Assembly (NCBI RefSeq): GCF_024345375.1
Contig: NZ_JAGQAZ010000001.1
Coordinates: 186,001-250,000, forward strand
Direction: 5' to 3'
Source of the DNA: Cyanobium sp. WAJ14-Wanaka
GTDB lineage: Bacteria > Cyanobacteriota > Cyanobacteriia > PCC-6307 > Cyanobiaceae
DNA length: 64,000 nt
Shown here: in pieces, positions 1 through 64,000 of the stretch
How the letters are laid out: each line of letters begins with the position of its first letter
Numbering within the stretch: the first letter of the stretch is position 1
Position numbers and translations under genes: made by a program
The notes under the pieces: model-generated
Database searches by the model: none
The model's input: only the letters and a program-made list of their open reading frames with translations
What the model was told of the DNA's origin: nothing

Positions 1-41
1 GTTGCAAGCCAGTTCAGGGGCAGCTGCAGCTGGAAGAAGAC

Positions 42-63
42 AAAAAGCCCGGACGCGCCGGGC
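42..63 (-). terminator. Rho-independent terminator after guaB3
   Basis: Read on the minus strand, a 6 bp perfect stem (GCCCGG / CCGGGC, loop of 5) is followed by a run of five T residues. It lies about 55 bases past the stop codon of the IMP dehydrogenase gene and points the right way to end that transcript. Confidence 0.75.
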
Positions 64-116
64 CGGAGGGTGTGAGGAGTGTGTGGGCCGAAGCCCCCAC
101 AAACTAAAGATAGGCC

Positions 117-1304
117 TTACTTGCCCATCCCTAGCTGCTGGGCTTTTTGATACACCTTGCCCTCCGTGAGCAGGGATGGGGCCACCACCACCTCCACTTT
201 TTGCATCTCCTTAATGGTGCGGGCACCGAGGGTTCCCATCGAGGTTTTGATGCAACCCAGCAGGTTTTGGGTGCCATCGTCGAGTCCAGCTGGGCCCCGC
301 AGGATTGTTTTCAGGCTGCCGGTGGTGCCCACTTTGATGCGGGTGCCGCGGGGCAGCACGGGGCTAGGTGTGGCCATGCCCCAGTGGAATCCCCGGCCTG
401 GGGCCTCCTGGGCGCGGGCAATAGGTGAGCCAATCATCACAGCATCGGCCCCGCAGGCCAAGCATTTACAGATGTCGCCGCCGGTGACGATGCCGCCATC
501 GGCCACGATCGGCACGTAGCGACCACTTTCCTCGAAGTAATCCTGGCGAGCTGCGGCACAGTCGGCCACGGAGGTGGCCTGGGGGATGCCAACGCCCAAA
601 ACGCCGCGGGAGGTGCAGGCGGCACCCGGGCCAATGCCCACCATTACGCCTGCGGCGCCGGCTCGCATCAATTTGATGGCCACGTCGTAGGTGACGCAAT
701 TGCCGATGATCACCGGCACACCGAAGTCGCGGCAGAGGGCCTCGAGATCAAGGCTCTCCTGGCCGGCCGGACCGATGTGTTCGGTGCTGACCACCGTTGC
801 CTGCACAAAGAACAGGGAGGCGCCGGCCTCGGCAATGGCCTTGCCAAATTTGATCGCTGCCACGGGGGTGGCGCTGACGGCCGCAATTCCTCCCCCCTGT
901 TTGATTTCTGCAATTCTTTGGCGGATCAGATCTTCGCGAACAGGCTGGCTGTAGAGCTCCTGCATTAGGGGCACAAACTCCTCTTTACCCACGGCGACAA
1001 TCCTGTCCAGCACGGGGTTGGGGTCGTCGTAGCGACATTGCACACCCTCAATGTTCAATACGCCCAGGGCGCCCAGCTTGGTCAGCTCAACGCACATGCC
1101 CACATCCACCACCCCATCCATGGCGCTGGCGATGATCGGGATCTCCAGTTGCAGTCCCCCCAGGCTCCAACTGCTGTCAGTGACTGCTGGATCCACGGTG
1201 CGGCCGCCTGGCACCAGGGCAATTTCGTCAATGCCGTAGGCGCGACGAACAGTGCGGGAGCGACCGAGCTGAATGTCCACCTGAATATTCCGTATTCGGG
1301 CCAA
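117..1304 (-). CDS. guaB3: GuaB3-type IMP dehydrogenase family protein
   Basis: 395-residue TIM-barrel protein of the IMP dehydrogenase / GMP reductase family. The active-site loop GIGPGAACTS is visible, with the catalytic cysteine at residue 230, and the phosphate-binding stretch DGGIVTGGDICK follows. Full-length bacterial GuaB is about 480-490 residues because a CBS pair is inserted in the barrel; that insert is absent here, matching the cyanobacterial/actinobacterial GuaB3 subclass. The family oxidises IMP to XMP with NAD+ in guanine nucleotide synthesis. Genomes with guaB3 often also carry a canonical guaB, so which does the main flux cannot be told here. A terminator follows the gene. 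The subclass call rests on length and cyanobacterial context. Confidence 0.85.
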   Translation of the reverse strand: MARIRNIQVDIQLGRSRTVRRAYGIDEIALVPGGRTVDPAVTDSSWSLGGLQLEIPIIASAMDGVVDVGMCVELTKLGALGVLNIEGVQCRYDDPNPVLDRIVAVGKEEFVPLMQELYSQPVREDLIRQRIAEIKQGGGIAAVSATPVAAIKFGKAIAEAGASLFFVQATVVSTEHIGPAGQESLDLEALCRDFGVPVIIGNCVTYDVAIKLMRAGAAGVMVGIGPGAACTSRGVLGVGIPQATSVADCAAARQDYFEESGRYVPIVADGGIVTGGDICKCLACGADAVMIGSPIARAQEAPGRGFHWGMATPSPVLPRGTRIKVGTTGSLKTILRGPAGLDDGTQNLLGCIKTSMGTLGARTIKEMQKVEVVVAPSLLTEGKVYQKAQQLGMGK

Positions 1305-1349
1305 CCTATCAACTTGAGCAGAGAGCTGGGTCTTTCAGCGGCTGGGGGC

Positions 1350-2504
1350 TTAGTCATCGAGAGCCAGTAGGGAAGGGCGCTGGCCCAGGGGGATTGGGGG
1401 CAGCCGTAAGGGGAAGCGGCCATCGCGCAGTTGGCGGGCCAATTCCTCGCCATGGGCCTCCGCCAACCTCGGGCTATGGGCAGGCGCGCAGCTGAGCCGC
1501 TGCCCGTTTAGCTCCAGTTGGCCGCCCAGCAGATGGTCGTAGCTGGCCAGGCCCAGGTTTGGTTTGAGCCGCCTGGGCAGGGCTAGATCGAGCACTGGTG
1601 CCTGCAGACTGGCGTTGTCTGCTGCGGCCTGTTCGGCAACTTTCCTATTGATCAGGGGCACGGGCACTGCCGTGGCGATCAGTAGGGCGCTGCCATGGCC
1701 CTCAAAAAAACAGGCCCGCACCCATGGGCTCCGCAGGGGATGGAGATCCACCGCCACCGCCGCGCTGCAGCCGGGGCTCAGGGCATGGCCACTGGCTTGG
1801 CGCTTGGGTTTGGGCTGGTGGCCGCTGCCGCTGCCCACCACCCAACCGATGGCGCCGCCCACCAGCACGGGGGAGCCAGGGCCCAAGAGCGCCAGACCTG
1901 GCATGGTCAGGCCAATGCTGCCCGCCCCGGCACAGCTGTAGAGGGCATTGGCAAAGGGGCCCAGCAGGGGGCCATAGGGGCTGGCCGTGAGACCTTCGGC
2001 GCTGCTGACCGCCACCACTCCGTTTTCGGCGATGGCGCGGTGCAACAGCAGCCGACCGGTGGCAAGTTGTTCGAGCTGGATCTGGCTGTGCAGTTCGCGG
2101 CGGGGGTGGAGGGCAGTTGCCTCGCCACTGGCATCGATGCTCACCTGCTGGCCCCCGATTAGGGCTGCTAAGACCTGGGCTCCGCCGAGGCGTTTCGGTT
2201 CCCCCAGGCCACCGCCGATGGCCAAGACCAGTTCGCTGCTGCCGTGGCCCGTGGCCGCACTTACCCCGCCAACCAGGGCTTGGCGAAAGCGAATTGGGGG
2301 CTCGCTGGCCCCCAGGCCCAGGTGCAGGCTGGCCTGGTCGGTGAAGCAGGCATCGGCTGCCACCACCACGTCTGTGGCGGCGTAGGCGGGGGCCATGCCG
2401 TGCTGGGCCACCAGTTTGCGAAATTCTGCGGCGGAGCAAACCGAGAGCACACCGCGCTCCTGCTTTTGGCGCAGTTGCGCCTCAGTGCGTACGGGAAAGC
2501 TCAC
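1350..2504 (-). CDS. HcyBio (DUF39) domain protein, possible homocysteine biosynthesis
   Basis: 384-residue protein with a glycine-rich centre (LVGGAIGWVVGSGSGHQP) that resembles the conserved GGxGxVVGxGTQHNP region of the DUF39/HcyBio family. In methanogens, family members take part in sulfide-dependent homocysteine formation from aspartate semialdehyde, usually with a partner carrying CBS and ferredoxin domains. No such partner lies next to this gene, so the role in this organism is open. The ATG at 2504 sits in a 66 bp divergent region shared with gyrA, and the stop lies 45 bp before guaB3, so the two could be co-transcribed. Family call by motif resemblance. Confidence 0.6.
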   Translation of the reverse strand: MSFPVRTEAQLRQKQERGVLSVCSAAEFRKLVAQHGMAPAYAATDVVVAADACFTDQASLHLGLGASEPPIRFRQALVGGVSAATGHGSSELVLAIGGGLGEPKRLGGAQVLAALIGGQQVSIDASGEATALHPRRELHSQIQLEQLATGRLLLHRAIAENGVVAVSSAEGLTASPYGPLLGPFANALYSCAGAGSIGLTMPGLALLGPGSPVLVGGAIGWVVGSGSGHQPKPKRQASGHALSPGCSAAVAVDLHPLRSPWVRACFFEGHGSALLIATAVPVPLINRKVAEQAAADNASLQAPVLDLALPRRLKPNLGLASYDHLLGGQLELNGQRLSCAPAHSPRLAEAHGEELARQLRDGRFPLRLPPIPLGQRPSLLALDD

Positions 2505-2570
2505 GGCTGGGCTGATTTCGGCAGGCTAAGGGGTTTTCGATAAACTATCCATTGCATAAGGCGGTGATAC

Positions 2571-5195
2571 ATGGCGGATCCAACCGGTCCCGGCGAACGG
2601 AATCCCGGTGACTCCGACGAACGGATCATCCAGACCGACCTGCGCAATGAAATGTCGCGCTCCTATTTGGAGTATGCGATGAGTGTGATCGTGGGAAGGG
2701 CCCTGCCCGATGCCCGCGATGGCCTCAAGCCGGTGCACCGCCGGATCCTCTACGCGATGTATGAGCTGGGTCTTACCAGCGATCGCCCCTACCGCAAATG
2801 TGCCCGTGTGGTGGGGGAGGTGCTTGGTAAGTATCACCCCCACGGCGATACGGCTGTCTACGACGCCCTGGTGCGGATGGCCCAGGACTTCTCCATGCGC
2901 ATGCCCCTAATCGATGGGCATGGCAATTTCGGTTCGGTGGATAACGATCCCCCCGCGGCGATGCGGTACACCGAATCGCGGTTGCAGGCCCTCACCACCG
3001 ATGCCCTCCTGGAGGACATCGAAGCCGAAACCGTCGACTACGCCGACAACTTTGACGGCTCCCAGCAGGAGCCCACCGTGATGCCGGCCCGCATCCCCCA
3101 GCTCTTGCTGAATGGCTCCTCTGGCATTGCGGTGGGGATGGCCACCAACATTCCGCCCCACAACCTCACCGAGTTGATCGACGGGATGTTGGCGCTGATC
3201 GCCAATCCTGAGATTGATGATCAGCAATTGATGGCAATTATTCCGGGCCCTGATTTTCCCACCGGTGGGCAAATTCTGGGTCGTCGGGGTATTCGCGAGA
3301 CCTACACCACCGGCCGCGGCTCGGTGACAATGCGGGGTGTCGCCTCGATCGAAACGGTGGAGGCGAAGGGACGGCCAGATCGGGATGCGGTGATCATCAC
3401 CGAATTGCCCTACCAAACCAATAAAGCCTCCCTAATAGAGCGTATTGCTGAACTGGTCAACGATAAAAAGCTGGAGGGTATTGCCGACATTCGCGATGAG
3501 AGTGATCGCGATGGCATGCGCATCGTGATTGAACTGCGCCGCGATGCCTATCCCCAAGTTGTTCTAAACAATCTCTTCAAGCTCACCCCCCTCCAAAATA
3601 ACTTCAGCGCCTACATGCTGGCCCTGGTTAAGGGTGAGCCCGTGCTGCTCACCCTGGCCAAAATGTTGAGGGTCTTCCTCGACTTCCGGGTCGAGACCAT
3701 CGAGCGGCGCACCCGCTATCTGTTGCGTAAGGCGGAAGAGCGCGACCACATCCTCTTGGGCCTGTTGCTGGCACTCGATCAGCTCGATCCGATCATCGCC
3801 CTGATCAGGGCTGCCCCAGATGCTGCCACGGCCCGCCTGCAGCTACAGGAGCGCCATGGCCTGAGCGATGTCCAGGCGGATGCAATTTTGCAGATGCAGC
3901 TGCGGCGTCTGACGGCTCTGGAGGCCGACAAGATTCGCCTGGAACACGAGGATCTGGTTGCCAAGATTGCCGACTACAAGGACATTCTTGGCCGTAGGGA
4001 ACGGGTGCTGGGAATCATCATCGATGAGCTCCAGGCGATTAGGGCCAAGTATCTGTCGCCCCGCCGCACCGAAATCCTCGACCTCGAGGGTGGCTTGGAG
4101 GATATCGACCTGATCGCCAACGAGCGCTCGGTGGTACTGCTTACCGAAACCGGTTACCTCAAGCGGATGCCGGTGAATGAGTTTGAGGCGACTAGCCGGG
4201 GCACCCGGGGCAAGGCCGGCACCAAGAGCCAGGGGGAGGAGGCTGTCAGGTTGTTTATCAGCTGCAACGACCACGATTCACTGCTCCTCTTTAGTGATCG
4301 GGGTGTTGTCTATTCAGTGCCTGCCTATCGGGTGCCGATGTGTAGCAGGGCTGCCAAGGGCACTCCCATCGTGCAGCTGCTACCGATTCCCCGGGAAGAG
4401 CAGATCACCTCGCTGCTGGCCGTAAGTGCCTTCGAAGAGGACGGGGTGTTGTTGATGCTCACCAGCGGCGGCTATGTGAAGCGCACCCGCCTCTCTGCCT
4501 TCGCCAACATTCGTGCCAATGGCCTGATTGCCATTTCCCTGGAGGAGGGTGATGCCCTCACCTGGGTGCGGTTGGCCCTGCCCGGTGACAGCGTGCTGAT
4601 CGGTTCCCTGAAGGGGATGACGATCCATTTCCGCCTCAACGACAGCGAGCTAAGGCCCCTGGGGCGCACAGCCCGCGGGGTGCGGGCCATGAATCTGCGC
4701 AACGGTGACCAGCTGGTCAGCATGGATGTGTTGCCGGCCGAGCTGGCTGATCGGGTCGCCAATGCCTCCGGCGACGACGAAGCTTCGGCGCTCGATGGGC
4801 CCGACGACGAGGTCGAAGAAGCGGTTAGCGCCGATGGTCCCTGGGTGCTGGTGGCTTCAGCCAGTGGCCTGGGCAAGCGGGTGCCCGTTGATCAATTCCG
4901 GCTGCAAAAGCGGGCCGGTATGGGCCTGCGCTGCATGAAGTTCCGCCGCGACGGGGATGTGCTGGTGGGCCTCAAGGTCCTGGGTGCTGGTGAGGAACTG
5001 CTGCTGGTAAGTGAAAAGGGGGTGATCGTGCGCACCCAGGCCGATGCGATTCCCCAGCAGTCCCGGGCCGCCACGGGCGTCAGGCTGCAGAAGCTGGATG
5101 CGGGCGACCGGCTCTCGGAGGTGGTCCTGGTGCCGCCGGCGCAGGAGGAGGAGCCCGTTGTCGAGGTTGAAGCCACGGTCGCGCCGGAGGCGTGA
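2571..5195 (+). CDS. gyrA: DNA gyrase subunit A
   Basis: 874-residue type IIA topoisomerase A subunit that breaks and rejoins DNA with GyrB to introduce negative supercoils. The catalytic tyrosine is residue 133 in the motif [21 protein letters not shown] and the quinolone-determining region precede it. The C-terminal half holds the six-bladed beta-pinwheel; a GyrA-box-like sequence ([10 protein letters not shown]) lies near residue 540. An acidic stretch around residues 735-755 sits between late blades and is probably a lineage-specific loop. The start ATG follows a short divergent intergenic region. The stop overlaps the GTG of crtL (GTGA), so the two genes are likely coupled. Confidence 0.97.
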
Positions 5196-6448
5196 AGGTG
5201 GATGTGTTGGTGATTGGTTCAGGGCCTGCGGCCCTGGCCATCGCCAGTGAATTGGTTGATCGTGGCCTAGTGGTGGAGGGCCTTTCCCCAGTTGATCCAG
5301 CTGAACCCTGGCCCAATACCTACGGGATCTGGGGCCCAGAGGTTGATCGCCTTGGCCTGGGGGGGCTGCTGGGCCACCGCTGGAGCGATACGCGCAGCTA
5401 TTTCGCCAGTTCGGTTGAGCCCCTGCTGCACCAGGTGGACTACGGCCTCTTTGACAAGCAGCGATTGCAGGCCTTTTGGTTGGGGCGCTGCAGCCATGGG
5501 GCCATGGCCTGGCATCGGGGCCTGGCAGCGACGATCGACCATTCCCCCAGCCATTCCACGGTGACTACCGACAGGGGAGTGGAGCTCAAGGCCCGTTTGG
5601 TGGTGGATGCCAGCGGCCATCGGGCCGCCTTTGTGCAACGTCCAGATGGGGGAGCAGTGGCAGCCCAGGGGGCCTACGGAGTGGTGGGCAGCTTCTCTGC
5701 TCCACCGGTTAGGGCCGGGGAGTTTGTGTTGATGGACTACCGCAGCGACCACCTCAGCGCCGCTGAACAACGCTGCGGCCCTCCGACCTTTTTGTATGCG
5801 ATGGATATGGGGGAAGGGCTGTTTTTTGTGGAGGAAACCTCCCTCGCCTTGGCTCCACCAGTGCCGTTTGAGGTGTTGAAGGAACGGTTGCAGCGGCGCT
5901 TGGCCCACGGCGGGATCGCCATCGAAACTGTTTGCCACGAGGAATTTTGCCTATTCCCGATGAATCTGCCGCTGCCCGATTTGAACCAGAGGGTTGTGGG
6001 CTTTGGGGGGGCGGCAAGCATGGTGCACCCTGCCTCTGGCTACATGGTTGGGGCTTTGTTGCGCCGAGCACCGGGCCTGGCCGATGCGATTGCCACGGCC
6101 CTGCGTAATCCGGCGGGTGGCGATTCCCTGCTGGATGGGGCCGAGGTGGCGGCTAGCGCTTGGCAAGCCCTCTGGCCACTGGAGTTGCGGCGTAAGCACG
6201 CCCTCTACTGCTTTGGTTTGGAGAAGTTGATGCGTTACCCGGAGGCCCAGCTGCGCCAGTTTTTCGACAGTTTTTTCCAGTTGCCGCAGGAGCAGTGGTA
6301 TGGCTTTTTAACCAACACCCTCAGCCTGCCTGAACTGGTGGCCGCCATGCTGCGTTTGTTCCTAGCGGCTCCCTGGAGCGTGCGTTGGGGCCTGATGCAA
6401 CAACAGGGCAGGGAGTGGGCCCTGCTTACCCGCTTGCTCAGCCCCTGA
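5192..6448 (+). CDS. crtL: Lycopene beta-cyclase
   Basis: 418-residue flavoprotein that forms beta rings on lycopene, leading to beta-carotene and zeaxanthin. The N-terminus has the Rossmann motif [12 protein letters not shown]. Family signatures follow in order: [30 protein letters not shown] and [17 protein letters not shown], all matching the CrtL type of cyanobacteria and plants, not CrtY or heterodimeric cyclases. Translation begins at a GTG that overlaps the gyrA stop by 4 bp. CrtL-b and CrtL-e types are close and cannot be separated by eye; beta is more likely for a zeaxanthin-making picocyanobacterium. crtE, for the same pathway, lies 10 kb downstream. Confidence 0.9.
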
Positions 6449-6467
6449 CATACCCAGGATTGCCCCC

Positions 6468-7625
6468 ATGACCGATCTCTGGATTGCCAACACCATCAGC
6501 GATTTGATCGAGGGTGATGTGCGCGAGCACCTGCCTTTAGAGCGGATTCCCCTGCAGGGCGATGTGCTCGGGATGGGTACCACCACCAGTTACGACAACG
6601 GTGAATTGGCCTTTCTCTATGACTCTGATCAGAACCAATCCCAGGTTTTTAAGGCCAAACCGGAGGGGGGCGGCGTGGAACGCCTGCTGCCTGGAGAGGG
6701 ACTGCACCACTTCCCCTACGCCTGTTTCAGTGCCGATGCAACTGACCTGCGCCATCCCCTCAGCTCGGCTGACTTGGCAGAACTGCAGGTCCAGCCAGGG
6801 GAGCCCCTAATGGCAGTGGTCGGCAGGGCCATTTCCCTGTTGATCGCCGAACAAAGACTCGAGCCGGCGCCCGTCTATGGGCTGCGGTTGGTGTCGCGCT
6901 GGAGCAGCTTGGTTTATACGGTGGCATCCAAGCTCTGCATGGGCGAGCGACGGCGCAATCGGGCATTCACCATCGCCAATTCCCAGCCAACCGCTGAAGA
7001 TGGGCGCAGTATTTATGCCGCCCTTAAGCATTTTCGAGTGGGGGATGCAAATTGGGATCAGGCTGCCGGGATCAGCAATTTGGGGGCAAGCCCGGGCTGG
7101 GATTGCTGTGGCTTTTGGGATTCCGAGCCAGAATCAGGCCGGCTGACCGTGCCAGTTGCTGGTGAACATCTCCACCTCCATGGCTGTAGCCAGGACCTGC
7201 GCCATGGCGGCCATCTGCACCATGAACACGTGGGGAGCATTTTGCTCGGTCTAGATAGCTTGGTGATTTATCCATTTCACTCGATTAGCTATCTAGCCAG
7301 TGATTTGGCCATCGAATCCCTGGGTTGGACCCCGGCCAATTCAGGCGGTAGAGCTCCTGGCCTGCTGGAGTTCGAATTACATAATCGTGGCCAATTGGAT
7401 GTCAGTGATGTGGGCGTGGCGGTGGTTGTCGACGACCACTACAACTCCCATCGCTACCTAAGAATTCCTTGGCTTGCGGCCGGCGAGGCTGAAAACTTTA
7501 AATTGCCCCTGGATTTAGGGGCTGGCAGTCATGGCGTTGAGGTGATCGCCGATCCCCATGGCGACATCTTGGAGCCCACTGGGCAACAGGCAAATAATCG
7601 CGGTTGTTTGCGGATAGATATTTAA
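6468..7625 (+). CDS. Acetolactate decarboxylase-like protein with C-terminal CARDB-like domain
   Basis: 385-residue protein. Residues about 5-270 resemble alpha-acetolactate decarboxylase: an N-terminal GDVLGMGTTTSYDNGEL (family: GDFGLGTFNxLDGEL) and the zinc site HLHxxxxDxxxGGH with candidate ligands His236, His238 and His249 at exactly the family spacing. The last 90 residues look like a CARDB-type beta sandwich (phrases LLEFELHNRGQLDVSD and PWLAAGEAENFKLPL, ending in QQANNRG), which the standard enzyme of about 240-280 residues lacks. The known enzyme turns acetolactate into acetoin; whether this one does is inference. It begins 19 bp after crtL, so it may be on the gyrA-crtL transcript. 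No acetolactate synthase gene is adjacent and no signal peptide is seen. Confidence 0.65.
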   Translation: MTDLWIANTISDLIEGDVREHLPLERIPLQGDVLGMGTTTSYDNGELAFLYDSDQNQSQVFKAKPEGGGVERLLPGEGLHHFPYACFSADATDLRHPLSSADLAELQVQPGEPLMAVVGRAISLLIAEQRLEPAPVYGLRLVSRWSSLVYTVASKLCMGERRRNRAFTIANSQPTAEDGRSIYAALKHFRVGDANWDQAAGISNLGASPGWDCCGFWDSEPESGRLTVPVAGEHLHLHGCSQDLRHGGHLHHEHVGSILLGLDSLVIYPFHSISYLASDLAIESLGWTPANSGGRAPGLLEFELHNRGQLDVSDVGVAVVVDDHYNSHRYLRIPWLAAGEAENFKLPLDLGAGSHGVEVIADPHGDILEPTGQQANNRGCLRIDI

Positions 7626-7633
7626 GTTTTCTG

Positions 7634-7684
7634 CCAATTATTAGGCATAGCCAGTTATTAGGCATAGCCAATTATGAAGGCAGG
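7634..7684. repeat. 17 bp tandem repeat between convergent genes
   Basis: Two consecutive 17 bp units (CCAATTATTAGGCATAG, then the same with one change) at 7634-7650 and 7651-7667, followed by a decayed third unit at 7668-7684 that runs over the stop codon of the GH57 gene. AT-rich against a GC-rich background. Function not evident. Confidence 0.85.
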
Positions 7685-9318
7685 CTGAGCCAGTCGGCCG
7701 CGTTAAGTGTGGGGAATAGTCCGTCCTCATCGCAGACGGCCTCAAGCCATTCCTCGCCAAGTTCAGTGTCGGTTTCGATCGCATCTAGAAGTCGCCAAAA
7801 GCGATCCAGGTGGCGGTTGATCCGTTCCCTCGCCAGCTCGGTGGTGGTGCCGGCCCGCAGGATGAAGCTCCAGTCGGAACTTTGGGCCAATAGCAATTCG
7901 CGGCCGGCCTGGTTGAGCAGTTGCAGTTGCTGGGCACTGCCCACGCCCGTGTTCACGCGCCGCACCATTGCCGTTGAGGCCCGTTGCCATTCGGCCACCA
8001 CCCAGGCATTGGTTTCGTTGAGCCAGTAGTTGTGGTAACCCCCCTGGCCCCAGCTACTGGGCGAGGGGCGACAGACCTGCAGCCCGCCGCCGGATCCCAG
8101 GGCCTCCCGCAGGGTGACCAGCTCAATCCCTTCGCCTGCCCCTTGGCGGAATAGGGCCGCCAGGAATTGGGGCCCTTCAAACCACCAGTGGCCGAAGAGT
8201 TCGGCATCAAAGGGCGCGACCAGCAGGGGGCTGCGCTCCATCGAACTGCCCAGCTCGGTCAATTCCCGGCGGCGGCCGGCAAGGTAATCGGCGGCATGGA
8301 CCTCGGCCTTGGCGGCGGCGGCGGCGGGTTCGTAGGGCTGCTTGTGCTCGAGGGGGCAGTCCTGGCCGCTGACCCGGTGCAGCTTGAGGCCCAGGGGCCT
8401 GCGGCAGGCGATTCCCAGTTCCTCTAGTTGGGCTTCCGGTAGATCCCAGCCCAAATCACGGTGGAATTCCCTGTAGACCCCATCGCCTGGGTAGCCCTCG
8501 CGGGCACTCCAGACCGGCAGGGTGGAGCGGCTGTCACGGCCAAAGAAGGCAACGCCGCCAGGGGAGCAGATCGGGGCATAGACCCCGTAGCGGGGCCGGG
8601 GTAAGGCATGAAGCAGGCCGTGGCCATCAAGAATCGAGTAGCGGAGCCCGCAATGCAGCAACTCCTGATCCAGCCCTTCGAAATAGGCACATTCGGGCAG
8701 CCAAATCCCCAGGGGCCTTTCCCCGAGCAGGCGCTCGTGTTCCCTGGTCGCGGTGCGCAGTTGGGCCCGCACTGCCTCCGGCACCTGACGCAGCAGGGGC
8801 AGGTAGCCATGGGTGGCGGCGCAGGTGATCAGATCCAGCACCCCCAGCTGCTGCAGGCGGCGGAAGCGGGGAATTAGCCGGCCTTGATAGGAGTTCCATT
8901 GCTCGATGGTGGCCTCGAGCTGCTGGGCCAGGTGGCTCGCCGCCGCTTCCAGCTCGGCTGGGGCCTGCTTGAGCAGGCCTAGGCGCAGTTCAAGCCAATC
9001 CTGGAAACGGCCATTGAGGCCCCCGTCGCTCAAAAGAGACAGCAGGGTTGGAGAGAGCCCGAGGGTCAGCCGGGCGCGCTGGTTGGGGTCGGCCGCCGCC
9101 GCTTCAAGCACGGCCAAGAGCGGCAGATAGCACTCCTGGAGGGCTTGGAAATACCAGTCCTCCTCAAGGGATCCGGGTTCGCTGCTGCGCACGTAGGGCA
9201 GGTGCGCATGCAAAACAATCGCCAGCTGGCCCGCATTTTGGGCGCTGGCGGGGATAGCTTCCGTGGCCAGATCGCCTGCGGCCATGGAGATCTCGTGGTG
9301 GGGCAAGTCTACGACCAA
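7672..9318 (-). CDS. Glycoside hydrolase family 57 protein, probable 1,4-alpha-glucan branching enzyme
   Basis: 548 residues. The GH57 fold is supported by an N-terminal VLHAHLPYVR motif, the nucleophile motif GIWLPECAY (Glu209) and the acid/base-type motif VAPFDAELFGHWW (Asp371), followed by a helical C-terminal region. The GIWLPE and FDAELFGHWW pair is typical of GH57 branching enzymes and related DUF1957 proteins. These act in the cytoplasm on glycogen or amylose. The first ATG at 9318 gives a short unconserved leader; a second Met at 9285 is a reasonable alternative. The gene ends head-on with the ALDC-like gene and starts divergently from leuA. A malQ gene elsewhere in the window fits the same glycogen theme. 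Confidence 0.82.
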   Translation of the reverse strand: MVVDLPHHEISMAAGDLATEAIPASAQNAGQLAIVLHAHLPYVRSSEPGSLEEDWYFQALQECYLPLLAVLEAAAADPNQRARLTLGLSPTLLSLLSDGGLNGRFQDWLELRLGLLKQAPAELEAAASHLAQQLEATIEQWNSYQGRLIPRFRRLQQLGVLDLITCAATHGYLPLLRQVPEAVRAQLRTATREHERLLGERPLGIWLPECAYFEGLDQELLHCGLRYSILDGHGLLHALPRPRYGVYAPICSPGGVAFFGRDSRSTLPVWSAREGYPGDGVYREFHRDLGWDLPEAQLEELGIACRRPLGLKLHRVSGQDCPLEHKQPYEPAAAAAKAEVHAADYLAGRRRELTELGSSMERSPLLVAPFDAELFGHWWFEGPQFLAALFRQGAGEGIELVTLREALGSGGGLQVCRPSPSSWGQGGYHNYWLNETNAWVVAEWQRASTAMVRRVNTGVGSAQQLQLLNQAGRELLLAQSSDWSFILRAGTTTELARERINRHLDRFWRLLDAIETDTELGEEWLEAVCDEDGLFPTLNAADWLSLPS

Positions 9319-9338
9319 CTCCTAGGCTGGCATTTATA

Positions 9339-9353
9339 AGGGGCCTGGCCCCT
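9339..9353. promoter_or_regulatory. Palindrome in the GH57-leuA divergent region
   Basis: Perfect inverted repeat AGGGGCC-T-GGCCCCT centred 51 bases before the leuA ATG, with CCTAGG copies at 9321 and 9351. The loop is too short for a strong RNA hairpin, so a protein-binding site is the more likely reading, but no known operator matches. Confidence 0.35.
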
Positions 9354-9396
9354 AGGATGGGTCTAACTCATAGTCATTCCGCATAGAGGCGCCGAC

Positions 9397-11040
9397 ATGG
9401 CCCGCGACCCCGGCCGGGTACTGATCTTTGACACCACGCTTCGCGATGGTGAGCAATCGCCTGGGGCGAGCCTCAATCTCGAAGAAAAGCTGGCGATCGC
9501 CCAGCAGTTGGCCCGGCTCGGTGTCGACATCATTGAGGCTGGTTTCCCCTTTGCCAGCTCTGGCGATTTCAATGCCGTTCAGCGGATTGCGGCCACCGTC
9601 GGCAGCCCCGATGGGCCGGTGATCTGTGGCCTGGCCCGGGCGGCCCAGGGCGATATCAAGGCCTGTGCCGATGCGGTGGCTCCCGCGGCCCGCCGGCGCA
9701 TCCACACCTTCATTGCCACCAGTGACATTCACCTGGAGCACAAGCTGCGCAAAAGCCGCCAGGAGGTGCTCGAGATCACGGCCGAAATGGTGGCCTATGC
9801 CCGTTCCTTGGTTGAAGACGTCGAGTTTTCCTGCGAGGACGCCGGCCGCAGTGATCCGGAGTTCATGCACCAGGTGATCGAAGCTGCGATCAAGGCCGGG
9901 GCCACAACTATCAATATCCCCGACACGGTGGGCTATGCCACGCCGGCTGAATTTGGGGACCTGATTGCTGGGATTAATGCCCAGGTGCCCAACATTGATC
10001 AAGCCGTGATTTCGGTCCATGGCCACAACGACCTGGGCCTGGCCGTGGCCAACTTCCTTGAGGCCGTCAAAAACGGAGCTCGCCAGCTCGAGTGCACGAT
10101 CAACGGCATTGGCGAGCGGGCCGGCAATGCCTCCCTTGAGGAGTTGGTGATGGCGCTGCACGTGCGCCGCCAGTATTTCAACCCCTTCCTGGGGCGCCCC
10201 CCCGAGAGCAGCACGCCCCTCACCGGGGTGCGCACCGAAGAAATTACCAAGACATCCCGCTTGGTGTCCAACCTCACCGGGATGGCGGTGCAGCCCAACA
10301 AGGCAATTGTTGGTGCAAATGCCTTCGCCCACGAATCGGGTATCCACCAGGACGGCGTTCTTAAAAATCGCCTCACCTACGAAATCATTGATGCCCGCAC
10401 CGTTGGCCTTGCCGACAACCGCATCTCCCTCGGCAAGCTTTCGGGCCGCAGTGCCTTCCGGGCCCGCCTTGAGGAGTTGGGTTACACCCTCGAGCGCGAC
10501 GACCTCGATGATGCCTTTGCCCGTTTTAAGGAACTGGCCGACCGCAAACGGGAGATCTCCGACCGCGATTTGGAGGCAATCGTCAGTGAACAGGTCCAGC
10601 AGCAGGACCAGGCGAACTTCATCCTGAGGAGTGTCCAGGTCAGCTGCGGCACCAACCTGCTGCCCACCGCCACCGTCAGCCTGACCACCGCCGATGGTGC
10701 CGAGATCAGCGAGGCGGCGATTGGTACGGGCCCAGTCGATGCGGTTTGTCAGGCCCTAAACCACCTGGCCCAGGTGCCCAATGAGTTGGTGGAATTTTCG
10801 GTGAAGTCAGTCACTGAGGGCATTGATGCCATGGGCGAGGTGACGATTCGCCTGCGCCACCAAGGGGTGCTCTACTCCGGCCACGCCGCCGATACGGACA
10901 TCGTGGTGGCGGCGGCCCAGGCCTTTGTCAACGCCCTCAACCGGCTCTTCTCCGCAGGCGCCAGCCAACCACTCCACCCCCAGAAGGCTCCCCTGCCAGA
11001 GGCGGGAGATCTGGTTGGCCTGGAGCGGCCAAGCCTGTGA
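9397..11040 (+). CDS. leuA: 2-isopropylmalate synthase
   Basis: 547-residue enzyme of the DRE-TIM metallolyase superfamily. It condenses 2-oxoisovalerate with acetyl-CoA in the first committed step of leucine synthesis. [16 protein letters not shown] at the N-terminus carries the metal- and substrate-binding residues, and [13 protein letters not shown] supplies the metal-binding His pair. The C-terminal third is the LeuA allosteric domain ([20 protein letters not shown]), consistent with leucine feedback control. Length is normal for LeuA type 1. The stop overlaps the GTG of the following permease gene by 4 bp, an unusual pairing since that gene has no obvious link with leucine. Confidence 0.96.
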
Positions 11041-11852
11041 GGGGCAAGGCGCTGCAGTTGGTGGCTTTGCTGGTGCTGGCCCTAGCGATGCTGGTCCCCC
11101 TGCTCTGGCTGGTGAGCACCTCCCTAAAGGGGCCCATGGAGGACATCTTCACCAGCCCTCCAGCCCTATTGCCGAGCCATCCCAGTTTTGAGGCCTATGG
11201 GCGCCTGTTTGCCAACAATCCCATGGGTACCTACCTGCTCAACAGCACGGTCGTAAGTGGTTTGGCAGTGATCTGCAACCTGCTGTTTTGCTCCCTGGCG
11301 GCCTATCCCCTGGCCCGGATGCGCTTTGCCGGCCGCGGCCTGGTGCTTGCCCTAGTGGTGGCCACCATTTTGATCCCCTTCCAGGTGGTGATGATTCCGC
11401 TCTACCTGCTGATGGTTCAGATCGGCCTGCGCAACACGCTTTGGGCCTTGATCATTCCCCAGGCCGCCACCGCCTTTGGTATTTTTCTATTGCGGCAAAG
11501 TTTCCTGGCAGTGCCCGTGGAATTGGAGGAGGCGGCCAAAAGCGATGGCTGCTCCCCCCTTGGGGAGTGGTGGAACGTGATGCTTCCTGCGGCCAGGGCG
11601 GATCTGATCACCCTGGCCATGTTCGTATTTATCGGCACCTGGAGTGATTTCCTCTGGCCCCTGGTGATTCTCGACGACCCAAAGCTCTACACCTTGCCCC
11701 TGGGGCTCCAGCAGTTGGCCAGCAGCTTTGCCCTGGATTGGCGTTTGGTGGCGGCAGGCTCGGTGGTTTCGATCCTGCCGGTGCTGGTGGTGTTTGTGGC
11801 CCTGCAGCGCTACATCCTGCCCAGTGCCAGTGGTGATGCGGTCAAGGGCTAG
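11037..11852 (+). CDS. Carbohydrate ABC transporter permease (MalG-like, orphan)
   Basis: 271-residue inner-membrane protein with about six hydrophobic segments and the MalG-type coupling loop [21 protein letters not shown] (EAA motif), followed by [15 protein letters not shown]. This is one of the two permease subunits of a CUT1 sugar importer, such as those for maltose or glucosylglycerol. Its partner permease, binding protein and ATPase are not nearby; cyanobacterial sugar ABC genes are often scattered. Translation starts at a GTG overlapping the leuA stop, so it is probably on the leuA transcript. Substrate cannot be read from sequence. Confidence 0.88.
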
Positions 11853-12232
11853 GGCTTGATTGGCGGCAGTTCCGGCAAATTGCCATCCAAATTGGGATTT
11901 CCAGCCGCCTTGAGCTGGCGCACTTGCTCCTTAAGGGCCTGGTTTTGGCCCAGGAGGTTTCGAACCTGGGCGCTGTTGCGCTCCACCACCTGCAGCCGCT
12001 CCACGGCTGAGCGCAGCTGCTCCTCAAGGCCGCTGTTCTGTGCCAGGGCCCTGCTGTTCTCGAGCCCCTGCACCCTTTCTTGCAGGGTGCGGATCTGGCT
12101 GCCCTGTTCGCGCATCTTGCCTACGAGCACCAAAAACAAAACGGCCAACATGGCGCTGAAGCCGGCTTGCACCCAGGGAGCCCAGTCGGGCATCTCCAAG
12201 CTGGCATTGGGGCGTTTTGGGGCGGGCGCCAT
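11849..12232 (-). CDS. Small membrane-anchored coiled-coil protein, unknown function
   Basis: 127 residues from the ATG at 12232. An ATG at 12310 would add 26 low-complexity residues and is less likely. One transmembrane helix (VQAGFSAMLAVLFLVLVGK, about residues 22-40) is followed by about 60 residues of predicted coiled coil rich in Gln, Leu and Glu (LQERVQGLENSRALAQ and so on), then a Pro-rich tail. The layout resembles small anchoring or septum-associated proteins, but I do not recognise a family. It converges on the ABC permease gene with a 4 bp overlap (CTAG). Confidence 0.6.
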   Translation of the reverse strand: MAPAPKRPNASLEMPDWAPWVQAGFSAMLAVLFLVLVGKMREQGSQIRTLQERVQGLENSRALAQNSGLEEQLRSAVERLQVVERNSAQVRNLLGQNQALKEQVRQLKAAGNPNLDGNLPELPPIKP

Positions 12233-12336
12233 GGCAGGGGGTAAGGGCAATAGTCCCTCCGATCCTGGCGGCGTCTCTAGGGTTTTGCCACGGGCCGTTG
12301 CGCAGTGCAAGCTGGATTCCTAAAGCTCATGCCTCC

Positions 12337-12627
12337 ATGGCCGTTGCCTTGGTCAGTCCGGAAGTGCGACTCTTGGGGTATTTCGCCGCAAGTCTCACCA
12401 CCATCAGCTTTTTCCCCCAGGCCATCAAGACCCTGCGCAGTGGGGACACCTCGGGTATTTCGCTGCGGATGTATGGGCTCTTTACCGCCGGCATCGCTCT
12501 CTGGGGGATCTACGGCCTATGCACCCAGGATGGCCCTTTGATTCTGGCCAACCTGGTCACGATTGTGCCCGCCGGTGTGGTTTTAGAGCGGCGATTCCAA
12601 GCCTGGAGGGCCCAGCGCCGTGGCTGA
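12337..12627 (+). CDS. SemiSWEET family sugar transporter
   Basis: 96 residues from the ATG at 12337; an open frame extends further upstream, but those residues do not look like the family. Three transmembrane segments and the PQ-loop motif (SFFPQAIKTLRSGDTSGIS) identify a bacterial SemiSWEET, which works as a homodimer carrying small sugars down their gradient. Length matches the family (about 85-100). It overlaps the GTG start of the first crcB by 8 bp, so SemiSWEET, crcB1 and crcB2 form one tightly coupled plus-strand unit. Substrate is unknown. Confidence 0.82.
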   Translation: MAVALVSPEVRLLGYFAASLTTISFFPQAIKTLRSGDTSGISLRMYGLFTAGIALWGIYGLCTQDGPLILANLVTIVPAGVVLERRFQAWRAQRRG

Positions 12628-12991
12628 TGACGCCCTGCTGGTGGCCATCGGCGCGGTGCCGGGTGCCTGGTTGAGATTTCGGGTGGTCAACCACCTGGAG
12701 CCGATGGTGCCCCGCAAGCACTGGGGCACCCTGGGGGTGAATGTGGCGGCCTGTTTCGTATTGGGTTTGCTGGTGGGGCTTGAGGAAAGTTGTGGTCCGG
12801 GCAGCCAACGCATCCTGTTGGTTCTTTCCACTGGCTTTTTGGGCAGTTTCAGCACCTTTTCCACCTTCATGGCGGAGCTGTTTGTGGCGCTCAAGCAACG
12901 CCAATGGCTGGAGGCTTTCTTGCTATTGCTGGTCTCGATCCTGGTGGGGGTGGTGGCCACGGCCCTGGGCTTTGCGGTGGGGGGAGATTGA
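12620..12991 (+). CDS. crcB: Fluoride channel subunit CrcB (first of pair)
   Basis: 123 residues, four transmembrane segments. Fluc/CrcB marks are GAVPGAWLRF near the N-terminus, the pore asparagine in NVAACFVLGLLVG and GFLGSFSTFSTFMAE with the paired phenylalanines of the fluoride track. Proteins of this family export fluoride ions. Tandem crcB genes usually encode the two opposite-topology halves of a heterodimer; a single-gene form is a dual-topology homodimer. GTG start at 12620 overlaps the SemiSWEET stop; its own TGA shares one base with the next ATG. Confidence 0.9.
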   Translation: MADDALLVAIGAVPGAWLRFRVVNHLEPMVPRKHWGTLGVNVAACFVLGLLVGLEESCGPGSQRILLVLSTGFLGSFSTFSTFMAELFVALKQRQWLEAFLLLLVSILVGVVATALGFAVGGD

Positions 12992-13365
12992 TGAGTCGCC
13001 AGCTCCTTGCCGCCGAGCTCAAGGAATTGACCCTGGTGTCTTGCGGGGCTATCCCAGGGGCGCTGTTGCGTTGGCAATTGGTATTGATATTGGGAAGCTC
13101 CGCTGGCACCTTGGCGGCAAACCTTTTTGGCTGTGCGGTGATCGGCGCCTTGATCGCTTTGCCTACCACTCGGCAAAGGCTATTTCTGGCGGCGGGCGTG
13201 GGTTTTTGCGGTTCGCTCACCACCTTCAGCTCCTGGATCCTTGGGGTGACCAAGGCCATGGCCCATCGGCACTGGGCCACGGCGGCGGGGGAACTTTCCT
13301 TGAACCTGGCCTTGGGTTTGCTGGTTCTGGCGCTGGCCTACGGCTTGGTGCGCATTAGGCGCTGA
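12991..13365 (+). CDS. crcB: Fluoride channel subunit CrcB (second of pair)
   Basis: 124 residues from the ATG at 12991. The open frame runs further upstream but the ATG fused to the crcB1 stop is the natural start. It carries the same marks as its partner: GAIPGALLRWQ, pore Asn in NLFGCAVIGALIAL and GFCGSLTTFSSWI. The C-terminal tail ends LVRIRR. The two subunits differ clearly in sequence, so they probably form an asymmetric heterodimer. The stop lies 11 bp inside the 3' end of the convergent pgpH gene. No fluoride riboswitch was recognised upstream of the unit. Confidence 0.88.
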   Translation: MSRQLLAAELKELTLVSCGAIPGALLRWQLVLILGSSAGTLAANLFGCAVIGALIALPTTRQRLFLAAGVGFCGSLTTFSSWILGVTKAMAHRHWATAAGELSLNLALGLLVLALAYGLVRIRR

Positions 13366-15409
13366 AGGCCTTGCGGGCTGGGATGGGATAGGGGATGCGG
13401 CGGTGCCTCATCCGTTTCCAGACCTGCACAAAGGCCCGAATCAGCAGCTCCAATTCGGCGCGTCCCATGCCGCTGGAGGCGAGTTGGCCATCATCCAGTC
13501 TGGCCCCAATGAGCCTGCGCACCATCGCCCTGGCCTCGGCCTCGCTGGTGCCTGGCGGCAGGGAGCGCAGGGCGGCTTCGCAGCCATCGGCAAGCATCAA
13601 GATTGCCGTCTCGCAGCTGTTGGGGGTGGGACCCCGATAGCGAAAACGGCTCTCCGGCACCGCGGGATTTTTTTCACGGGCCTGGTGCAGGAAATAGCCC
13701 ATCTTCAAGGTGCCCTGGTGCTCGGGGATGAAGTCAGCCAGGGGCTTGGGCAGTCGATAGCGTTTGGCGAGTTTCAGGCCCTCATCCACGTGGGCCTGGA
13801 GGATGGCGGCGCTGGCGAAGGGATCGTCGAGGCTGTCGTGGGGATTTGCTTCCTGGCCTTGGTTTTCGATGAACCATTGGGGGCCATGCAATTTGCCCAC
13901 GTCGTGATACATGGCTCCAGTGCGCACCAGGTCAACATCGGCCCCTATCGCCCGGGCCCCCTCCTCCGCCAGGCCGGCAATCATCAGGGTGTGCTCAAAG
14001 GTGCCTGGGGCCTCGCAGGAAAGGCGCCGTAGAAGGGGCCGTTGTAAATCGGCCAGCTCCAGCAGCCTGGCCCGGGTGAGCAGGCCAAAAAATGTCTCCA
14101 CCAGTGGCGCGATCAATAGACCTCCCATCAGCAGTGCCCCCAACAGCAGGGCTTCGCTGGGCAGGTCGACCTGGGCCACGGGGCTGCGGGTGAGTAATAG
14201 CCACTGCACCAGCAGGGCACCACTGGGCAGTAGCACCGCCAGCTGCAGCAGCTCGGCCCGGTTGCGCTGGCGGCCTGCTGCAAGTGCAGCCAGTGCAGCG
14301 AATCCTGAGGCCACCAGCAACCTGGTGCCCACCACCCCAGCCAGGGGCACGGGCCAAAGCAGGCTGGCGGCCGCCAGCCAGGCCAGCCCGCAGCTGGTGC
14401 CCAGTCCCTGGGCCAGCAGCAGGGTGGGCGGCACCAAGAGCACCAGGGGGCTAGCCAGGGGCCCGAGCCAGAGGCTGAAGCCCACCACCACCAACAGACC
14501 CACCAGGCCCAGCAGGGCCTGCCGCGGCTCGAGGGAGGGGCGCCAGCGCCTCATCGCCAGCAGCATTACCCCACAAACGGCCAGCGATTCGCCGAAATGG
14601 GCAAGCCAGATCAGGGGCCGGGGGCGCCGGTTCACCAGGCCGAAGTAATCGAGCACGTCAAAGGCCTGGGCTGTGATCGGCTGGCCTTGGCGGGTGATTA
14701 GGTCACCCGCTTTCACCGCAATGGTGGGGATGCCCTGTTGGGTGATCAACGCCTCGATCCGCCGCTGGCTCAGGGTTGGGTCGTTGCGGAGGTTTGCATG
14801 GCCCGCCAGGGAACTCACCAGCAGCCGGGCCCCCAGGGAGCGGCCCGGGGGCGATTGGCTCTCGAGCTGCAGATTGGCGGCCTCGAGTAGCTGGCCTTCG
14901 GCCACGCTGGCTGAAAGCCCCTGGCTCAACATCCGCAATTGGGCCTGCAACACATCCCTTTGCCATTGCCCCAGCTGGGCGCCATTGAGCTTCTCCAGCC
15001 ACTGTTGTTCCTGGGGGCTCAGGGCAATTGCCTGGACCTCGGCCCCCTGGCTATTGGCCTGGCGCTCCACTAACTGCAACTTGGCCTGGAGTTGGCGCAT
15101 TAGGGCACTGCTGGCCTCCTGATCCACCACTTGGACAGTGGTGCGATGCAGCATTTGGTCCCGGCGCTCCTCCAGGGCCGTGCTGTCGATAACCCGGGCA
15201 TCCTTGGGGGCCCTTGCCGTAAATGGGGCTGCCATGCCTGCCTGCAGGCTGGGCTCCACCAGCCAGGGCCAGCTGGCCAGCAGGGCCACCAGGGCGCAAG
15301 CCAGCACCACCGCCGCAATTTCTCGGCTACGCCAGAGGCCAGGGGTTTGCCTGGGTCGCTCTAGCCGGAGCAGTTGGCGCCACAGGGTTTGGAGTGGCCG
15401 CACGCGCAT
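13355..15409 (-). CDS. pgpH: PgpH-type HD-domain c-di-AMP phosphodiesterase
   Basis: 684 residues. One N-terminal membrane helix (VVLACALVALLASWPWL), an extracytoplasmic 7TMR-HDED region of about 230 residues, a seven-helix membrane domain and a cytosolic HD domain with the metal motif MYHDVGK near residue 500 (preceded by GTFEHTLMIAGLAEEGA). This is the architecture of PgpH, which cleaves the second messenger c-di-AMP. The cyclase that makes the signal, cdaA, is also in this window at 54.1 kb. The gene is divergent from folD and convergent with crcB2. Confidence 0.9.
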   Translation of the reverse strand: MRVRPLQTLWRQLLRLERPRQTPGLWRSREIAAVVLACALVALLASWPWLVEPSLQAGMAAPFTARAPKDARVIDSTALEERRDQMLHRTTVQVVDQEASSALMRQLQAKLQLVERQANSQGAEVQAIALSPQEQQWLEKLNGAQLGQWQRDVLQAQLRMLSQGLSASVAEGQLLEAANLQLESQSPPGRSLGARLLVSSLAGHANLRNDPTLSQRRIEALITQQGIPTIAVKAGDLITRQGQPITAQAFDVLDYFGLVNRRPRPLIWLAHFGESLAVCGVMLLAMRRWRPSLEPRQALLGLVGLLVVVGFSLWLGPLASPLVLLVPPTLLLAQGLGTSCGLAWLAAASLLWPVPLAGVVGTRLLVASGFAALAALAAGRQRNRAELLQLAVLLPSGALLVQWLLLTRSPVAQVDLPSEALLLGALLMGGLLIAPLVETFFGLLTRARLLELADLQRPLLRRLSCEAPGTFEHTLMIAGLAEEGARAIGADVDLVRTGAMYHDVGKLHGPQWFIENQGQEANPHDSLDDPFASAAILQAHVDEGLKLAKRYRLPKPLADFIPEHQGTLKMGYFLHQAREKNPAVPESRFRYRGPTPNSCETAILMLADGCEAALRSLPPGTSEAEARAMVRRLIGARLDDGQLASSGMGRAELELLIRAFVQVWKRMRHRRIPYPIPARKAFSA

Positions 15410-15470
15410 GGCTAAACGCTAGCTGGCCCGGGGCGGCAAGCTGGCAGAGAGATAGATACGCCCCATCGCC

Positions 15471-16349
15471 ATGGCCATCCGATTTGACGGCCGCCAGCTG
15501 GCTGCCGAAATTGAAGGCCGCCTCCAGCTCGCCATCGCCAAACGCCTCGGCCAGGCAGGCAGACCGCCAGGTCTGGCGGTTTTGCGGGTGGGGGACGATC
15601 CGGCCAGCGGGGTCTATGTGGCGAATAAGGAGAAGGCTTGCCTGCGCATTGGTATCACCAACCATGGCGCCCATCTGCCCGCCTCCACACCGGCGGCCGA
15701 GCTGTTGGCCACGGTTGAGAGGCTCAACCTGGACCCCTTGGTCGACGGGATTTTGTTGCAGTTGCCCCTGCCCGCGGGCCTCGACCAGGGCCCCCTGTTG
15801 GCCGCCATCGATCCAGCCAAGGATGCAGATGGTCTCCACACCTTGAATTTGGGCCACCTGCTCAAGGGGGAACCGGGTCCGCGCAGCTGCACCCCCGCAG
15901 GCGTAATGGCCCTTTTGGCCCGCTACGGAATTGGGCTGGCTGGCAAGCGGGCCGTGGTGGTGGGGCGCAGCATTTTGGTGGGCCAACCCATGGCCCTAAT
16001 GCTGCAAGCCGCTGGGGCCACAGTCAGCGTGGCCCATTCCCGCACCACCGATTTGGCGGGTCTTACCCGTCAGGCGGATGTGCTGGTGGTGGCGGCCGGC
16101 CGGCCCCAGATGGTGGGAGCCGAGCATGTCAAGCCAGGGGCTGCGGTGGTGGATGTGGGCATTCACCGCACCGCAGCGGGCCTCTGCGGGGATGTGCGTT
16201 TTACGGAGGTGGAGCCGATCGCCAGCGGCATCACCCCGGTGCCCGGAGGTGTGGGCCCGATGACCGTGACGATGTTGCTCGTGAATACCTTTGCCAGCTG
16301 GTGTGCCCACAACGGCCTGGATAACCCTTTGGCAGACCTATTGCCTTGA
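15471..16349 (+). CDS. folD: Bifunctional methylenetetrahydrofolate dehydrogenase / methenyltetrahydrofolate cyclohydrolase
   Basis: 292-residue FolD, which interconverts methylene-, methenyl- and formyl-tetrahydrofolate with NADP+. Motifs in order: [14 protein letters not shown] with the catalytic lysine, [22 protein letters not shown], the Rossmann-fold [14 protein letters not shown] and the C-terminal [13 protein letters not shown]. Length is typical (about 285-300). The start ATG at 15471 follows a short divergent gap shared with pgpH. crtE begins 43 bp after the stop, an order also familiar from other picocyanobacteria. Confidence 0.96.
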
Positions 16350-16392
16350 TGGGGCTAGCGCCTGAGAGAATCGCGCCAGATCTCCGGCTCCC

Positions 16393-17295
16393 ATGACCGC
16401 GGCGGTGACTACCCCGTTCGATTTCGCCGCCTACCTCGAGGCGGCGCGGCTCCAGGTGGAGGCGGCCCTGGACGCATCCCTCGGGCCGGAGCGGCCCGAG
16501 AGCCTGCGGGAATCAATGCGTTATTCCCTGCTGGCGGGCGGCAAGAGGTTGCGGCCAATTCTTTGCCTGGCGGCCTGTGAGCTGGCGGGTGGCAGCAGGG
16601 AGCAGGCCCTTCCCACGGCGCTGGCCCTGGAGATGGTCCACACGATGTCGCTGATCCACGACGATCTGCCGGCCATGGACAACGACGATCTACGCCGGGG
16701 GATGCCCACCAACCACAAGGTTTTCGGCGAGGCCAATGCCATTTTGGCCGGTGATGCCCTGCTGACCCGGGCCTTTGAGATGGTGGCCCTGCGCAGCCCC
16801 GGCGTGCCCAGCGAACGGTTACTGGCGGTGGTTGGCGAGTTGAGCCTCGCCTCCGGCGCCCCTGGCCTGGTGGGCGGCCAGGTGGTGGATTTGGAATCGG
16901 AGGGTAAGGAGGTCGACCTCGAGACCCTGGAATACATCCACCTCCACAAAACAGGTGCCCTATTGAGGGCCTGCGTGCTTTGCGGGGCGATCATTGCGGG
17001 CGCTTCCGAGGAGCTGCTGGCTGCCCTGGGCACCTACGCCAAGGGGATTGGGCTCGCCTTCCAGATCATCGACGACATTTTGGATGTCACCGCCAGCAGT
17101 GATGTGCTCGGGAAAACCGCCGGCAAGGATCTCACCGCCGATAAAACCACCTATCCCAAGCTGTTGGGCCTGGAGGCTTCCCGCCAGCGGGCCGATGATT
17201 TAGTCGCTGGGGCCAAGGCGGCCCTGGAGCCATGGCGGGAGACAGCAGCACCCCTGCTAGCCCTAGCTGACTACATAACGAGTCGCGATCGATGA
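16393..17295 (+). CDS. crtE: Geranylgeranyl diphosphate synthase
   Basis: 300-residue all-helical trans-prenyltransferase that extends farnesyl to geranylgeranyl diphosphate for carotenoids, the chlorophyll phytyl tail and quinones. The first aspartate-rich motif is [14 protein letters not shown] and the second is DDILD; GGKRLRP binds diphosphate. An insertion between the first two aspartates is typical of bacterial type II enzymes of the IspA/CrtE group; cyanobacterial context favours GGPP as product. Ends in a 4 bp overlap (ATGA) with the DUF212 gene. Confidence 0.93.
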
Positions 17296-17837
17296 GCGTT
17301 TCAGTGGATGGCCATGGTTTGGTTGCGGTTTTAGACAATGGTGTGCTGGCCTGGGGTTTGGCGGCCTGCGGCCTGGCTCAGTTCTCCAAATTGTTGATTG
17401 AGTTGGTGGTGCATCGGCGCTGGCGACCGGAGGTGCTGGTGGAAACCGGTGGCATGCCCTCGAGCCACTCGGCCCTGCTTACGGGCACCGCCGCGGGTTT
17501 GGGCTGGCAGGTGGGTTTCGACGATCCCCTTTTTGCCCTGGCGGCCACCATGTGTTTTGTGGTGCTCTACGACGCCAGCGGCGTGCGCCGGGCAGCAGGC
17601 CTTACCGCAGCTCGGGTCAATTTGCTGCAGGCCAATTTGCGCGGGGATGGCGGCAGTGGTGGCGAGGCGAATCCGCCTGGGGAGCCAGAGGAGAAGCCCC
17701 TCAAGGAAAACCTTGGCCACACCCGCCTGGAAGTGCTGGTGGGCAGCCTGATCGGCCCCCTGGTGGCCCTGCCGGGCTTGGTATTGCTTGGCTCGCCCCT
17801 GCATTTGGTCCGGGCCCTGTTTGCCCCGGTGGCGTGA
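17292..17837 (+). CDS. Divergent PAP2 family (DUF212) membrane protein
   Basis: 181 residues with several hydrophobic segments. The DUF212 marks are [21 protein letters not shown] and [15 protein letters not shown], related to the acid phosphatase / vanadium haloperoxidase fold (the PSSHS motif). The exact reaction is unknown for this family. Coupling to crtE through an ATGA overlap suggests a role with isoprenoid diphosphates or the membrane, which is inference only. The stop overlaps the GTG of the next gene (GTGA), so crtE, this gene and the helicase gene are probably one operon. Confidence 0.85.
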
Positions 17838-19282
17838 TCGGGAGCGACCCCCAGCTCACCACCGATCAGGAGGCGGCCGTTCAAGCTTTTCAGGCCTGGT
17901 TGGCCCTGCCGCCTGATGGCATGCCCTTTGTGCTGAGCGGCTATGCCGGCACGGGAAAAACCTTCCTGTCGATGCGCTTCTTGGCCCAGGTGGAGGCTGC
18001 CGGACTCTGTTGGACCGTGGTGGCCCCCACCCATAAGGCCGTGGGGGTGCTGCGCCAACACCTGTCCATGGCGGGGCTCAAGGCCACCTGGTTTCCCTCC
18101 ACCATCCATCGGCTGCTGCGGCTCAAGCTCAAACGCCAGGGCGATCTGGAGCGCTGCGAGGAAACCGAGCAAACGGCCATGGCCCTTGAGCACCTGGGGC
18201 TGGTGCTGATTGATGAGGCCTCGATGGTCGATAGCGCCCTGTTGGAGATTGTGCTGCGCTGTGCCCACTTCTTTCGGGCCCGGCTGGTTTTTGTGGGGGA
18301 TCCGGCCCAATTGCCGCCCGTGGGGGAACCCCATAGCCCGGTGTTTGGCCTCGGCCGTGCCCAGCAGGTCCAGCTCACCCAGGTGGTGCGTCACCAGGGC
18401 CCGGTGTTGCGGTTGGCCACGGGGCTTAGGCAGGGGGCCCTGCCCTGCCGCCGTCCCCCGACCATGGCGCCGGTTAGCACCGGGGAGGGGATGGTGGCCC
18501 TGCTTGATCGCTCCGCCTGGCTATCGGCGGCCCAGGCGGCCCTGCGCCGCAGCGCCGAGACCGACAACCCTGATCTGGTGCGCATTCTTTGCTACACCAA
18601 CCGTTCCCTGGACCAGCTCGTGCCGATTGCCCGGCGGGCCCTGCACGGCGAAATGGCCGATCAGTTGGCCGTGTTGCCCGGGGAAGTATTGATTACCCGC
18701 ACGGCCGTGATGGCGCCCGCTTGCCGTGAGGGGGAGGATGCCGGCGAAGAACCAGACATGTTGTTGGGCTCCAACCGGGAGCTGGTGGTCAGGGATGTGG
18801 CGCCCGAGAGCTGCGATCTGGCCGACTTTGGCTTGGCCGCCTTGCCCGGGATTGGGGTGCCCGTTATCGAGACGCTCAACGTCTCGGTGGAGGCTGGCGA
18901 TGCCCAGCTCACCCTGCGCCTGCTTCCCCCATTGGGCTCCCAGGCCCGCCAGGCCCTGGATGCGGTGTTGGCCCGCCTACGCCAGCTGGCCAAGGAGGCG
19001 GGCAAACAGGATGGCAAGCCCATCTGGCGCCGCTTTTTCCTGGTGCGTGATGCCTTTGCCTCGCTCGGGCCGGCGGCGGTGCTCACCGTGCATCGAAGCC
19101 AGGGCAGCACCTTTGGCGAAGTGTTTGTGGATGGCGATGTGTTTTGGCCCGCCGATTTGGTGCTGCGTCGCCAATTGGTCTACGTGGCGGTGAGCCGTGC
19201 CAGCCAGGCCGTGACCCTGATGGCGGCTGGGGCCCCGGCCGATCGCCAAATTTGGCAGGAGTGGATGCGGGTTGATACCTAG
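17834..19282 (+). CDS. RecD-like ATP-dependent DNA helicase
   Basis: 482 residues from the GTG at 17834, which overlaps the preceding stop; the open frame extends upstream into the DUF212 gene but that part is not conserved-looking. Superfamily 1 motifs: Walker A GYAGTGKTF near residue 36, Walker B LVLIDEASMV, motif III GDPAQLPPVGE, and C-terminal TVHRSQGSTF and VAVSRA (UvrD_C_2). The layout is that of short RecD-like / Dda-like helicases, shorter than RecD2. It could act in repair or replication restart; no RecB or RecC gene is nearby. Confidence 0.87.
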   Translation: MIGSDPQLTTDQEAAVQAFQAWLALPPDGMPFVLSGYAGTGKTFLSMRFLAQVEAAGLCWTVVAPTHKAVGVLRQHLSMAGLKATWFPSTIHRLLRLKLKRQGDLERCEETEQTAMALEHLGLVLIDEASMVDSALLEIVLRCAHFFRARLVFVGDPAQLPPVGEPHSPVFGLGRAQQVQLTQVVRHQGPVLRLATGLRQGALPCRRPPTMAPVSTGEGMVALLDRSAWLSAAQAALRRSAETDNPDLVRILCYTNRSLDQLVPIARRALHGEMADQLAVLPGEVLITRTAVMAPACREGEDAGEEPDMLLGSNRELVVRDVAPESCDLADFGLAALPGIGVPVIETLNVSVEAGDAQLTLRLLPPLGSQARQALDAVLARLRQLAKEAGKQDGKPIWRRFFLVRDAFASLGPAAVLTVHRSQGSTFGEVFVDGDVFWPADLVLRRQLVYVAVSRASQAVTLMAAGAPADRQIWQEWMRVDT

Positions 19283-19986
19283 ATCTGTAACCCCCCTATG
19301 CCCTGCCAGCCCAGGTAGCCGGCCAGGGCCACACTGACCAGCCCCACCAGCAGATCCCCCTTGGCAAACAGCCAGCTTTTGGCCTTCTCAAGTAGGGGCT
19401 GGCAGCGGTCCTTGCCAAGCACCACCAGTACCAGTAGGGGGGTGATCAGGAGCGAACCGCTCACCAGGCTGAAAAGGCCAGTGGCCAGCAGTTCCTGGCC
19501 CTTGCCGAGGTTGGCCGAGAGCAGGCTGCCGGCACTTTTTGCAAATAGGAATAGGTCGTCTGGGCTGGCCACCTCCAGCAGGCCGCTGAGGCCGATTAAC
19601 AGCGGCAGGGGCATGGCACAAAATTTTTCGAGCTTGCTGGTCCATCCCGGCGGGCCCGTTTCCTCCTTGGTGTTGAGCAGCTCCTTAAGGCCTAGCCCCA
19701 ACAGGGCGCCTGCCGCAAGAAGATCCAGGCCGGTGCGGTGGCTGCTGCCCTTATCCATGGTGAGCAGCAGGCCATGGCCAAGGCTGAGCAGCAGGGTCAC
19801 GGCCAGGACAGCGGTGGCTAGCCAACCCAGCACAAACCAGCCCCCCCGTTGCAGGGGCTTGGGGCCCAGCAGCAGCAGCAGCAACACGCCGATGTGAATG
19901 GGGGAAAAGCCAATGGCAACGCCGAAGGCCGAAAGCTCAGCCAGCAGGGCGGCAAGCCCGCTGGCGGCGGTTTGTGGATCTCCCAT
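19279..19986 (-). CDS. GAP family membrane protein
   Basis: 235-residue protein with about six transmembrane helices. It fits the GAP / SfLAP family (first known from mycobacterial glycopeptidolipid and sulfolipid transport), with the opening AFGVAIGFSPIHIGVLLLLLL and a central GLKELLNTKEETGPPGW loop before EKFCAMPLP. In the LysE-like superfamily these proteins are thought to move small solutes or lipids; in cyanobacteria the role is unknown. Converges on the helicase gene by 4 bp and its start abuts the histidine phosphatase stop, so it ends a minus-strand operon. Confidence 0.72.
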   Translation of the reverse strand: MGDPQTAASGLAALLAELSAFGVAIGFSPIHIGVLLLLLLGPKPLQRGGWFVLGWLATAVLAVTLLLSLGHGLLLTMDKGSSHRTGLDLLAAGALLGLGLKELLNTKEETGPPGWTSKLEKFCAMPLPLLIGLSGLLEVASPDDLFLFAKSAGSLLSANLGKGQELLATGLFSLVSGSLLITPLLVLVVLGKDRCQPLLEKAKSWLFAKGDLLVGLVSVALAGYLGWQGIGGLQI

Positions 19987-20624
19987 TAGATACTTGACTG
20001 AATCGGTGCATTCCAGCGAAGAATCGCCGGCTGTTGCCGCTCATATCCCACCACACTCAGGGTGGCGGTGGCCAGGGTGAGCAGGGCACCACCTGGCACC
20101 CCCAGGCCCAGCCAGGTGCCGGCCAGGCTGCGCAGGATATGGCCGTGGGCCACTAGGGCCACCTTGGTGGGCTGGTGGCTTGCCTGGTCTGCAGCCCCTG
20201 CTGCGTTGGCGTCGGCATTGGCGATGGCTTGGGCCAGGTCAATTACCCGCTGGCAGCGCTCCGCAACGGCTGCCATGGTTTCTCCCCCGGGGCAGCCGTG
20301 GCTCCAGATTGTCCAATCAGGCACTGATTGGCGGATGGTTGCGGTGGTTATGCCTTCATAGGTTCCGTAGTCCCATTCCTGGAGATCCGGGCAGACCTGG
20401 GCGAGCGGGCCCAGGCCAGCCAGCTCAGCGGTGCGCTGGGCCCGTTGCAGTGGACTGACCAACACCGCGGCGAAGCGCTGCTTGGCAAGGACGGGGGCCA
20501 GGCGCCTGGCCTCCTCCTCTCCTTCGGGTAGCAAGGGCAAATCGGTGCGGCCGGTATGGCGACCGTTCAGGGCCCAGGCCGTGGCGCCATGGCGCACTAA
20601 CCACAGCTCAAGACTTGTGTTCAA
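19986..20624 (-). CDS. Histidine phosphatase family protein
   Basis: 212 residues. The branch-1 signature LVRHGATAWALNGRHTGRTD puts the phosphorylated histidine at residue 12, and SPLQRAQRTAEL and LVAHGHILRSLAG complete the active site. The family includes phosphoglycerate mutases, fructose-2,6-bisphosphatase-like proteins and alpha-ribazole phosphatase (CobC). The cobyrinate diamide synthase gene two genes upstream makes a cobalamin role possible, but a general sugar phosphatase is equally likely. Start overlaps the acylphosphatase stop by 4 bp. Confidence 0.85.
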   Translation of the reverse strand: MNTSLELWLVRHGATAWALNGRHTGRTDLPLLPEGEEEARRLAPVLAKQRFAAVLVSPLQRAQRTAELAGLGPLAQVCPDLQEWDYGTYEGITTATIRQSVPDWTIWSHGCPGGETMAAVAERCQRVIDLAQAIANADANAAGAADQASHQPTKVALVAHGHILRSLAGTWLGLGVPGGALLTLATATLSVVGYERQQPAILRWNAPIQSSI

Positions 20625-21073
20625 GAGCGCACCTCAAACCAATCGGAGCCGGAGGGACTGATCTGGCTGACAGAAACACCGCTAACAACCGCTGCGGCCG
20701 GACCGGTTTCGCACCAGATACGCAGTTCGGTGAGGTCTTGAACCAACCCTTCTGCTTCCACTTCCACCGAGCCATCGGCCAAGTTTTTCACCCAGCCGCT
20801 CAGGCCCAGGTCCTTGCTGCGGGTTAGGCAGCAGGCCCGATAGCCGACCCCCTGCACCTGCCCCTGCACGAGTAGCCGCCAGCGCTCTTTGACAACGATT
20901 GGCTTGCTTTGGTGGGGGGCTAGGAAGCGCCGTTCGTTGGCAGCGTCGCGCAGCGCCTTGAGGCGGCGGCCAGCCTCGACGGAATCACCGGGCATCCAGC
21001 CCAGTGGAGATGCAGCCAGCTGGCGTGCACGTTCGGCGCTGTCCATCCTTCCCTCCTTGGCGAGCATCCCCAT
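20621..21073 (-). CDS. acyP: Acylphosphatase
   Basis: The C-terminal 90 residues (from about residue 64) are a complete acylphosphatase domain: RLLVQGQVQGVGYRACC with the catalytic arginine, and GLSGWVKNLADGSVEVEAEG with the catalytic asparagine. The family hydrolyses acyl phosphates such as carbamoyl phosphate. The domain is preceded by 40-60 extra residues read from within the 3' end of cobB in another frame. Starts at 21073, 21046 or 20995 are possible; no ATG, GTG or TTG lies close to the domain edge, so a sizeable overlap with cobB is unavoidable. Confidence 0.82.
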   Translation of the reverse strand: MGMLAKEGRMDSAERARQLAASPLGWMPGDSVEAGRRLKALRDAANERRFLAPHQSKPIVVKERWRLLVQGQVQGVGYRACCLTRSKDLGLSGWVKNLADGSVEVEAEGLVQDLTELRIWCETGPAAAVVSGVSVSQISPSGSDWFEVRS

Positions 21074-22350
21074 CCTTCAAGCTGCCATAGCTCTTCAAAA
21101 TTGGCCACGGCATCGATAGGTTTGGCTACAGGGGCTAGCTGCCAGCGGTGAAATTCATGGCCCACAAATTGCTCGCCGCGGCGCACCACTAGGCCATCGG
21201 CATCGGCGCTGGCCTGCCGATAGCCCAGGCTCAGGGCCCCCTTTTTTGCCTGAAAGGGCAGCACCCCTGCCATCGGGTGAAGAGTTCCGTCGGGATCTTC
21301 CAGGCCCTGGCCCAGCAGTAGTAAGCCCCCGCATTCGGCAAGCACCGGCAGGCCCATGCGGACGGCCCTTGCCAGATCCTTGAGGCTGCGCCGGCTGGCC
21401 GCCAGCTGGGGGGCGTGGAGTTCGGGGTAGCCCCCTGGCAGCAGCACCCCCTGGCAGCCAGGGGGCAGGGGTTCATCGGCCAAGGGGCTCCAGGCAATGG
21501 GCTCGACCCCCAGGGCTTCCAACAATTCGCCAGCTTCTGGATAGCGAAAATGGAAGGCCGAATCGCTGGCAATCGCCAGGGTCGATTGCGTGGGCGATCC
21601 CGTGGACAGGGTTGGGTCCGGTTGGAGGCCCGAAAGGCACCAGCTAATTGGGTGCTCTGGATGCCGGGCGGCGGCTGGCGCCATTAGGGGCAGCAGGGCT
21701 TCTAAATCGAGATGTTGTTCCGCCAACGAGGCCCATTGCTCCTGGCGCTCGGCCAGATCGGCCAACTCCCCCGGTGGCAGCAGGCCCAGGTGGCGCGATG
21801 GCAGGGCCAGGGACAGGTGGTGGGGCAAGACCCCCAACAGGGGCACTTCAATGGCTTGGAGCGCTTCGCTGAGCAGGGCCTGGTGGCGCTCGCTGCCGAC
21901 CCGATTGAGCACCACGCCGGCCAGGGCCACCTGGGGCGGACCATGGTCCCGAAAGCCCCGCACCAGGGCGGCCAGGGAGCCCGCTTGCCTGGAGGCCTCC
22001 ACCACCAGCACCACGGGCAGTTGCAGTAGGTCGGCAATCGCCGCAGAACTGCCCTCACTGCTGGGGCCGCGGCCATCAAACAGACCCATTACCCCTTCAA
22101 CCAGGGTGAGGTCGGCCTGGCTGCTGTGCCAGTGGAAGCTGCGTTGCACCCATTCCTCGGGACACAGCAGGGTGTCGAGATTGCGGCAGGGCCGACCGCT
22201 GACCTGGCTGAGGAGCTGGGGGTCGAGATAGTCGGGACCCACCTTGAATGTTTGCAGCCCCAAGCCCCTTTTCCGGCAGAGGGCCGCCAGGCTCAGGCTC
22301 AATAGGGTTTTGCCGCTACCACTGCTGGGAGCGGCGATCAGGCAGGCCAT
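20920..22350 (-). CDS. cobB: Cobyrinic acid a,c-diamide synthase
   Basis: 476 residues (also named cbiA). The N-terminal dethiobiotin-synthetase-like domain opens MACLIAAPSSGSGKTLLSL with a P-loop and contains EGVMGLFDGRGPSSEGSSA. The C-terminal class I glutamine amidotransferase domain has the nucleophile cysteine in LPVLAECGGLLLLG. It amidates the a and c side chains of cobyrinate in cobalamin or pseudocobalamin synthesis. The family usually ends soon after the HASWLHLHW motif; here about 27 further residues run through the acylphosphatase gene in another frame. cbiT of the same pathway is at 45.6 kb. Confidence 0.93.
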   Translation of the reverse strand: MACLIAAPSSGSGKTLLSLSLAALCRKRGLGLQTFKVGPDYLDPQLLSQVSGRPCRNLDTLLCPEEWVQRSFHWHSSQADLTLVEGVMGLFDGRGPSSEGSSAAIADLLQLPVVLVVEASRQAGSLAALVRGFRDHGPPQVALAGVVLNRVGSERHQALLSEALQAIEVPLLGVLPHHLSLALPSRHLGLLPPGELADLAERQEQWASLAEQHLDLEALLPLMAPAAARHPEHPISWCLSGLQPDPTLSTGSPTQSTLAIASDSAFHFRYPEAGELLEALGVEPIAWSPLADEPLPPGCQGVLLPGGYPELHAPQLAASRRSLKDLARAVRMGLPVLAECGGLLLLGQGLEDPDGTLHPMAGVLPFQAKKGALSLGYRQASADADGLVVRRGEQFVGHEFHRWQLAPVAKPIDAVANFEELWQLEGWGCSPRREGWTAPNVHASWLHLHWAGCPVIPSRLAAASRRCATLPTNGAS

Positions 22351-22357
22351 GGGCTGC

Positions 22358-23656
22358 TCAGTGGGGCAGCAGCTTGGCGGCTAGGGGAGCTGCTGCCGCC
22401 AGCAATGGGCTGGTGGAGTCGTGGCTGCCTGAGAGCAGCCTGGCCATTTCCATTTCCTCGCTCTCGTTGGGCAGGGGCACTACTTCCTCCGCCAATTGCA
22501 TGCTGGCCATGCCCCCCGATTCCAGGCGCATGCAGCCGCCCGATTCGGAACAGAGGATCACGCAGAGGGGGGAACCCTGGCTGCTCTGGCAGATCAGCCG
22601 CAGGCCCACCATGGCCCCCGGATGGGTTTTGGGCACGCCTACGGGCACAGTCATTTGGCGGAAGCGCACGGTCTGGCCGTCGCTGCGTTCAAATTCGGCG
22701 CCGATGCCCTGGCCTGGGCCATCGCAATCCACTTCGTAGCTCGACACCAGGTGCCAACCCAGTCGGTCGGCTAGCCAGGCCGCCAGCAGCAGCCCCTTGA
22801 CGGGGTTGGTGCCCTCCACGTCTAGGTCGAGCTGCACCACATGGTTGAGGGCGTCACGCCTGGAGGGTGGGTCAAACACCATCGCCAGCGATTCCCGCCA
22901 ACTGCGCAGCCGGAGCCAGTTGAGGTCGTTGATCGGCTGGCCCGCATTGATCCGGGCCACCAGCAGGTCGAGGCAGCTCCGCGGATCACCTAGGGAGGAA
23001 TCCACCACCAGGCGCCGCTGGCCCGTAGCCAGGGCTGCCATCACCTCGGGGGCCTCGTCGAGGCTGCTGTTCCACCACACCCAGCAGGGCAGGTCTGCAG
23101 CGATTAGGGGTTGCACTAGATCCAGGCTTTGGCTGAGGGTGCCGCTGCCGCCCCGCAGCACCACCACATCGCCGCAGGCGGACCCGCCCGAGCCCTCATC
23201 GGGGAGCGGGCAATAGGCCGCCACCAGGGTTTCTAGGGGCTTGTTGCCATCCAGGGTGGGGGCCAGGGTGATTAACCGCCGGGGCATTTGGGCGCTGATG
23301 GCTCCCTCCACAAACTGACCCCGCAGATCCTCTGCGCGGTGATTGCCAGCGAGGTTGCCGATCGCCCAGGCCAGCTGGGGATCCATAGGCGCGGTGCTGA
23401 GGGGCAGGTTGCAGGCGCCCGCCGCCGCCCGGGCAGCCTCCAGTACCGGTTCGTTGAGCAGTCCTGTGATCGGCCCATCCAGGCGTCCGCAGCGCACCAG
23501 CTGCTGCTCCAGCCAAGCCCCCTCCCACACCACCAGGGTGAAGGTGGCGGCGCCTGGGGAACTGTCCAGGTCCTTGCTCCAAAGGCTCTCCAGGTAGCTG
23601 GAGACCTCGGCCGGGGGCAGGGCCAGGGGGGGCTGGAGGGTTAGCTGGGTCGACAT
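22358..23656 (-). CDS. opcA: Glucose-6-phosphate dehydrogenase assembly protein OpcA
   Basis: 432 residues. OpcA is an activator that helps assemble and tune glucose-6-phosphate dehydrogenase in cyanobacteria under redox control. Supporting phrases are LITLAPTLDGNKPLETLVAAYCPLP, VQPLIAADLPCWVWWNSS and the C-terminal TNPVKGLLLAAWLADRLGW, with the gene directly after zwf (37 bp). Cysteines are present for possible thioredoxin regulation, but the regulatory pair cannot be assigned by eye. The next gene, cobB, begins 7 bp later, so the transcript may continue. Confidence 0.92.
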   Translation of the reverse strand: MSTQLTLQPPLALPPAEVSSYLESLWSKDLDSSPGAATFTLVVWEGAWLEQQLVRCGRLDGPITGLLNEPVLEAARAAAGACNLPLSTAPMDPQLAWAIGNLAGNHRAEDLRGQFVEGAISAQMPRRLITLAPTLDGNKPLETLVAAYCPLPDEGSGGSACGDVVVLRGGSGTLSQSLDLVQPLIAADLPCWVWWNSSLDEAPEVMAALATGQRRLVVDSSLGDPRSCLDLLVARINAGQPINDLNWLRLRSWRESLAMVFDPPSRRDALNHVVQLDLDVEGTNPVKGLLLAAWLADRLGWHLVSSYEVDCDGPGQGIGAEFERSDGQTVRFRQMTVPVGVPKTHPGAMVGLRLICQSSQGSPLCVILCSESGGCMRLESGGMASMQLAEEVVPLPNESEEMEMARLLSGSHDSTSPLLAAAAPLAAKLLPH

Positions 23657-23693
23657 GCTGGCTAGGACGGAATTGGGACTGAATTAGGGAGAC

Positions 23694-25217
23694 CTAGGGA
23701 CGTCGCCAGGCCAGGCCGTCTTCGGCCAGCAGGTTGTCGGCGGCGGCGGGTCCCCAGGTGCGGGCTTCGTAGGGGTAAACGGGCAGCTGGGCTGGCGAGT
23801 CTTCGATTAGCTCCAGCAGGGGCGTATAGAGCCGCCAAGCGGCTTCCACCTCGTCGTTGCGGGTGTAGAGGGTGGGATCGCCCAACATGGCGTCGGCCAG
23901 TAGGCGCACATAGCCCTCATCCGAGGGCTCGCCAAAGCTCTCGTCGTAGGAGAAGGACATGTCCACCGGCCGGCTGCGCATGCCCGAGCCGGGGGCCTTC
24001 ACCTCAAATTTGAACTCCGCGCCCTCATCGGGCTGGATCCTCAGGATCAACTGGTTGGAGATGGGGGCTCCACCGGCGGCATCAAACAGGTGGACCGGCG
24101 CCTCCCGGAAGGTGAGCACCACCTCACTGAGCCGTTTTGGCAGCATTTTTCCGGTGCGCAGGTAGAAGGGCACCCCCTGCCAGCGCCAATTGTTGATGAA
24201 CAGCTTCATCGCCAGGTAGGTCTCGGTGGTGCTCTCCGGATTGACGCCGGGTTCCTGGCGGTAGCCGGCGATTGGTTGGCTCTTGGAGCCACCGGGGCCG
24301 TACTGGCCGCGCACGCAACATTTCCAGGGTTCAGCCTCATTGGCCAGCCGGGCCGCCTGCAGCACCTTGGCCTTCTCGTTGCGCATTGATTCGGGATCAA
24401 AGCGGCCGGGGGCCTCCATCGTGATCAGGGCCAACATCTGGGTGAGGTGGTTTTGGACCATGTCCCGCAGGGCGCCACTGGATTCGTAGTAGCCGGCCCG
24501 CTCCTCCACCCCCACCGTTTCGGCGGCAGTGATCTGCACGCTGGAGATGTAGTTGCGATTCCAGATCGGCTCAAAAATGGTGTTGGCAAAACGCATCACC
24601 AGGATGTTCTGGACCGTTTCCTTGCCGAGGTAATGGTCGATCCGGAAGATCTGGTTTTCCTGGGCGCTGGCCTGCACCACCCGGTTGAGCTCCTGGGCGC
24701 TGCCGTAGTCGCGGCCGAAGGGTTTTTCGATCACCACCCGGCTGCGGCTCGGGTCGCTCAGGAGCCCGGCGGCGGCGAGGGAACGGCAGCCGCTGCCGTA
24801 GAAATTCGGCGATACCGAAAGGTAAAAAGTGCGGTTGCCCCTGGTGGCCCGCTGCCGATCGATCACTTCGAGCCGTTGACCTAGGCGCACCACCGAGGGC
24901 GGATCCTCCAGGTCCACCGGTTCGTAAAACAGCCCTGCGGCGAATTGTTCCCAGGCCACGGGGTGCTCGGCCACCTCGGCGGCGAGGGCTTCGCCCATGC
25001 GACTGCGAAATTCCTCGTCGCTCCAGGGCCGGCGGGCACAGCCCAACACCGCAAATTCACTGGGCAGGCGCCGCTGTCGAAACAGTTCAAACAGGGCGGG
25101 GATCAGCTTGCGGTGGGTCAGGTCACCACTGGCGCCAAAAATCACCAGGCACTGGGGTGAAATCACCCGCTCCTGCCGAAGGCCGATCCGGAGTGGATTG
25201 GTCAAGACCGCCGACAT
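23694..25217 (-). CDS. zwf: Glucose-6-phosphate 1-dehydrogenase
   Basis: 507-residue NADP-dependent enzyme that opens the oxidative pentose phosphate pathway, the main dark NADPH source in cyanobacteria. The coenzyme motif FGASGDLTHRKL is near residue 28 and the substrate motif RIDHYLGKETVQN contains the catalytic histidine. Length is normal. Upstream, 175 bp separate it from petH and contain the petH terminator, so zwf has its own promoter; opcA follows at once. I could not fix the promoter elements. Confidence 0.97.
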   Translation of the reverse strand: MSAVLTNPLRIGLRQERVISPQCLVIFGASGDLTHRKLIPALFELFRQRRLPSEFAVLGCARRPWSDEEFRSRMGEALAAEVAEHPVAWEQFAAGLFYEPVDLEDPPSVVRLGQRLEVIDRQRATRGNRTFYLSVSPNFYGSGCRSLAAAGLLSDPSRSRVVIEKPFGRDYGSAQELNRVVQASAQENQIFRIDHYLGKETVQNILVMRFANTIFEPIWNRNYISSVQITAAETVGVEERAGYYESSGALRDMVQNHLTQMLALITMEAPGRFDPESMRNEKAKVLQAARLANEAEPWKCCVRGQYGPGGSKSQPIAGYRQEPGVNPESTTETYLAMKLFINNWRWQGVPFYLRTGKMLPKRLSEVVLTFREAPVHLFDAAGGAPISNQLILRIQPDEGAEFKFEVKAPGSGMRSRPVDMSFSYDESFGEPSDEGYVRLLADAMLGDPTLYTRNDEVEAAWRLYTPLLELIEDSPAQLPVYPYEARTWGPAAADNLLAEDGLAWRRP

Positions 25218-25333
25218 GGGTGGTTCTGCGGCTATTGCCTACTGATATGTGGAGGCTGGCCCCAACTACCTGGTTCGTCCATGTTTGTGACGGTTTCCCA
25301 GGTTTCTTTGGGGCTGTGTAGGCAATTGCCAAC

Positions 25334-25358
25334 AAAAAAGCCCGCCTTGGGGGCGGGC
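25334..25358 (-). terminator. Rho-independent terminator of petH
   Basis: On the minus strand a perfect 7 bp GC stem (GCCCGCC / GGCGGGC, loop of 5) is followed by a run of six T residues. It lies about 34 bases beyond the petH stop, and it insulates petH from zwf, which is transcribed in the same direction. Confidence 0.9.
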
Positions 25359-25391
25359 CGGGGATTTGCTGGGCTGAAAAGCCTCGCTAAA

Positions 25392-26582
<1,191 letters not shown>

Positions 26583-26655
26583 TCAGACCTTAAAAAGCCG
26601 GTTGATCATAGGGAACCAGTTTTATGGGCGGTTTCCAGGCCACCCCGGCTAAGTT

Positions 26656-26671
26656 TGTGATGCAGATCACC
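26656..26671. promoter_or_regulatory. CRP-like binding site in the petH / SRPBCC divergent region
   Basis: TGTGA-N6-TCACC matches the CRP-family consensus TGTGA-N6-TCACA at 9 of 10 positions. A minus-strand -10 candidate TATGAT lies at 26605-26610; a start point near 26602 would put the site centre about 61 bases upstream, a class I activator position for petH. It also sits 27 bp before the TTG of the plus-strand gene. Confidence 0.5.
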
Positions 26672-26697
26672 CAGGGTGATTTCCACTGGTACAACTG

Positions 26698-27264
26698 TTG
26701 AGCCAACCTGAAATCCCCCTGGCGGCAGCTGAGGCTTCGGATCTGGCTGCCTGTGGTTGCGACACCATCCAGCAGGAGATGGAGCGCCTGCCCCAGGGCA
26801 CTCGTCGCCTGGCCGTTCAGTTGCGCTTGGCCCTCGATCCCAAATGGATCTGGGGGGTGCTGACCGATTACGCCAATTTGAGCCGTTACATCCCCAACCT
26901 GGCCTCCTCTCGCCAGCTTTGGCGCCGCGGCAACAGGGTGGGCCTGGAGCAGGTGGGCACCCAGAAATTTTGTGGCCTGCGCTTCAGCGCCAAGGTGGAG
27001 CTGGAGCTTGAGGAGGATCGGGAGGCTGGTCTGCTGCGTTTCAGCATGCGCCAGGGTGATTTTCGCCGTTTCGAAGGCAGTTGGCAGATCAGTGCCCTAC
27101 CCCAGGGGGACAGCCAGCTCAGCAGCCTGGTTTATGAACTGACGGTGCAGGGCCGTCCTGGCATGCCGATCGGCATCATTGAGCAACAACTGCGCGAAGA
27201 CCTGGCCAGCAACCTGCGGGCCGTTCAAAAGGAAGCCCAGCGTCGGGCCCTCAAGGCTCGATAG
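26698..27264 (+). CDS. SRPBCC family (polyketide cyclase/dehydrase-like) protein
   Basis: 188 residues. The START/SRPBCC fold is suggested by the pattern DPKWIWGVLTDYANLSRYIPNLASS, GLEQVGTQKF and GSWQISALP followed by a C-terminal amphipathic helix (IIEQQLREDLASNLRAVQKE). Family members bind lipids, quinones or other hydrophobic ligands; COQ10-like and cyanobacterial chaperone-like roles are known. TTG at 26698 is the only good start, because a stop lies seven codons upstream and the next Met is at residue 24. It is divergent from petH and shares the CRP-like site. Confidence 0.78.
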   Translation: MSQPEIPLAAAEASDLAACGCDTIQQEMERLPQGTRRLAVQLRLALDPKWIWGVLTDYANLSRYIPNLASSRQLWRRGNRVGLEQVGTQKFCGLRFSAKVELELEEDREAGLLRFSMRQGDFRRFEGSWQISALPQGDSQLSSLVYELTVQGRPGMPIGIIEQQLREDLASNLRAVQKEAQRRALKAR

Positions 27265-27282
27265 CCAGTTTCGAGAAACTGG
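27265..27282. terminator. Hairpin between converging SRPBCC gene and tRNA-Glu
   Basis: Perfect 7 bp stem with a 4-base loop (CCAGTTT-CGAG-AAACTGG) immediately after the SRPBCC stop and 15 bases beyond the 3' end of tRNA-Glu. No T-run follows on either strand, so it may be a weak or processing-type terminator serving both. Confidence 0.4.
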
Positions 27283-27297
27283 ACCAGCTCAAATCAA

Positions 27298-27370
27298 TAC
27301 CCCCAAGGGGATTCGAACCCCTGTCGCCTCCGTGAAAGGGAGGTGTCCTAGGCCTCTAGACGATGGGGGC
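27298..27370 (-). tRNA. trnE: tRNA-Glu (anticodon UUC)
   Basis: 73-base cloverleaf on the minus strand: acceptor GCCCCCA pairing with TGGGGGT, discriminator A, anticodon loop CTTTCAC, and T-loop arm GGGGTTCGAATCCCC. The CCA end is not encoded. In cyanobacteria this tRNA also feeds tetrapyrrole (chlorophyll, bilin, cobalamin) synthesis through glutamyl-tRNA reductase. Confidence 0.97.
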
Positions 27371-27438
27371 GAGGCCACAACAACCAAGTGGGTACCGGGC
27401 TTTTGGCCTGGCTCTCACGGGCGTTGATGTGTTGAACG

Positions 27439-28629
27439 CTACGGGTCCGCGGCACCCTTCGTCAAGGCGCGCCCCTCCGGACTGGGCGATACCTGGCCAT
27501 TCCAAACCGGCACGGTGAAGTGGAAACAGGCTCCCTTGCCCATTTCCGAGTCGACCCAAATGCGGCCACCGTGGACCTTGGCAATGCGGCGGCAAACCGA
27601 CAGCCCCACCCCAAATCCCGAGGTGGTGCTTGAGGTTTGCGGCAGCCGAACCCGGTCTAGGAAAATCCTGTCGTGTTCGTTTTTGGGGATGCCAGGCCCC
27701 GTGTCGCAAATGCTCACCTGGACCCATTGATCGGTGCGGTGCAGCATCGTCAACTTCACCTGCCCCCCCTCCGGGGTGAATTTGAGGGCGTTCTCAAGCA
27801 GGTTGAGTAGTACCTGGCGCAGGCGGCGTTGGTCCCCAAACACATCCGGGAGATCGGCTGGGATGTCCGTGACCATGGCCAGATCGCGGCCCACCCAGAG
27901 CTTTTCAATCTCGAGGATTGCCTCAGCCGCCACCCTGCCCAGGTGCAGCCTTTGGGGGTTGAAGAGGGTTTCCCAGCGGGTGGTGCCCACCTCCAATAAA
28001 TCCTTGGAGAGGGCCTCCATGTCGTCGAAGCGCCGGTTGACTACATCGCTGAAGCGGGCCGCATCGATTTGGCCCAGTTGGTGGCTTTGCAGGGCCAACT
28101 TTGCGGCGGTGAGCGGCGTGCGCAGTTCGTGGGCCACCATCCGCAGCAGCCTTTCCTGGCCCCCTAGCCGCTCGATCAGGGTTTCGTTCTCCTGGCGGAG
28201 CACCAGCAGCTGATCTTCCAGTTGAACCTCCCTTTGGGTGCGGCTGCCATCGATTTCAGGGGGCCTCAGGCTCATGCCCAGGCCCGTTACGGCCTCAACC
28301 TGTTGCCAGCGCGGCAGCCAGCTGCGCAATTTTTGGGTGAGGGCATTGCCCGCAAACACATGTTTGGGCTGGGGCTCGAGCTTCACCAGGGCCGGGGTGG
28401 CCACGAGCCGGTGCAGTTCGAGTAACTCCGGTTGCTGGGCCGGATCGGCGATCTCCAGGGAGACCGTGAAACCGCAATCGCCTGTTTTGAGGAAGTGGAG
28501 CAGGTTGCGCACATCTGGGCTGGCCAGGTGATATCTGGTGGCCACCAGCAGTAGACGCAGCTCCTGGCGCTCCCCTTCCTGCTCTGGATCGGGAAGACCT
28601 ACGGGGCCAGATGTGGTGTTTGCGATCAC
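27439..28629 (-). CDS. sasA: Circadian clock sensor histidine kinase SasA
   Basis: 396 residues. The N-terminal 100 residues have a KaiB-like thioredoxin fold ([22 protein letters not shown]) that competes with KaiB for KaiC. The H-box [15 protein letters not shown] has its phospho-acceptor at His167, and the ATPase domain shows the N-box [17 protein letters not shown]1 ICDTGPGIP and G2 [13 protein letters not shown]. SasA phosphorylates the response regulator RpaA to relay clock time. No transmembrane segment is present, as expected for SasA. kaiABC and rpaA are not in the window. Confidence 0.93.
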
Positions 28630-28718
28630 CTCGACACCTTATGGGATTTCGGGCGGTTTTCCCTGGCCCCGCTATGACAGAAGGGAACTGACCTAAATCG
28701 CCCAAGGGCGCCAATGCC

Positions 28719-29327
28719 ATGGGCCCGAACCAAGAAGTTTCCACCGATCTTTTCCACCGCAAGCCTCCTTCTGGAGCCCCGGCTGGAGGCCCATCTGTAG
28801 TTGGGGCCGCCGCTCCACGCAGCCGGATCCAGTTGGATTCCAATTTGAAGCGCTGGTTTGCCCGCAGCCTCGGCCTTTGGCGTTCCCGTCGGCTGTATTT
28901 CTTTGCCGATGGCGAGGACCTGCGCGTCGACATGATGCTGCGGGTGGAGATCTTCAGCGAGCCCGTGGAAGGCGATGCCGCCTACCGATTCAGCTGGTGG
29001 CCCGAGCAGGATTTGGAGTTCTTTGATAAAAAGCCCCGCTTCGTGCCCAACGGCAGCATGGAGGCCTACCTCTGCGGCCATCAGTTGCAGCGCAGCAGCG
29101 GCTATCTCGACTGCACCTCAAATACGAGCCAGATCCGCCAAGTGGATGAGCATGAGCAGATCTTTGAGACCCGCTATGGGGGATACGACATCCTTGAGCA
29201 CGTAAGGCTTTTGGACCAGGACCGTTACCGCTCCCGCTCGATTCACAGCTGGAAGGAGGGGGTTTTGGATCTTGCGGAAATCCACCATGAAATCCGGGTG
29301 GAGGAGGCTGGACCACCCCTGGCTTGA
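28719..29327 (+). CDS. Conserved cyanobacterial protein, possibly CpcS/CpeS-like
   Basis: 202 residues. The first 40 are low-complexity; the conserved part starts near LKRWFARSLGLWRSRRLYFF. That opening, a helix then a W-x-S-x-R-x-Y strand, recalls the lipocalin-like CpcS/CpeS bilin lyases, which attach phycobilins to phycobiliproteins. The rest (RFSWWPEQDLEFF, CGHQLQRSSGYLDC) does not let me confirm the family. It is divergent from sasA and followed 9 bp later by a secreted protein gene. Treat the lyase link as a suggestion; the protein is clearly coding by context and codon use. Confidence 0.45.
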   Translation: MGPNQEVSTDLFHRKPPSGAPAGGPSVVGAAAPRSRIQLDSNLKRWFARSLGLWRSRRLYFFADGEDLRVDMMLRVEIFSEPVEGDAAYRFSWWPEQDLEFFDKKPRFVPNGSMEAYLCGHQLQRSSGYLDCTSNTSQIRQVDEHEQIFETRYGGYDILEHVRLLDQDRYRSRSIHSWKEGVLDLAEIHHEIRVEEAGPPLA

Positions 29328-29336
29328 TGCAGCAGC

Positions 29337-29858
29337 ATGGGGGCACCCGAATCCCTTGCCTTGATCTCCCTGCTGCGTCGCTGCCGGCCCCATTTGGCCG
29401 CTTCCCTGCTGGCGGTCCCGCTTCTGGCCCTTCCCCTACTGGGGCTGCCCCTTTTGATGTTCCAGGCCCCCGCGCAGGCGGCCCCCGGCCAGGCTGAGGT
29501 TGCTGGGGCACCGGCCACCGAGGCGGATATGAATCTCTATACCCGTATTGCGGCAGTGAATGTATGCATCGCCCGCGGGGCCGGGGTGGAGTTTGACAAG
29601 GCGGTGGGCATTGCCGGTGAAACCATTGCCCAGCTGATTTTGGGCCAGCACGGCGGCTCGATTGCCCAGGTGGGCCCCAGCCCCCTAACCATTGATCAGT
29701 TGCGCAAGGGCTCGATCAATTCGGCGGTTTTGGGGGCGGTGGAGATTTGCCCCAAGGAGGTGCCAGCCGATGTAATTGCCAAGGTGCAGGCGGCCCTCAA
29801 GGCCCAACAAGGGGGAACCAAGGCCCCAGCACCTAAGACCCCACCCACCAAAAAGTAA
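29337..29858 (+). CDS. Secreted small protein of unknown function
   Basis: 173 residues. A long hydrophobic stretch (residues about 19-42) ending in AQA is a likely signal peptide. The mature part has two cysteines (in NVCIARGAGVEFD and VEICPKEVPADV), which could form a disulfide in the periplasm or thylakoid lumen, then a Lys/Pro/Ala-rich tail. I do not recognise the family. The ATG is 9 bp after the preceding stop and pepN follows 18 bp later, so it may be transcribed with both. Confidence 0.6.
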   Translation: MGAPESLALISLLRRCRPHLAASLLAVPLLALPLLGLPLLMFQAPAQAAPGQAEVAGAPATEADMNLYTRIAAVNVCIARGAGVEFDKAVGIAGETIAQLILGQHGGSIAQVGPSPLTIDQLRKGSINSAVLGAVEICPKEVPADVIAKVQAALKAQQGGTKAPAPKTPPTKK

Positions 29859-29876
29859 TTCTCTTTTCCCCCACCC

Positions 29877-32570
29877 ATGGCCCCAGTGCGCCTAGCTGAT
29901 TACCGCCAGGCGCCATTTCTGCTCGAGCGAACGGACCTAACGGTCCAGCTGTTTGAGGCGCAAACCCTGGTGCAGGCCGAGCTGGCCCTGCTGCCCAATC
30001 CCCTGGGACTGCGGGCGCCCCTGCAGCTGCAGGGGGTGGGTCTGGAGCTGCTGGAGCTGGCCATAGATGGCCAAGCCCTGGTCAGCAGCGCCTATCAACT
30101 GGATGCCAATCAGCTGACCCTGGTGGATCCTCCGGATCGACCCTTTGTGCTGCAAAGCAAGCTGCGGATCCATCCGGAAAACAACAGCACCCTGGAGGGC
30201 TTGTACGTAAGCGGCGGCCTATTCACCACCCAGTGCGAGGCGGAGGGCTTTCGCCGGATCACCTTCCATCCGGATCGCCCCGATCTACTCAGCCGTTTCC
30301 GGGTGCGGATTGAGGCCGACCTGGCCAGCTGCCCGGTGCTGCTTTCCAACGGCAACTGCATCGAAACCGGCGAACTGGCTCCCGATCCGGCCAGCGGCGC
30401 AGGGCGCCACTACGCCATCTGGGACGACCCCTTCCCCAAGCCCTCCTATCTATTTGCCCTGGTGGCGGGCCAGCTGGAGGAGGTGCGCAGCAGCTTCACA
30501 ACGGCGAGTGGTCGAAATGTGGCCCTGCGGATCCACGTCGAGCCCGGCGATGCACCGCTCACCACCCATGCGATGGCATCCCTGAAGCGCTCGATGGCTT
30601 GGGATGAGCAGCGTTATGGCCTGGAGTACGACCTAGATGAATTCAATATTGTTGCCGTGCGCCATTTCAACATGGGTGCGATGGAAAACAAGAGCCTAAA
30701 TATCTTTAATTCAAAGCTGGTTCTGGCGGATGCTGAGACAGCCACAGACGATGAGCTTGAGCGGGTTGAAAGTGTTATCGCCCACGAGTATTTTCACAAT
30801 TGGACTGGAAATCGAATCACCTGCAGGGATTGGTTTCAGCTTTCCCTAAAGGAAGGGCTAACGGTTTTTCGCGACCAATGTTTCACCGCCGACCTGCATG
30901 GCGCAGCCATCAATCGCATTGAGAATGTTTCGATGCTGCGCAATACCCAATTCCGTGAGGATGCGGGTCCCACGGCCCACCCCGTGCAGCCCGATGCCTA
31001 TCAGGCGATAGACAACTTTTACACCACCACCATCTATGAAAAGGGTTCGGAAGTAATCCGAATGCTCCATACCTTGCTCGGCGAAGAGCTATTCATGAAA
31101 GGTATGGCGCTCTATGTGCAACGCCATGACGGTACGGCCGCCACCTGCACCGAGTTTGTGCAGGCCATGGAAGATGCCTGCACCTCGGAGCCTAATTTTG
31201 ATTTCTCCCAGTTCCGCCGCTGGTATCACCAGGCCGGCACCCCTGAGCTGAAGGTTCACCGCCACTGGGATGGGGAGCAGGGGGTGCTGGAGCTCCACCT
31301 GCAGCAGCACACGCCCGCCAGCGCAGGTCAACCAGACAAGCAGCCAGTTGTTATTCCCCTGGTCTTGGGCTTGGTGGGTCAGGGGGGTAGGCCCTTGCCG
31401 GTGGCCTTAGCCGGCGAAACCGCTGCAGAGGCCCGGGCTGCGGTGCTGCCCCACCATTGGGGGGAGGGCAGTCGGCTGCTGGTGGTGGATCAGGCCGACC
31501 AGCGCCTGCGCCTGGAGGGGCTGCCGCGCCAGGACCAGCCCCCGGCCCTGTCGTTGCTGCGCCAATTTTCGGCCCCGATCAAGTTGGTGATGGGTCGGAC
31601 CCCAGGTGAGTTGGTCCACCTGTTGTCGTGCGATAGCGATCCGGTTTCCCGTTGGGATGCGGGCCAGCTGCTGCTGCGCCAGGCCGTTTTTGCCCGGGCC
31701 CAGGGCCACCCGGATGGCCTGCTGGAGGAGGAACTCATCGATGCCTTTGGCCATATCCTGGCCGACTCCAGCCTTTCCGAGGCCAGCCGCAGCGTCTTGC
31801 TCAGCCTCCCAGGCATGGCGGAGCTCGAGGATGTGGCAACGGCCCATGGCCAGGCCCCCGATCCCCCGGCCCTGTTTGCGGCACTGGGGGCCTTTCAAAA
31901 GTGCTTTGGCGAAGCCCTGGCCGTGCCCCTTTTGGATGCCCTGGAACGGTGTAAGTCCGAGTGGTCCCTGGCCTGGCCGGCGGGCAATGGCGACCGCAGG
32001 CTCACCGGCCTGATCTGGCTATGGCGATCTGCCACGGGCGATGGGGCCGTGCGCCAAGCAGCCTTGGCCGCCGTGGATGGGCCCTCGATGACCCTGGCCC
32101 GCGCTGGCTTACGGGCTTTGCAGGGCCATGACTGCCCCGAGCGAGCCCAGGCCATGGCGGCTTTCTATGCCCGCTGGGAACATCGGCCTGTAATTTTGGA
32201 TGCCTGGTTTGGTCTGGAGGCGGCGGCCCCCTTTGCCGATGGCCTGGAGCGGGTCAGTGCCTTGCTCGATCACCCGCGCTTTGATCCTTTTGCCCCCAAT
32301 TCAATTAGGGCCGTACTGGGTGGTCTGGCGGGCAACGCACCGGTCTTCCATGCTGCCGATGGTTCGGGCTATCGCTTTATGGCTGGCCAAATTGCCCTGC
32401 TTGACCAGCGCAACCCGATCACGGCCTCCCGCATGGCCAAGGTGTTGAGTAGTTGGCAGAGCTATGGAGAAGGGCGGGGCACCCGCATGCGTGAAGCCCT
32501 GGAACAGCTGGCCGCGGCACCACTTTCAGCCAATACCCTGGAGGTGGTGGCCCAGTGCCTGCCGGCCTAA
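29877..32570 (+). CDS. pepN: Aminopeptidase N (M1 family)
   Basis: 897-residue zinc aminopeptidase, close to the 870 residues of the E. coli enzyme. The substrate-binding motif GAMENKSLNIFNS and the zinc motif HEYFHNWTGNR (HExxH, with the third ligand Glu in LKEGLTVFRDQ) are intact. The long helical C-terminal domain is present in full. It removes N-terminal residues from peptides in the cytoplasm and supports amino-acid recycling. Start ATG at 29877 preserves the LADYRQAPFLLERTDLTV opening typical of the bacterial form. Confidence 0.96.
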   Translation: MAPVRLADYRQAPFLLERTDLTVQLFEAQTLVQAELALLPNPLGLRAPLQLQGVGLELLELAIDGQALVSSAYQLDANQLTLVDPPDRPFVLQSKLRIHPENNSTLEGLYVSGGLFTTQCEAEGFRRITFHPDRPDLLSRFRVRIEADLASCPVLLSNGNCIETGELAPDPASGAGRHYAIWDDPFPKPSYLFALVAGQLEEVRSSFTTASGRNVALRIHVEPGDAPLTTHAMASLKRSMAWDEQRYGLEYDLDEFNIVAVRHFNMGAMENKSLNIFNSKLVLADAETATDDELERVESVIAHEYFHNWTGNRITCRDWFQLSLKEGLTVFRDQCFTADLHGAAINRIENVSMLRNTQFREDAGPTAHPVQPDAYQAIDNFYTTTIYEKGSEVIRMLHTLLGEELFMKGMALYVQRHDGTAATCTEFVQAMEDACTSEPNFDFSQFRRWYHQAGTPELKVHRHWDGEQGVLELHLQQHTPASAGQPDKQPVVIPLVLGLVGQGGRPLPVALAGETAAEARAAVLPHHWGEGSRLLVVDQADQRLRLEGLPRQDQPPALSLLRQFSAPIKLVMGRTPGELVHLLSCDSDPVSRWDAGQLLLRQAVFARAQGHPDGLLEEELIDAFGHILADSSLSEASRSVLLSLPGMAELEDVATAHGQAPDPPALFAALGAFQKCFGEALAVPLLDALERCKSEWSLAWPAGNGDRRLTGLIWLWRSATGDGAVRQAALAAVDGPSMTLARAGLRALQGHDCPERAQAMAAFYARWEHRPVILDAWFGLEAAAPFADGLERVSALLDHPRFDPFAPNSIRAVLGGLAGNAPVFHAADGSGYRFMAGQIALLDQRNPITASRMAKVLSSWQSYGEGRGTRMREALEQLAAAPLSANTLEVVAQCLPA

Positions 32571-32594
32571 GGGTCTTTCAGAGGGGCAGAGCCT

Positions 32595-33821
32595 TCACCA
32601 GGGCAGGGCTGGCAAGACCGGCGGACTGGGGGGGCGATTGGTGGAGATGGCTTGATGAATCTGCTGGAAGGCCTGGCGGCGCAGCTCCGGACCCTCCTGG
32701 CCGGCGTGTTTGCCCCAAAGGCCCTCCCAGTAGAAATAAATCACCCCATAGCCCTGGGAAAAGGCAATTTGGACCCGCTGGCTGAGGTCATCCATGGTGC
32801 TGGTGCGACCACCAAAGCCGGCCAAGATCCCGATTTCCACCGGTATCGACCAGCCCTTCGCCTTCAGCAGGGCCGGCTGCTGCAGGTCCTTGGCAAAACC
32901 AGCTACTGAGTAGGCGTAGTTCTGGACGACCAGTTCATCGATCAGGCCCCCCAGGGCCCAGAGCTCCCAGTCCTGGAGCCAGTGGTTGTAGGCAAAACGG
33001 AAGGGGCCCGGTGAAAGGCTGACAAAGGCCTTGCGATTTCCCTTGGTCTTGAGCACCTGCCGCAGCTCCCGCAGCAGGTCGGTCAGTTGGTGGCGCCTCC
33101 AGGTCATCCAGGCCCGGTCACTGGCATTGGCCGGGGGTTCGGCCCCTGTGGCGTTGCGATAGAGCTGGCGGGTGTAGGGGTCGTAGCCCAAGCCCACCGG
33201 CCAGGCGAAGTGGTCATCGAGCTGGATGCCATCGACGTTGCAGCGTTCCACGATCTCCCTGACCAGGCCAATGAACCGTTGCCTGACGCCGGGGTGGGCT
33301 GGATTTAGCCAGGCCATTTGTTTGCCGTGCATGGCCATCGAGGTGGAACCATCGGCGGCCTGGAGCACCCACTCGGGGTTTTGCTGGACTACCGCGGCAT
33401 CGGCCGGTTCCATTAGGCCGTACTCGAGCCAGGGGATCACCTGCATGCCGCGTCGATGGGCTTGGGAGGTCATCCGACAAATCGGATCAAGGTGCCCATT
33501 TGTATTGGCGTTTCCATGGCCATAGGCGTTTTCCTGGCCATGGGCCTTGGCTAGGGCCGGCTCCATCGGGGCATAGGCCGAATTGTGAAACGTGTTGCCC
33601 CGACTCCACACATTTGGGTAGAGGGTGTTGAAGCCGGCGACATCCAGTTGTTCAACGGCGCGGTCAATGCGACTGCGCTCGTAATAGAGGGGGCTCGGGC
33701 TGTTGGTTAGCCAGACGCCAATGCGTCGTGGTTGGGCCCCAGCTGCCAGCTGATGCAGAGCTGTCAGCGGCAGTAGGGCCAGCGCTAGCAGGAACCTTGG
33801 CAGCACAACCCGTTGGGGCAC
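32595..33821 (-). CDS. GH10-like (DUF187) glycosyl hydrolase, secreted
   Basis: 408 residues with an N-terminal signal peptide (LLALALLPLTALHQLAAGAQ). The TIM-barrel family PF02638 is indicated by GVWLTNSPSPLYY, FNTLYPNVWSRGNTFH, VIPWLEYGLM, NPAHPGVRQRFIGLVREIV, DGIQLDDHFAWP and YGVIYFYWEGLWG. Members are glycan-lyase-like or GH10-like enzymes linked to cell-surface polysaccharide or peptidoglycan in cyanobacteria; the substrate is unknown. It ends head-on with pepN and starts just before the prs stop, so it may be read with prs. Confidence 0.83.
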   Translation of the reverse strand: MPQRVVLPRFLLALALLPLTALHQLAAGAQPRRIGVWLTNSPSPLYYERSRIDRAVEQLDVAGFNTLYPNVWSRGNTFHNSAYAPMEPALAKAHGQENAYGHGNANTNGHLDPICRMTSQAHRRGMQVIPWLEYGLMEPADAAVVQQNPEWVLQAADGSTSMAMHGKQMAWLNPAHPGVRQRFIGLVREIVERCNVDGIQLDDHFAWPVGLGYDPYTRQLYRNATGAEPPANASDRAWMTWRRHQLTDLLRELRQVLKTKGNRKAFVSLSPGPFRFAYNHWLQDWELWALGGLIDELVVQNYAYSVAGFAKDLQQPALLKAKGWSIPVEIGILAGFGGRTSTMDDLSQRVQIAFSQGYGVIYFYWEGLWGKHAGQEGPELRRQAFQQIHQAISTNRPPSPPVLPALPW

Positions 33822-33838
33822 GTTCAGCTTTGGGTAGG

Positions 33839-34846
33839 TCAGCGGAACATTGAGCTCACCGAGCTCTCATCATGGATTCGCCAAATTGCTTCGCCGAGCA
33901 TGTTGGCTACCGAGAGCACCTGCAATTGGGGGAAACGGCGTTCTTCCGTGAGGGGAATGCTGTTGGTGACTATTACTTCTTCAAACAGGCCCGGCTCCGA
34001 GAGACGCTCCACCGCCGGCGGTGAGAAAACCGCATGGGTGGCACAGGCCAGCACCCGGGCGGCGCCGCACTTGCGCAACAGCTTGGCGCCCTGGCAAATC
34101 GTGCCGCCGGTATCGATCATGTCGTCGATCAGCACGGCGGTTTTGCCTGCCACATCGCCAATCACCGTCAGGCTCTCGGCAATGTTGTGGGCGGAGCGGC
34201 GCTTGTCGATGATTGCCAGGGGGGCGTCGCCCAGTTTTTTTGCAAAGGCCCTGGCCCGGGCCACACCGCCGACATCGGGGGAAACCACCACAAGCTCCTT
34301 CAGGTTGCGGGTGTTGAGGTAGTCGACGAGCACGGGCGAGCCGTAGATGTGGTCGCAGGGGATGTCGAAATAACCCTGGATTTGGGCTGAATGGAGGTCC
34401 ATCGCCAGCACCCGGTCCACCCCGGATTTGGCCAGCAGGTTGGCCACTAACTTGGCGGTGATCGATTCACGCCCGGCGGTTTTGCGGTCGGCCCGGGCGT
34501 AGCCGTAATAGGGCACCACGGCGGTGACCTGGCGGGCCGAGGCCCGTTTGCAGGCATCCACCATGATCAAAAGCTCCATCAGGTGGTCGTTCACCGGAGC
34601 ACAGGTGGGCTGGATCAGGAAGACGTCGCAGCCCCGGATCGATTCCTGAATTTGGATGTAAAGCTCGCCATCGGCAAAGCGCTTGATCACCCTGGGGCCA
34701 TCTGGCACGCCCAGGTAGGCGCCTATTTCCCTGGCCAGGGCCTGGTTGGAGGTGCCGCTAAACAGCCTCAACCGCCTGGTGTCGTGCTCAGGCTGGGGTT
34801 GGTTGCCAGCGATGGCCACCCGATCAGCGGTCAAGAAACTGGTCAC
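33839..34846 (-). CDS. prs: Ribose-phosphate pyrophosphokinase
   Basis: 335 residues. Makes PRPP from ribose-5-phosphate and ATP, feeding purine, pyrimidine, histidine, tryptophan and NAD synthesis. The catalytic flexible loop sequence YARADRKTAGRESITAK, the PP-loop VVVSPDVGGVARARAF and the ribose-phosphate loop VLIDDMIDTGGTICQGA are all present. About 20 extra residues precede the usual start (RLRLFSGTSNQALAREI), a common feature of cyanobacterial Prs. Start at 34846 is divergent to the next plus-strand gene by 68 bp. Confidence 0.96.
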   Translation of the reverse strand: MTSFLTADRVAIAGNQPQPEHDTRRLRLFSGTSNQALAREIGAYLGVPDGPRVIKRFADGELYIQIQESIRGCDVFLIQPTCAPVNDHLMELLIMVDACKRASARQVTAVVPYYGYARADRKTAGRESITAKLVANLLAKSGVDRVLAMDLHSAQIQGYFDIPCDHIYGSPVLVDYLNTRNLKELVVVSPDVGGVARARAFAKKLGDAPLAIIDKRRSAHNIAESLTVIGDVAGKTAVLIDDMIDTGGTICQGAKLLRKCGAARVLACATHAVFSPPAVERLSEPGLFEEVIVTNSIPLTEERRFPQLQVLSVANMLGEAIWRIHDESSVSSMFR

Positions 34847-34914
34847 GACGGGCGGGGGGGCGTCGGCTTGACCCTGATGGTAGAAGCGAGGGGGCCAAGT
34901 CAGCCAAAATTTCG

Positions 34915-35427
34915 ATGAGCCGTTTACTGGTTTTAAGTGCTGGTCCCCTTGGGGAGGTGCGCTCCTTCCAGGCCGACCTGGCTGAACCCCTGGCTTTGGC
35001 CCTGGGCTGGAGTTGGAATGGGCTTTGGGCGGGCCTGGAGCCCTCCGACCTGCCCAATGAGCAACTGGCGCTCCTGCAGGCCCAACCGGAATCGGGATCG
35101 GCTGCGGCGGGAGCCGGTGAATTGGTGGGGTTGCCCCTAGATCCAGGCCTGCTGCTGCCCAGCGGCGGCCATTGGGCCGAGGCCCTGGGGGCCTGGCGGC
35201 AGCCGGTGCTCTTGGTGCTCAGTGCCGCCCAATGCCAGAGCGGCCTGCCTGCAGCGATGACGGCTCTATTGATGCAGTGGCAGGTGCCCTTGGTGGGCCT
35301 GGTTCAGTGGGGAGAGCCCTGGGAGCCGGAGCTGCGCCGGGCCGATGGCCTGCCTTGGCTGGGGAATGGTCCTGCTGAATCCCTGCGCTCGGCCTTTGGC
35401 CTGGCCCTGCGCTCCCGCCTGGACTAG
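34915..35427 (+). CDS. Hypothetical protein, unknown function
   Basis: 170 residues, Leu/Ala/Gly/Trp-rich, no signal peptide. Alternating hydrophobic strands (RLLVLSAGPLG, PVLLVLSAAQCQSG, PLVGLVQWGEPWE) suggest an alpha/beta fold, but no complete P-loop or catalytic motif is seen. The ATG at 34915 is divergent from prs and the stop overlaps the convergent LCP gene by 4 bp. I do not recognise it; coding status is supported by codon use and clean fit between neighbours. Confidence 0.6.
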   Translation: MSRLLVLSAGPLGEVRSFQADLAEPLALALGWSWNGLWAGLEPSDLPNEQLALLQAQPESGSAAAGAGELVGLPLDPGLLLPSGGHWAEALGAWRQPVLLVLSAAQCQSGLPAAMTALLMQWQVPLVGLVQWGEPWEPELRRADGLPWLGNGPAESLRSAFGLALRSRLD

Positions 35428-36476
35428 GGCCCAGGGGCAGGGGGGGCTGGCCAGAGGGGTGAGGGGGCGGTGCTCGCCACCCGAGTCAGCTGCGGGGAGA
35501 TCTGCGGAGTGGTTTGCTTGGCGGCTGATTTGGTGGCGGGTTGGGCGGCTGGTTGCGGGACGGGTGCCAGGGGGATCGATGAAAACTCGACCCCCTCCGG
35601 GTTTGCCAGGCCCGCCGCCAGCAGGCTCAGGGTTTCGGATTCACTGAGGTTGGTTCCCACCTGCCCCTTCAAGGACCTCACCAACCCGGGGATGCGCACC
35701 AGTTGCTCCTGAATGGCCATCTCCTGCAGCAGGGAGCTGACCACCTCCTGTTGGTGCTCCTGGCGGCTTTCATCTGGGCGCAAGGGGTCCCGGAAGCGGG
35801 CCAGATGCTCGATCTGGCGGCCTTTTAGTTGCTGCAGGCCGCTGTCAAGTTTGATTTTGAGCTGTTGTTTCCTGTCGCTGTAGCGCATTTCCATCGGCGG
35901 GTTGGCATTCACGCCCCCCAGCCCATCGACCAGATTGCGCAGCCCCGCCCGGCTGATCACCAGGTAGCGCTCGGGTTCTTGGGGCCCCAGGCCCACCAGT
36001 TCGCGCACCGCATCGGCGCTGAGGGCGGCTCCCCCCAGCCGGTAGAGCTTGCCCAAGGGCAGGGGCCCCTTTTGGCCTGGCAGCTGAACCCCAAGGCTGG
36101 TGGGCACCGTCAGCACCTGCAGTGGCCCCTGGGGATTGATGCGAATCAACAGCAGGGCATCGTTGTTGGCGGGCCCCAAGGGGGCCGCATTGTTGAGGCC
36201 ATCGCCGACTTGCTCCGCATCCAGACCAATCACCAGCAGGGTGATTGGTCGCATCGGGGCCTTGGCCAAATCGGCGGAGTTGAGATTTTTGAGGGCATCT
36301 AGGGATCGATCCGACTCTGGCCAAACCAGGGCCAGCAAGCCGAGACCGCCGATCAAGCCCAGGCCGGCAGCACCCAGACGGGTGGCGATGCGCCGGCGCC
36401 GAGAGCCCTTCTGGGCGGCCTTTGCTTTGGCGACCTTTGCTTCGGCTTCCTTGGGTTGGGCGGAGCGGGGGGCCAT
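35424..36476 (-). CDS. LytR-CpsA-Psr (LCP) family protein
   Basis: 350 residues from the ATG at 36476; the open frame continues to 36647 but would overlap the bciB region and adds unlikely sequence. A basic N-terminus (KGSRRRRIATR) and one membrane helix (LGAAGLGLIGGLGLLALVW) lead to an extracytoplasmic LCP domain: TLLVIGLDAEQ, NNDALLLIRINP, LVDGLGGVNANPP, RFRDPLRPDESRQEHQQEVV. LCP enzymes transfer lipid-linked glycans to peptidoglycan. The usual PRD triad after the second strand is replaced by LTVPTSLGVQLP, so activity may differ. A Pro/Ala-rich C-terminal tail follows. Confidence 0.82.
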   Translation of the reverse strand: MAPRSAQPKEAEAKVAKAKAAQKGSRRRRIATRLGAAGLGLIGGLGLLALVWPESDRSLDALKNLNSADLAKAPMRPITLLVIGLDAEQVGDGLNNAAPLGPANNDALLLIRINPQGPLQVLTVPTSLGVQLPGQKGPLPLGKLYRLGGAALSADAVRELVGLGPQEPERYLVISRAGLRNLVDGLGGVNANPPMEMRYSDRKQQLKIKLDSGLQQLKGRQIEHLARFRDPLRPDESRQEHQQEVVSSLLQEMAIQEQLVRIPGLVRSLKGQVGTNLSESETLSLLAAGLANPEGVEFSSIPLAPVPQPAAQPATKSAAKQTTPQISPQLTRVASTAPSPLWPAPPAPGP

Positions 36477-36594
36477 GGCGGGGCTGGGGGCGCCCGTGAT
36501 CAAGAGGTGGCACCACTTTGACCCAGCTACCCGTGCAAGCTGCCCAGCTCCCCAGCCCCACACCCGATAGCTTTGCTGAGCTGTTAGGGCTGCC

Positions 36595-37791
36595 ATGGTT
36601 TCAAGAGCTCCCCATGAGCGGGCCAAGCCCTTGGCGAAGGGAAGCACCTATCCGGCCAAGGATCTCTGCAGCCAGTGCGGTCTTTGTGATAGCCGCTGGG
36701 TTGCCTATGTGCGCCAGGCCTGTGCCTTTTTGAACCAGCAGATCGAGCCAATGGAGGAGCGGGTCCATGGCCGTAGCCGCGACCTCGACAACGAAGACGA
36801 GCTCTATTTCGGCGTCAGTCAGCGGATGCTCACGGCCCGCCTCGAGCAGCCGATTGAGGGCGCCCAGTGGACCGGCATTGTCAGTCGGATCGGGGTGCGG
36901 GCCCTGGAGACTGGCCTGGTGGATGCGGTGCTCTGTGTGGGCCAAAGCCCAGACGACCGCTTCACGCCCGTGCCGGTTTTGGCGCGTACCGCCGAGGAGG
37001 TGATGGCGGCCCGGGTCAATAAGCCCACCCTCTCGCCAAACCTCGAGGTGTTGGAGCAGTTGCCGGGCAGTGGCATTCGACGCCTAATGGCGATTGGGGT
37101 GGGCTGTCAGATCCAGGCCCTGCGGGCGGTGCAGGCCAGCCTGCCCCTAGATCAGCTCTACGTGCTCGGCTTGCCCTGCGTCGACAACGTCAGCCGGGAG
37201 GGGCTCCAAACCTTCCTGGAAAGCGCCAGTCGCTCCCCCGGCACCGTGGTGCACTACGAGTTCATGCAGGATTTCCGGATCCACTTCCGCCACAGCGATG
37301 GCACCGAGGAAACGGTGCCCTTCTTTGGGCTCGACACTCCCAAGCTCAAGGACGTCTTTGCGCCCAGCTGTTTGAGCTGCTTTGACTACACCAATGCCGG
37401 GGCCGACCTGGTGGTTGGCTACATGGGCGCCACCTTTGGCCGCCAGTGGCTCACCGTGCGCAATCCCAGGGGGCAGGAGCTGCTGGATTTGGTGGAGGCT
37501 GAGCTCGACGTGGCCCCAACCACCAGCCGGGGTAAGCGCCAGGCGGCGGTTCAACAGGGCATAGACGCCTACGACAAGGCCCTCAAATTGCCGATGTGGC
37601 TGGCAGAGCTGGTGGGCTGCATCGTGCGCAATGTGGGCCCCAGGGGCCTCGAATACGGCCGCTTTTCTATTGATTCCCACTTCACCCGCAATGCCCTTTG
37701 GCTGCGGCGGCACCATCCTGAAAAGGCCGAGGCCCAAATCCCGGCCTTTGCCAAAAAAATCGTCGGCCGTTACCGCCTCCCAACTACATGA
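36595..37791 (+). CDS. bciB: 3,8-divinyl chlorophyllide 8-vinyl reductase, BciB type
   Basis: 398-residue iron-sulfur flavoprotein of the F420-hydrogenase beta-subunit (FrhB) family. The cluster motif DLCSQCGLCD has Cys25, Cys28 and Cys31, followed by ACAFLNQQIEPMEERVHGR; the second Cys pair is in PSCLSCFDYTNAGADLVVGYMG. In cyanobacteria this family (slr1923 type) reduces the 8-vinyl group to give monovinyl chlorophyll, using ferredoxin. Its presence argues against a Prochlorococcus that uses divinyl chlorophyll. malQ begins 13 bp after the stop. Confidence 0.9.
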   Translation: MVSRAPHERAKPLAKGSTYPAKDLCSQCGLCDSRWVAYVRQACAFLNQQIEPMEERVHGRSRDLDNEDELYFGVSQRMLTARLEQPIEGAQWTGIVSRIGVRALETGLVDAVLCVGQSPDDRFTPVPVLARTAEEVMAARVNKPTLSPNLEVLEQLPGSGIRRLMAIGVGCQIQALRAVQASLPLDQLYVLGLPCVDNVSREGLQTFLESASRSPGTVVHYEFMQDFRIHFRHSDGTEETVPFFGLDTPKLKDVFAPSCLSCFDYTNAGADLVVGYMGATFGRQWLTVRNPRGQELLDLVEAELDVAPTTSRGKRQAAVQQGIDAYDKALKLPMWLAELVGCIVRNVGPRGLEYGRFSIDSHFTRNALWLRRHHPEKAEAQIPAFAKKIVGRYRLPTT

Positions 37792-37804
37792 AACAGGCCA
37801 ATCC

Positions 37805-39301
37805 ATGAGACAAGCCGGCGTTTTGCTGCACCCCACGGCCCTGCCGGGCCCCGGTGGCTGCGGCAGCTTTGGGGCGGCGGCCCACGAATGGATCAGCCTG
37901 CTGGCCCGCCATGGGGTGGGGGTTTGGCAGCTGCTGCCCCTGGCCCCCCCCGATGGCACCGGTTCCCCCTACAGCTCCCCCAGTGGTTCGGCCCTCAATC
38001 CCTGGTTCCTAGATGGGGAGGTGTTGGCTGCTGAGGGTTTCCTGACCGATGCAGACCTGGCGGCCTTGAACCAGCTGCCTGTTGAGGATCCAGGCCGGCT
38101 TGATTTGGGGGGCCTGCCTGGACGCATCGAGGCCCTGGGCGAGGCCCTGCAACGGCGCTGGGCTGGCCAGGGGGCAAGGCGCCAGCGGGCATTCCAGGCC
38201 TGGCGCCGCCGGCAGCGCCACTGGCTAGACGACCACTGTTTGTTTGTGGTGATCCGCCGCCTTGAGGCGGGCCGTCCCTGGTGGGAGTGGCCCCAGCCCC
38301 TGGCCCAGCGCCGGGGCCAGGACCTGCGCCAGTTGGCGCGGCAGCATCGGCCGGAGCTGTTGGCTGAAGCCCTGGTGCAGTGGCAGTTGCAGCGCCAATG
38401 GGACCAACTCCGCTGCCATGCCAAGGCTGAGGGGGTGCGGCTGGTGGGGGATTTGCCCTTCTATGTGGCCCATGACAGCGCCGATGTCTGGTGCCATCGA
38501 GGCCTGTTTTCTGTCACTGCAGATGGCAGCTTGAGCTCCCAGAGCGGTGTGCCGCCGGATTACTTCTCCGAGACCGGCCAACTTTGGGGCACCCCCATCT
38601 ACGCCTGGCCCCGCCATTGGCTGACGGGTTTTGGTTGGTGGCTGGCCCGGCTGCGGCGCCAGTTGGCCCTTTTTGATCTGGTGCGGCTCGACCATTTCCG
38701 GGCCCTGCAGGCCTTTTGGTGCGTGCCTGGGGGAGCCACAACTGCTGAGCACGGGGTGTGGCGCCGCTCCCCCGGCTGGCCCCTGCTGGGCCTGCTTTGG
38801 CTCTCCCTGGGTTGCCGGCTTCCCCTAATCGCTGAAGACCTGGGGGTGATCACGCCGCCGGTGGAGCACCTGCGCGATGGTTTTGCCCTGCCGGGGATGA
38901 AGATCCTCCAATTTGCCTTTGATGGCGACCAGGCCAATCCCTACCTGCCCAGCAACATCAAGGGGCGCCGCTGGGTGGTGTACACCGGCACCCACGACAA
39001 CGCCACCACCAAGGGCTGGTGGCAACAACTGGACCCCGAATCCCAGGGCCGAGTTGGTGAGGCAATGGCTGCCCAGGTGCAATCCCCTGCCCGCCAGCTA
39101 GCGGAATTGGCCCTCGCCACCTCCGCCGACCTGGCGGTGGTGCCGCTGCAGGATCTGCTGGAGCTGGGCGACGAAGCCCGCTTCAACACCCCCGGCACCA
39201 GCTCTGGGAACTGGACCTGGCGGCTAAACCAACCCCTTTCCAGCTTGGAAGGGGCGCTGCAGGCCTATGGCCAGGCGGCTGGTCGCTACGGCCGCGGCTG
39301 A
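37805..39301 (+). CDS. malQ: 4-alpha-glucanotransferase (amylomaltase, GH77)
   Basis: 498 residues from the ATG at 37805; the open frame extends upstream into bciB but MRQAGVLLHPTALPGP is the natural N-terminus. GH77 motifs include SPYSSPSGSALNPWFLD, GDLPFYVAHDSADVW (substrate loop), VRLDHFRALQAFW with the nucleophile aspartate, IAEDLGVITPPV with the acid/base glutamate, and YTGTHDNATTKGWW with the third carboxylate. It disproportionates malto-oligosaccharides during glycogen breakdown. The 3' end overlaps the convergent HTH gene by 16 bp. Confidence 0.95.
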   Translation: MRQAGVLLHPTALPGPGGCGSFGAAAHEWISLLARHGVGVWQLLPLAPPDGTGSPYSSPSGSALNPWFLDGEVLAAEGFLTDADLAALNQLPVEDPGRLDLGGLPGRIEALGEALQRRWAGQGARRQRAFQAWRRRQRHWLDDHCLFVVIRRLEAGRPWWEWPQPLAQRRGQDLRQLARQHRPELLAEALVQWQLQRQWDQLRCHAKAEGVRLVGDLPFYVAHDSADVWCHRGLFSVTADGSLSSQSGVPPDYFSETGQLWGTPIYAWPRHWLTGFGWWLARLRRQLALFDLVRLDHFRALQAFWCVPGGATTAEHGVWRRSPGWPLLGLLWLSLGCRLPLIAEDLGVITPPVEHLRDGFALPGMKILQFAFDGDQANPYLPSNIKGRRWVVYTGTHDNATTKGWWQQLDPESQGRVGEAMAAQVQSPARQLAELALATSADLAVVPLQDLLELGDEARFNTPGTSSGNWTWRLNQPLSSLEGALQAYGQAAGRYGRG

Positions 39302-40179
39302 GCAGGTAGGGCAAATACCGCTTTGCCCGCACCCGCTTTGCTCCCATCCGGTTTGCCACTATCCACTGGCTGCAGCACCTCGCCGTTCCACTCGATCGTT
39401 CCAGCTGCCTTGGGCGCGGGGTTGAGGCTGAGCCGGAAGGGGGGACTGATCTGCAAAACCAATTCCCCCTGGCTGGCCTGCAGTTTGCTGCGCACCCCGC
39501 CCTGGCTCTCCAGGGTGATCTGGCTGGGTTGGCTGATTTGGATCCGTAGCTGGCCCGGCTGGCCTGGCTGGCCGCGGTTGGGCTGGCGGGCCTCCGCCTG
39601 CAGCAGCTTCAGGGCTTGGCCCTTGGCTGCCAGTTCCAGGGGCCGTAGGTCGGGGTAGAGCTGCAGCAGCTGTTGCTCCCCCTTGGGTTTGGCGAGCTGG
39701 CGGGCCTGGGTCGCGCTGAGGGGTGGCACCGGCTGCAGGGCCAGCAATCCCTCTGCGGCCAGCCTCTGTTGTTGGAGGTTGATGCCGTAGAGCAGGCCCA
39801 GGCTCAGCGCCCCATAGATCCAGGTGCCATGCCAGTTGGTGAAGACGTCGATCGATCCGAGGGTGATCGCGCGGGAGCGCAGGCGAAATGCCCGCAGGCC
39901 GGTGGGCTTTTCGTTTTCGTGGTCGCCGGCGTAGGCCAGCACGCCGTCGAGGCAGCCGGCGGGCAGGTTTAGCTGGCCCTCCAGCAGGGGCAGCATCGTG
40001 CGCAGGTAGGTGGCTTCCGGCAATCTTTCGCCCCAGCCCCGTTCCAGGGCCTCCAATACGGCGGCACTAATCCGGGTGACCTCCGCCAATTGCCGCAGGT
40101 TGAGGCCCCGCCGTTCGCGGGCCTCCCGCAGCTGGGCCCCAAGCGCCAGGAGAGGATCGTTGGGCGCTTCCGGTTCCAT
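39286..40179 (-). CDS. RodZ-like helix-turn-helix membrane protein
   Basis: 297 residues from the ATG at 40179, 4 bp after the pseudouridine synthase stop; an upstream ATG at 40275 would overlap that gene widely. The N-terminus is an HTH_25 domain (LGAQLREARERRGLNLRQLA ... ISAAVLEALERG), a central membrane helix is GALSLGLLYGI, and the C-terminal 80 residues are a DUF4115-like beta domain. This is the RodZ layout, and RodZ links MreB to cell shape. Picocyanobacteria are often coccoid, so whether it serves MreB here is uncertain. Confidence 0.75.
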   Translation of the reverse strand: MEPEAPNDPLLALGAQLREARERRGLNLRQLAEVTRISAAVLEALERGWGERLPEATYLRTMLPLLEGQLNLPAGCLDGVLAYAGDHENEKPTGLRAFRLRSRAITLGSIDVFTNWHGTWIYGALSLGLLYGINLQQQRLAAEGLLALQPVPPLSATQARQLAKPKGEQQLLQLYPDLRPLELAAKGQALKLLQAEARQPNRGQPGQPGQLRIQISQPSQITLESQGGVRSKLQASQGELVLQISPPFRLSLNPAPKAAGTIEWNGEVLQPVDSGKPDGSKAGAGKAVFALPAQPRP

Positions 40180-40183
40180 CCTC

Positions 40184-40912
40184 TTAATTGGGGGCTTGCG
40201 CCAATAGCCGCCATTCTTGGCGATCAAGGCGCCGCCAGCGACCCTCCGGCAGTTCCCCCAACCCAATCGGCCCAATGGCCAGGCGCTGGAGATCCAGCAC
40301 GGTGTAGCCCAGTAGGGCTGCGGTGCGTCGGATCTGGCGATTGCGCCCCTCCCCCATTACCAGCTCCAGGCAGGTGGCATTGGGGCGCGTTTGCTGGATG
40401 CTCACCTGCACCGGTTGGCTGGCTTGGCCATCGAGCTCCACGCCCCGGGCCCATTGCTCTAGTTGGGTGCGCTGTACTTCGCCCCGCAACCAGACCAGGT
40501 AGGTCTTGCGGTGCCCGTAGCGGGGATGGGTGAGCTTGAGGGTGATGTCGCCCTGGTTGCTGAGCAACAGGGCCCCGCGGCTTTCGGCATCCAGCCGGCC
40601 GACGGGATGGAGGCCCTGGCCCTGGCTGAGATCGTCGGGTAGGAGGTCGAGCACGGTGGTCCGGCCCTCCGGGTCATGGCAGCTGCAGACCACGCCGGCT
40701 GGCTTGTTCAGCAGGATCAACAAGGGGTCGGGCCGTTTGGCCAGGGGCCTGCCCTGCACATTGATTTGATCGAGATTGGGATCGGCCCGATCTCCCAGCT
40801 GGGCAACGCTGCCATTGACCAGCACCTGGCCAGAGCGCAACCAGACTTCGGCATTGCGGCGCGAGCACAGCCCGGCGGCGGCGATCAATTTTTGGAGCCG
40901 CTCTCGGGCCAT
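40184..40912 (-). CDS. Pseudouridine synthase (RsuA/RluB family)
   Basis: 242 residues. An N-terminal S4 RNA-binding domain (RLQKLIAAAGLCSRRNAEVWL) and the catalytic domain with HPVGRLDAESRGALLLSNQGD, whose aspartate is the nucleophile, followed by KTYLVWLRGEV and the basic GEGRNRQIRRTAALLG. The family pseudouridylates 16S or 23S rRNA; RluB, RluE, RluF and RsuA cannot be separated by eye, though cyanobacterial members are usually named RluB. Divergent from the sigma factor gene. Confidence 0.92.
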   Translation of the reverse strand: MARERLQKLIAAAGLCSRRNAEVWLRSGQVLVNGSVAQLGDRADPNLDQINVQGRPLAKRPDPLLILLNKPAGVVCSCHDPEGRTTVLDLLPDDLSQGQGLHPVGRLDAESRGALLLSNQGDITLKLTHPRYGHRKTYLVWLRGEVQRTQLEQWARGVELDGQASQPVQVSIQQTRPNATCLELVMGEGRNRQIRRTAALLGYTVLDLQRLAIGPIGLGELPEGRWRRLDRQEWRLLAQAPN

Positions 40913-40948
40913 CCAGCCATGTTGGAGCGCGGCGAATTGATGGTACCT

Positions 40949-40972
40949 TTACGAACCAAATTAGTTTCGTAA
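40949..40972. promoter_or_regulatory. Inverted repeat before the sigma factor gene
   Basis: Perfect 7 bp inverted repeat TTACGAA-N10-TTCGTAA (17 bp between half-site starts, under two helical turns) in the 73 bp divergent region between the pseudouridine synthase and sigma factor genes. A second palindrome AACCCC-C-GGGGTT at 40971-40983 reaches to 2 bp before the sigma ATG. Either could be an operator; the protein is unknown. Confidence 0.45.
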
Positions 40973-40985
40973 CCCCCGGGGTTTA

Positions 40986-42029
40986 ATGCCCTCTCTGCCC
41001 GTGCTCGGCCCCGATGCTTCCTCCCGCGATGGGGGCGGCGACCTTGTGCGCTCCTATTTGCGTGACATCGGCCGTGTGCCGTTGCTCAGCCATGAGCAGG
41101 AAATCACCCTGGGCCGCCAGGTGCAGGAGCTCATGTCGATTGAGGAGATCGAACAGGACTTGGAGCAGAAGCTTGGTGCCAAGCCCAGCCAGGACCAACT
41201 TGCAGCTGCTGCGGGCATGGAGGCTGCCCTTTTAAAGAAGCGACTAAAGGGTGGTCGCCGGGCCAAGGAGCGGATGGTGGCTGCCAATTTGCGGCTGGTG
41301 GTGAGTGTGGCCAAGAAGTACACCAAGCGGAATATGGAACTGCTGGATCTGATCCAGGAGGGAACGATCGGCCTGGTGAGGGGAGTGGAGAAATTCGATC
41401 CCACCCGTGGCTATAAGTTTTCGACCTATGCCTACTGGTGGATCCGCCAGGGGATCACCAGGGCGATTGCTGAAAAGAGCAGAACAATCCGCCTGCCGAT
41501 CCACATCACCGAAACCCTGAACAAGCTGAAAAAGGGCCAAAGGGAACTGAGTCAGGAGCTGGGCCGTACCCCGACGGTGACGGAGTTGGCGAGTTACGTG
41601 GAGCTGCCGGAGGAGGAGGTGAAGGACCTGCTGTGCCGGGCGCGCCAACCGGTGAGCCTGGAAACAAAGGTGGGAGATGGCGACGACACCGAACTGCTGG
41701 ATTTACTGGCGGGTGATGGTGAACTGCCAGAGGATCAACTGAACGGTGAATGCCTGAAGGGAGACCTGCGGGCGCTGCTGGAGCAACTGCCAGAACTGCA
41801 GGGCAGGGTTTTAAAGATGCGCTATGGGATCGATACGGGCAGTGAGCTTGGTGCGGCCGGCATGAATGGCGGCATAGCGGCAGGCATCGGCCTGGAAGAA
41901 CCGATGAGCCTCAGCGCCATTGCCAAGGAATTGGGCATTAGCCGCGACAAAACCCGCAGCCTCGAGCGCCGCGCCCAGGAAGAACTGCGCCGCCGTTCGG
42001 CGGAGCTAATTGGCTATCTGGTGGCTTGA
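40986..42029 (+). CDS. Group 2 RNA polymerase sigma factor
   Basis: 347-residue sigma-70 family protein without region 1.1. Region 1.2 is VRSYLRDIGRVPLLSHEQEI; regions 2.1-2.4 run from ANLRLVVSVAKKYTKRNMEL through KFSTYAYWWIRQGITRAI; region 3 includes LPIHITETLNKLKKGQREL. Region 4 is odd: about 20 residues (285-304, Gly/Ala-rich) sit between RMRYGID-type helix and MSLSAIAKELGISRDKTRSLERRA, where the usual helix reads RERVRQIE. Cyanobacteria hold several group 2 factors for light, nutrient and clock responses. The specific Sig letter cannot be given. Confidence 0.92.
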   Translation: MPSLPVLGPDASSRDGGGDLVRSYLRDIGRVPLLSHEQEITLGRQVQELMSIEEIEQDLEQKLGAKPSQDQLAAAAGMEAALLKKRLKGGRRAKERMVAANLRLVVSVAKKYTKRNMELLDLIQEGTIGLVRGVEKFDPTRGYKFSTYAYWWIRQGITRAIAEKSRTIRLPIHITETLNKLKKGQRELSQELGRTPTVTELASYVELPEEEVKDLLCRARQPVSLETKVGDGDDTELLDLLAGDGELPEDQLNGECLKGDLRALLEQLPELQGRVLKMRYGIDTGSELGAAGMNGGIAAGIGLEEPMSLSAIAKELGISRDKTRSLERRAQEELRRRSAELIGYLVA

Positions 42030-42048
42030 GGCGGTAGCTGGTCTTGCC

Positions 42049-42516
42049 TTAGAAAAACTGGTCAAAGTTGTCGAAGTCAACGGCGCTGAAGGTGCCGTCT
42101 TGAACCTGGCCCATCAGCCGCTCCAGCTGCACCCATAGGGCGCCACCCGTGGCCAAGGAGAGCACGAAGGAAACCAGCAGGGCCACTCCAGCGGAGAAGC
42201 CAAACACCTGCAGGCTGCCGCCGATAAAAAGCGTCACCCCCAGAATCACGCCTCCGTAGGGGATGGTGATGGCGGCAGTGCCCAGGGGCAGCAGGGCTAG
42301 GCGATCCTGCTTCCAGCCCTCCAGGCGGTTTTGAACCAACTTGGCAAAGGTGAGCCCGCAGAGCACCGCAATGGCAAAACCCAGGCCCGCCACCAGGTAA
42401 GGCGGCTGGCTGATTGGGGCGTACTCCAGCAGGATTTCGTAGTCGTCGAGGTCGCCGTAATAGCCGCTGGCCAGGTCCTGGGCGGCTTCGCTCAGGTCGA
42501 TCGGGGCCAGAGCCAT
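42049..42516 (-). CDS. Conserved membrane protein, unknown function
   Basis: 155 residues. After an acidic N-terminal segment (DLASGYYGDLDDYEILLEY) come about three or four membrane helices (YLVAGLGFAIAVLCGL, IPYGGVILGVTLFIGG, SAGVALLVSFVLSLATGG) and an acidic C-terminus ending DFDNFDQFF. I do not recognise the family; it reads like a cyanobacterial thylakoid or plasma membrane protein. The gene converges on the sigma factor gene and lies 26 bp after the UbiB-like kinase stop, possibly on the same transcript. Confidence 0.65.
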   Translation of the reverse strand: MALAPIDLSEAAQDLASGYYGDLDDYEILLEYAPISQPPYLVAGLGFAIAVLCGLTFAKLVQNRLEGWKQDRLALLPLGTAAITIPYGGVILGVTLFIGGSLQVFGFSAGVALLVSFVLSLATGGALWVQLERLMGQVQDGTFSAVDFDNFDQFF

Positions 42517-42542
42517 TGCAGCGCATGCGATTGGGCCAGACC

Positions 42543-44186
42543 CTAGGCGGCCATGGGGTTGAGCTGCCTGAGCACCCCTCCCACCAGCTTGCGCGGCGAG
42601 AAGGTGCGGCGAAGCAGACTTGCCAGGGCCCGTAAATCCTCGGTTTGGAGGCGGTCGTCCTGCACCAGGTTGAGCAGCAACCGTTGGCGCAGGCTGCTGC
42701 CCCCCTTGCCCAACAGCAGCTTCAAGCCGGCACCAGCCACCGGCAGCAGATCGGGGTTGGCGCTGTCGTTTTCAACCACCGAGAGCAGGTTTTCCAGCCG
42801 CTCCAGCCGCAGCCTGCCGTTGGCATCAAAGATCACCTCCAGCAGCTTTTCGCGCATTTCGGCCGTATCGCCCGCCAGCAGCCGTCTGGCCACGTAGGGG
42901 TAGGCCACCCGGATGATCTTGAAGCTGGGATCGAGGCGCAGGGCCAGGCCCTCCTGGCTCACCACGGCCCGAATGATCAAGGCAAAGCGGGCCGGCACCC
43001 GGAAGGGATAGGCATACATCAATTCGGAGAAGCGATCGGTGATCGCCTTGAAATTGAAGGCCCCCACGTTTTCGCCCAGGGCTCCCCCCAGCACCTCTTC
43101 CAGGGCCGGAATGATTGGTTCGAGATCCGCCTTGGGATTGAGGAAGCCCAGCTTCACAAAATCCAGCGCCAGGTCCCTGAAATCCCGGTTGATCAGGTGC
43201 ACCACCGCTCCGGTAAGGGTCAGGCGGTCGGAATCACTGATCGAATCCATCATCCCGAAATCCACGTAGGCCAAGTGGCCCAGCACCCCGGTTCTGCCGG
43301 GTAGGGCAAACAGGTTGCCGGGATGGGGATCGGCGTGGAAGTAGCCAAATTCCAGCAGTTGCTGCAGGCCCGCAATTACGCCGGTGCGGATCAGGGCCGT
43401 GGGATCGAGCTGGTGGGCCTCGAGGGCTTGGCGTTCCTGCAACTTTGTGCCATTGATCCAGCTGGTGGTCAGCACCCGACCACTGGAGAGCAGCCGCTCC
43501 ACCCGCGGCACGGTCACCTCCGGCTGGTTGGCAAAGAGGGCGGCAAAGCGCTCGGCGTTGTCGGCTTCCTGGTGGTAGTCGATCTCCTCAAACAGGCTGC
43601 GTCCAAATTCATCGATGATGTCGCCCAGGCCAAAACCCAGGTTCAGGGGCAGCAGCGGGGCCACGGTGATCGCCAGGATCCTGATGATCACCAGGTCGCG
43701 GCGCAGGGTGTAGGGCAGGTTGGGGCGTTGTACCTTGACCGCCACCCAGTGCCCATCAGCTAGCTGGGCCTTATAGACCTGGCCCAGGCTGGCGGCGGCC
43801 ACCGGGTAGTCGGGAAAGCTTTCAAACAACTGGTCGGCGGGGGCGCCCAGTTCGGCCTCGATCGTGGCCAGGGCAATGGCGTGGGGGAAGGCGGGCAGGT
43901 TGTCCTGCAGTTGGGTGAGCTGCTCGAGCCAATCACGCCGCACCAAATCTGGCCTGGTGGAGAGCGACTGCCCCACCTTGATGAAACAGGGCCCCAGCCC
44001 GGTCAGGGTGGTGAGAATGCGCTTTGCCAGCCGCTTTTGCACATCCGGGCTCTGGCTGTTGGCCTGGGCCACCAGCACCAGGGCCAGGCTGGTGAGCTGC
44101 CAAAGCACCACCACCAGGCGGCTGACCAGGACCCAGGGGCGCAGTAGCAGCCAGCGCAGGTCTTTACCTGGGGAGTAGGAGCCCAA
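42543..44186 (-). CDS. ABC1/UbiB-family atypical kinase
   Basis: 547 residues. UbiB-family marks: the KxGQ motif CFIKVGQSLSTRPDL, the Ala-rich nucleotide loop AAASLGQVYKAQL with the following VAVKVQRP lysine, the catalytic loop HADPHPGNLFA and the metal motif VDFGMMD. C-terminal hydrophobic residues may anchor it in the membrane. Family members support quinone synthesis (UbiB, COQ8) and, in plastids, plastoquinone or tocopherol metabolism; plastoquinone is the likely link here. Cyanobacteria carry several paralogues. Confidence 0.92.
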   Translation of the reverse strand: MGSYSPGKDLRWLLLRPWVLVSRLVVVLWQLTSLALVLVAQANSQSPDVQKRLAKRILTTLTGLGPCFIKVGQSLSTRPDLVRRDWLEQLTQLQDNLPAFPHAIALATIEAELGAPADQLFESFPDYPVAAASLGQVYKAQLADGHWVAVKVQRPNLPYTLRRDLVIIRILAITVAPLLPLNLGFGLGDIIDEFGRSLFEEIDYHQEADNAERFAALFANQPEVTVPRVERLLSSGRVLTTSWINGTKLQERQALEAHQLDPTALIRTGVIAGLQQLLEFGYFHADPHPGNLFALPGRTGVLGHLAYVDFGMMDSISDSDRLTLTGAVVHLINRDFRDLALDFVKLGFLNPKADLEPIIPALEEVLGGALGENVGAFNFKAITDRFSELMYAYPFRVPARFALIIRAVVSQEGLALRLDPSFKIIRVAYPYVARRLLAGDTAEMREKLLEVIFDANGRLRLERLENLLSVVENDSANPDLLPVAGAGLKLLLGKGGSSLRQRLLLNLVQDDRLQTEDLRALASLLRRTFSPRKLVGGVLRQLNPMAA

Positions 44187-44239
44187 CTAAGCAACGGCCT
44201 AATAGTTGGCGAGACTCTAGAAACCAAAAACCCCAAACC

Positions 44240-45580
44240 ATGGGCCTCTGGCTCCATCTGCCGGCCCATGGTCGGGGCCGGGGCCTGGCTCCGGAACTGC
44301 GCCAACTGTTGCGCCAGCACCCCGCCAGTTGGGATTTGCCGGAATTGCCCGAGCTGGGCGGCCCCCTAGTGGCAGATGGTTGGGTGGCCGAGGCCCAGCA
44401 CACCACTGCCCGGGCCCTTGGGGCCAGCCATTGCTGGTTTGGGGTGAATGGGGCCAGTGGCCTGTTGCAGGCGGCCCTGCTGGCCCTGGCAAGGCCGGGG
44501 GAGCGGGTGCTGCTGCCCCGCAACCTGCATCGCTCCCTGTTGCATGGCTGCCTGCTGGGCGGCTTGCGGCCCGTGCTGTTTGATCTGCCCTTTGATCCGG
44601 CTACGGGGCTGTGGTTGCAGCCGGATCCGGCCCACCTGGAGCGGGTAATCACTGCCGCCCTGGCCCAGGGCCCGATTGCCGCCCTGGCCCTGGTCTCCCC
44701 CACCTACCAGGGCCTGGCCGCCGATCTGCCGGCCCTGGTGGCCCTGGCCCATCGCTTGGGCCTGCCCGTGCTCGTGGACCAGGCCCATGGCTACGGGGAG
44801 GCGCTTGCGGCCCAGGCCGACCTGGTGGTGCTCTCCTGCCAGAAAAGTGGCGGCGGCCTGGCCCAGAGTGCGGCCCTGTTGCTGCAGGGCCAGCGGCTCC
44901 AGGTGGGGGCGGTGGAGCGGAGCCTGCTCTGGTTGCAAACCTCCAGCCCCAGCGCCCTATTGCTGGCCTCGGCCCAGGCCTCCCTCGGCCAGCTCACCAG
45001 TGCCTTTGGCCAGCGCCAGCGCCGCCGCGGCGAGGCCCGCGGGCTGCGGCTACGCCAGCACCTAAAGCAGCTCGAGCTGCCGCAGGTGTCCAGCCCCGAC
45101 CCCCTGCGGCTGGTGCTGCACACCGCCGCGATGGGTATCAATGGCCTGGAGGCAGACGAATGGCTGATGCGGCGGGGGGTAATCGCCGAGCTGCCGGAGC
45201 CAGGCACCCTCACCTTTTGTTTGGGGATGCGGCCGCCCCCTGGTCTGCGCTGGCGATTGGGGCGCCAGCTTGTGGCCCTGCGGCGGGCCCTGGGCGGGCC
45301 ACCCCTGCCGGCTTTTGTGCCCCCACCTTTGCCCCTGGTGGCCGAGCCAGAAATGGACCTGGGCCTGGCCTGGCGGGCCCCCTCAGAAATCGTGCCCCTG
45401 GTGCCCCTGGCGGCCTTGGCGGGGCGCCTTGCCGCCGCACCGGTCTGTCCCTATCCCCCGGGCATTCCCCTGCTGGTACCCGGTGAGCGGATCGATCTGG
45501 CCCGCGCCGAATGGCTTGCCCAGCAGCAGCGGCTGTGGCCGGGGCAGATCGCTGATACGGTGAGGGTTGTGGCCACCTAG
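44240..45580 (+). CDS. Orn/Lys/Arg decarboxylase-like PLP enzyme
   Basis: 446 residues, fold type I. The opening LHLPAHGRGRGLAP parallels the xxxPGHxxG start of Orn/Lys/Arg decarboxylases; GVNGASGLLQAALLAL, LPRNLHRSLLHGCLLGG (family: xPRNxHKS), VSPTYQGLAADL, LVDQAHGYGE and the PLP-lysine region SCQKSGGGLAQSA follow. The family acts on arginine or lysine in polyamine or cadaverine pathways, but short cyanobacterial members are of unproven substrate. The serine/threonine-histidine before the lysine is replaced (SCQK instead of STHK). cbiT starts 5 bp downstream. Confidence 0.82.
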   Translation: MGLWLHLPAHGRGRGLAPELRQLLRQHPASWDLPELPELGGPLVADGWVAEAQHTTARALGASHCWFGVNGASGLLQAALLALARPGERVLLPRNLHRSLLHGCLLGGLRPVLFDLPFDPATGLWLQPDPAHLERVITAALAQGPIAALALVSPTYQGLAADLPALVALAHRLGLPVLVDQAHGYGEALAAQADLVVLSCQKSGGGLAQSAALLLQGQRLQVGAVERSLLWLQTSSPSALLLASAQASLGQLTSAFGQRQRRRGEARGLRLRQHLKQLELPQVSSPDPLRLVLHTAAMGINGLEADEWLMRRGVIAELPEPGTLTFCLGMRPPPGLRWRLGRQLVALRRALGGPPLPAFVPPPLPLVAEPEMDLGLAWRAPSEIVPLVPLAALAGRLAAAPVCPYPPGIPLLVPGERIDLARAEWLAQQQRLWPGQIADTVRVVAT

Positions 45581-45585
45581 GCAGC

Positions 45586-46194
45586 ATGCAAGGGCCGGGC
45601 CCTGCCTACCAATGGGACTTCGTAACCCCCGGCTTGCCCGATGGGGCCTTTGAACACGCCCCTGGTTTCAGCCCCACGCCGATGGAGCTGCGGGTGATGC
45701 TGCTGGCCCACCTGCGCCCCCAGGCCGATTCACTCGTGTGGGATGTGGGGGGCGGCACCGGTGCCCTGGCCCTGGAAATAGCCCGGTTGATGCCCAAGGG
45801 TGCGGTGCATACCCTCGAGCGCGATCCCGATGCCATCCGCCTGCTGGAGCACAACCGGGAGCGTTTTGGCATCGCCAATCTCCACATCCATGCCGGCCAG
45901 GCCCCCGATGATTTAGGCCAACTGCCCCCCAACCCCGACCGGGTGCTGCTGGAGGTGGGCCGGCCCCTGGGGGATGTGTTGTTGGCGGTTTGGCAGGCCC
46001 TGGTGCCTGAGGGGCGCCTGGTGATCAGCACCGCCAGCCTGGAGGGCCTGGTCGATGCCACCGACACCCTTGGCCAGCTGCAGGCCAGGGATCTGCAGGT
46101 GGTGCAGGCGACAGTGCACCGGATGCAGCGCCGCGGCAGCCAGGCCAAGCTGGCGGCGGCGGAGCCCCTGTTTTTGATTGCCGCCGAACGTTGA
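45586..46194 (+). CDS. cbiT: Cobalt-precorrin-6B C15-methyltransferase (CbiT)
   Basis: 202 residues. SAM-dependent methyltransferase with opening GLPDGAFEHAPGFSPTPMELR (family: GxPDxxFxxxxxxMTKxExR), glycine motif I VWDVGGGTGALALEIAR and AVHTLERDPDAIRLLEHN. CbiT decarboxylates and methylates precorrin-6B in corrin ring synthesis; in the aerobic route it is the C-terminal half of CobL. The lysine of MTK is replaced by proline here. The gene follows the PLP enzyme by 5 bp and its stop shares a base with the cdsA start. Confidence 0.87.
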   Translation: MQGPGPAYQWDFVTPGLPDGAFEHAPGFSPTPMELRVMLLAHLRPQADSLVWDVGGGTGALALEIARLMPKGAVHTLERDPDAIRLLEHNRERFGIANLHIHAGQAPDDLGQLPPNPDRVLLEVGRPLGDVLLAVWQALVPEGRLVISTASLEGLVDATDTLGQLQARDLQVVQATVHRMQRRGSQAKLAAAEPLFLIAAER

Positions 46195-47111
46195 TGGGCA
46201 AGCCGGTAATGGGCAGTGAACCCCGTAAGGCCACATCGCTGGCGCGCCTGTTGAGCGGTTGGGCGGCGGGGGGCTTTGGCTTTGTGGTGGTGATGCTGGG
46301 CGGTTGGTGGTTTACCGCCGCCGTGGGTGTGATTGTGCATTTGGGCCTGCTGGAGTTTTTCCGCATGGCCCAGTTCAAGGGCATTCGACCGGCCACCAAG
46401 ACCACCCTGGTGGCGGTGCAACTGCTGTTGATCACCACCCAGGCCGCCAGCGGCGACGGCGGTGGCAGCTGGTTTAGCGGCGATGTGGCGGCCGCGATCC
46501 TGCCGGCATCGGGCGCGGTGATTTGCGGCTGGCTGTTGCTGCAGCCAGTCACGGGCACGATCGCCGACATTGCCGCCTCAATTTTTGGCTTGTTTTATCT
46601 GGGTTTTCTGCCCAGTCACTGGATCAAGTTGCGCGATCTTGCCGATACGGCCCTGGCTCCCGCCACGGCGAATTGGAGCTTTACCACCAGTGCGGGCCTG
46701 GGCCTCACCCTGCTGGCCTGCTTCCTGATCGTGGCTACGGATATTGGCTCCTACGTGATTGGCCGCCGTTGGGGCCGCCATCCCCTCTCGCCCATTTCCC
46801 CCGGCAAAACCATTGAGGGGGCCCTGGGCGGGATGGCCTGTGCCTGCGCCGTTGGCAGCCTCGGCGGAGTTTTGCTGGGTTGGCCCTGGGGGATCTTGCT
46901 TGGGGCCGGCCTTGGTGCAGTGGTGGCGGTGTTTGCCCTGGTGGGCGACCTCACCGAGTCGATGATCAAGCGAGATGCGGGGGTGAAGGATTCCGGTGAT
47001 GCGATCCCCGGCCATGGCGGCATCCTCGATCGCATCGATAGCTACCTGTTTGTGCCCGCAGTGGTTTTCACCCTGGTGACCCTGGTCTTGCCCCTGGTTT
47101 GGCGGGCCTAG
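46194..47111 (+). CDS. cdsA: Phosphatidate cytidylyltransferase
   Basis: 305 residues from the ATG at 46194 (TGATG overlap with cbiT); a TTG three bases upstream and an ATG at 46209 are alternatives. About eight membrane helices. The CDP-alcohol signature is complete: DIGSYVIGRRWGRHPLSPISPGKTIEG and SMIKRDAGVKDSGDAIPGHGGILDRIDS. It makes CDP-diacylglycerol, the precursor of phosphatidylglycerol, which is the only major phospholipid of cyanobacteria and is needed for the photosystems. Confidence 0.95.
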   Translation: MGKPVMGSEPRKATSLARLLSGWAAGGFGFVVVMLGGWWFTAAVGVIVHLGLLEFFRMAQFKGIRPATKTTLVAVQLLLITTQAASGDGGGSWFSGDVAAAILPASGAVICGWLLLQPVTGTIADIAASIFGLFYLGFLPSHWIKLRDLADTALAPATANWSFTTSAGLGLTLLACFLIVATDIGSYVIGRRWGRHPLSPISPGKTIEGALGGMACACAVGSLGGVLLGWPWGILLGAGLGAVVAVFALVGDLTESMIKRDAGVKDSGDAIPGHGGILDRIDSYLFVPAVVFTLVTLVLPLVWRA

Positions 47112-47275
47112 GCCGGCGAGCCCATGCTGATTTGGGCGCTGCCCTGCAGTTGCACCATGCCCCCCTCGAGGCTGGCCCTTTCAAGCCTGATGCCCTCATC
47201 TAGGGGCAGGCGCATTTGGGCACCTGCTCCGATCGCCCGGATCTCCAATCCGCCGTCCGTAGCCAGCAGCTGCAT
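47108..47275 (-). CDS. Small hypothetical protein
   Basis: 55 residues from the ATG at 47275 (a GTG one codon upstream is possible). The sequence is a regular alternation of short strands (LEIRAIGAGAQMRLPLDEGI, GGMVQLQGSAQI), suggesting a small all-beta protein. It lies 23 bp downstream of the alpha/beta hydrolase and converges on cdsA with a 4 bp CTAG overlap, filling the gap exactly, which supports a real gene. No family recognised. Confidence 0.42.
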   Translation of the reverse strand: MQLLATDGGLEIRAIGAGAQMRLPLDEGIRLERASLEGGMVQLQGSAQISMGSPA

Positions 47276-47298
47276 CACGGGCCCTGAACTGGCGGAAC

Positions 47299-48213
47299 TC
47301 ACGGGCAGGCTTGGGAGCTCAGCCAAGTGTGGGCCACCCGGGCCGGCTGATCGATGTGGGGCAGGTGGCCGCAGGCCTCTAGCTCCTCCACCCGATCGCC
47401 AAGTAGGGCCAGGGCCGCCCGCTTTTGCGGTGCCCTCAGGATTCGATCGTTGGCGCCCCAGAGCACGGCCAGCGGTTGCTGGGGCAGGGGGCTGCCGCAG
47501 CCGGCAAAGCCGCCGGAGCGGGCAAAGCTGGCCAGGGTGGGGGCCCAACCTGGAGCACTTAGGTGCAGTGATGCAATCTCCAGCTCGGCTGGCCCCACAT
47601 CCCGATCGGGGTCCGCAAAGGCGGAGCTACACAACCCCTTGCGCACCCCGGGTAGACCCAAAAAATTCACCCCTAACCGATCCAGCAGGGGGGGCAGTGG
47701 CATCGGTTTACCGGTGAGACCAGCCGGGGCCAAGAGCAACAGGCGGGCGATGCGTTCGGGCCGGAGTCGGGCCAGCTCCACCGCCACCGATCCCCCCATC
47801 GAGGCGCCCATTAGGCCCATCGGGGCGGGGCTGCTTTCGCCCCGATGCAGGCCAATGGCATCGACCAGGCTTGATAAATGGGCCAGCACCGCCTCCGGAT
47901 TGGAGTGGGCCGGCTCTGGTCTGGGGCAAAACCCGAAACCAAAAAGATCGGGAATGAAAAGCTGGTAGTTGTCTGCAAGCAGTGGCACCAGGCGCCGAAA
48001 TTCCAGAAAAGAACTATCAAAACCGTGCAACATCAGCAGCGGTGGGCCCTGGCCCAGCACCGCCACGGGCCATTGGCCGGCCAGGCCCGAAAGTTCCCAC
48101 CACTGCACCGCCGCAGCCAGGCTGCGCCCCTGGGGATCAAGCAGGCCAGCGGCGGCAGCGGCCACCAATTGCTTGCAGGTTTGGGTGCGATCCGCCAGCA
48201 GCTCTTGGTTCAA
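47299..48213 (-). CDS. Alpha/beta hydrolase
   Basis: 304 residues. After about 55 residues of helical N-terminus comes PPLLMLHGFDSSFLEFRRL with the oxyanion-hole HG, the nucleophile elbow LMGASMGGSVAVE, WGANDRILRAP with the likely acid, and GHLPHIDQP with the catalytic histidine. The cap domain is short. Substrate not predictable; similar cyanobacterial proteins are annotated as possible esterases, haloperoxidases or lipases. Its start overlaps the stop of the upstream glycerol dehydrogenase-like gene by 4 bp, so the two are coupled. Confidence 0.88.
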   Translation of the reverse strand: MNQELLADRTQTCKQLVAAAAAGLLDPQGRSLAAAVQWWELSGLAGQWPVAVLGQGPPLLMLHGFDSSFLEFRRLVPLLADNYQLFIPDLFGFGFCPRPEPAHSNPEAVLAHLSSLVDAIGLHRGESSPAPMGLMGASMGGSVAVELARLRPERIARLLLLAPAGLTGKPMPLPPLLDRLGVNFLGLPGVRKGLCSSAFADPDRDVGPAELEIASLHLSAPGWAPTLASFARSGGFAGCGSPLPQQPLAVLWGANDRILRAPQKRAALALLGDRVEELEACGHLPHIDQPARVAHTWLSSQACP

Positions 48214-49316
48214 GCCGGTTGCCGTTCGGTGGCGCCACTACTCACCAGGGCCGCCAAAAGGTCGTTGGCTTCCACCGTAAAAGGTAGGTGGTGGATGTCG
48301 GAGCCAGGCCTGCAGGCAAAGGCACAGGCCTGCTGGAGCTCGTTCAAGTTGGCGTTGGCTAGGCCCAAATCGCCCAACTCCACGGGCAGTTTCAGCTGCC
48401 GAAACAGGGGAATTAATTGCCGCCTGGCCTGGCCCGCCAATTGGTTCTGGCCGATCAGCTCCTCCAGGCGCAGCTGAACCAGGATTCCAAAGCCCACCTT
48501 CTCGCCGTGCAGCAGCCCATGGCTGGCGGGCAATTGGGTCAGGCCGTTATGGACGGCATGGGCGGCCACGGTGCGGCAGCGGGCACCACCAATGCCGCCA
48601 ATCAGTCCGGCGCTGAGGGCACAGGCCTCGGCCACCCGCACCCAGGCCTCTGAATCGGGATCGGCCATCGCCGCTTCCGCCTCCAGCAGCAGTTGGTCCC
48701 GCAGCACCCTGGCCATTTGCACCGCCTGCTGCACCATGCCATCGCTGCTGGCGCCACTGCTCACCGAGGCCTCATACCACTTGGCCATGCCGTCGGCGAT
48801 GCCGCTGGCGAGGGTGCGGGGCGGTGCTTGGCGCACAAAGCCATGGTCAAAGACCAGTAAATCTGGGCAGCGATCCAGGGCCACATCGCCCTCAAAGGCC
48901 CCCCCGGGCGAATAGATGTTGGCGAGGGCGGTCCAGCCCGCACAGGTGGCGGCACTGGTGGGCACCGTGATGCAGGCCAGGCCAAGGCGATGGGCCAGGA
49001 GTTTTCCCGCATCCAGCACCTTGCCGCCACCGATGGCGATCACCGCATCGACTTGGGCGGCGATGGCCTGGGGGGCGAGGGCGGCTAGATCGTCTTCACA
49101 GCAGTCGAACTGGAGTTGGGCGGAGTGGCAGACCAGGCCAGCCAGTTCCAAATCCCCTTGGCATTGCTGCCTCAGGGCGGCGGTGGCGGCACTGCGGCCC
49201 AGCAGCAGGGGCCTTTTGCCAATTGCCTTGATCGGCTCGATCGCCTGCTGCCAAGCTCCTTCACCCCGCAGCACGGCTGCGGGGGCGATGGAGTGCTGGG
49301 AAAAGGATCCACTCAT
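48210..49316 (-). CDS. Iron-containing alcohol dehydrogenase / glycerol dehydrogenase-like
   Basis: 368 residues. The NAD-binding motif IAIGGGKVLDAGKLLA, PTSAATCAGWTALANIYS and metal-ligand motifs HAVHNGL and HGLLHGEKVGFG match the GldA branch of the iron-type alcohol dehydrogenases (metal usually zinc or iron, ligands Asp and two His). GldA oxidises glycerol to dihydroxyacetone; related enzymes make glycerol-1-phosphate or act in dehydroquinate-like reactions, so the substrate is uncertain. Coupled to the alpha/beta hydrolase gene. Confidence 0.85.
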   Translation of the reverse strand: MSGSFSQHSIAPAAVLRGEGAWQQAIEPIKAIGKRPLLLGRSAATAALRQQCQGDLELAGLVCHSAQLQFDCCEDDLAALAPQAIAAQVDAVIAIGGGKVLDAGKLLAHRLGLACITVPTSAATCAGWTALANIYSPGGAFEGDVALDRCPDLLVFDHGFVRQAPPRTLASGIADGMAKWYEASVSSGASSDGMVQQAVQMARVLRDQLLLEAEAAMADPDSEAWVRVAEACALSAGLIGGIGGARCRTVAAHAVHNGLTQLPASHGLLHGEKVGFGILVQLRLEELIGQNQLAGQARRQLIPLFRQLKLPVELGDLGLANANLNELQQACAFACRPGSDIHHLPFTVEANDLLAALVSSGATERQPA

Positions 49317-49357
49317 GGGTGAATTCTAAAAACCGCCGCTGCCGGGTACCTAGTTAT

Positions 49358-51910
49358 CTAGACCCCAGCTGCCGCCAGTTCAGGTAGGGCAGGGGCAGAG
49401 AGCTGTTTGCGAATCACCACCTGCTTCTCTTCGTTCACATCCACCAGGGCCGAATCCCCTTCGCCAATTCGACCGGTGAGGAATTCCTCGGCCAGGGAGT
49501 CTTCGAGCAGGCGCATCACGGCCCGGCGCAGGGGTCTGGCCCCGTAGCTGGGGTTGTAGCCCTCTTCCACCAACCGCTCCTTGAAGCTGTCGGTTACGGA
49601 AAGGGCAATGCCCTTCTCCATCATGCGGGCGAAGACCTCCTTGAGCATGATCTCGGCGATTTCCTTGACCTCGTCGCGGCTGAGTTGGCGGAAAACGATG
49701 ATTTCGTCGAGGCGGTTGAGGAATTCCGGACGGAAGTACTGCTTCAGCTCCTCATTCACCAGGGAGCGAATGCGGTTGTAGTTGGTTTCATCTGCATCGC
49801 CACCGCCAAATTCGAAGCCCAGGCCGCCGCCGCCCTTCTCAATAACCTTCGAACCAATGTTCGAGGTCATGATGATCAGGGTGTTTTTGAAGTCGACCGT
49901 GCGGCCCTTGGAATCGGTCAGGCGACCATCTTCAAGGAGCTGCAGCAGCAGGTTGAACACATCGGGGTGGGCCTTCTCGATTTCATCGAAGAGCACCACG
50001 GTGTAGGGCCTGCGGCGCACCGCTTCGGTGAGCTGGCCGCCCTCGTTGAAGCCCACGTAGCCGGGGGGGGAGCCGATCAGCTTGCTGACCGTGTGGCGCT
50101 CCATGAACTCGGACATGTCGAGCCGGATCATGGCCTCTTCGCTGCCAAAGAAGTAGGCAGCTAGGGACTTGGTGAGCTCTGTTTTGCCGACACCGGTGGG
50201 GCCGGAGAAGATGAAGCTGGCGATTGGTCGGTTGGGGTTTTTGAGCCCCACCCGGGCGCGGCGGATGGCGCGGGAAACGGCCTTCACGGCTTCGTCTTGA
50301 CCAATCAGGCGCTGGTGGAGGGTTTCCTCCATGTTGAGCAGCTTTGCCGTTTCGGTTTCGGTGAGCTTTTGTACGGGTACGCCAGTCCAGGAGGCCACGA
50401 TTTGGGCGATGTCCTCCTCTGACACCATCGGCATGCGATCGGCATCGCCCACCTGAATTTCGGCCACCTGGGTGTCAGCCACTGAGCTTTCAGCAGAGGA
50501 GCTTTCAGCCGCTGGGCTTTCGTCCTTGCGGGCCTGAAGGATCGAGCGGATTTGATCGCGCAACTCCACTTCCTTATCCCGCAGTTCTCCGGCCTTGCCG
50601 AAGTCCTGTTCCCGCACGGCCTGCTCCTTTTGCTTCTGCACGGCGCGCAACTGCTTGTCAACCTCCTTGGCGGCGGGAGGCAGCTTCGAATTCAGCAGGC
50701 GCACCCGGCTGCCCGCCTCATCGACCAGGTCGATCGCCTTGTCGGGCAGGAAGCGATCTGAGATGTAGCGATCCCCCAGGGTCGCTGCCGCAACTAGGGC
50801 CTCATCGGCGATCTTGAGGCGATGGTGATCCTCGTAGCGCTCCTTGAGGCCCCGTAGGATTTCGATTGTGTCGAGCACGGATGGTTCACCCACCATCACT
50901 GGCTGGAAACGGCGCTCCAGGGCCGCATCCCGCTCAATGTGCTTGCGGTATTCATCGAGGGTGGTGGCCCCGATGCATTGCAGCTCGCCCCTGGCCAGGG
51001 CCGGCTTGAGGATGTTGGCGGCATCGATGGCGCCCTCAGCTGCCCCAGCGCCGATCAAGGTGTGAACCTCGTCGATCACCAGAATCACGTTTCCGGCGCT
51101 GCGGATTTCCTCCATGATCTTTTTGAGGCGCTCCTCAAACTCGCCCCGGTACTTGGTGCCAGCCACCAGTGAGCCGATATCCAAGGTGAGTACCCTCTTC
51201 TCTTCAAGGATGTCGGGGATATCCCCGGAGTTAATGCGCTGGGCCAGGCCTTCGGCGATGGCGGTCTTACCCACCCCTGGTTCACCAATAAGTACCGGGT
51301 TATTTTTGGTGCGGCGACCCAGGATCTGGATCACCCTTTCAATTTCGTTCTGCCGGCCCACCACAGGATCGAGTTTGCCATCGGCGGCCTGTTGGGTGAG
51401 GTTGCTGCCGAATTCGTCGAGGGTGGGGGTTTTGGTGGAGCCCTTGCCGCCGCCGCCGCCCGCGGCCACCTCGGCCGTTTCACCCAGCATCCGAATCACC
51501 TGGGTGCGCACCTTGGCTAGGTCGACGCCGAGGTTCTCCAGAACCCGGGCTGCCACACCTTCACCTTCACGGATCAGACCGAGCAGCAGGTGTTCCGTAC
51601 CTATGTAGTTGTGGCCGAGTTGGCGAGCTTCCTCTAGGGATAGCTCAAGCACCCTTTTGGCCCTGGGGGTGAAGGGAATCTCAACAGCCACAAAGCCGGA
51701 ACCCCGGCCGATGATCTTCTCCACCTCGACCCGGGCGTCCTTGAGGTTGACCCCCATTGATTTCAGAACTTTGGCTGCCACGCCGGTGCCTTCACCAATA
51801 AGGCCCAGCAGAATTTGCTCGGTGCCAACAAAGTTGTGACCAAGACGGCGGGCCTCCTCTTGGGCCAGCATGATCACCTTGATGGCCTTTTCGGTAAACC
51901 TCTCGAACAT
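49358..51910 (-). CDS. clpC: ATP-dependent Clp protease ATPase subunit ClpC
   Basis: 850-residue Hsp100 protein. Two N-domain repeats ([10 protein letters not shown] and [10 protein letters not shown]), first AAA module with Walker [10 protein letters not shown], the UVR/M region ([20 protein letters not shown]), second AAA module with GPTGVGKTE and a ClpP-binding loop region near [13 protein letters not shown], then the D2-small domain. ClpC unfolds proteins for ClpP and, in cyanobacteria, is essential and needed for photosystem upkeep. A Ser/Ala/Glu-rich linker with a DNA tandem repeat lies between the M region and D2. A 7 bp inverted repeat lies in its upstream region. Confidence 0.97.
50484..50522. 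repeat. 15 bp tandem repeat inside clpC
   Basis: Two near-identical units, GAGCTTTCAGCAGAG and GAGCTTTCAGCCGCT, with a partial third unit, encode the ESSSAESS-type linker before the second ATPase domain of ClpC. In frame, so copy-number change would lengthen or shorten the linker by five residues. Confidence 0.75.
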
Positions 51911-51973
51911 GGTGCGGGACCGGTTACAAGTGCAACTAACCTATCAGGGTTGGAGGGTTTGGTGTGGTTCGGC

Positions 51974-51996
51974 CTACTGAATCGGGGGATCAGTAG
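51974..51996. promoter_or_regulatory. Inverted repeat upstream of clpC
   Basis: Perfect 7 bp inverted repeat CTACTGA-N9-TCAGTAG, 64-86 bases before the clpC ATG. It could be an operator or a leader hairpin. It does not match the CIRCE or CtsR consensus. Confidence 0.4.
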
Positions 51997-52062
51997 TTGG
52001 GGCAAGCGATCAGAACCATTCCAGCAATAATTAATTCGCTGTAGATATGGTGTTTAGGCGAT

Positions 52063-52102
52063 AAAAAAAGCCGGTTATCCGCACTCCACTGCCCAACCCG
52101 GC
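52063..52102 (-). terminator. Rho-independent terminator after rimI
   Basis: On the minus strand GCCGGGTT pairs with AACCGGC (one bulged base) across an 18-base loop and is followed by seven T residues. It lies about 33 bases beyond the rimI stop and separates it from clpC. The region 51911-52062 between this site and clpC holds the clpC promoter and the inverted repeat; I see no gene there. Confidence 0.65.
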
Positions 52103-52134
52103 AGCTCTCTTGATCAAGGCCTAAATGATCATTT

Positions 52135-52608
52135 CTACAAACTCACCCATTGGATCAGGGCATCGTCGCCATTGCGGTAGTAACCGCGACGAATACCTGC
52201 ATCGCGAAAGCCGAGGCGGCGGTAAAGGGCCACGGCCGCAAGGTTGCCGCAGGCCACCTCCAGGGTGGCCTGGAGGGCCCCCTGCCCCTTGCCCAACTCC
52301 AGTAGGGCCCCCAGTACCTGGCAGCCCAGGCCGCGCCGTCGCTGCTGCGGGGCCACCGCCACCAGGGTGATGTGTAGTTCGTCCACCACCAGCCAGCCGC
52401 TGGCCATCGCCCCCAGCACCTGGGGATTTGGGCTGGCCCCAAGCCAGATGCCCATGCCCGGCCGGTGCGGGTCGGCCAGCTCCGTTTGCCAATGACTGCG
52501 GCTCCAGATGCCGCCCAGGCAGCTTTGATCAAGCTGGAGGCAGTGCTCCAGATTGCCAATTTCCAGGGGTTTGGCCCGGCCCGGATGCCCCATGGCTCCA
52601 ATCGTCAT
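52135..52608 (-). CDS. rimI: GNAT N-acetyltransferase, RimI-like
   Basis: 157 residues from the ATG at 52608; a further ATG at 52593 is also possible, while the longer open frame to 52818 would overlap lysA. The acetyl-CoA motif VAPQQRRRGLGCQVLGALL (Q/RxxGxG/A), EVACGNLAAVALYRRLGF and the ending RRGYYRNGDDALIQW match ribosomal protein S18 alanine acetyltransferases. It acts on protein N-termini; other GNAT substrates cannot be excluded. Divergent from lysA. Confidence 0.85.
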   Translation of the reverse strand: MTIGAMGHPGRAKPLEIGNLEHCLQLDQSCLGGIWSRSHWQTELADPHRPGMGIWLGASPNPQVLGAMASGWLVVDELHITLVAVAPQQRRRGLGCQVLGALLELGKGQGALQATLEVACGNLAAVALYRRLGFRDAGIRRGYYRNGDDALIQWVSL

Positions 52609-52705
52609 CGTCTTTGTACCCCTGGCCGTTTCAACACACCCATCGCCATTTGAGGGGGCATCAATACCATTGCTGAAATCTGAACTGCTGCAATAGGCCG
52701 GCGCC

Positions 52706-54097
52706 ATGGTGGCTTCCACTGAATTCGCAAAAGCTTTTGGGGCTGCCCTCGAGCCAAATCTTGACCTGGCCAGCCCCAACCGCAATCTGGCGCCCCTGAC
52801 CGCCCGGATCGAAACCACGGGCCACTTGGCCGTGGGTGGTTGCCGTTTGGCGGATCTGGCCAGTAGCTATGGCACGCCGCTATACGTGCTCGATGAGGCC
52901 AGCCTGCGGGGCACCTGTCGGGCCTACCGCCAGGCCCTCGAGCAGCACTACCCGGGCCCGTCGTTGGCGATCTATGCCTCGAAGGCCAATAGCTCCCTGG
53001 CAATTTCCGCCCTGGTGGCCTCCGAGGGCCTTGGTCTTGATGCGGTGTCTGCGGGGGAGCTGCTGACTGCCCTCGAGGGCGGCATGCCCGCCGAGCGGAT
53101 CGTCTTCCATGGCAACAACAAATCCCGGGAGGAACTGGCCCTGGCCGCAGGGCGGGGGGTGACGGTGGTGGCAGACAACTGGCGGGATTTGGAATTGCTT
53201 GGCGAGTTGGCAGAGGACTTCAGCCAGCCGGTCCAGTTGATGCTGCGCTTTACCCCTGGGATCGAATGCCATACCCACGAGTACATCCGCACGGGTCACC
53301 TAGACAGCAAATTCGGCTTTGATCCCGACCAGCTGGAGATCGTGCTGAAACATTTGGCGGGCTGCCCCTGGGCCCGGCTCACTGGCCTGCACGCCCACAT
53401 CGGCTCCCAAATTTTTGAACTCCAGCCCCATCGCGACCTGGCTGGGGTGATGGCCGATGCGCTCCAGCTGGCCCGCTCCCTGGGCCATCCGATCCGGGAT
53501 TTGAATGTGGGTGGTGGCCTGGGCATTCGCTATGTGGCCTCCGACGATCCCCCTTCGATCCAGGAGTGGGTCAAAACCGTGGCGGAGGCGGTGCTGGCTG
53601 CCTGCCGAGCCCGCGATTTGGAGTTGCCGCGGCTGCTCTGTGAGCCAGGCCGATCGCTGGTGGCCACGGCCGGTGTCACGGTTTACGAAATAGGCAGCCG
53701 TAAGGAGATTCCAGGCATTCGCACCTATCTATCGGTGGATGGGGGGATGAGCGACAACCCCCGGCCAATTACTTACGAATCCCAATACACCGCCATGCTG
53801 GCGAATCGTCCCCTGGCGGCGGCGACCGAAACGGTCACGGTGGCTGGAAAGCACTGCGAATCGGGCGATGTGCTGCTCAAGGACCTGGCCCTGCCCCCTG
53901 CCACCAGTGGCGATTTGCTGGTGGTGTTTTCCACCGGCGCCTACAACGCTTCGATGGGCTCCAATTACAACCGCATCCCCCGGCCCGCCGCCGTTTTGGT
54001 CCATGGGGGCGTGGCGGAATTAGTTCAACGCCGGGAGCAACCGGAAGATCTACTGCGCTACGACGTTTTGCCTTCCCGACTTATGCCGGTAACTTGA
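52706..54097 (+). CDS. lysA: Diaminopimelate decarboxylase
   Basis: 463 residues, fold type III PLP enzyme that makes lysine from meso-diaminopimelate. The PLP lysine is in AIYASKANSSLA; HIGSQIFEL, GGGLGIRYVASD and LCEPGRSLVATAG bind phosphate and substrate, and CESGDVLLKD supplies the active-site cysteine from the neighbouring subunit. About 45 extra residues precede the usual start. Its TGA is overlapped by a TTG of the next gene; the lysA-cdaA-uppS-bioB order forms a run of closely spaced genes. Confidence 0.96.
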   Translation: MVASTEFAKAFGAALEPNLDLASPNRNLAPLTARIETTGHLAVGGCRLADLASSYGTPLYVLDEASLRGTCRAYRQALEQHYPGPSLAIYASKANSSLAISALVASEGLGLDAVSAGELLTALEGGMPAERIVFHGNNKSREELALAAGRGVTVVADNWRDLELLGELAEDFSQPVQLMLRFTPGIECHTHEYIRTGHLDSKFGFDPDQLEIVLKHLAGCPWARLTGLHAHIGSQIFELQPHRDLAGVMADALQLARSLGHPIRDLNVGGGLGIRYVASDDPPSIQEWVKTVAEAVLAACRARDLELPRLLCEPGRSLVATAGVTVYEIGSRKEIPGIRTYLSVDGGMSDNPRPITYESQYTAMLANRPLAAATETVTVAGKHCESGDVLLKDLALPPATSGDLLVVFSTGAYNASMGSNYNRIPRPAAVLVHGGVAELVQRREQPEDLLRYDVLPSRLMPVT

Positions 54098-54105
54098 TTT
54101 CAGGT

Positions 54106-54930
54106 ATGGGGGCAACGTTGGCCGCGCTGCAGTTGATCGACTTTCGACTGCTCCTCGACCTGATCTTTGCCACTGGCTTGGGGGTCTTGGTGCTGGGTCG
54201 GGTCACGGAGGCTCGGACCCTTTGGCTGTTGCGGGGCTATCTGCTGCTGGTAGCCCTGGCCTGGTTTGTGCAGCGCTACGCAAACCTGCCCCTCACCTCC
54301 AAGTTGGTGGATGCCCTAGTGCTGGCCTGCAGCCTTGCCCTTGCCATTCTCTGGCAGGGGGAATTGCGGCGGCTGATGGAATTACTTGGCACGGCCCGCA
54401 TTGGCGTGCTCTTTGGCAGCCGTAAACGGGACCAACTGGCCTCTGGCTCGGTGGCGATCCTCAGCGAGGCGGCCGGTCGCCTTTCCCAGGCCCGCCGAGG
54501 CGGTTTGATTGTGGTGGATATGGGCAGCGACCTGCGCCCCGAGGATTTTCTCAATCCAGGCATCAACCTCGATGCCCAATTGTCGGTTGACCTGCTGCTC
54601 AACCTGTTTGCGGCCGACACCCCACTCCACGATGGGGCGGTGCTGGTGAAGGCGAACCGGATCGTGGCGGCGGGGGTGATCCTGCCCCTCTCCCGCCAGG
54701 GCCTCAACCGCTATGGCACCCGCCATTTGGCGGCCCTGGGCCTAACTGAACGCTTTGATCAATGCCTGGCGATTGTGGTTTCAGAGGAAACCGGGACCCT
54801 ATCGCTCGCCTCCCAGGGCCGGCTGGAGCGGCCGATCACCAGTAGCCGTTTGCACGACCTGCTAAGCCAGGCCCTGGCCTTGCCAGCAGGTCGTAGCGTG
54901 GTCAAAGACCCGCTGGAACTTCGCGGATGA
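54106..54930 (+). CDS. cdaA: Diadenylate cyclase (CdaA type)
   Basis: 274 residues from the ATG at 54106; a TTG at 54094 overlapping the lysA stop would add four residues. Three N-terminal membrane helices ([43 protein letters not shown]) and a cytosolic DAC domain. The DGA motif (LHDGAVLVK, residues 176-178) is intact. The second motif, usually RHR, reads RHL (206-208). The enzyme joins two ATP to c-di-AMP, which controls potassium, osmotic and, in cyanobacteria, night-time physiology. Stop overlaps uppS ATG (ATGA). Confidence 0.92.
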
Positions 54931-55703
54931 GTCGCGTGCTGGCGACCACCCCGGCCCTTGGCCGCACACCTATGCCGACGGGCCTTGATCCGGCCCGTTT
55001 GCCGCGCCATGTGGCCGTGATCATGGATGGCAATGGCCGCTGGGCCAGCCGCCGCAACCTGCCCCGGGTGATGGGGCACCGGGAGGGGGTGGAGGCCTTA
55101 AAGCGCACCTTGAGGCTCTGCAGCGACTGGGGAATTGGCTCTTTGACGGCCTATGCCTTCTCCACGGAAAACTGGAATCGGCCCGGCGAGGAGGTCAGTT
55201 TCCTGATGACCCTGTTTGAGCGGGTGCTGGCTCGCGAGCTCCAAGCCCTTGAGCAGGAGCAGGTGCGCATCCGTTTCCTTGGCGACCTCTCCCCCCTGCC
55301 AAATGGGTTGCAGCAGCTGATAGCCGACGCCACGGCCCGCACTGCGGCCAACACCGGCATCCATTTCAACGTTTGCACCAACTACGGCAGCCGGGCCGAA
55401 TTGGTGCTGGCCGCCCAGCGGTTGGCCGAGCGAGCCGCCGCCGGCCAGCTGGCGCCGGCCGAGATCACTGAGGAACTGTTTGCCGCTGAGTTGCACACTG
55501 CCGGTGAGCCCGATCCCGACCTCCTAATTCGCACCAGCGGTGAGCGGCGCATCAGTAATTTCCTGCTCTGGCAGCTCGCCTATGCCGAGCTGCACATCAC
55601 CGACGTGCTTTGGCCCGATTTTGACGAGCAGGCCATGTTGACTGCCCTGCTCGATTACCAGCGGCGGGAGCGCCGCTTTGGTGGTGTTGACCCCCTTGCC
55701 TGA
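54927..55703 (+). CDS. uppS: Isoprenyl transferase (undecaprenyl diphosphate synthase)
   Basis: 258 residues, cis-prenyltransferase. The signature [13 protein letters not shown] holds the catalytic aspartate; [11 protein letters not shown] and [20 protein letters not shown] complete the active site. It builds the C55 lipid carrier for peptidoglycan and surface glycans from isopentenyl units. The first 25 residues are a non-conserved leader typical of cyanobacterial forms. bioB starts inside its last 23 bases. Confidence 0.95.
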
Positions 55704-56655
55704 CCACCTAGTGATCACCCGCCACAACTGGAGCCGCGCCGAGATCCAGACCCTGCTGGAACTGCCCCTGATGGACCTGCTCTGGCAGGCCCAAGGGGTG
55801 CATCGGGCCGCCAATCCCGGTTACCAGGTCCAGCTGGCTTCGCTGCTGAGTGTCAAGACCGGCGGCTGCGAGGAGGACTGCGCCTACTGCCCCCAATCGA
55901 TGTACAACAGCAGCGATGTGGCTGCCCAGCCGGAGCTGGATGTGGCGCCCGTGCTGGAGCGGGCCCGGGCGGCTAAAGCGGCTGGGGCTGACCGCTTTTG
56001 CATGGGTTGGGCCTGGCGTGAAATCCGGGATGGCGCCCCCTTCGACGCCATGCTCGAGATGGTGCGCGGCGTGCGCAAGTTGGGCATGGAGGCCTGCGTA
56101 ACGGCCGGCATGCTCACCGACCAGCAGGCCGCAAAGCTGGCGCAAGCGGGCCTGACTGCCTACAACCACAACCTCGACACCAGCCCAGAGCACTACGACC
56201 AGATCATTTCCACCCGCACCTACCAGGAGCGCCTGGAAACCCTGGCCAGGGTCCGTAGTTCGGGCATCACCATTTGCTGCGGCGGCATCATTGGCATGGG
56301 AGAGAGCCACGCTGATCGCGCCGGCCTGTTGGAGGTGCTCGCCAACCTCAACCCCCACCCCGAAAGCGTGCCGATCAATGCCCTGGTGGCGGTGGAAGGC
56401 ACCCCCCTCGAGGACCTGCCGGCGGTGGACCCCCTGGAGCTGGTGCGGATGGTGGCCACCGCCCGGATAGTGATGCCCCACAGCCGGGTGCGCCTCAGCG
56501 CCGGCCGGCAGGAACTGAACCGGGAAGCCCAGATCCTTTGCCTGTTGGCGGGGGCGGATTCGATCTTCTATGGCGACACCTTGCTCACCACCGGCAATCC
56601 GGACGTGGCAGCAGATCGGGAGCTCCTGGCTGCAGCCGGCGTGCGGGTGGGCTGA
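55681..56655 (+). CDS. bioB: Biotin synthase
   Basis: 324 residues from the GTG at 55681; GTG at 55684 and TTG at 55678 are alternatives, all within the end of uppS. Radical SAM enzyme that inserts sulfur into dethiobiotin. [17 protein letters not shown] has the CxxxCxxC cluster cysteines, and [14 protein letters not shown] and [12 protein letters not shown] bind the second cluster (the Arg ligand). Length and motifs are normal. The gene is followed 14 bp later by trhO. Confidence 0.94.
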
Positions 56656-56669
56656 GGAGTTTTGGGGCG

Positions 56670-57626
56670 ATGGGTTTTCAGGTTGCCGCTTTCTACCGTT
56701 TTGCGCTGTTTAGCCAGGAAGAACTGCCGCTTTGGCAGCAGCGCTTGCGCAGCTTGGGGGAAGCCGCCGAGCTGAAGGGCACCGTGCTGCTGGCACCGGA
56801 GGGGGTGAACGGCACGATCTGCGGGCCTGAGGCTGGCGTAGAGAGCCTTGTTGAGCAACTGCGCCTGGATCCTCGGCTTGCGGACCTGGAGGTCAAAACA
56901 GCCGAGGCCCACCAGCAGACCTTCTACCGCCTCAAGGTGCGCATCAAGCGGGAGATCGTCACGATGGGTTGTGGGGCCGTGAAGCCCTATCTGGGGGAGG
57001 CTCCCCGGGAGGCCTCAGCCGTGGGCACCCATGTTTCAGCCCAGCAATGGAACCAGTTGATTGCCGATCCGGAAACCCTGGTGATCGACACCCGCAACGA
57101 CTACGAGGTGGCCCTGGGCAGCTTCGCTGGGGCCATCGATCCGGGCACCGGCAGTTTTCGGGAGTTTCCGGCCTGGGTTGAAAACAAGCTCAAGCCCTTG
57201 GTGGCGGAGCAAAAGCCCAGGCAGATCGCCATGTTCTGCACCGGTGGGATCCGCTGTGAGAAGGCCACGGCTTACTTGCTGCAGCAGGGTTTTGAAGGGG
57301 TCCACCACCTGCAGGGCGGCATTTTGAAGTACCTCGAAACCGTGCCTGAGCCGACAAGCCAGTGGCAGGGCGAGTGTTTTGTGTTTGACCAACGGGTCAC
57401 GGTCAACCACCAACTCGAGCCCGGTGAGGCAAGCCTTTGCCATGCCTGCCGCCGCCCCCTCACCGCCGCCGATCGGCTGCTGCCTAGCTACGTGCCAGGG
57501 GTCAGCTGCGGCCATTGCTTGGCCGAGCACGATGCTGAAGATCGAGGCCGTTTTGCGGAGCGGCAGCGCCAAATTGGCCTGGCCAAGGCCCGGGGCGAGG
57601 CCCACATCGGCAAGCTGCACCAGTGA
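56670..57626 (+). CDS. trhO: tRNA uridine(34) hydroxylase (rhodanese family, TrhO/YceA)
   Basis: 318 residues from the ATG at 56670; a purine-rich GAGGAG is 11 bp upstream and the longer open frame lies inside bioB. An N-terminal ferredoxin-like domain (GTVLLAPEGVNGTICG) precedes the rhodanese domain with Cys190 in MFCTGGIRCEKA. The C-terminus has a zinc-ribbon-like pair (CHAC and CGHC). TrhO hydroxylates the wobble uridine using oxygen. GST-family gene begins 13 bp downstream. Confidence 0.92.
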   Translation: MGFQVAAFYRFALFSQEELPLWQQRLRSLGEAAELKGTVLLAPEGVNGTICGPEAGVESLVEQLRLDPRLADLEVKTAEAHQQTFYRLKVRIKREIVTMGCGAVKPYLGEAPREASAVGTHVSAQQWNQLIADPETLVIDTRNDYEVALGSFAGAIDPGTGSFREFPAWVENKLKPLVAEQKPRQIAMFCTGGIRCEKATAYLLQQGFEGVHHLQGGILKYLETVPEPTSQWQGECFVFDQRVTVNHQLEPGEASLCHACRRPLTAADRLLPSYVPGVSCGHCLAEHDAEDRGRFAERQRQIGLAKARGEAHIGKLHQ

Positions 57627-57639
57627 GCCAAGGCTGCCG

Positions 57640-58380
57640 GTGAAGCCAATCCTGTACAGCTTCAGGCGGTGTCCCTATGCCATCCGCGCCCGCTTGGCCC
57701 TGCTGGTGGCTGGCTACGTACCCGGCCACAACCTTGAGATCCGGGAGGTGAGCCTGAAGGCCAAACCGCCCGAACTGCTGGCCCTCTCGCCCAAGGCCAC
57801 CGTGCCGGTGCTGCAGCTTTGGGAGCCGATGGGCTCACCGACCGGTGGGCAGGTTCTCGATCAAAGCCTGGCGATCATGCACTGGGCCCTTGAACGGGGC
57901 GATCCCCAGCGCTGGCTGGTGGGCTGGAGCGCCGCCGATCGGGCCACGATGGCCGAGCTGATCGCCGAAAACGACGGCCCCTTTAAGCACCATCTCGATC
58001 GCTTCAAATATCCCGATCGCTATCCCCAGGAAATATCTGCAGGGGAGCCGGGCGCTGCAGCCCAGGAACATCGGGCTGCTGGTCTGCGGATTTTGCGGCG
58101 CTGGAACAGGCGGTTGCAACCAGCGTCTAGGCCCGGGGGCTGGTTGCTTGGGGATCGCCCCTCGTTGGCCGACATGGCCCTGCTGCCCTTTGTGCGCCAG
58201 TTCCGCTTGGCGGATACAACGGGCTTCGATCTGGAGCCGCAGCTGGAGGCTCTCCAGGTGTGGCTGGCCAGTTTTTTGCCCGGCGCCGAGCTGACGACGG
58301 TTCTCGAGAGCCCCTGGGCGGAGCGCACCCCATGGCTTTCAGCGGCTAAAGCTGGCCCCGTGGGAGCCCTGGCGCCATGA
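57640..58380 (+). CDS. Glutathione S-transferase family protein
   Basis: 246 residues from the GTG at 57640; the longer open frame is in trhO. The N-terminal thioredoxin fold opens VKPILYSFRRCPYAIRARLAL with a cysteine-proline pair typical of omega/YfcF-like GSTs, and KATVPVLQLW and DQSLAIMHWALERG follow the usual cis-proline and Glu/Ser glutathione contacts. C-terminal helices include LGDRPSLADMALLPFVRQF. Reaction unknown; glutathionyl-hydroquinone reductase or stress protein are options. Stop overlaps the next ATG by 4 bp. Confidence 0.87.
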   Translation: MKPILYSFRRCPYAIRARLALLVAGYVPGHNLEIREVSLKAKPPELLALSPKATVPVLQLWEPMGSPTGGQVLDQSLAIMHWALERGDPQRWLVGWSAADRATMAELIAENDGPFKHHLDRFKYPDRYPQEISAGEPGAAAQEHRAAGLRILRRWNRRLQPASRPGGWLLGDRPSLADMALLPFVRQFRLADTTGFDLEPQLEALQVWLASFLPGAELTTVLESPWAERTPWLSAAKAGPVGALAP

Positions 58381-58910
58381 CGATGCCCACCCTCGAGCAG
58401 TTGGAGCAGGAGGGTCAGCGCCGGGGTCTGTTGCTGCGCCTGCAGGTGGGCCGCCCCTTGGGGGTGGGCTGGACCCTGCGGGTGGGGGTGGCGCGGCAGG
58501 GGACTGGGCAATCCGGGAAGGCTGGTGCTTTGCAGTTACTCGGCGAACTCAAGGGCTGGGCCCTGCCCACCACCGGCGGCCTGCGCCTCGACACGCTGCG
58601 GGTGCAGGGGGAGCAGGTGGCAGCAGTGGCACCCCTGATCTGTGCCGCGAGCTTCGCCTGGGCCCTCGAGCAAACACCCTGTCGCCAGGCCACGATCCTG
58701 GCGATCCGCGACAGCGACGGCCAACATCGCCGCCTGGTGCGCTACTTCCGCAGCCTCGGTTTTTTGCCCCTCCGTGAGCTGGCGGCGGGCCCAGCCGACC
58801 TGGCTCCCCGGCTGCTGTGGGGGGGCTCAGGCCTGCTGATGCGGGCGGAATGCACGGAGGTGCTGTCCCGCAGTGTCCGCCGCCTGGGATTGGTTCAGAA
58901 CTGCAGCTGA
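58377..58910 (+). CDS. Hypothetical protein, GNAT-like C-terminal part
   Basis: 177 residues. The second half contains ATILAIRDSDGQHRRLVRYF followed by RSLGFLPLRELA, which recalls the final helix and strand of GNAT acetyltransferases, but the acetyl-CoA loop RxxGxG is not evident. Function unassigned. ATGA overlap ties it to the GST-like gene and its 3' end overlaps the convergent porin gene by 16 bp. Confidence 0.6.
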   Translation: MTMPTLEQLEQEGQRRGLLLRLQVGRPLGVGWTLRVGVARQGTGQSGKAGALQLLGELKGWALPTTGGLRLDTLRVQGEQVAAVAPLICAASFAWALEQTPCRQATILAIRDSDGQHRRLVRYFRSLGFLPLRELAAGPADLAPRLLWGGSGLLMRAECTEVLSRSVRRLGLVQNCS

Positions 58911-60184
58911 ACCTGCAGGCCTAGGGCCAGGATGTTGCCCGTGCTGGATGTGCCCCCTGGATTGATGATCCACTGCAGAAATGGTTGCAGCGAAAGGCTG
59001 CTGTTGACCGTGGCGGTGTAGTTGAGCTCCAGGCTGGTTTCTGGGTTCAGGTTGGTTCCCGCCGTTGCGTTGAAGTTGTTTTGGCCGATCGCGAGGGCCA
59101 GTACATCTAGGGGGCGACCAGGAATAACCCCCTGACTCAACCAGCCACCACTTAGGAATAGTCCCAGGGGGGAATCGGCATTGTCTCCGGCACCACTAAT
59201 GCCAAACCAAAACCGGTTGTCTATGCCTAGGGGCAGGGGGGCGGCCAGGGTGATACTGCTAAAAAAACCTGGAGTTAAGAGGTTGCTGGTGGTATTTGCT
59301 TCGTAGGCACCGCCAATTTGGAGCAGGGGTTTGGGCAATTGGCGGCTGACCGGTTGGGGCTCCATTGCAGATCCCTGCTTGCCATCTCCAGCCTTTGCCT
59401 TTAGCTGAATTGGCTGGGCAAACTTTTGGTAGCCAGGTAGGCGATCAAAGCTCCACTGCAGGGCCTGAATATGGCCAGTGTTTTTATCTTGTTGGGGATT
59501 GACTCCAAATAGGGAGGCAATGGCAACTTGGGGATCAAGCCAGAAGGCCCCGTAACGCAATTCGCCGTAGGGCCCGTAATCCTTAATGGGGCCGTTGCTG
59601 TTAGAGCCGGGCCGCCAGTTCAGCTCAATTCCAGGAGTGGCGAATGGGTTGATCGGCAGGTTGGTGATATTGAGATTCAAGGTGTTGTTGAACACCGAAT
59701 TCACGTAGAAATTCAGTACGGGTGCCTCCGCAAAGCCCGGGTTAATCGAAAATATTCCCGCCTTGATATCCACCGAACCAGTGCCCGCACTGCGCTCGAT
59801 TTGGGCGCCAGTTAGCCAGAGGCCGGTGGGGTGGTCAATGGCGGTGAGGGGAAAGGCTGAACCGAGTCGCTGGCCGTAGCCGGGGGTGCCGTTGAACAGG
59901 GTCAGTTCGACGTTTGCACTCCAGTGGTCTGCCTCTTGCCAAATGGCAGGATCCTTGCCAAAACCACTGCTGGCACTGGCATTAAAGGTGGTTTGCTGAA
60001 TCCAGTTGCTGGCCTTGGTTGTGCCCCCCGCTGGATTGCCCAGCAGGTCGCTTTGGATGTTGAGCCCCAACTGCAACCAGTCCGGTGTCAGGGGCGTGGC
60101 TGTTTGGGCAGCACTCGGCAGCGCCATCAGGGCAAGCGCGACTGTGGCAAAGGCCACCGATGCCGCAGGGCCGGGGTGCTGCAT
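58895..60184 (-). CDS. OprB-family carbohydrate-selective porin-like protein
   Basis: 429 residues from the ATG at 60184, 4 bp after the lipA stop. Signal peptide (VAFATVALALMALPSAAQ), then a beta-rich body and a C-terminal phenylalanine (LQVQLQF), the usual outer-membrane barrel signature. GIELNWRPGSN, YGELRYGAFWLDP and TSLELNYTATVNSSLSLQPF fit the OprB family of substrate porins. The SLH domain common to cyanobacterial porins is missing, so it may be a smaller, accessory porin. Some Asn/Thr-rich segments suggest relaxed surface loops. Confidence 0.8.
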   Translation of the reverse strand: MQHPGPAASVAFATVALALMALPSAAQTATPLTPDWLQLGLNIQSDLLGNPAGGTTKASNWIQQTTFNASASSGFGKDPAIWQEADHWSANVELTLFNGTPGYGQRLGSAFPLTAIDHPTGLWLTGAQIERSAGTGSVDIKAGIFSINPGFAEAPVLNFYVNSVFNNTLNLNITNLPINPFATPGIELNWRPGSNSNGPIKDYGPYGELRYGAFWLDPQVAIASLFGVNPQQDKNTGHIQALQWSFDRLPGYQKFAQPIQLKAKAGDGKQGSAMEPQPVSRQLPKPLLQIGGAYEANTTSNLLTPGFFSSITLAAPLPLGIDNRFWFGISGAGDNADSPLGLFLSGGWLSQGVIPGRPLDVLALAIGQNNFNATAGTNLNPETSLELNYTATVNSSLSLQPFLQWIINPGGTSSTGNILALGLQVQLQF

Positions 60185-60188
60185 CGCC

Positions 60189-61100
60189 CTAGCTGGCTTC
60201 AGCGTGGTAGCTGCTGCGGACCAGGGGGCCACTGCGGACTTGCTGGAAACCAAGGTCCTTGGCGATGGCTGCGAGCCCATCGAATTCCTCCGGTCTCCAG
60301 TAGCGCTCAACAGGAATGTGGGCCAATGAAGGCCGTAAGTATTGCCCGAGGGTGAGGCGCTGGCAATTCGCTTTGCGCAGATCCCCTAGGGCCTCCACCA
60401 CCTCTTCAAAGGTTTCGCCGAGGCCGAGCATTAACCCCGACTTGCTTGGTATCTGGGGGGCAAGTTCTTGGGCCGCGGCGAGTAACTCCAGGGAACGCTG
60501 GTAGGTGGCTCCCCGCCGCACTTCGCCCTGCAGCCGTTTCACGGTTTCCAGGTTGTGGTTGAAGCAGACGGGCCCTGCCGCCAGAACGGCCGCCAAGCGT
60601 TGACGTTGGGCTGCAATTGCCTCGCTTTGCAATGGAAAGCCACCCCAGAAATCTGGGGTGAGCACCTCAATGGCGACTAGGGGATTGCGGCGGCGGATGG
60701 CGGCCATGGCCCCGGTAAATAGGCAGGCTCCATGGTCAGGCAGGTCGTCGCGGGCGACGGCCGTGAGCACCACATAGCGAAGCCCCAGGGCGACCACGGC
60801 CTCAGCCACCCGCTCCGCTTCCTGGCTGTCATAGGGGTTGGGCGCTTCACCTTTGTCAACTTGGCAAAAGGCGCAGCTGCGGGTGCAGATCGGTCCACCG
60901 AGCAGGAAGGTGGCGGTGCCGGCCGCGTAGCACTCACCGCGGTTGGGGCAGCGGCCCTCCTCACAGATGGTGTGCAGCCTTTGCTGTTTCACCACTTCCT
61001 GCACGGCCGCCAGGCTGGATGCCGCACCAATCGGGCGACGCAACCAGGCCGGTAGCCGTTCCTGGGGTGGAATTGAGCTGTAGCGAGACATGGGCCTCAC
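60189..61100 (-). CDS. lipA: Lipoyl synthase
   Basis: 303 residues. Radical SAM enzyme that inserts two sulfurs into octanoyl groups of dehydrogenase E2 and GcvH proteins. Auxiliary cluster motif [12 protein letters not shown], radical SAM motif [10 protein letters not shown] and the C-terminal RSSYHAE serine are present. The stop abuts the porin gene and the ATG overlaps the recR stop by 4 bp. Cyanobacteria often hold two lipA copies; which this is cannot be told. Confidence 0.95.
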
Positions 61101-61696
61101 TCCACGGGCCGGCGCCCATCAAAGGCCCGGGCCAGGGTCACCTCGTCGGCATATTCCAATTCGCTGCCCACGGGCAGGCCATAGGCAATCCGACTGACGG
61201 TCGTAAATGGCTTGAGTAGGCGGGCGAGATAAAGGCTGGTGGTGTCTCCCTCCACGCTGGGGGTGAGGGCCAGGATCACCTCAGCTATCCCCTCCCTATC
61301 GACCCGGTGGACCAGCGGTTGGACTTGCAGTAATTCAGGCCCGATCCCATCCATGGGCGAGATCAGGCCGCAGAGCACGTGATAGCTGCCCTTGAATTCC
61401 CTGGTGCGCTCCATCGCCAGTAGGTCGCGGGAGTCGGCAACCACACAGATCTGGTCTGTGTGGCGCTCCGGATTACGGCAGATATCGCAGAGCTCTTCTG
61501 AAGAGAAATGGAAACAGCGTTGGCATTGGCCCACCTGGCTGCGGGCCGCCAATAGGGCATCGGCAAAGGAGCGGATCTGCTCCTCTGGCTGACGCAACAG
61601 ATGCAGGGCCAACCGTTGGGCCGTGCGCGGACCAATGCCTGGCAGTCGCTCGAACTGCTCAATCAGCCTGGCCAGGGGGCGGGTGAAGCCGCTCAG
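61097..61696 (-). CDS. recR: Recombination mediator protein RecR (non-canonical start)
   Basis: About 199 residues if read from a CTG at 61696; an ATT at 61720 would give 207. RecR loads RecA at gaps with RecF and RecO. The helix-hairpin-helix motif [20 protein letters not shown], the zinc finger CQRC ... CDIC and the Toprim region ([14 protein letters not shown] and [19 protein letters not shown]) are complete. The frame is closed by a stop just before ATT, and between there and the conserved LIEQF there is no ATG, GTG or TTG, so an unusual start or a sequence error must be involved. The first TTG lies inside the HhH motif. Confidence 0.85.
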
Positions 61697-61779
61697 CGAT
61701 CCGCTGCAATTGGCGAGAATCTAGGGGGATCTGCCGTCACTCAGCAGAATGCTCTTACCCGTTCTCTTCCTTTGGGTCC

Positions 61780-62331
61780 ATGCTTCCCTTTCGCAACCTG
61801 CTGCCCCGAGCCCTTGCCCTGTTGACGGTGCTGGTGCTGGTCGGCTGCAGTGCATCAGCGGCCGGGCTGAATAGCTTCCAAAGTGCCGATGGTCGCTATG
61901 CCTTCCTCTACCCCACGGGCTGGAATCGGGTGCAGGTGAGCGGCGGCCCCCAGGTGGTCTTCCACGACCTGATCAACAGTGACGAAACCCTGAGCCTGGT
62001 CATCTCCCAGGTGACCCCCGGCAGCGACCTCCAATCCCTGGGCAGTGCGGTGGCGGTTGGCGAGCAGCTACGCCGCACGGTGATTGCCCCAGAGGGCAGT
62101 GGCCGCGTCGCCGACCTGGTGGAGGCCAGCGAGCGCAGCAGCGGTGGCCGCACCTTCTACGACATGGAATATGCGGTGCATCTGGACGACCGTGACCGCC
62201 ATGAATTGGCCACGGTGGTGGTGGATCGGGGCAGGCTATACACCTTGGCCGCCAGCACCAACGAAATCCGTTGGCAGAAGGTGCAGGGGCTGTTCCACCA
62301 GGTGATTGAGTCGTTCACCCTGCTGGTTTAG
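61780..62331 (+). CDS. PsbP-like photosystem II lipoprotein (CyanoP)
   Basis: 183 residues. A lipoprotein signal (LLTVLVLVGC, lipid-carrying Cys23) fits CyanoP, which is tethered on the lumenal side of the thylakoid. The mature domain has the PsbP fold with FQSADGRYAFLYPTGWNRVQV, VVFHDLINSDETLSLVISQV and RHELATVVVDRGRLYTLAAS. CyanoP assists early photosystem II assembly. It starts 83 bp after recR in the divergent direction and may overlap the FAD oxidoreductase start. Confidence 0.9.
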   Translation: MLPFRNLLPRALALLTVLVLVGCSASAAGLNSFQSADGRYAFLYPTGWNRVQVSGGPQVVFHDLINSDETLSLVISQVTPGSDLQSLGSAVAVGEQLRRTVIAPEGSGRVADLVEASERSSGGRTFYDMEYAVHLDDRDRHELATVVVDRGRLYTLAASTNEIRWQKVQGLFHQVIESFTLLV

Positions 62332-63361
62332 GGCCCTGGAGCTCCCCGATGTGGTGGTAGTTGGTGGCGGCCTGGCCGGTGGCCTATTGGCCTTGGCCTT
62401 GGCGGAAGCTGGCCAGCGGGTGGTCGTTGTAGACGCCGATAAGGCTGCTGCCACGGGCCTGAGCTACGGCGGCGTGGTGGGCGACGCCGTGGCTGGCTGG
62501 CAGCGGCTGCAACAACGCCACGGCGACCTGGGCCTGAGCAGCTGTCGGATTCATCGCTACGGGATCCACTGCCACGGGATCCACCGCCACGGAAACCCTC
62601 CCCCGGAGCCCGCCACGGGGGGGGGCCGGGTAGATGGCCCTGTGTTTAGGAGCCGCCTGCCCCAAGCCCTTGCTGATGCTGGGGTTGGACTTTTGAGGGG
62701 CGAGGTGCGCGGACCCCTATCGGCCCCGGGGCCAGGGGCCCCCTGGCGGCTTTGCCTGGGGGCGGATTCACCGCCGCTAGCTGCCCGAAAGGTGGTTTTG
62801 GCGGCGGGTGCCCATTGCCGCACGCTGTGGCCCGCACTGCCTGATCGGCTGCGGAGCAGTTGGGCGGGAGTGCTCCAACTGGAGCAGGAACCCAGCCTCG
62901 CCAGCGCTAACTCCCTGGGGAAAACGGCCCAGCTGGGGCGGGGCGATTTGCTGATCCCCCAGCGCTTTGCCCGCCTGGATCTTGAGGCCCGTGCCGCCGA
63001 GCTCACGGAGGCCGCATGGGTGGTTGATCCGGGCCTGGCGCCCTGGGGCTCCGGATCCTTGCTGGGCCAAATCAGCTGGGTGCCCCCGGGATTGGCTGCA
63101 GGGGTTGAGTTGGCAGATTCCCCCGATCCGGCGGTGATGGAGACCCACCTACGGGCCGGTGTGGCTGCTCTGGATCCGGCCTTGGCCCAGCTGCCGGGCA
63201 ATTTTCAGCAGTTGCCGGTGGCCTTTTGCATCGGATCCGAGCCCCTGGTGGGCCCCGTGGCCGATGCCCCCGGGCTCTGGGCGTTTAGCGGATTTAGTGG
63301 GGCCTTTAGCCAGGTGCCCCTATTGGTTGGCCAGATGGCGATGGCTGTTGCAAGCTGGTAG
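62306..63361 (+). CDS. FAD-dependent oxidoreductase (DAO family)
   Basis: 351 residues if the TTG at 62306 is used; GTG at 62351 would start directly at the nucleotide motif VVVVGGGLAGGLLALALA. No ATG is available, so the start is open. The C-terminal GLWAFSGFSGAFSQVPLL is the second flavin motif of D-amino-acid-oxidase-type enzymes (DadA/ThiO-like). A His-rich insert made of IHRYG, IHCHG and IHRHG repeats lies at residues 82-96, encoded by a 15 bp repeat. Substrate unknown. The HlyD-type gene begins 2 bp after the stop. Confidence 0.78.
   Translation: MSRSPCWFRALELPDVVVVGGGLAGGLLALALAEAGQRVVVVDADKAAATGLSYGGVVGDAVAGWQRLQQRHGDLGLSSCRIHRYGIHCHGIHRHGNPPPEPATGGGRVDGPVFRSRLPQALADAGVGLLRGEVRGPLSAPGPGAPWRLCLGADSPPLAARKVVLAAGAHCRTLWPALPDRLRSSWAGVLQLEQEPSLASANSLGKTAQLGRGDLLIPQRFARLDLEARAAELTEAAWVVDPGLAPWGSGSLLGQISWVPPGLAAGVELADSPDPAVMETHLRAGVAALDPALAQLPGNFQQLPVAFCIGSEPLVGPVADAPGLWAFSGFSGAFSQVPLLVGQMAMAVASW
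62549..62593. repeat. Three-copy 15 bp repeat inside the FAD oxidoreductase gene
   Basis: Units at 62549-62563, 62564-62578 and 62579-62593 (the middle one ATCCACTGCCACGGG) differ by a few bases and each encodes Ile-His-x-x-Gly. The reading frame is kept. Confidence 0.85.
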
Positions 63362-63363
63362 GC

Positions 63364-64000
63364 ATGGTGGCCCCATCTGCAAACAGTCCGGATCCCTGGT
63401 GGCGCCAGCAATCCCGCCGGGTGGCGGCGCGTTGGCAGGGGCTCAGTGACCACGGCCAGGTGGGGGTGAGCCTGGCGGCGGTTGGCGGAACTTTGGTGCT
63501 TTGGGCCCTGTTCTGGCCAGTGCCCACCGAGGTGGATGGCATGGGCGTGCTGGTTTTTCCAGATAATGCAGGCATCCTCAACGCCCGTTCAGGCGGCCAG
63601 GTGCGAGACGTTTTCGTCAAGACCGGCCAGCGGGTTCAGCGCGGCCAGGTGCTGATGCAGCTCTATCTACCCGTGCTGGAGCGCCAGCTCGACCAACAGC
63701 GCGGCAACCTGCGCCAGCTTGAAAGAATCAACGAAAGGCTCGATGCCCGAGACTCCCTGCGCCTACTCACCGAGAAGCGCAGTCTTGACACCACCCTGGC
63801 CAAATATGCCGGCGATCGCCGCCGCTACGGGGTGCTGCAATCGACCTATGCCAGCAAACTGCGCAACCTGAATTGGTTGTCCAGCCGCGAGGTGGTAGCC
63901 CCCCTATCCAGCGAGGTGGTCTCGGCGGAACAGGGGCTCACAAACACCGGCGTCAGCCTCGACGACGTCAAGATCAACGAGAAGACCGCCCTGACCAACT
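63364..64000 (+). CDS. HlyD-family membrane fusion protein, NHLP-secretion-like (partial, 3' end cut)
   Basis: Open from the ATG at 63364 to the window edge, 212 complete codons. A short cytoplasmic start with a Trp/Arg-rich stretch, one membrane helix (GVSLAAVGGTLVLWALFW, residues about 36-53), a lipoyl-like half motif (GILNARSGGQVRDVFVKTGQ and VQRGQVLMQLYLP) and then the start of a long coiled coil (LERQLDQQRGNLRQLERIN). This is the periplasmic adaptor layout of type I or peptidase-ABC exporters; the pattern resembles the adaptor of NHLP bacteriocin export. The partner ABC transporter would lie beyond the window. Confidence 0.72.
   Translation, partial: MVAPSANSPDPWWRQQSRRVAARWQGLSDHGQVGVSLAAVGGTLVLWALFWPVPTEVDGMGVLVFPDNAGILNARSGGQVRDVFVKTGQRVQRGQVLMQLYLPVLERQLDQQRGNLRQLERINERLDARDSLRLLTEKRSLDTTLAKYAGDRRRYGVLQSTYASKLRNLNWLSSREVVAPLSSEVVSAEQGLTNTGVSLDDVKINEKTALTN

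Follow-up and report, generated by a model that had tools for sequence, protein, structure and literature searches.

A conserved, uncharacterised protein family of picocyanobacteria with an acetolactate decarboxylase fold and a CARDB domain

The enzyme described so far that most resembles the protein studied here is acetolactate decarboxylase (ALDC; PF03306/TIGR01252; structures 4bt2, 6inc and 5xne). We take Arg145, Glu65 and the C-terminal Glu253 to be its catalytic residues, and its pocket is presumably completed by Arg145 together with a C-terminal tail that carries a conserved glutamate. CARDB domains (PF07705; PF1109, structures 3idu and 2kl6) are sandwich domains that usually sit at cell surfaces. 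For the Black Sea Synechococcus strains BS55D and BS56D, one report describes a predicted fermentation of pyruvate to acetoin via acetolactate synthase and alpha-acetolactate decarboxylase (PMC6776005), and another likewise gives the decarboxylase as predicted for acetoin fermentation in Black Sea Synechococcus (PMC8955281). A second substrate was assigned within the ALDC fold only in 2025, when human C11orf54 (PTD012; DUF1907, PDB 1xcr), which has a related fold with a zinc site, was reported as a beta-keto-acid decarboxylase for 3-dehydro-L-gulonate, according to a commentary (PMC12435205). Our literature search found no paper combining a CARDB domain with Synechococcus and, among papers containing both 'cardb' and 'acetolactate decarboxylase', no title that dealt with a protein uniting the two, titles being all that was covered.

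The window, which is the whole 64,000-nt stretch of DNA analysed, encodes at 6468–7625 (+) an intact protein of 385 residues, here called ALDC-CARDB, as judged from the list of open reading frames (ORFs), Pfam and a predicted structure. Its ORF begins at the first start codon after a stop, and comprises an ALDC-fold part (approximately residues 1–275; 6468–7292, +) followed by a CARDB domain (approximately residues 275–385; 7290–7622, +). Nineteen bases separate it from the stop codon of crtL, the upstream gene for lycopene beta cyclase (5192–6448, +; NF045687, 647 bits), which in turn overlaps by four bases the end of an ORF at 2571–5195 (+) that we take, by reading, to be gyrA. Going through the ORFs of window positions 1–16000 by eye, we recognised no acetoin gene. 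A place behind gyrA and crtL and away from acetoin genes, as given in the initial annotation, was therefore borne out, and its 'photosynthetic operon' is an overstatement, the neighbours being gyrA and a lycopene cyclase. A leuA-like gene (named by reading) lies close downstream at 9397–11040, with relatives near 7 of the 46 named loci; we did not take it as evidence on the ALDC-CARDB protein.

Pfam placed CARDB at residues 278–377 (E 3.7e-5) with 24.3 bits, above the cut-off of 22.7. The ALDC model matched residues 6–50 (E 4.5e-4) with 20.1 bits, below its cut-off of 25, and the NCBIfam ALDC equivalog TIGR01252 reached 17.2 bits against a cut-off of 180.65; the curated cut-offs would therefore not name the protein an ALDC. 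Of the two Pfam families that the initial annotation had named, CARDB was accordingly found above threshold and ALDC only below it, and the C-terminal addition that it had put at about 90 residues is real and closer to 110 residues long. To define the family, we collected members from three sources: the window's own genome and its relatives (60 genomes, of which 9 matched), a set of 386 genomes from the phylum (13 matched), and genomes of named species, which contributed 46 loci. Leaving out broken and partial copies, 62 near-complete rows were reduced to 55 distinct near-complete proteins, the window's included, and the CARDB and ALDC Pfam models each match 54 of these at E ≤ 1. Viral contigs searched with patterns from the single protein gave no relative.

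For comparison, we aligned 18 of 20 cyanobacterial ALDC loci recruited by PF03306. Left out were L088, which is frameshifted, and L079, which has AGH instead of GGH and was missed by the motif filter, its zinc histidines and arginine being kept by reading. Profile–profile alignment (hhalign) of the ALDC part of the family with these 18 proteins gave E 4.4e-7, a score of 53.0 and a probability of 92.6, compared with a mean score of 15.4 and a maximum of 27.1 for 200 column shuffles and a score of 22.9 for the reversed profile. This result was obtained after L075 and L094 had been trimmed, another MAFFT mode had been used for the ALDCs and query gap columns had been dropped; an earlier run with one untrimmed ALDC row gave E 0.0034 and a probability of 9.6. 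A PDB search with the single ALDC-CARDB sequence found no ALDC, and the family profile alone found ALDC 4bt2 at E 1.2 only.

A structure model built from 73 rows (55 family members and 18 ALDCs) had a mean pLDDT of 90.6 and a pTM of 0.88; a first model from 7 family rows alone was poor (pLDDT 64.4). When the 73-row model was compared with the PDB using Foldseek, ranks 1–11 were all ALDCs (E 4e-9 to 2e-7), followed by three low-TM transglutaminase rows and, at rank 15, the CARDB domain of PF1109 with a target-normalised TM of 0.80. VIA-align gave Z 20.1 to ALDC 6inc (216 aligned, rmsd 3.3), a match that does not count as evidence separate from the homology, because the predictor's alignment contained ALDC rows. 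No CARDB proteins had been added to that alignment, and residues 273–385 matched the CARDB structure 3idu with Z 14.1 (rmsd 1.9); the CARDB structure 2kl6 gave Z 13.5. Both folds proposed in the initial annotation, the ALDC fold and the C-terminal CARDB sandwich, were thus recovered, and their presence in one protein is confirmed. Human PTD012 (1xcr) aligned with Z 14.6 (224 aligned, rmsd 4.3). ALDC-CARDB differs from it in that the 55 members match 5 families at E ≤ 1 without PF08925 being one of them, and PMC12435205 mentions no CARDB domain. DUF1907 had no match in 194 cyanobacterial genomes, but the control genomes had none either, so that this absence carries no weight.

The ALDC part is collinear with ordinary ALDCs and keeps their zinc residues. 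His236, His238 and His249 of the zinc motif HLHGCSQDLRHGGH (7173–7214, +), already named in the initial annotation, and Glu46, the last residue of GMGTTTSYDNGE (residues 35–46; 6570–6605, +) and in the alignments the counterpart of ALDC Glu65, do not vary among the 73 rows (55/55 family members and 18/18 ordinary ALDCs), and the His238–His249 spacing equals that of ordinary ALDCs. In contrast, residue 151 (6918–6920, +) is threonine in 55/55 family rows and arginine in 18/18 aligned ALDCs. In the printed alignment, the 4bt2 counterparts of His236, His238, His249, Glu46 and Thr151 are His194, His196, His207, Glu65 and Arg145. The distance from residue 151 to Gly215, the next shared anchor, averages 63 residues in the family compared with 31 in ALDC, and the model places two predicted helices in this enlarged stretch (approximately residues 156–208; 6933–7091, +), which exceeds its ALDC counterpart by about 31 residues. 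Five further residues, N44, C157, R163, H252 and H254, are invariant in the family and were not found in the aligned ALDCs.

The C-terminal ends differ as well. After the LP position, ALDC rows continue for 12–39 residues and family rows for 108–124, which form the CARDB domain. Of the 18 ALDCs, 16 have an AE or VE within their last 16 residues (in L081 it is further upstream, and L094 ends early), whereas in the family alignment this tail with its conserved glutamate is absent and CARDB stands in its place. Since Arg145 is replaced throughout and the tail is gone, the ordinary ALDC mechanism cannot be assumed, and the missing arginine points to a changed chemistry. We did not file ALDC-CARDB as an ALDC, because Arg145, the tail with its glutamate and scores above the curated cut-offs, all defining features of an ALDC, are missing; rather, it is a conserved, uncharacterised family. 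Unlike CARDB domains described elsewhere, this one is joined to an enzyme fold and has no visible signal for export: reading of the N-terminus revealed no signal peptide, in agreement with the initial annotation, the ALDC part starting within the first few residues.

We surveyed 400 genomes from the family to which the window belongs, the one holding Cyanobium and Synechococcus (presumably Cyanobiaceae), and the CARDB type matched 69 of them, broken and partial copies included. The type is also carried by a further Black Sea strain, BSA11S (L017). Ordinary ALDC matched 50 genomes, 47 above the cut-off, with several copies broken and two of the 50 (G445 and G464) being weak cross-hits to the CARDB-type gene itself. 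The ALDC-CARDB type seldom shares a genome with ordinary ALDC, both being intact in G368, G468 and G594. We compared this with expectation in five genera, using genomes with a completeness of 90% or more (n = 24, 14, 19, 33 and 11, the window's genus included): an intact pair was present in two (G368 and G594), whereas 7.9 would be expected (one-sided p 0.001). This p value is a guide only, since it is not corrected for phylogeny although genomes within a genus are related, and since we designed the test with the data already in view. G468 falls outside this set, being 88% complete and from another genus. The calculation counts G566 and G580, which both have internal stops, as broken; counted as intact, they give 8.5 expected and p 0.0005. 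Intact CARDB-type genes occur with a broken ordinary ALDC in G409 and G313, the reverse holds for G568, and in G006 the CARDB type is split over two frames. G409, a single-contig genome, has two separate remnants of ordinary ALDC (L098 and L099). We rejected the idea that G409 had recently acquired the gene by itself through transfer, as the 78–81% identity to L003/L004 covers the whole stretch, flanks included.

The genes beside the two types also differ. A gene for catabolic-type acetolactate synthase (AlsS) directly adjoins ordinary ALDC in L077, L078, L079 and L101, the L079 copy scoring 515 bits against AlsS NF006378 (cut-off 510). No AlsS gene was found beside the CARDB type at the 69 loci L001–L069, many of which have flanks of only about 1.5 kb. 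Both two-type genomes of the co-occurrence test carry the alsS-linked ordinary ALDC (L079 in G368, L101 in G594). It is plausible from this gene arrangement that AlsS and ordinary ALDC make up an acetoin pair in picocyanobacteria. That the CARDB type is kept beside a complete AlsS–ALDC pair in G368 and G594 suggests that it has a separate role, although, of three ALDCs compared, it is also the alsS-linked kind to which the remnants in G409 and G313 come closest.

Our leading reading, which we hold tentatively and with somewhat less than even confidence, is that ALDC-CARDB is a cytosolic zinc-dependent beta-keto-acid decarboxylase on the ALDC fold, with acetolactate or a close analogue as its most likely substrate. 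The three histidines and probably Glu46 would hold a zinc ion, which would bind the keto or hydroxy acid and stabilise the enolate left by the loss of CO2. The places held in ALDC by Arg145 and the tail would be taken by Thr151, the additional helices and CARDB. The bound metal, the decarboxylation, the substrate and any part played by CARDB close to the active site are what we infer here. Acetolactate from the branched-chain pathway would be the likeliest substrate: the window's genome (G000, 2.14 Mb) encodes one complete large subunit of acetolactate synthase, next to a single weak and partial match elsewhere, which indicates that acetolactate is made there, and the low co-occurrence with ordinary ALDC points in the same direction. 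In genomes carrying the CARDB type, ALDC-CARDB would thus fill the ordinary ALDC niche. If true, this would extend the range of ALDC-fold decarboxylases, and picocyanobacteria would have an unrecognised way of processing acetolactate or another keto acid; the missing arginine offers a clear test of how the ALDC fold works.

A decarboxylase of the same fold could instead act on a different beta-keto acid, as C11orf54 does with 3-dehydro-L-gulonate, with Thr151, the extra helices and CARDB shaping a new pocket; we regard this as a substantial possibility, if one slightly short of the leading reading. The missing Arg145, the remodelled pocket and the lack of AlsS neighbours all point to another acid, and the family-specific invariant residues and the coexistence with alsS-linked ordinary ALDC in G368 and G594 fit it as well. 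There is, moreover, a precedent for substrate change in this fold (PMC12435205). The low co-occurrence with ordinary ALDC would, however, then have to be explained differently, for instance by lineage effects. The finding of AlsS beside ordinary ALDC in the two-type genomes led us to lower our confidence in the acetolactate reading a little and to raise that in a different acid by a similar amount. More broadly, the suggestion in the initial annotation that the substrate may differ from that of ALDC gains weight from Thr151, the enlarged stretch, the replaced tail and the absence of AlsS neighbours. Next to ALDC and C11orf54, the ALDC-fold decarboxylases may even have a third branch in ALDC-CARDB, with a substrate of its own, an arginine-free pocket and a cytosolic CARDB domain in place of the tail, spread over picocyanobacteria and Halieaceae, an idea that we consider quite conceivable but would not rely on.

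Two readings without decarboxylation carry less weight. A zinc protein of another kind, such as a hydrolase or a binding protein whose catalysis has been lost, would agree with the loss of Arg145 and the tail, and the first description of C11orf54 itself, based on p-nitrophenyl acetate, was that of an ester hydrolase (cited in PMC12435205); we nevertheless think it improbable, since the zinc ligands and Glu46 are present in 55/55 members from both cyanobacteria and Gammaproteobacteria, which suggests that catalysis has been kept. Far less probable still is a role in scaffolding or adhesion in which CARDB works in the cytosol and the ALDC part is structural. The CARDB domain is real, but no signal peptide was seen by reading, the active-site residues are invariant and no assembly genes were recognised beside the gene. 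Of the interpretation in the initial annotation, the ALDC fold and CARDB therefore stand, on profile, structure and conservation, and the cytosolic assembly role found no positive evidence.

The genomic position of the family varies. Both gyrA and crtL lie in the flanks of 26 of the 55 loci, gyrA only in one and neither in 28, many of these with short flanks; in WH7803 and some others, the genes before it were read as purQ and a peptidase-like gene. The gyrA–crtL place looks inherited rather than functional, and inspection by eye recognised no acetoin genes beside CARDB-type loci. The type also occurs, among unrelated neighbours, in six loci from Gammaproteobacteria MAGs, three of them named Haliea or Halioglobus. 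In the tree, these sequences form one group (100/100) beside Synechococcus such as WH7803, at a fork of 92/94 that is not starred. The gene was thus likely transferred between phyla, in a direction that this fork leaves insecure. The most distant family members, L007 and L066, come from two other cyanobacteria.

Ordinary ALDCs showed some features of their own. In L082 (2199–3158) and L083 (2235–3164), an era-like GTPase gene (named by reading) lies directly downstream of ordinary ALDC. The ALDCs of L083 (1270–2205), L073, L082 and other cyanobacterial loci have 42–77 extra N-terminal residues, with uncertain start codons. This part resembles a ribbon-helix-helix: RHH_1 matched one of the three scanned with 16.8 bits (E 0.0064), below the cut-off of 20.5, and the others were judged by eye. 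A DNA-binding fusion is possible on these grounds. Finally, the ALDCs of L070, L071, L072 and L094, from some other cyanobacteria, begin with a hydrophobic stretch that, judged by eye, could be an export signal.
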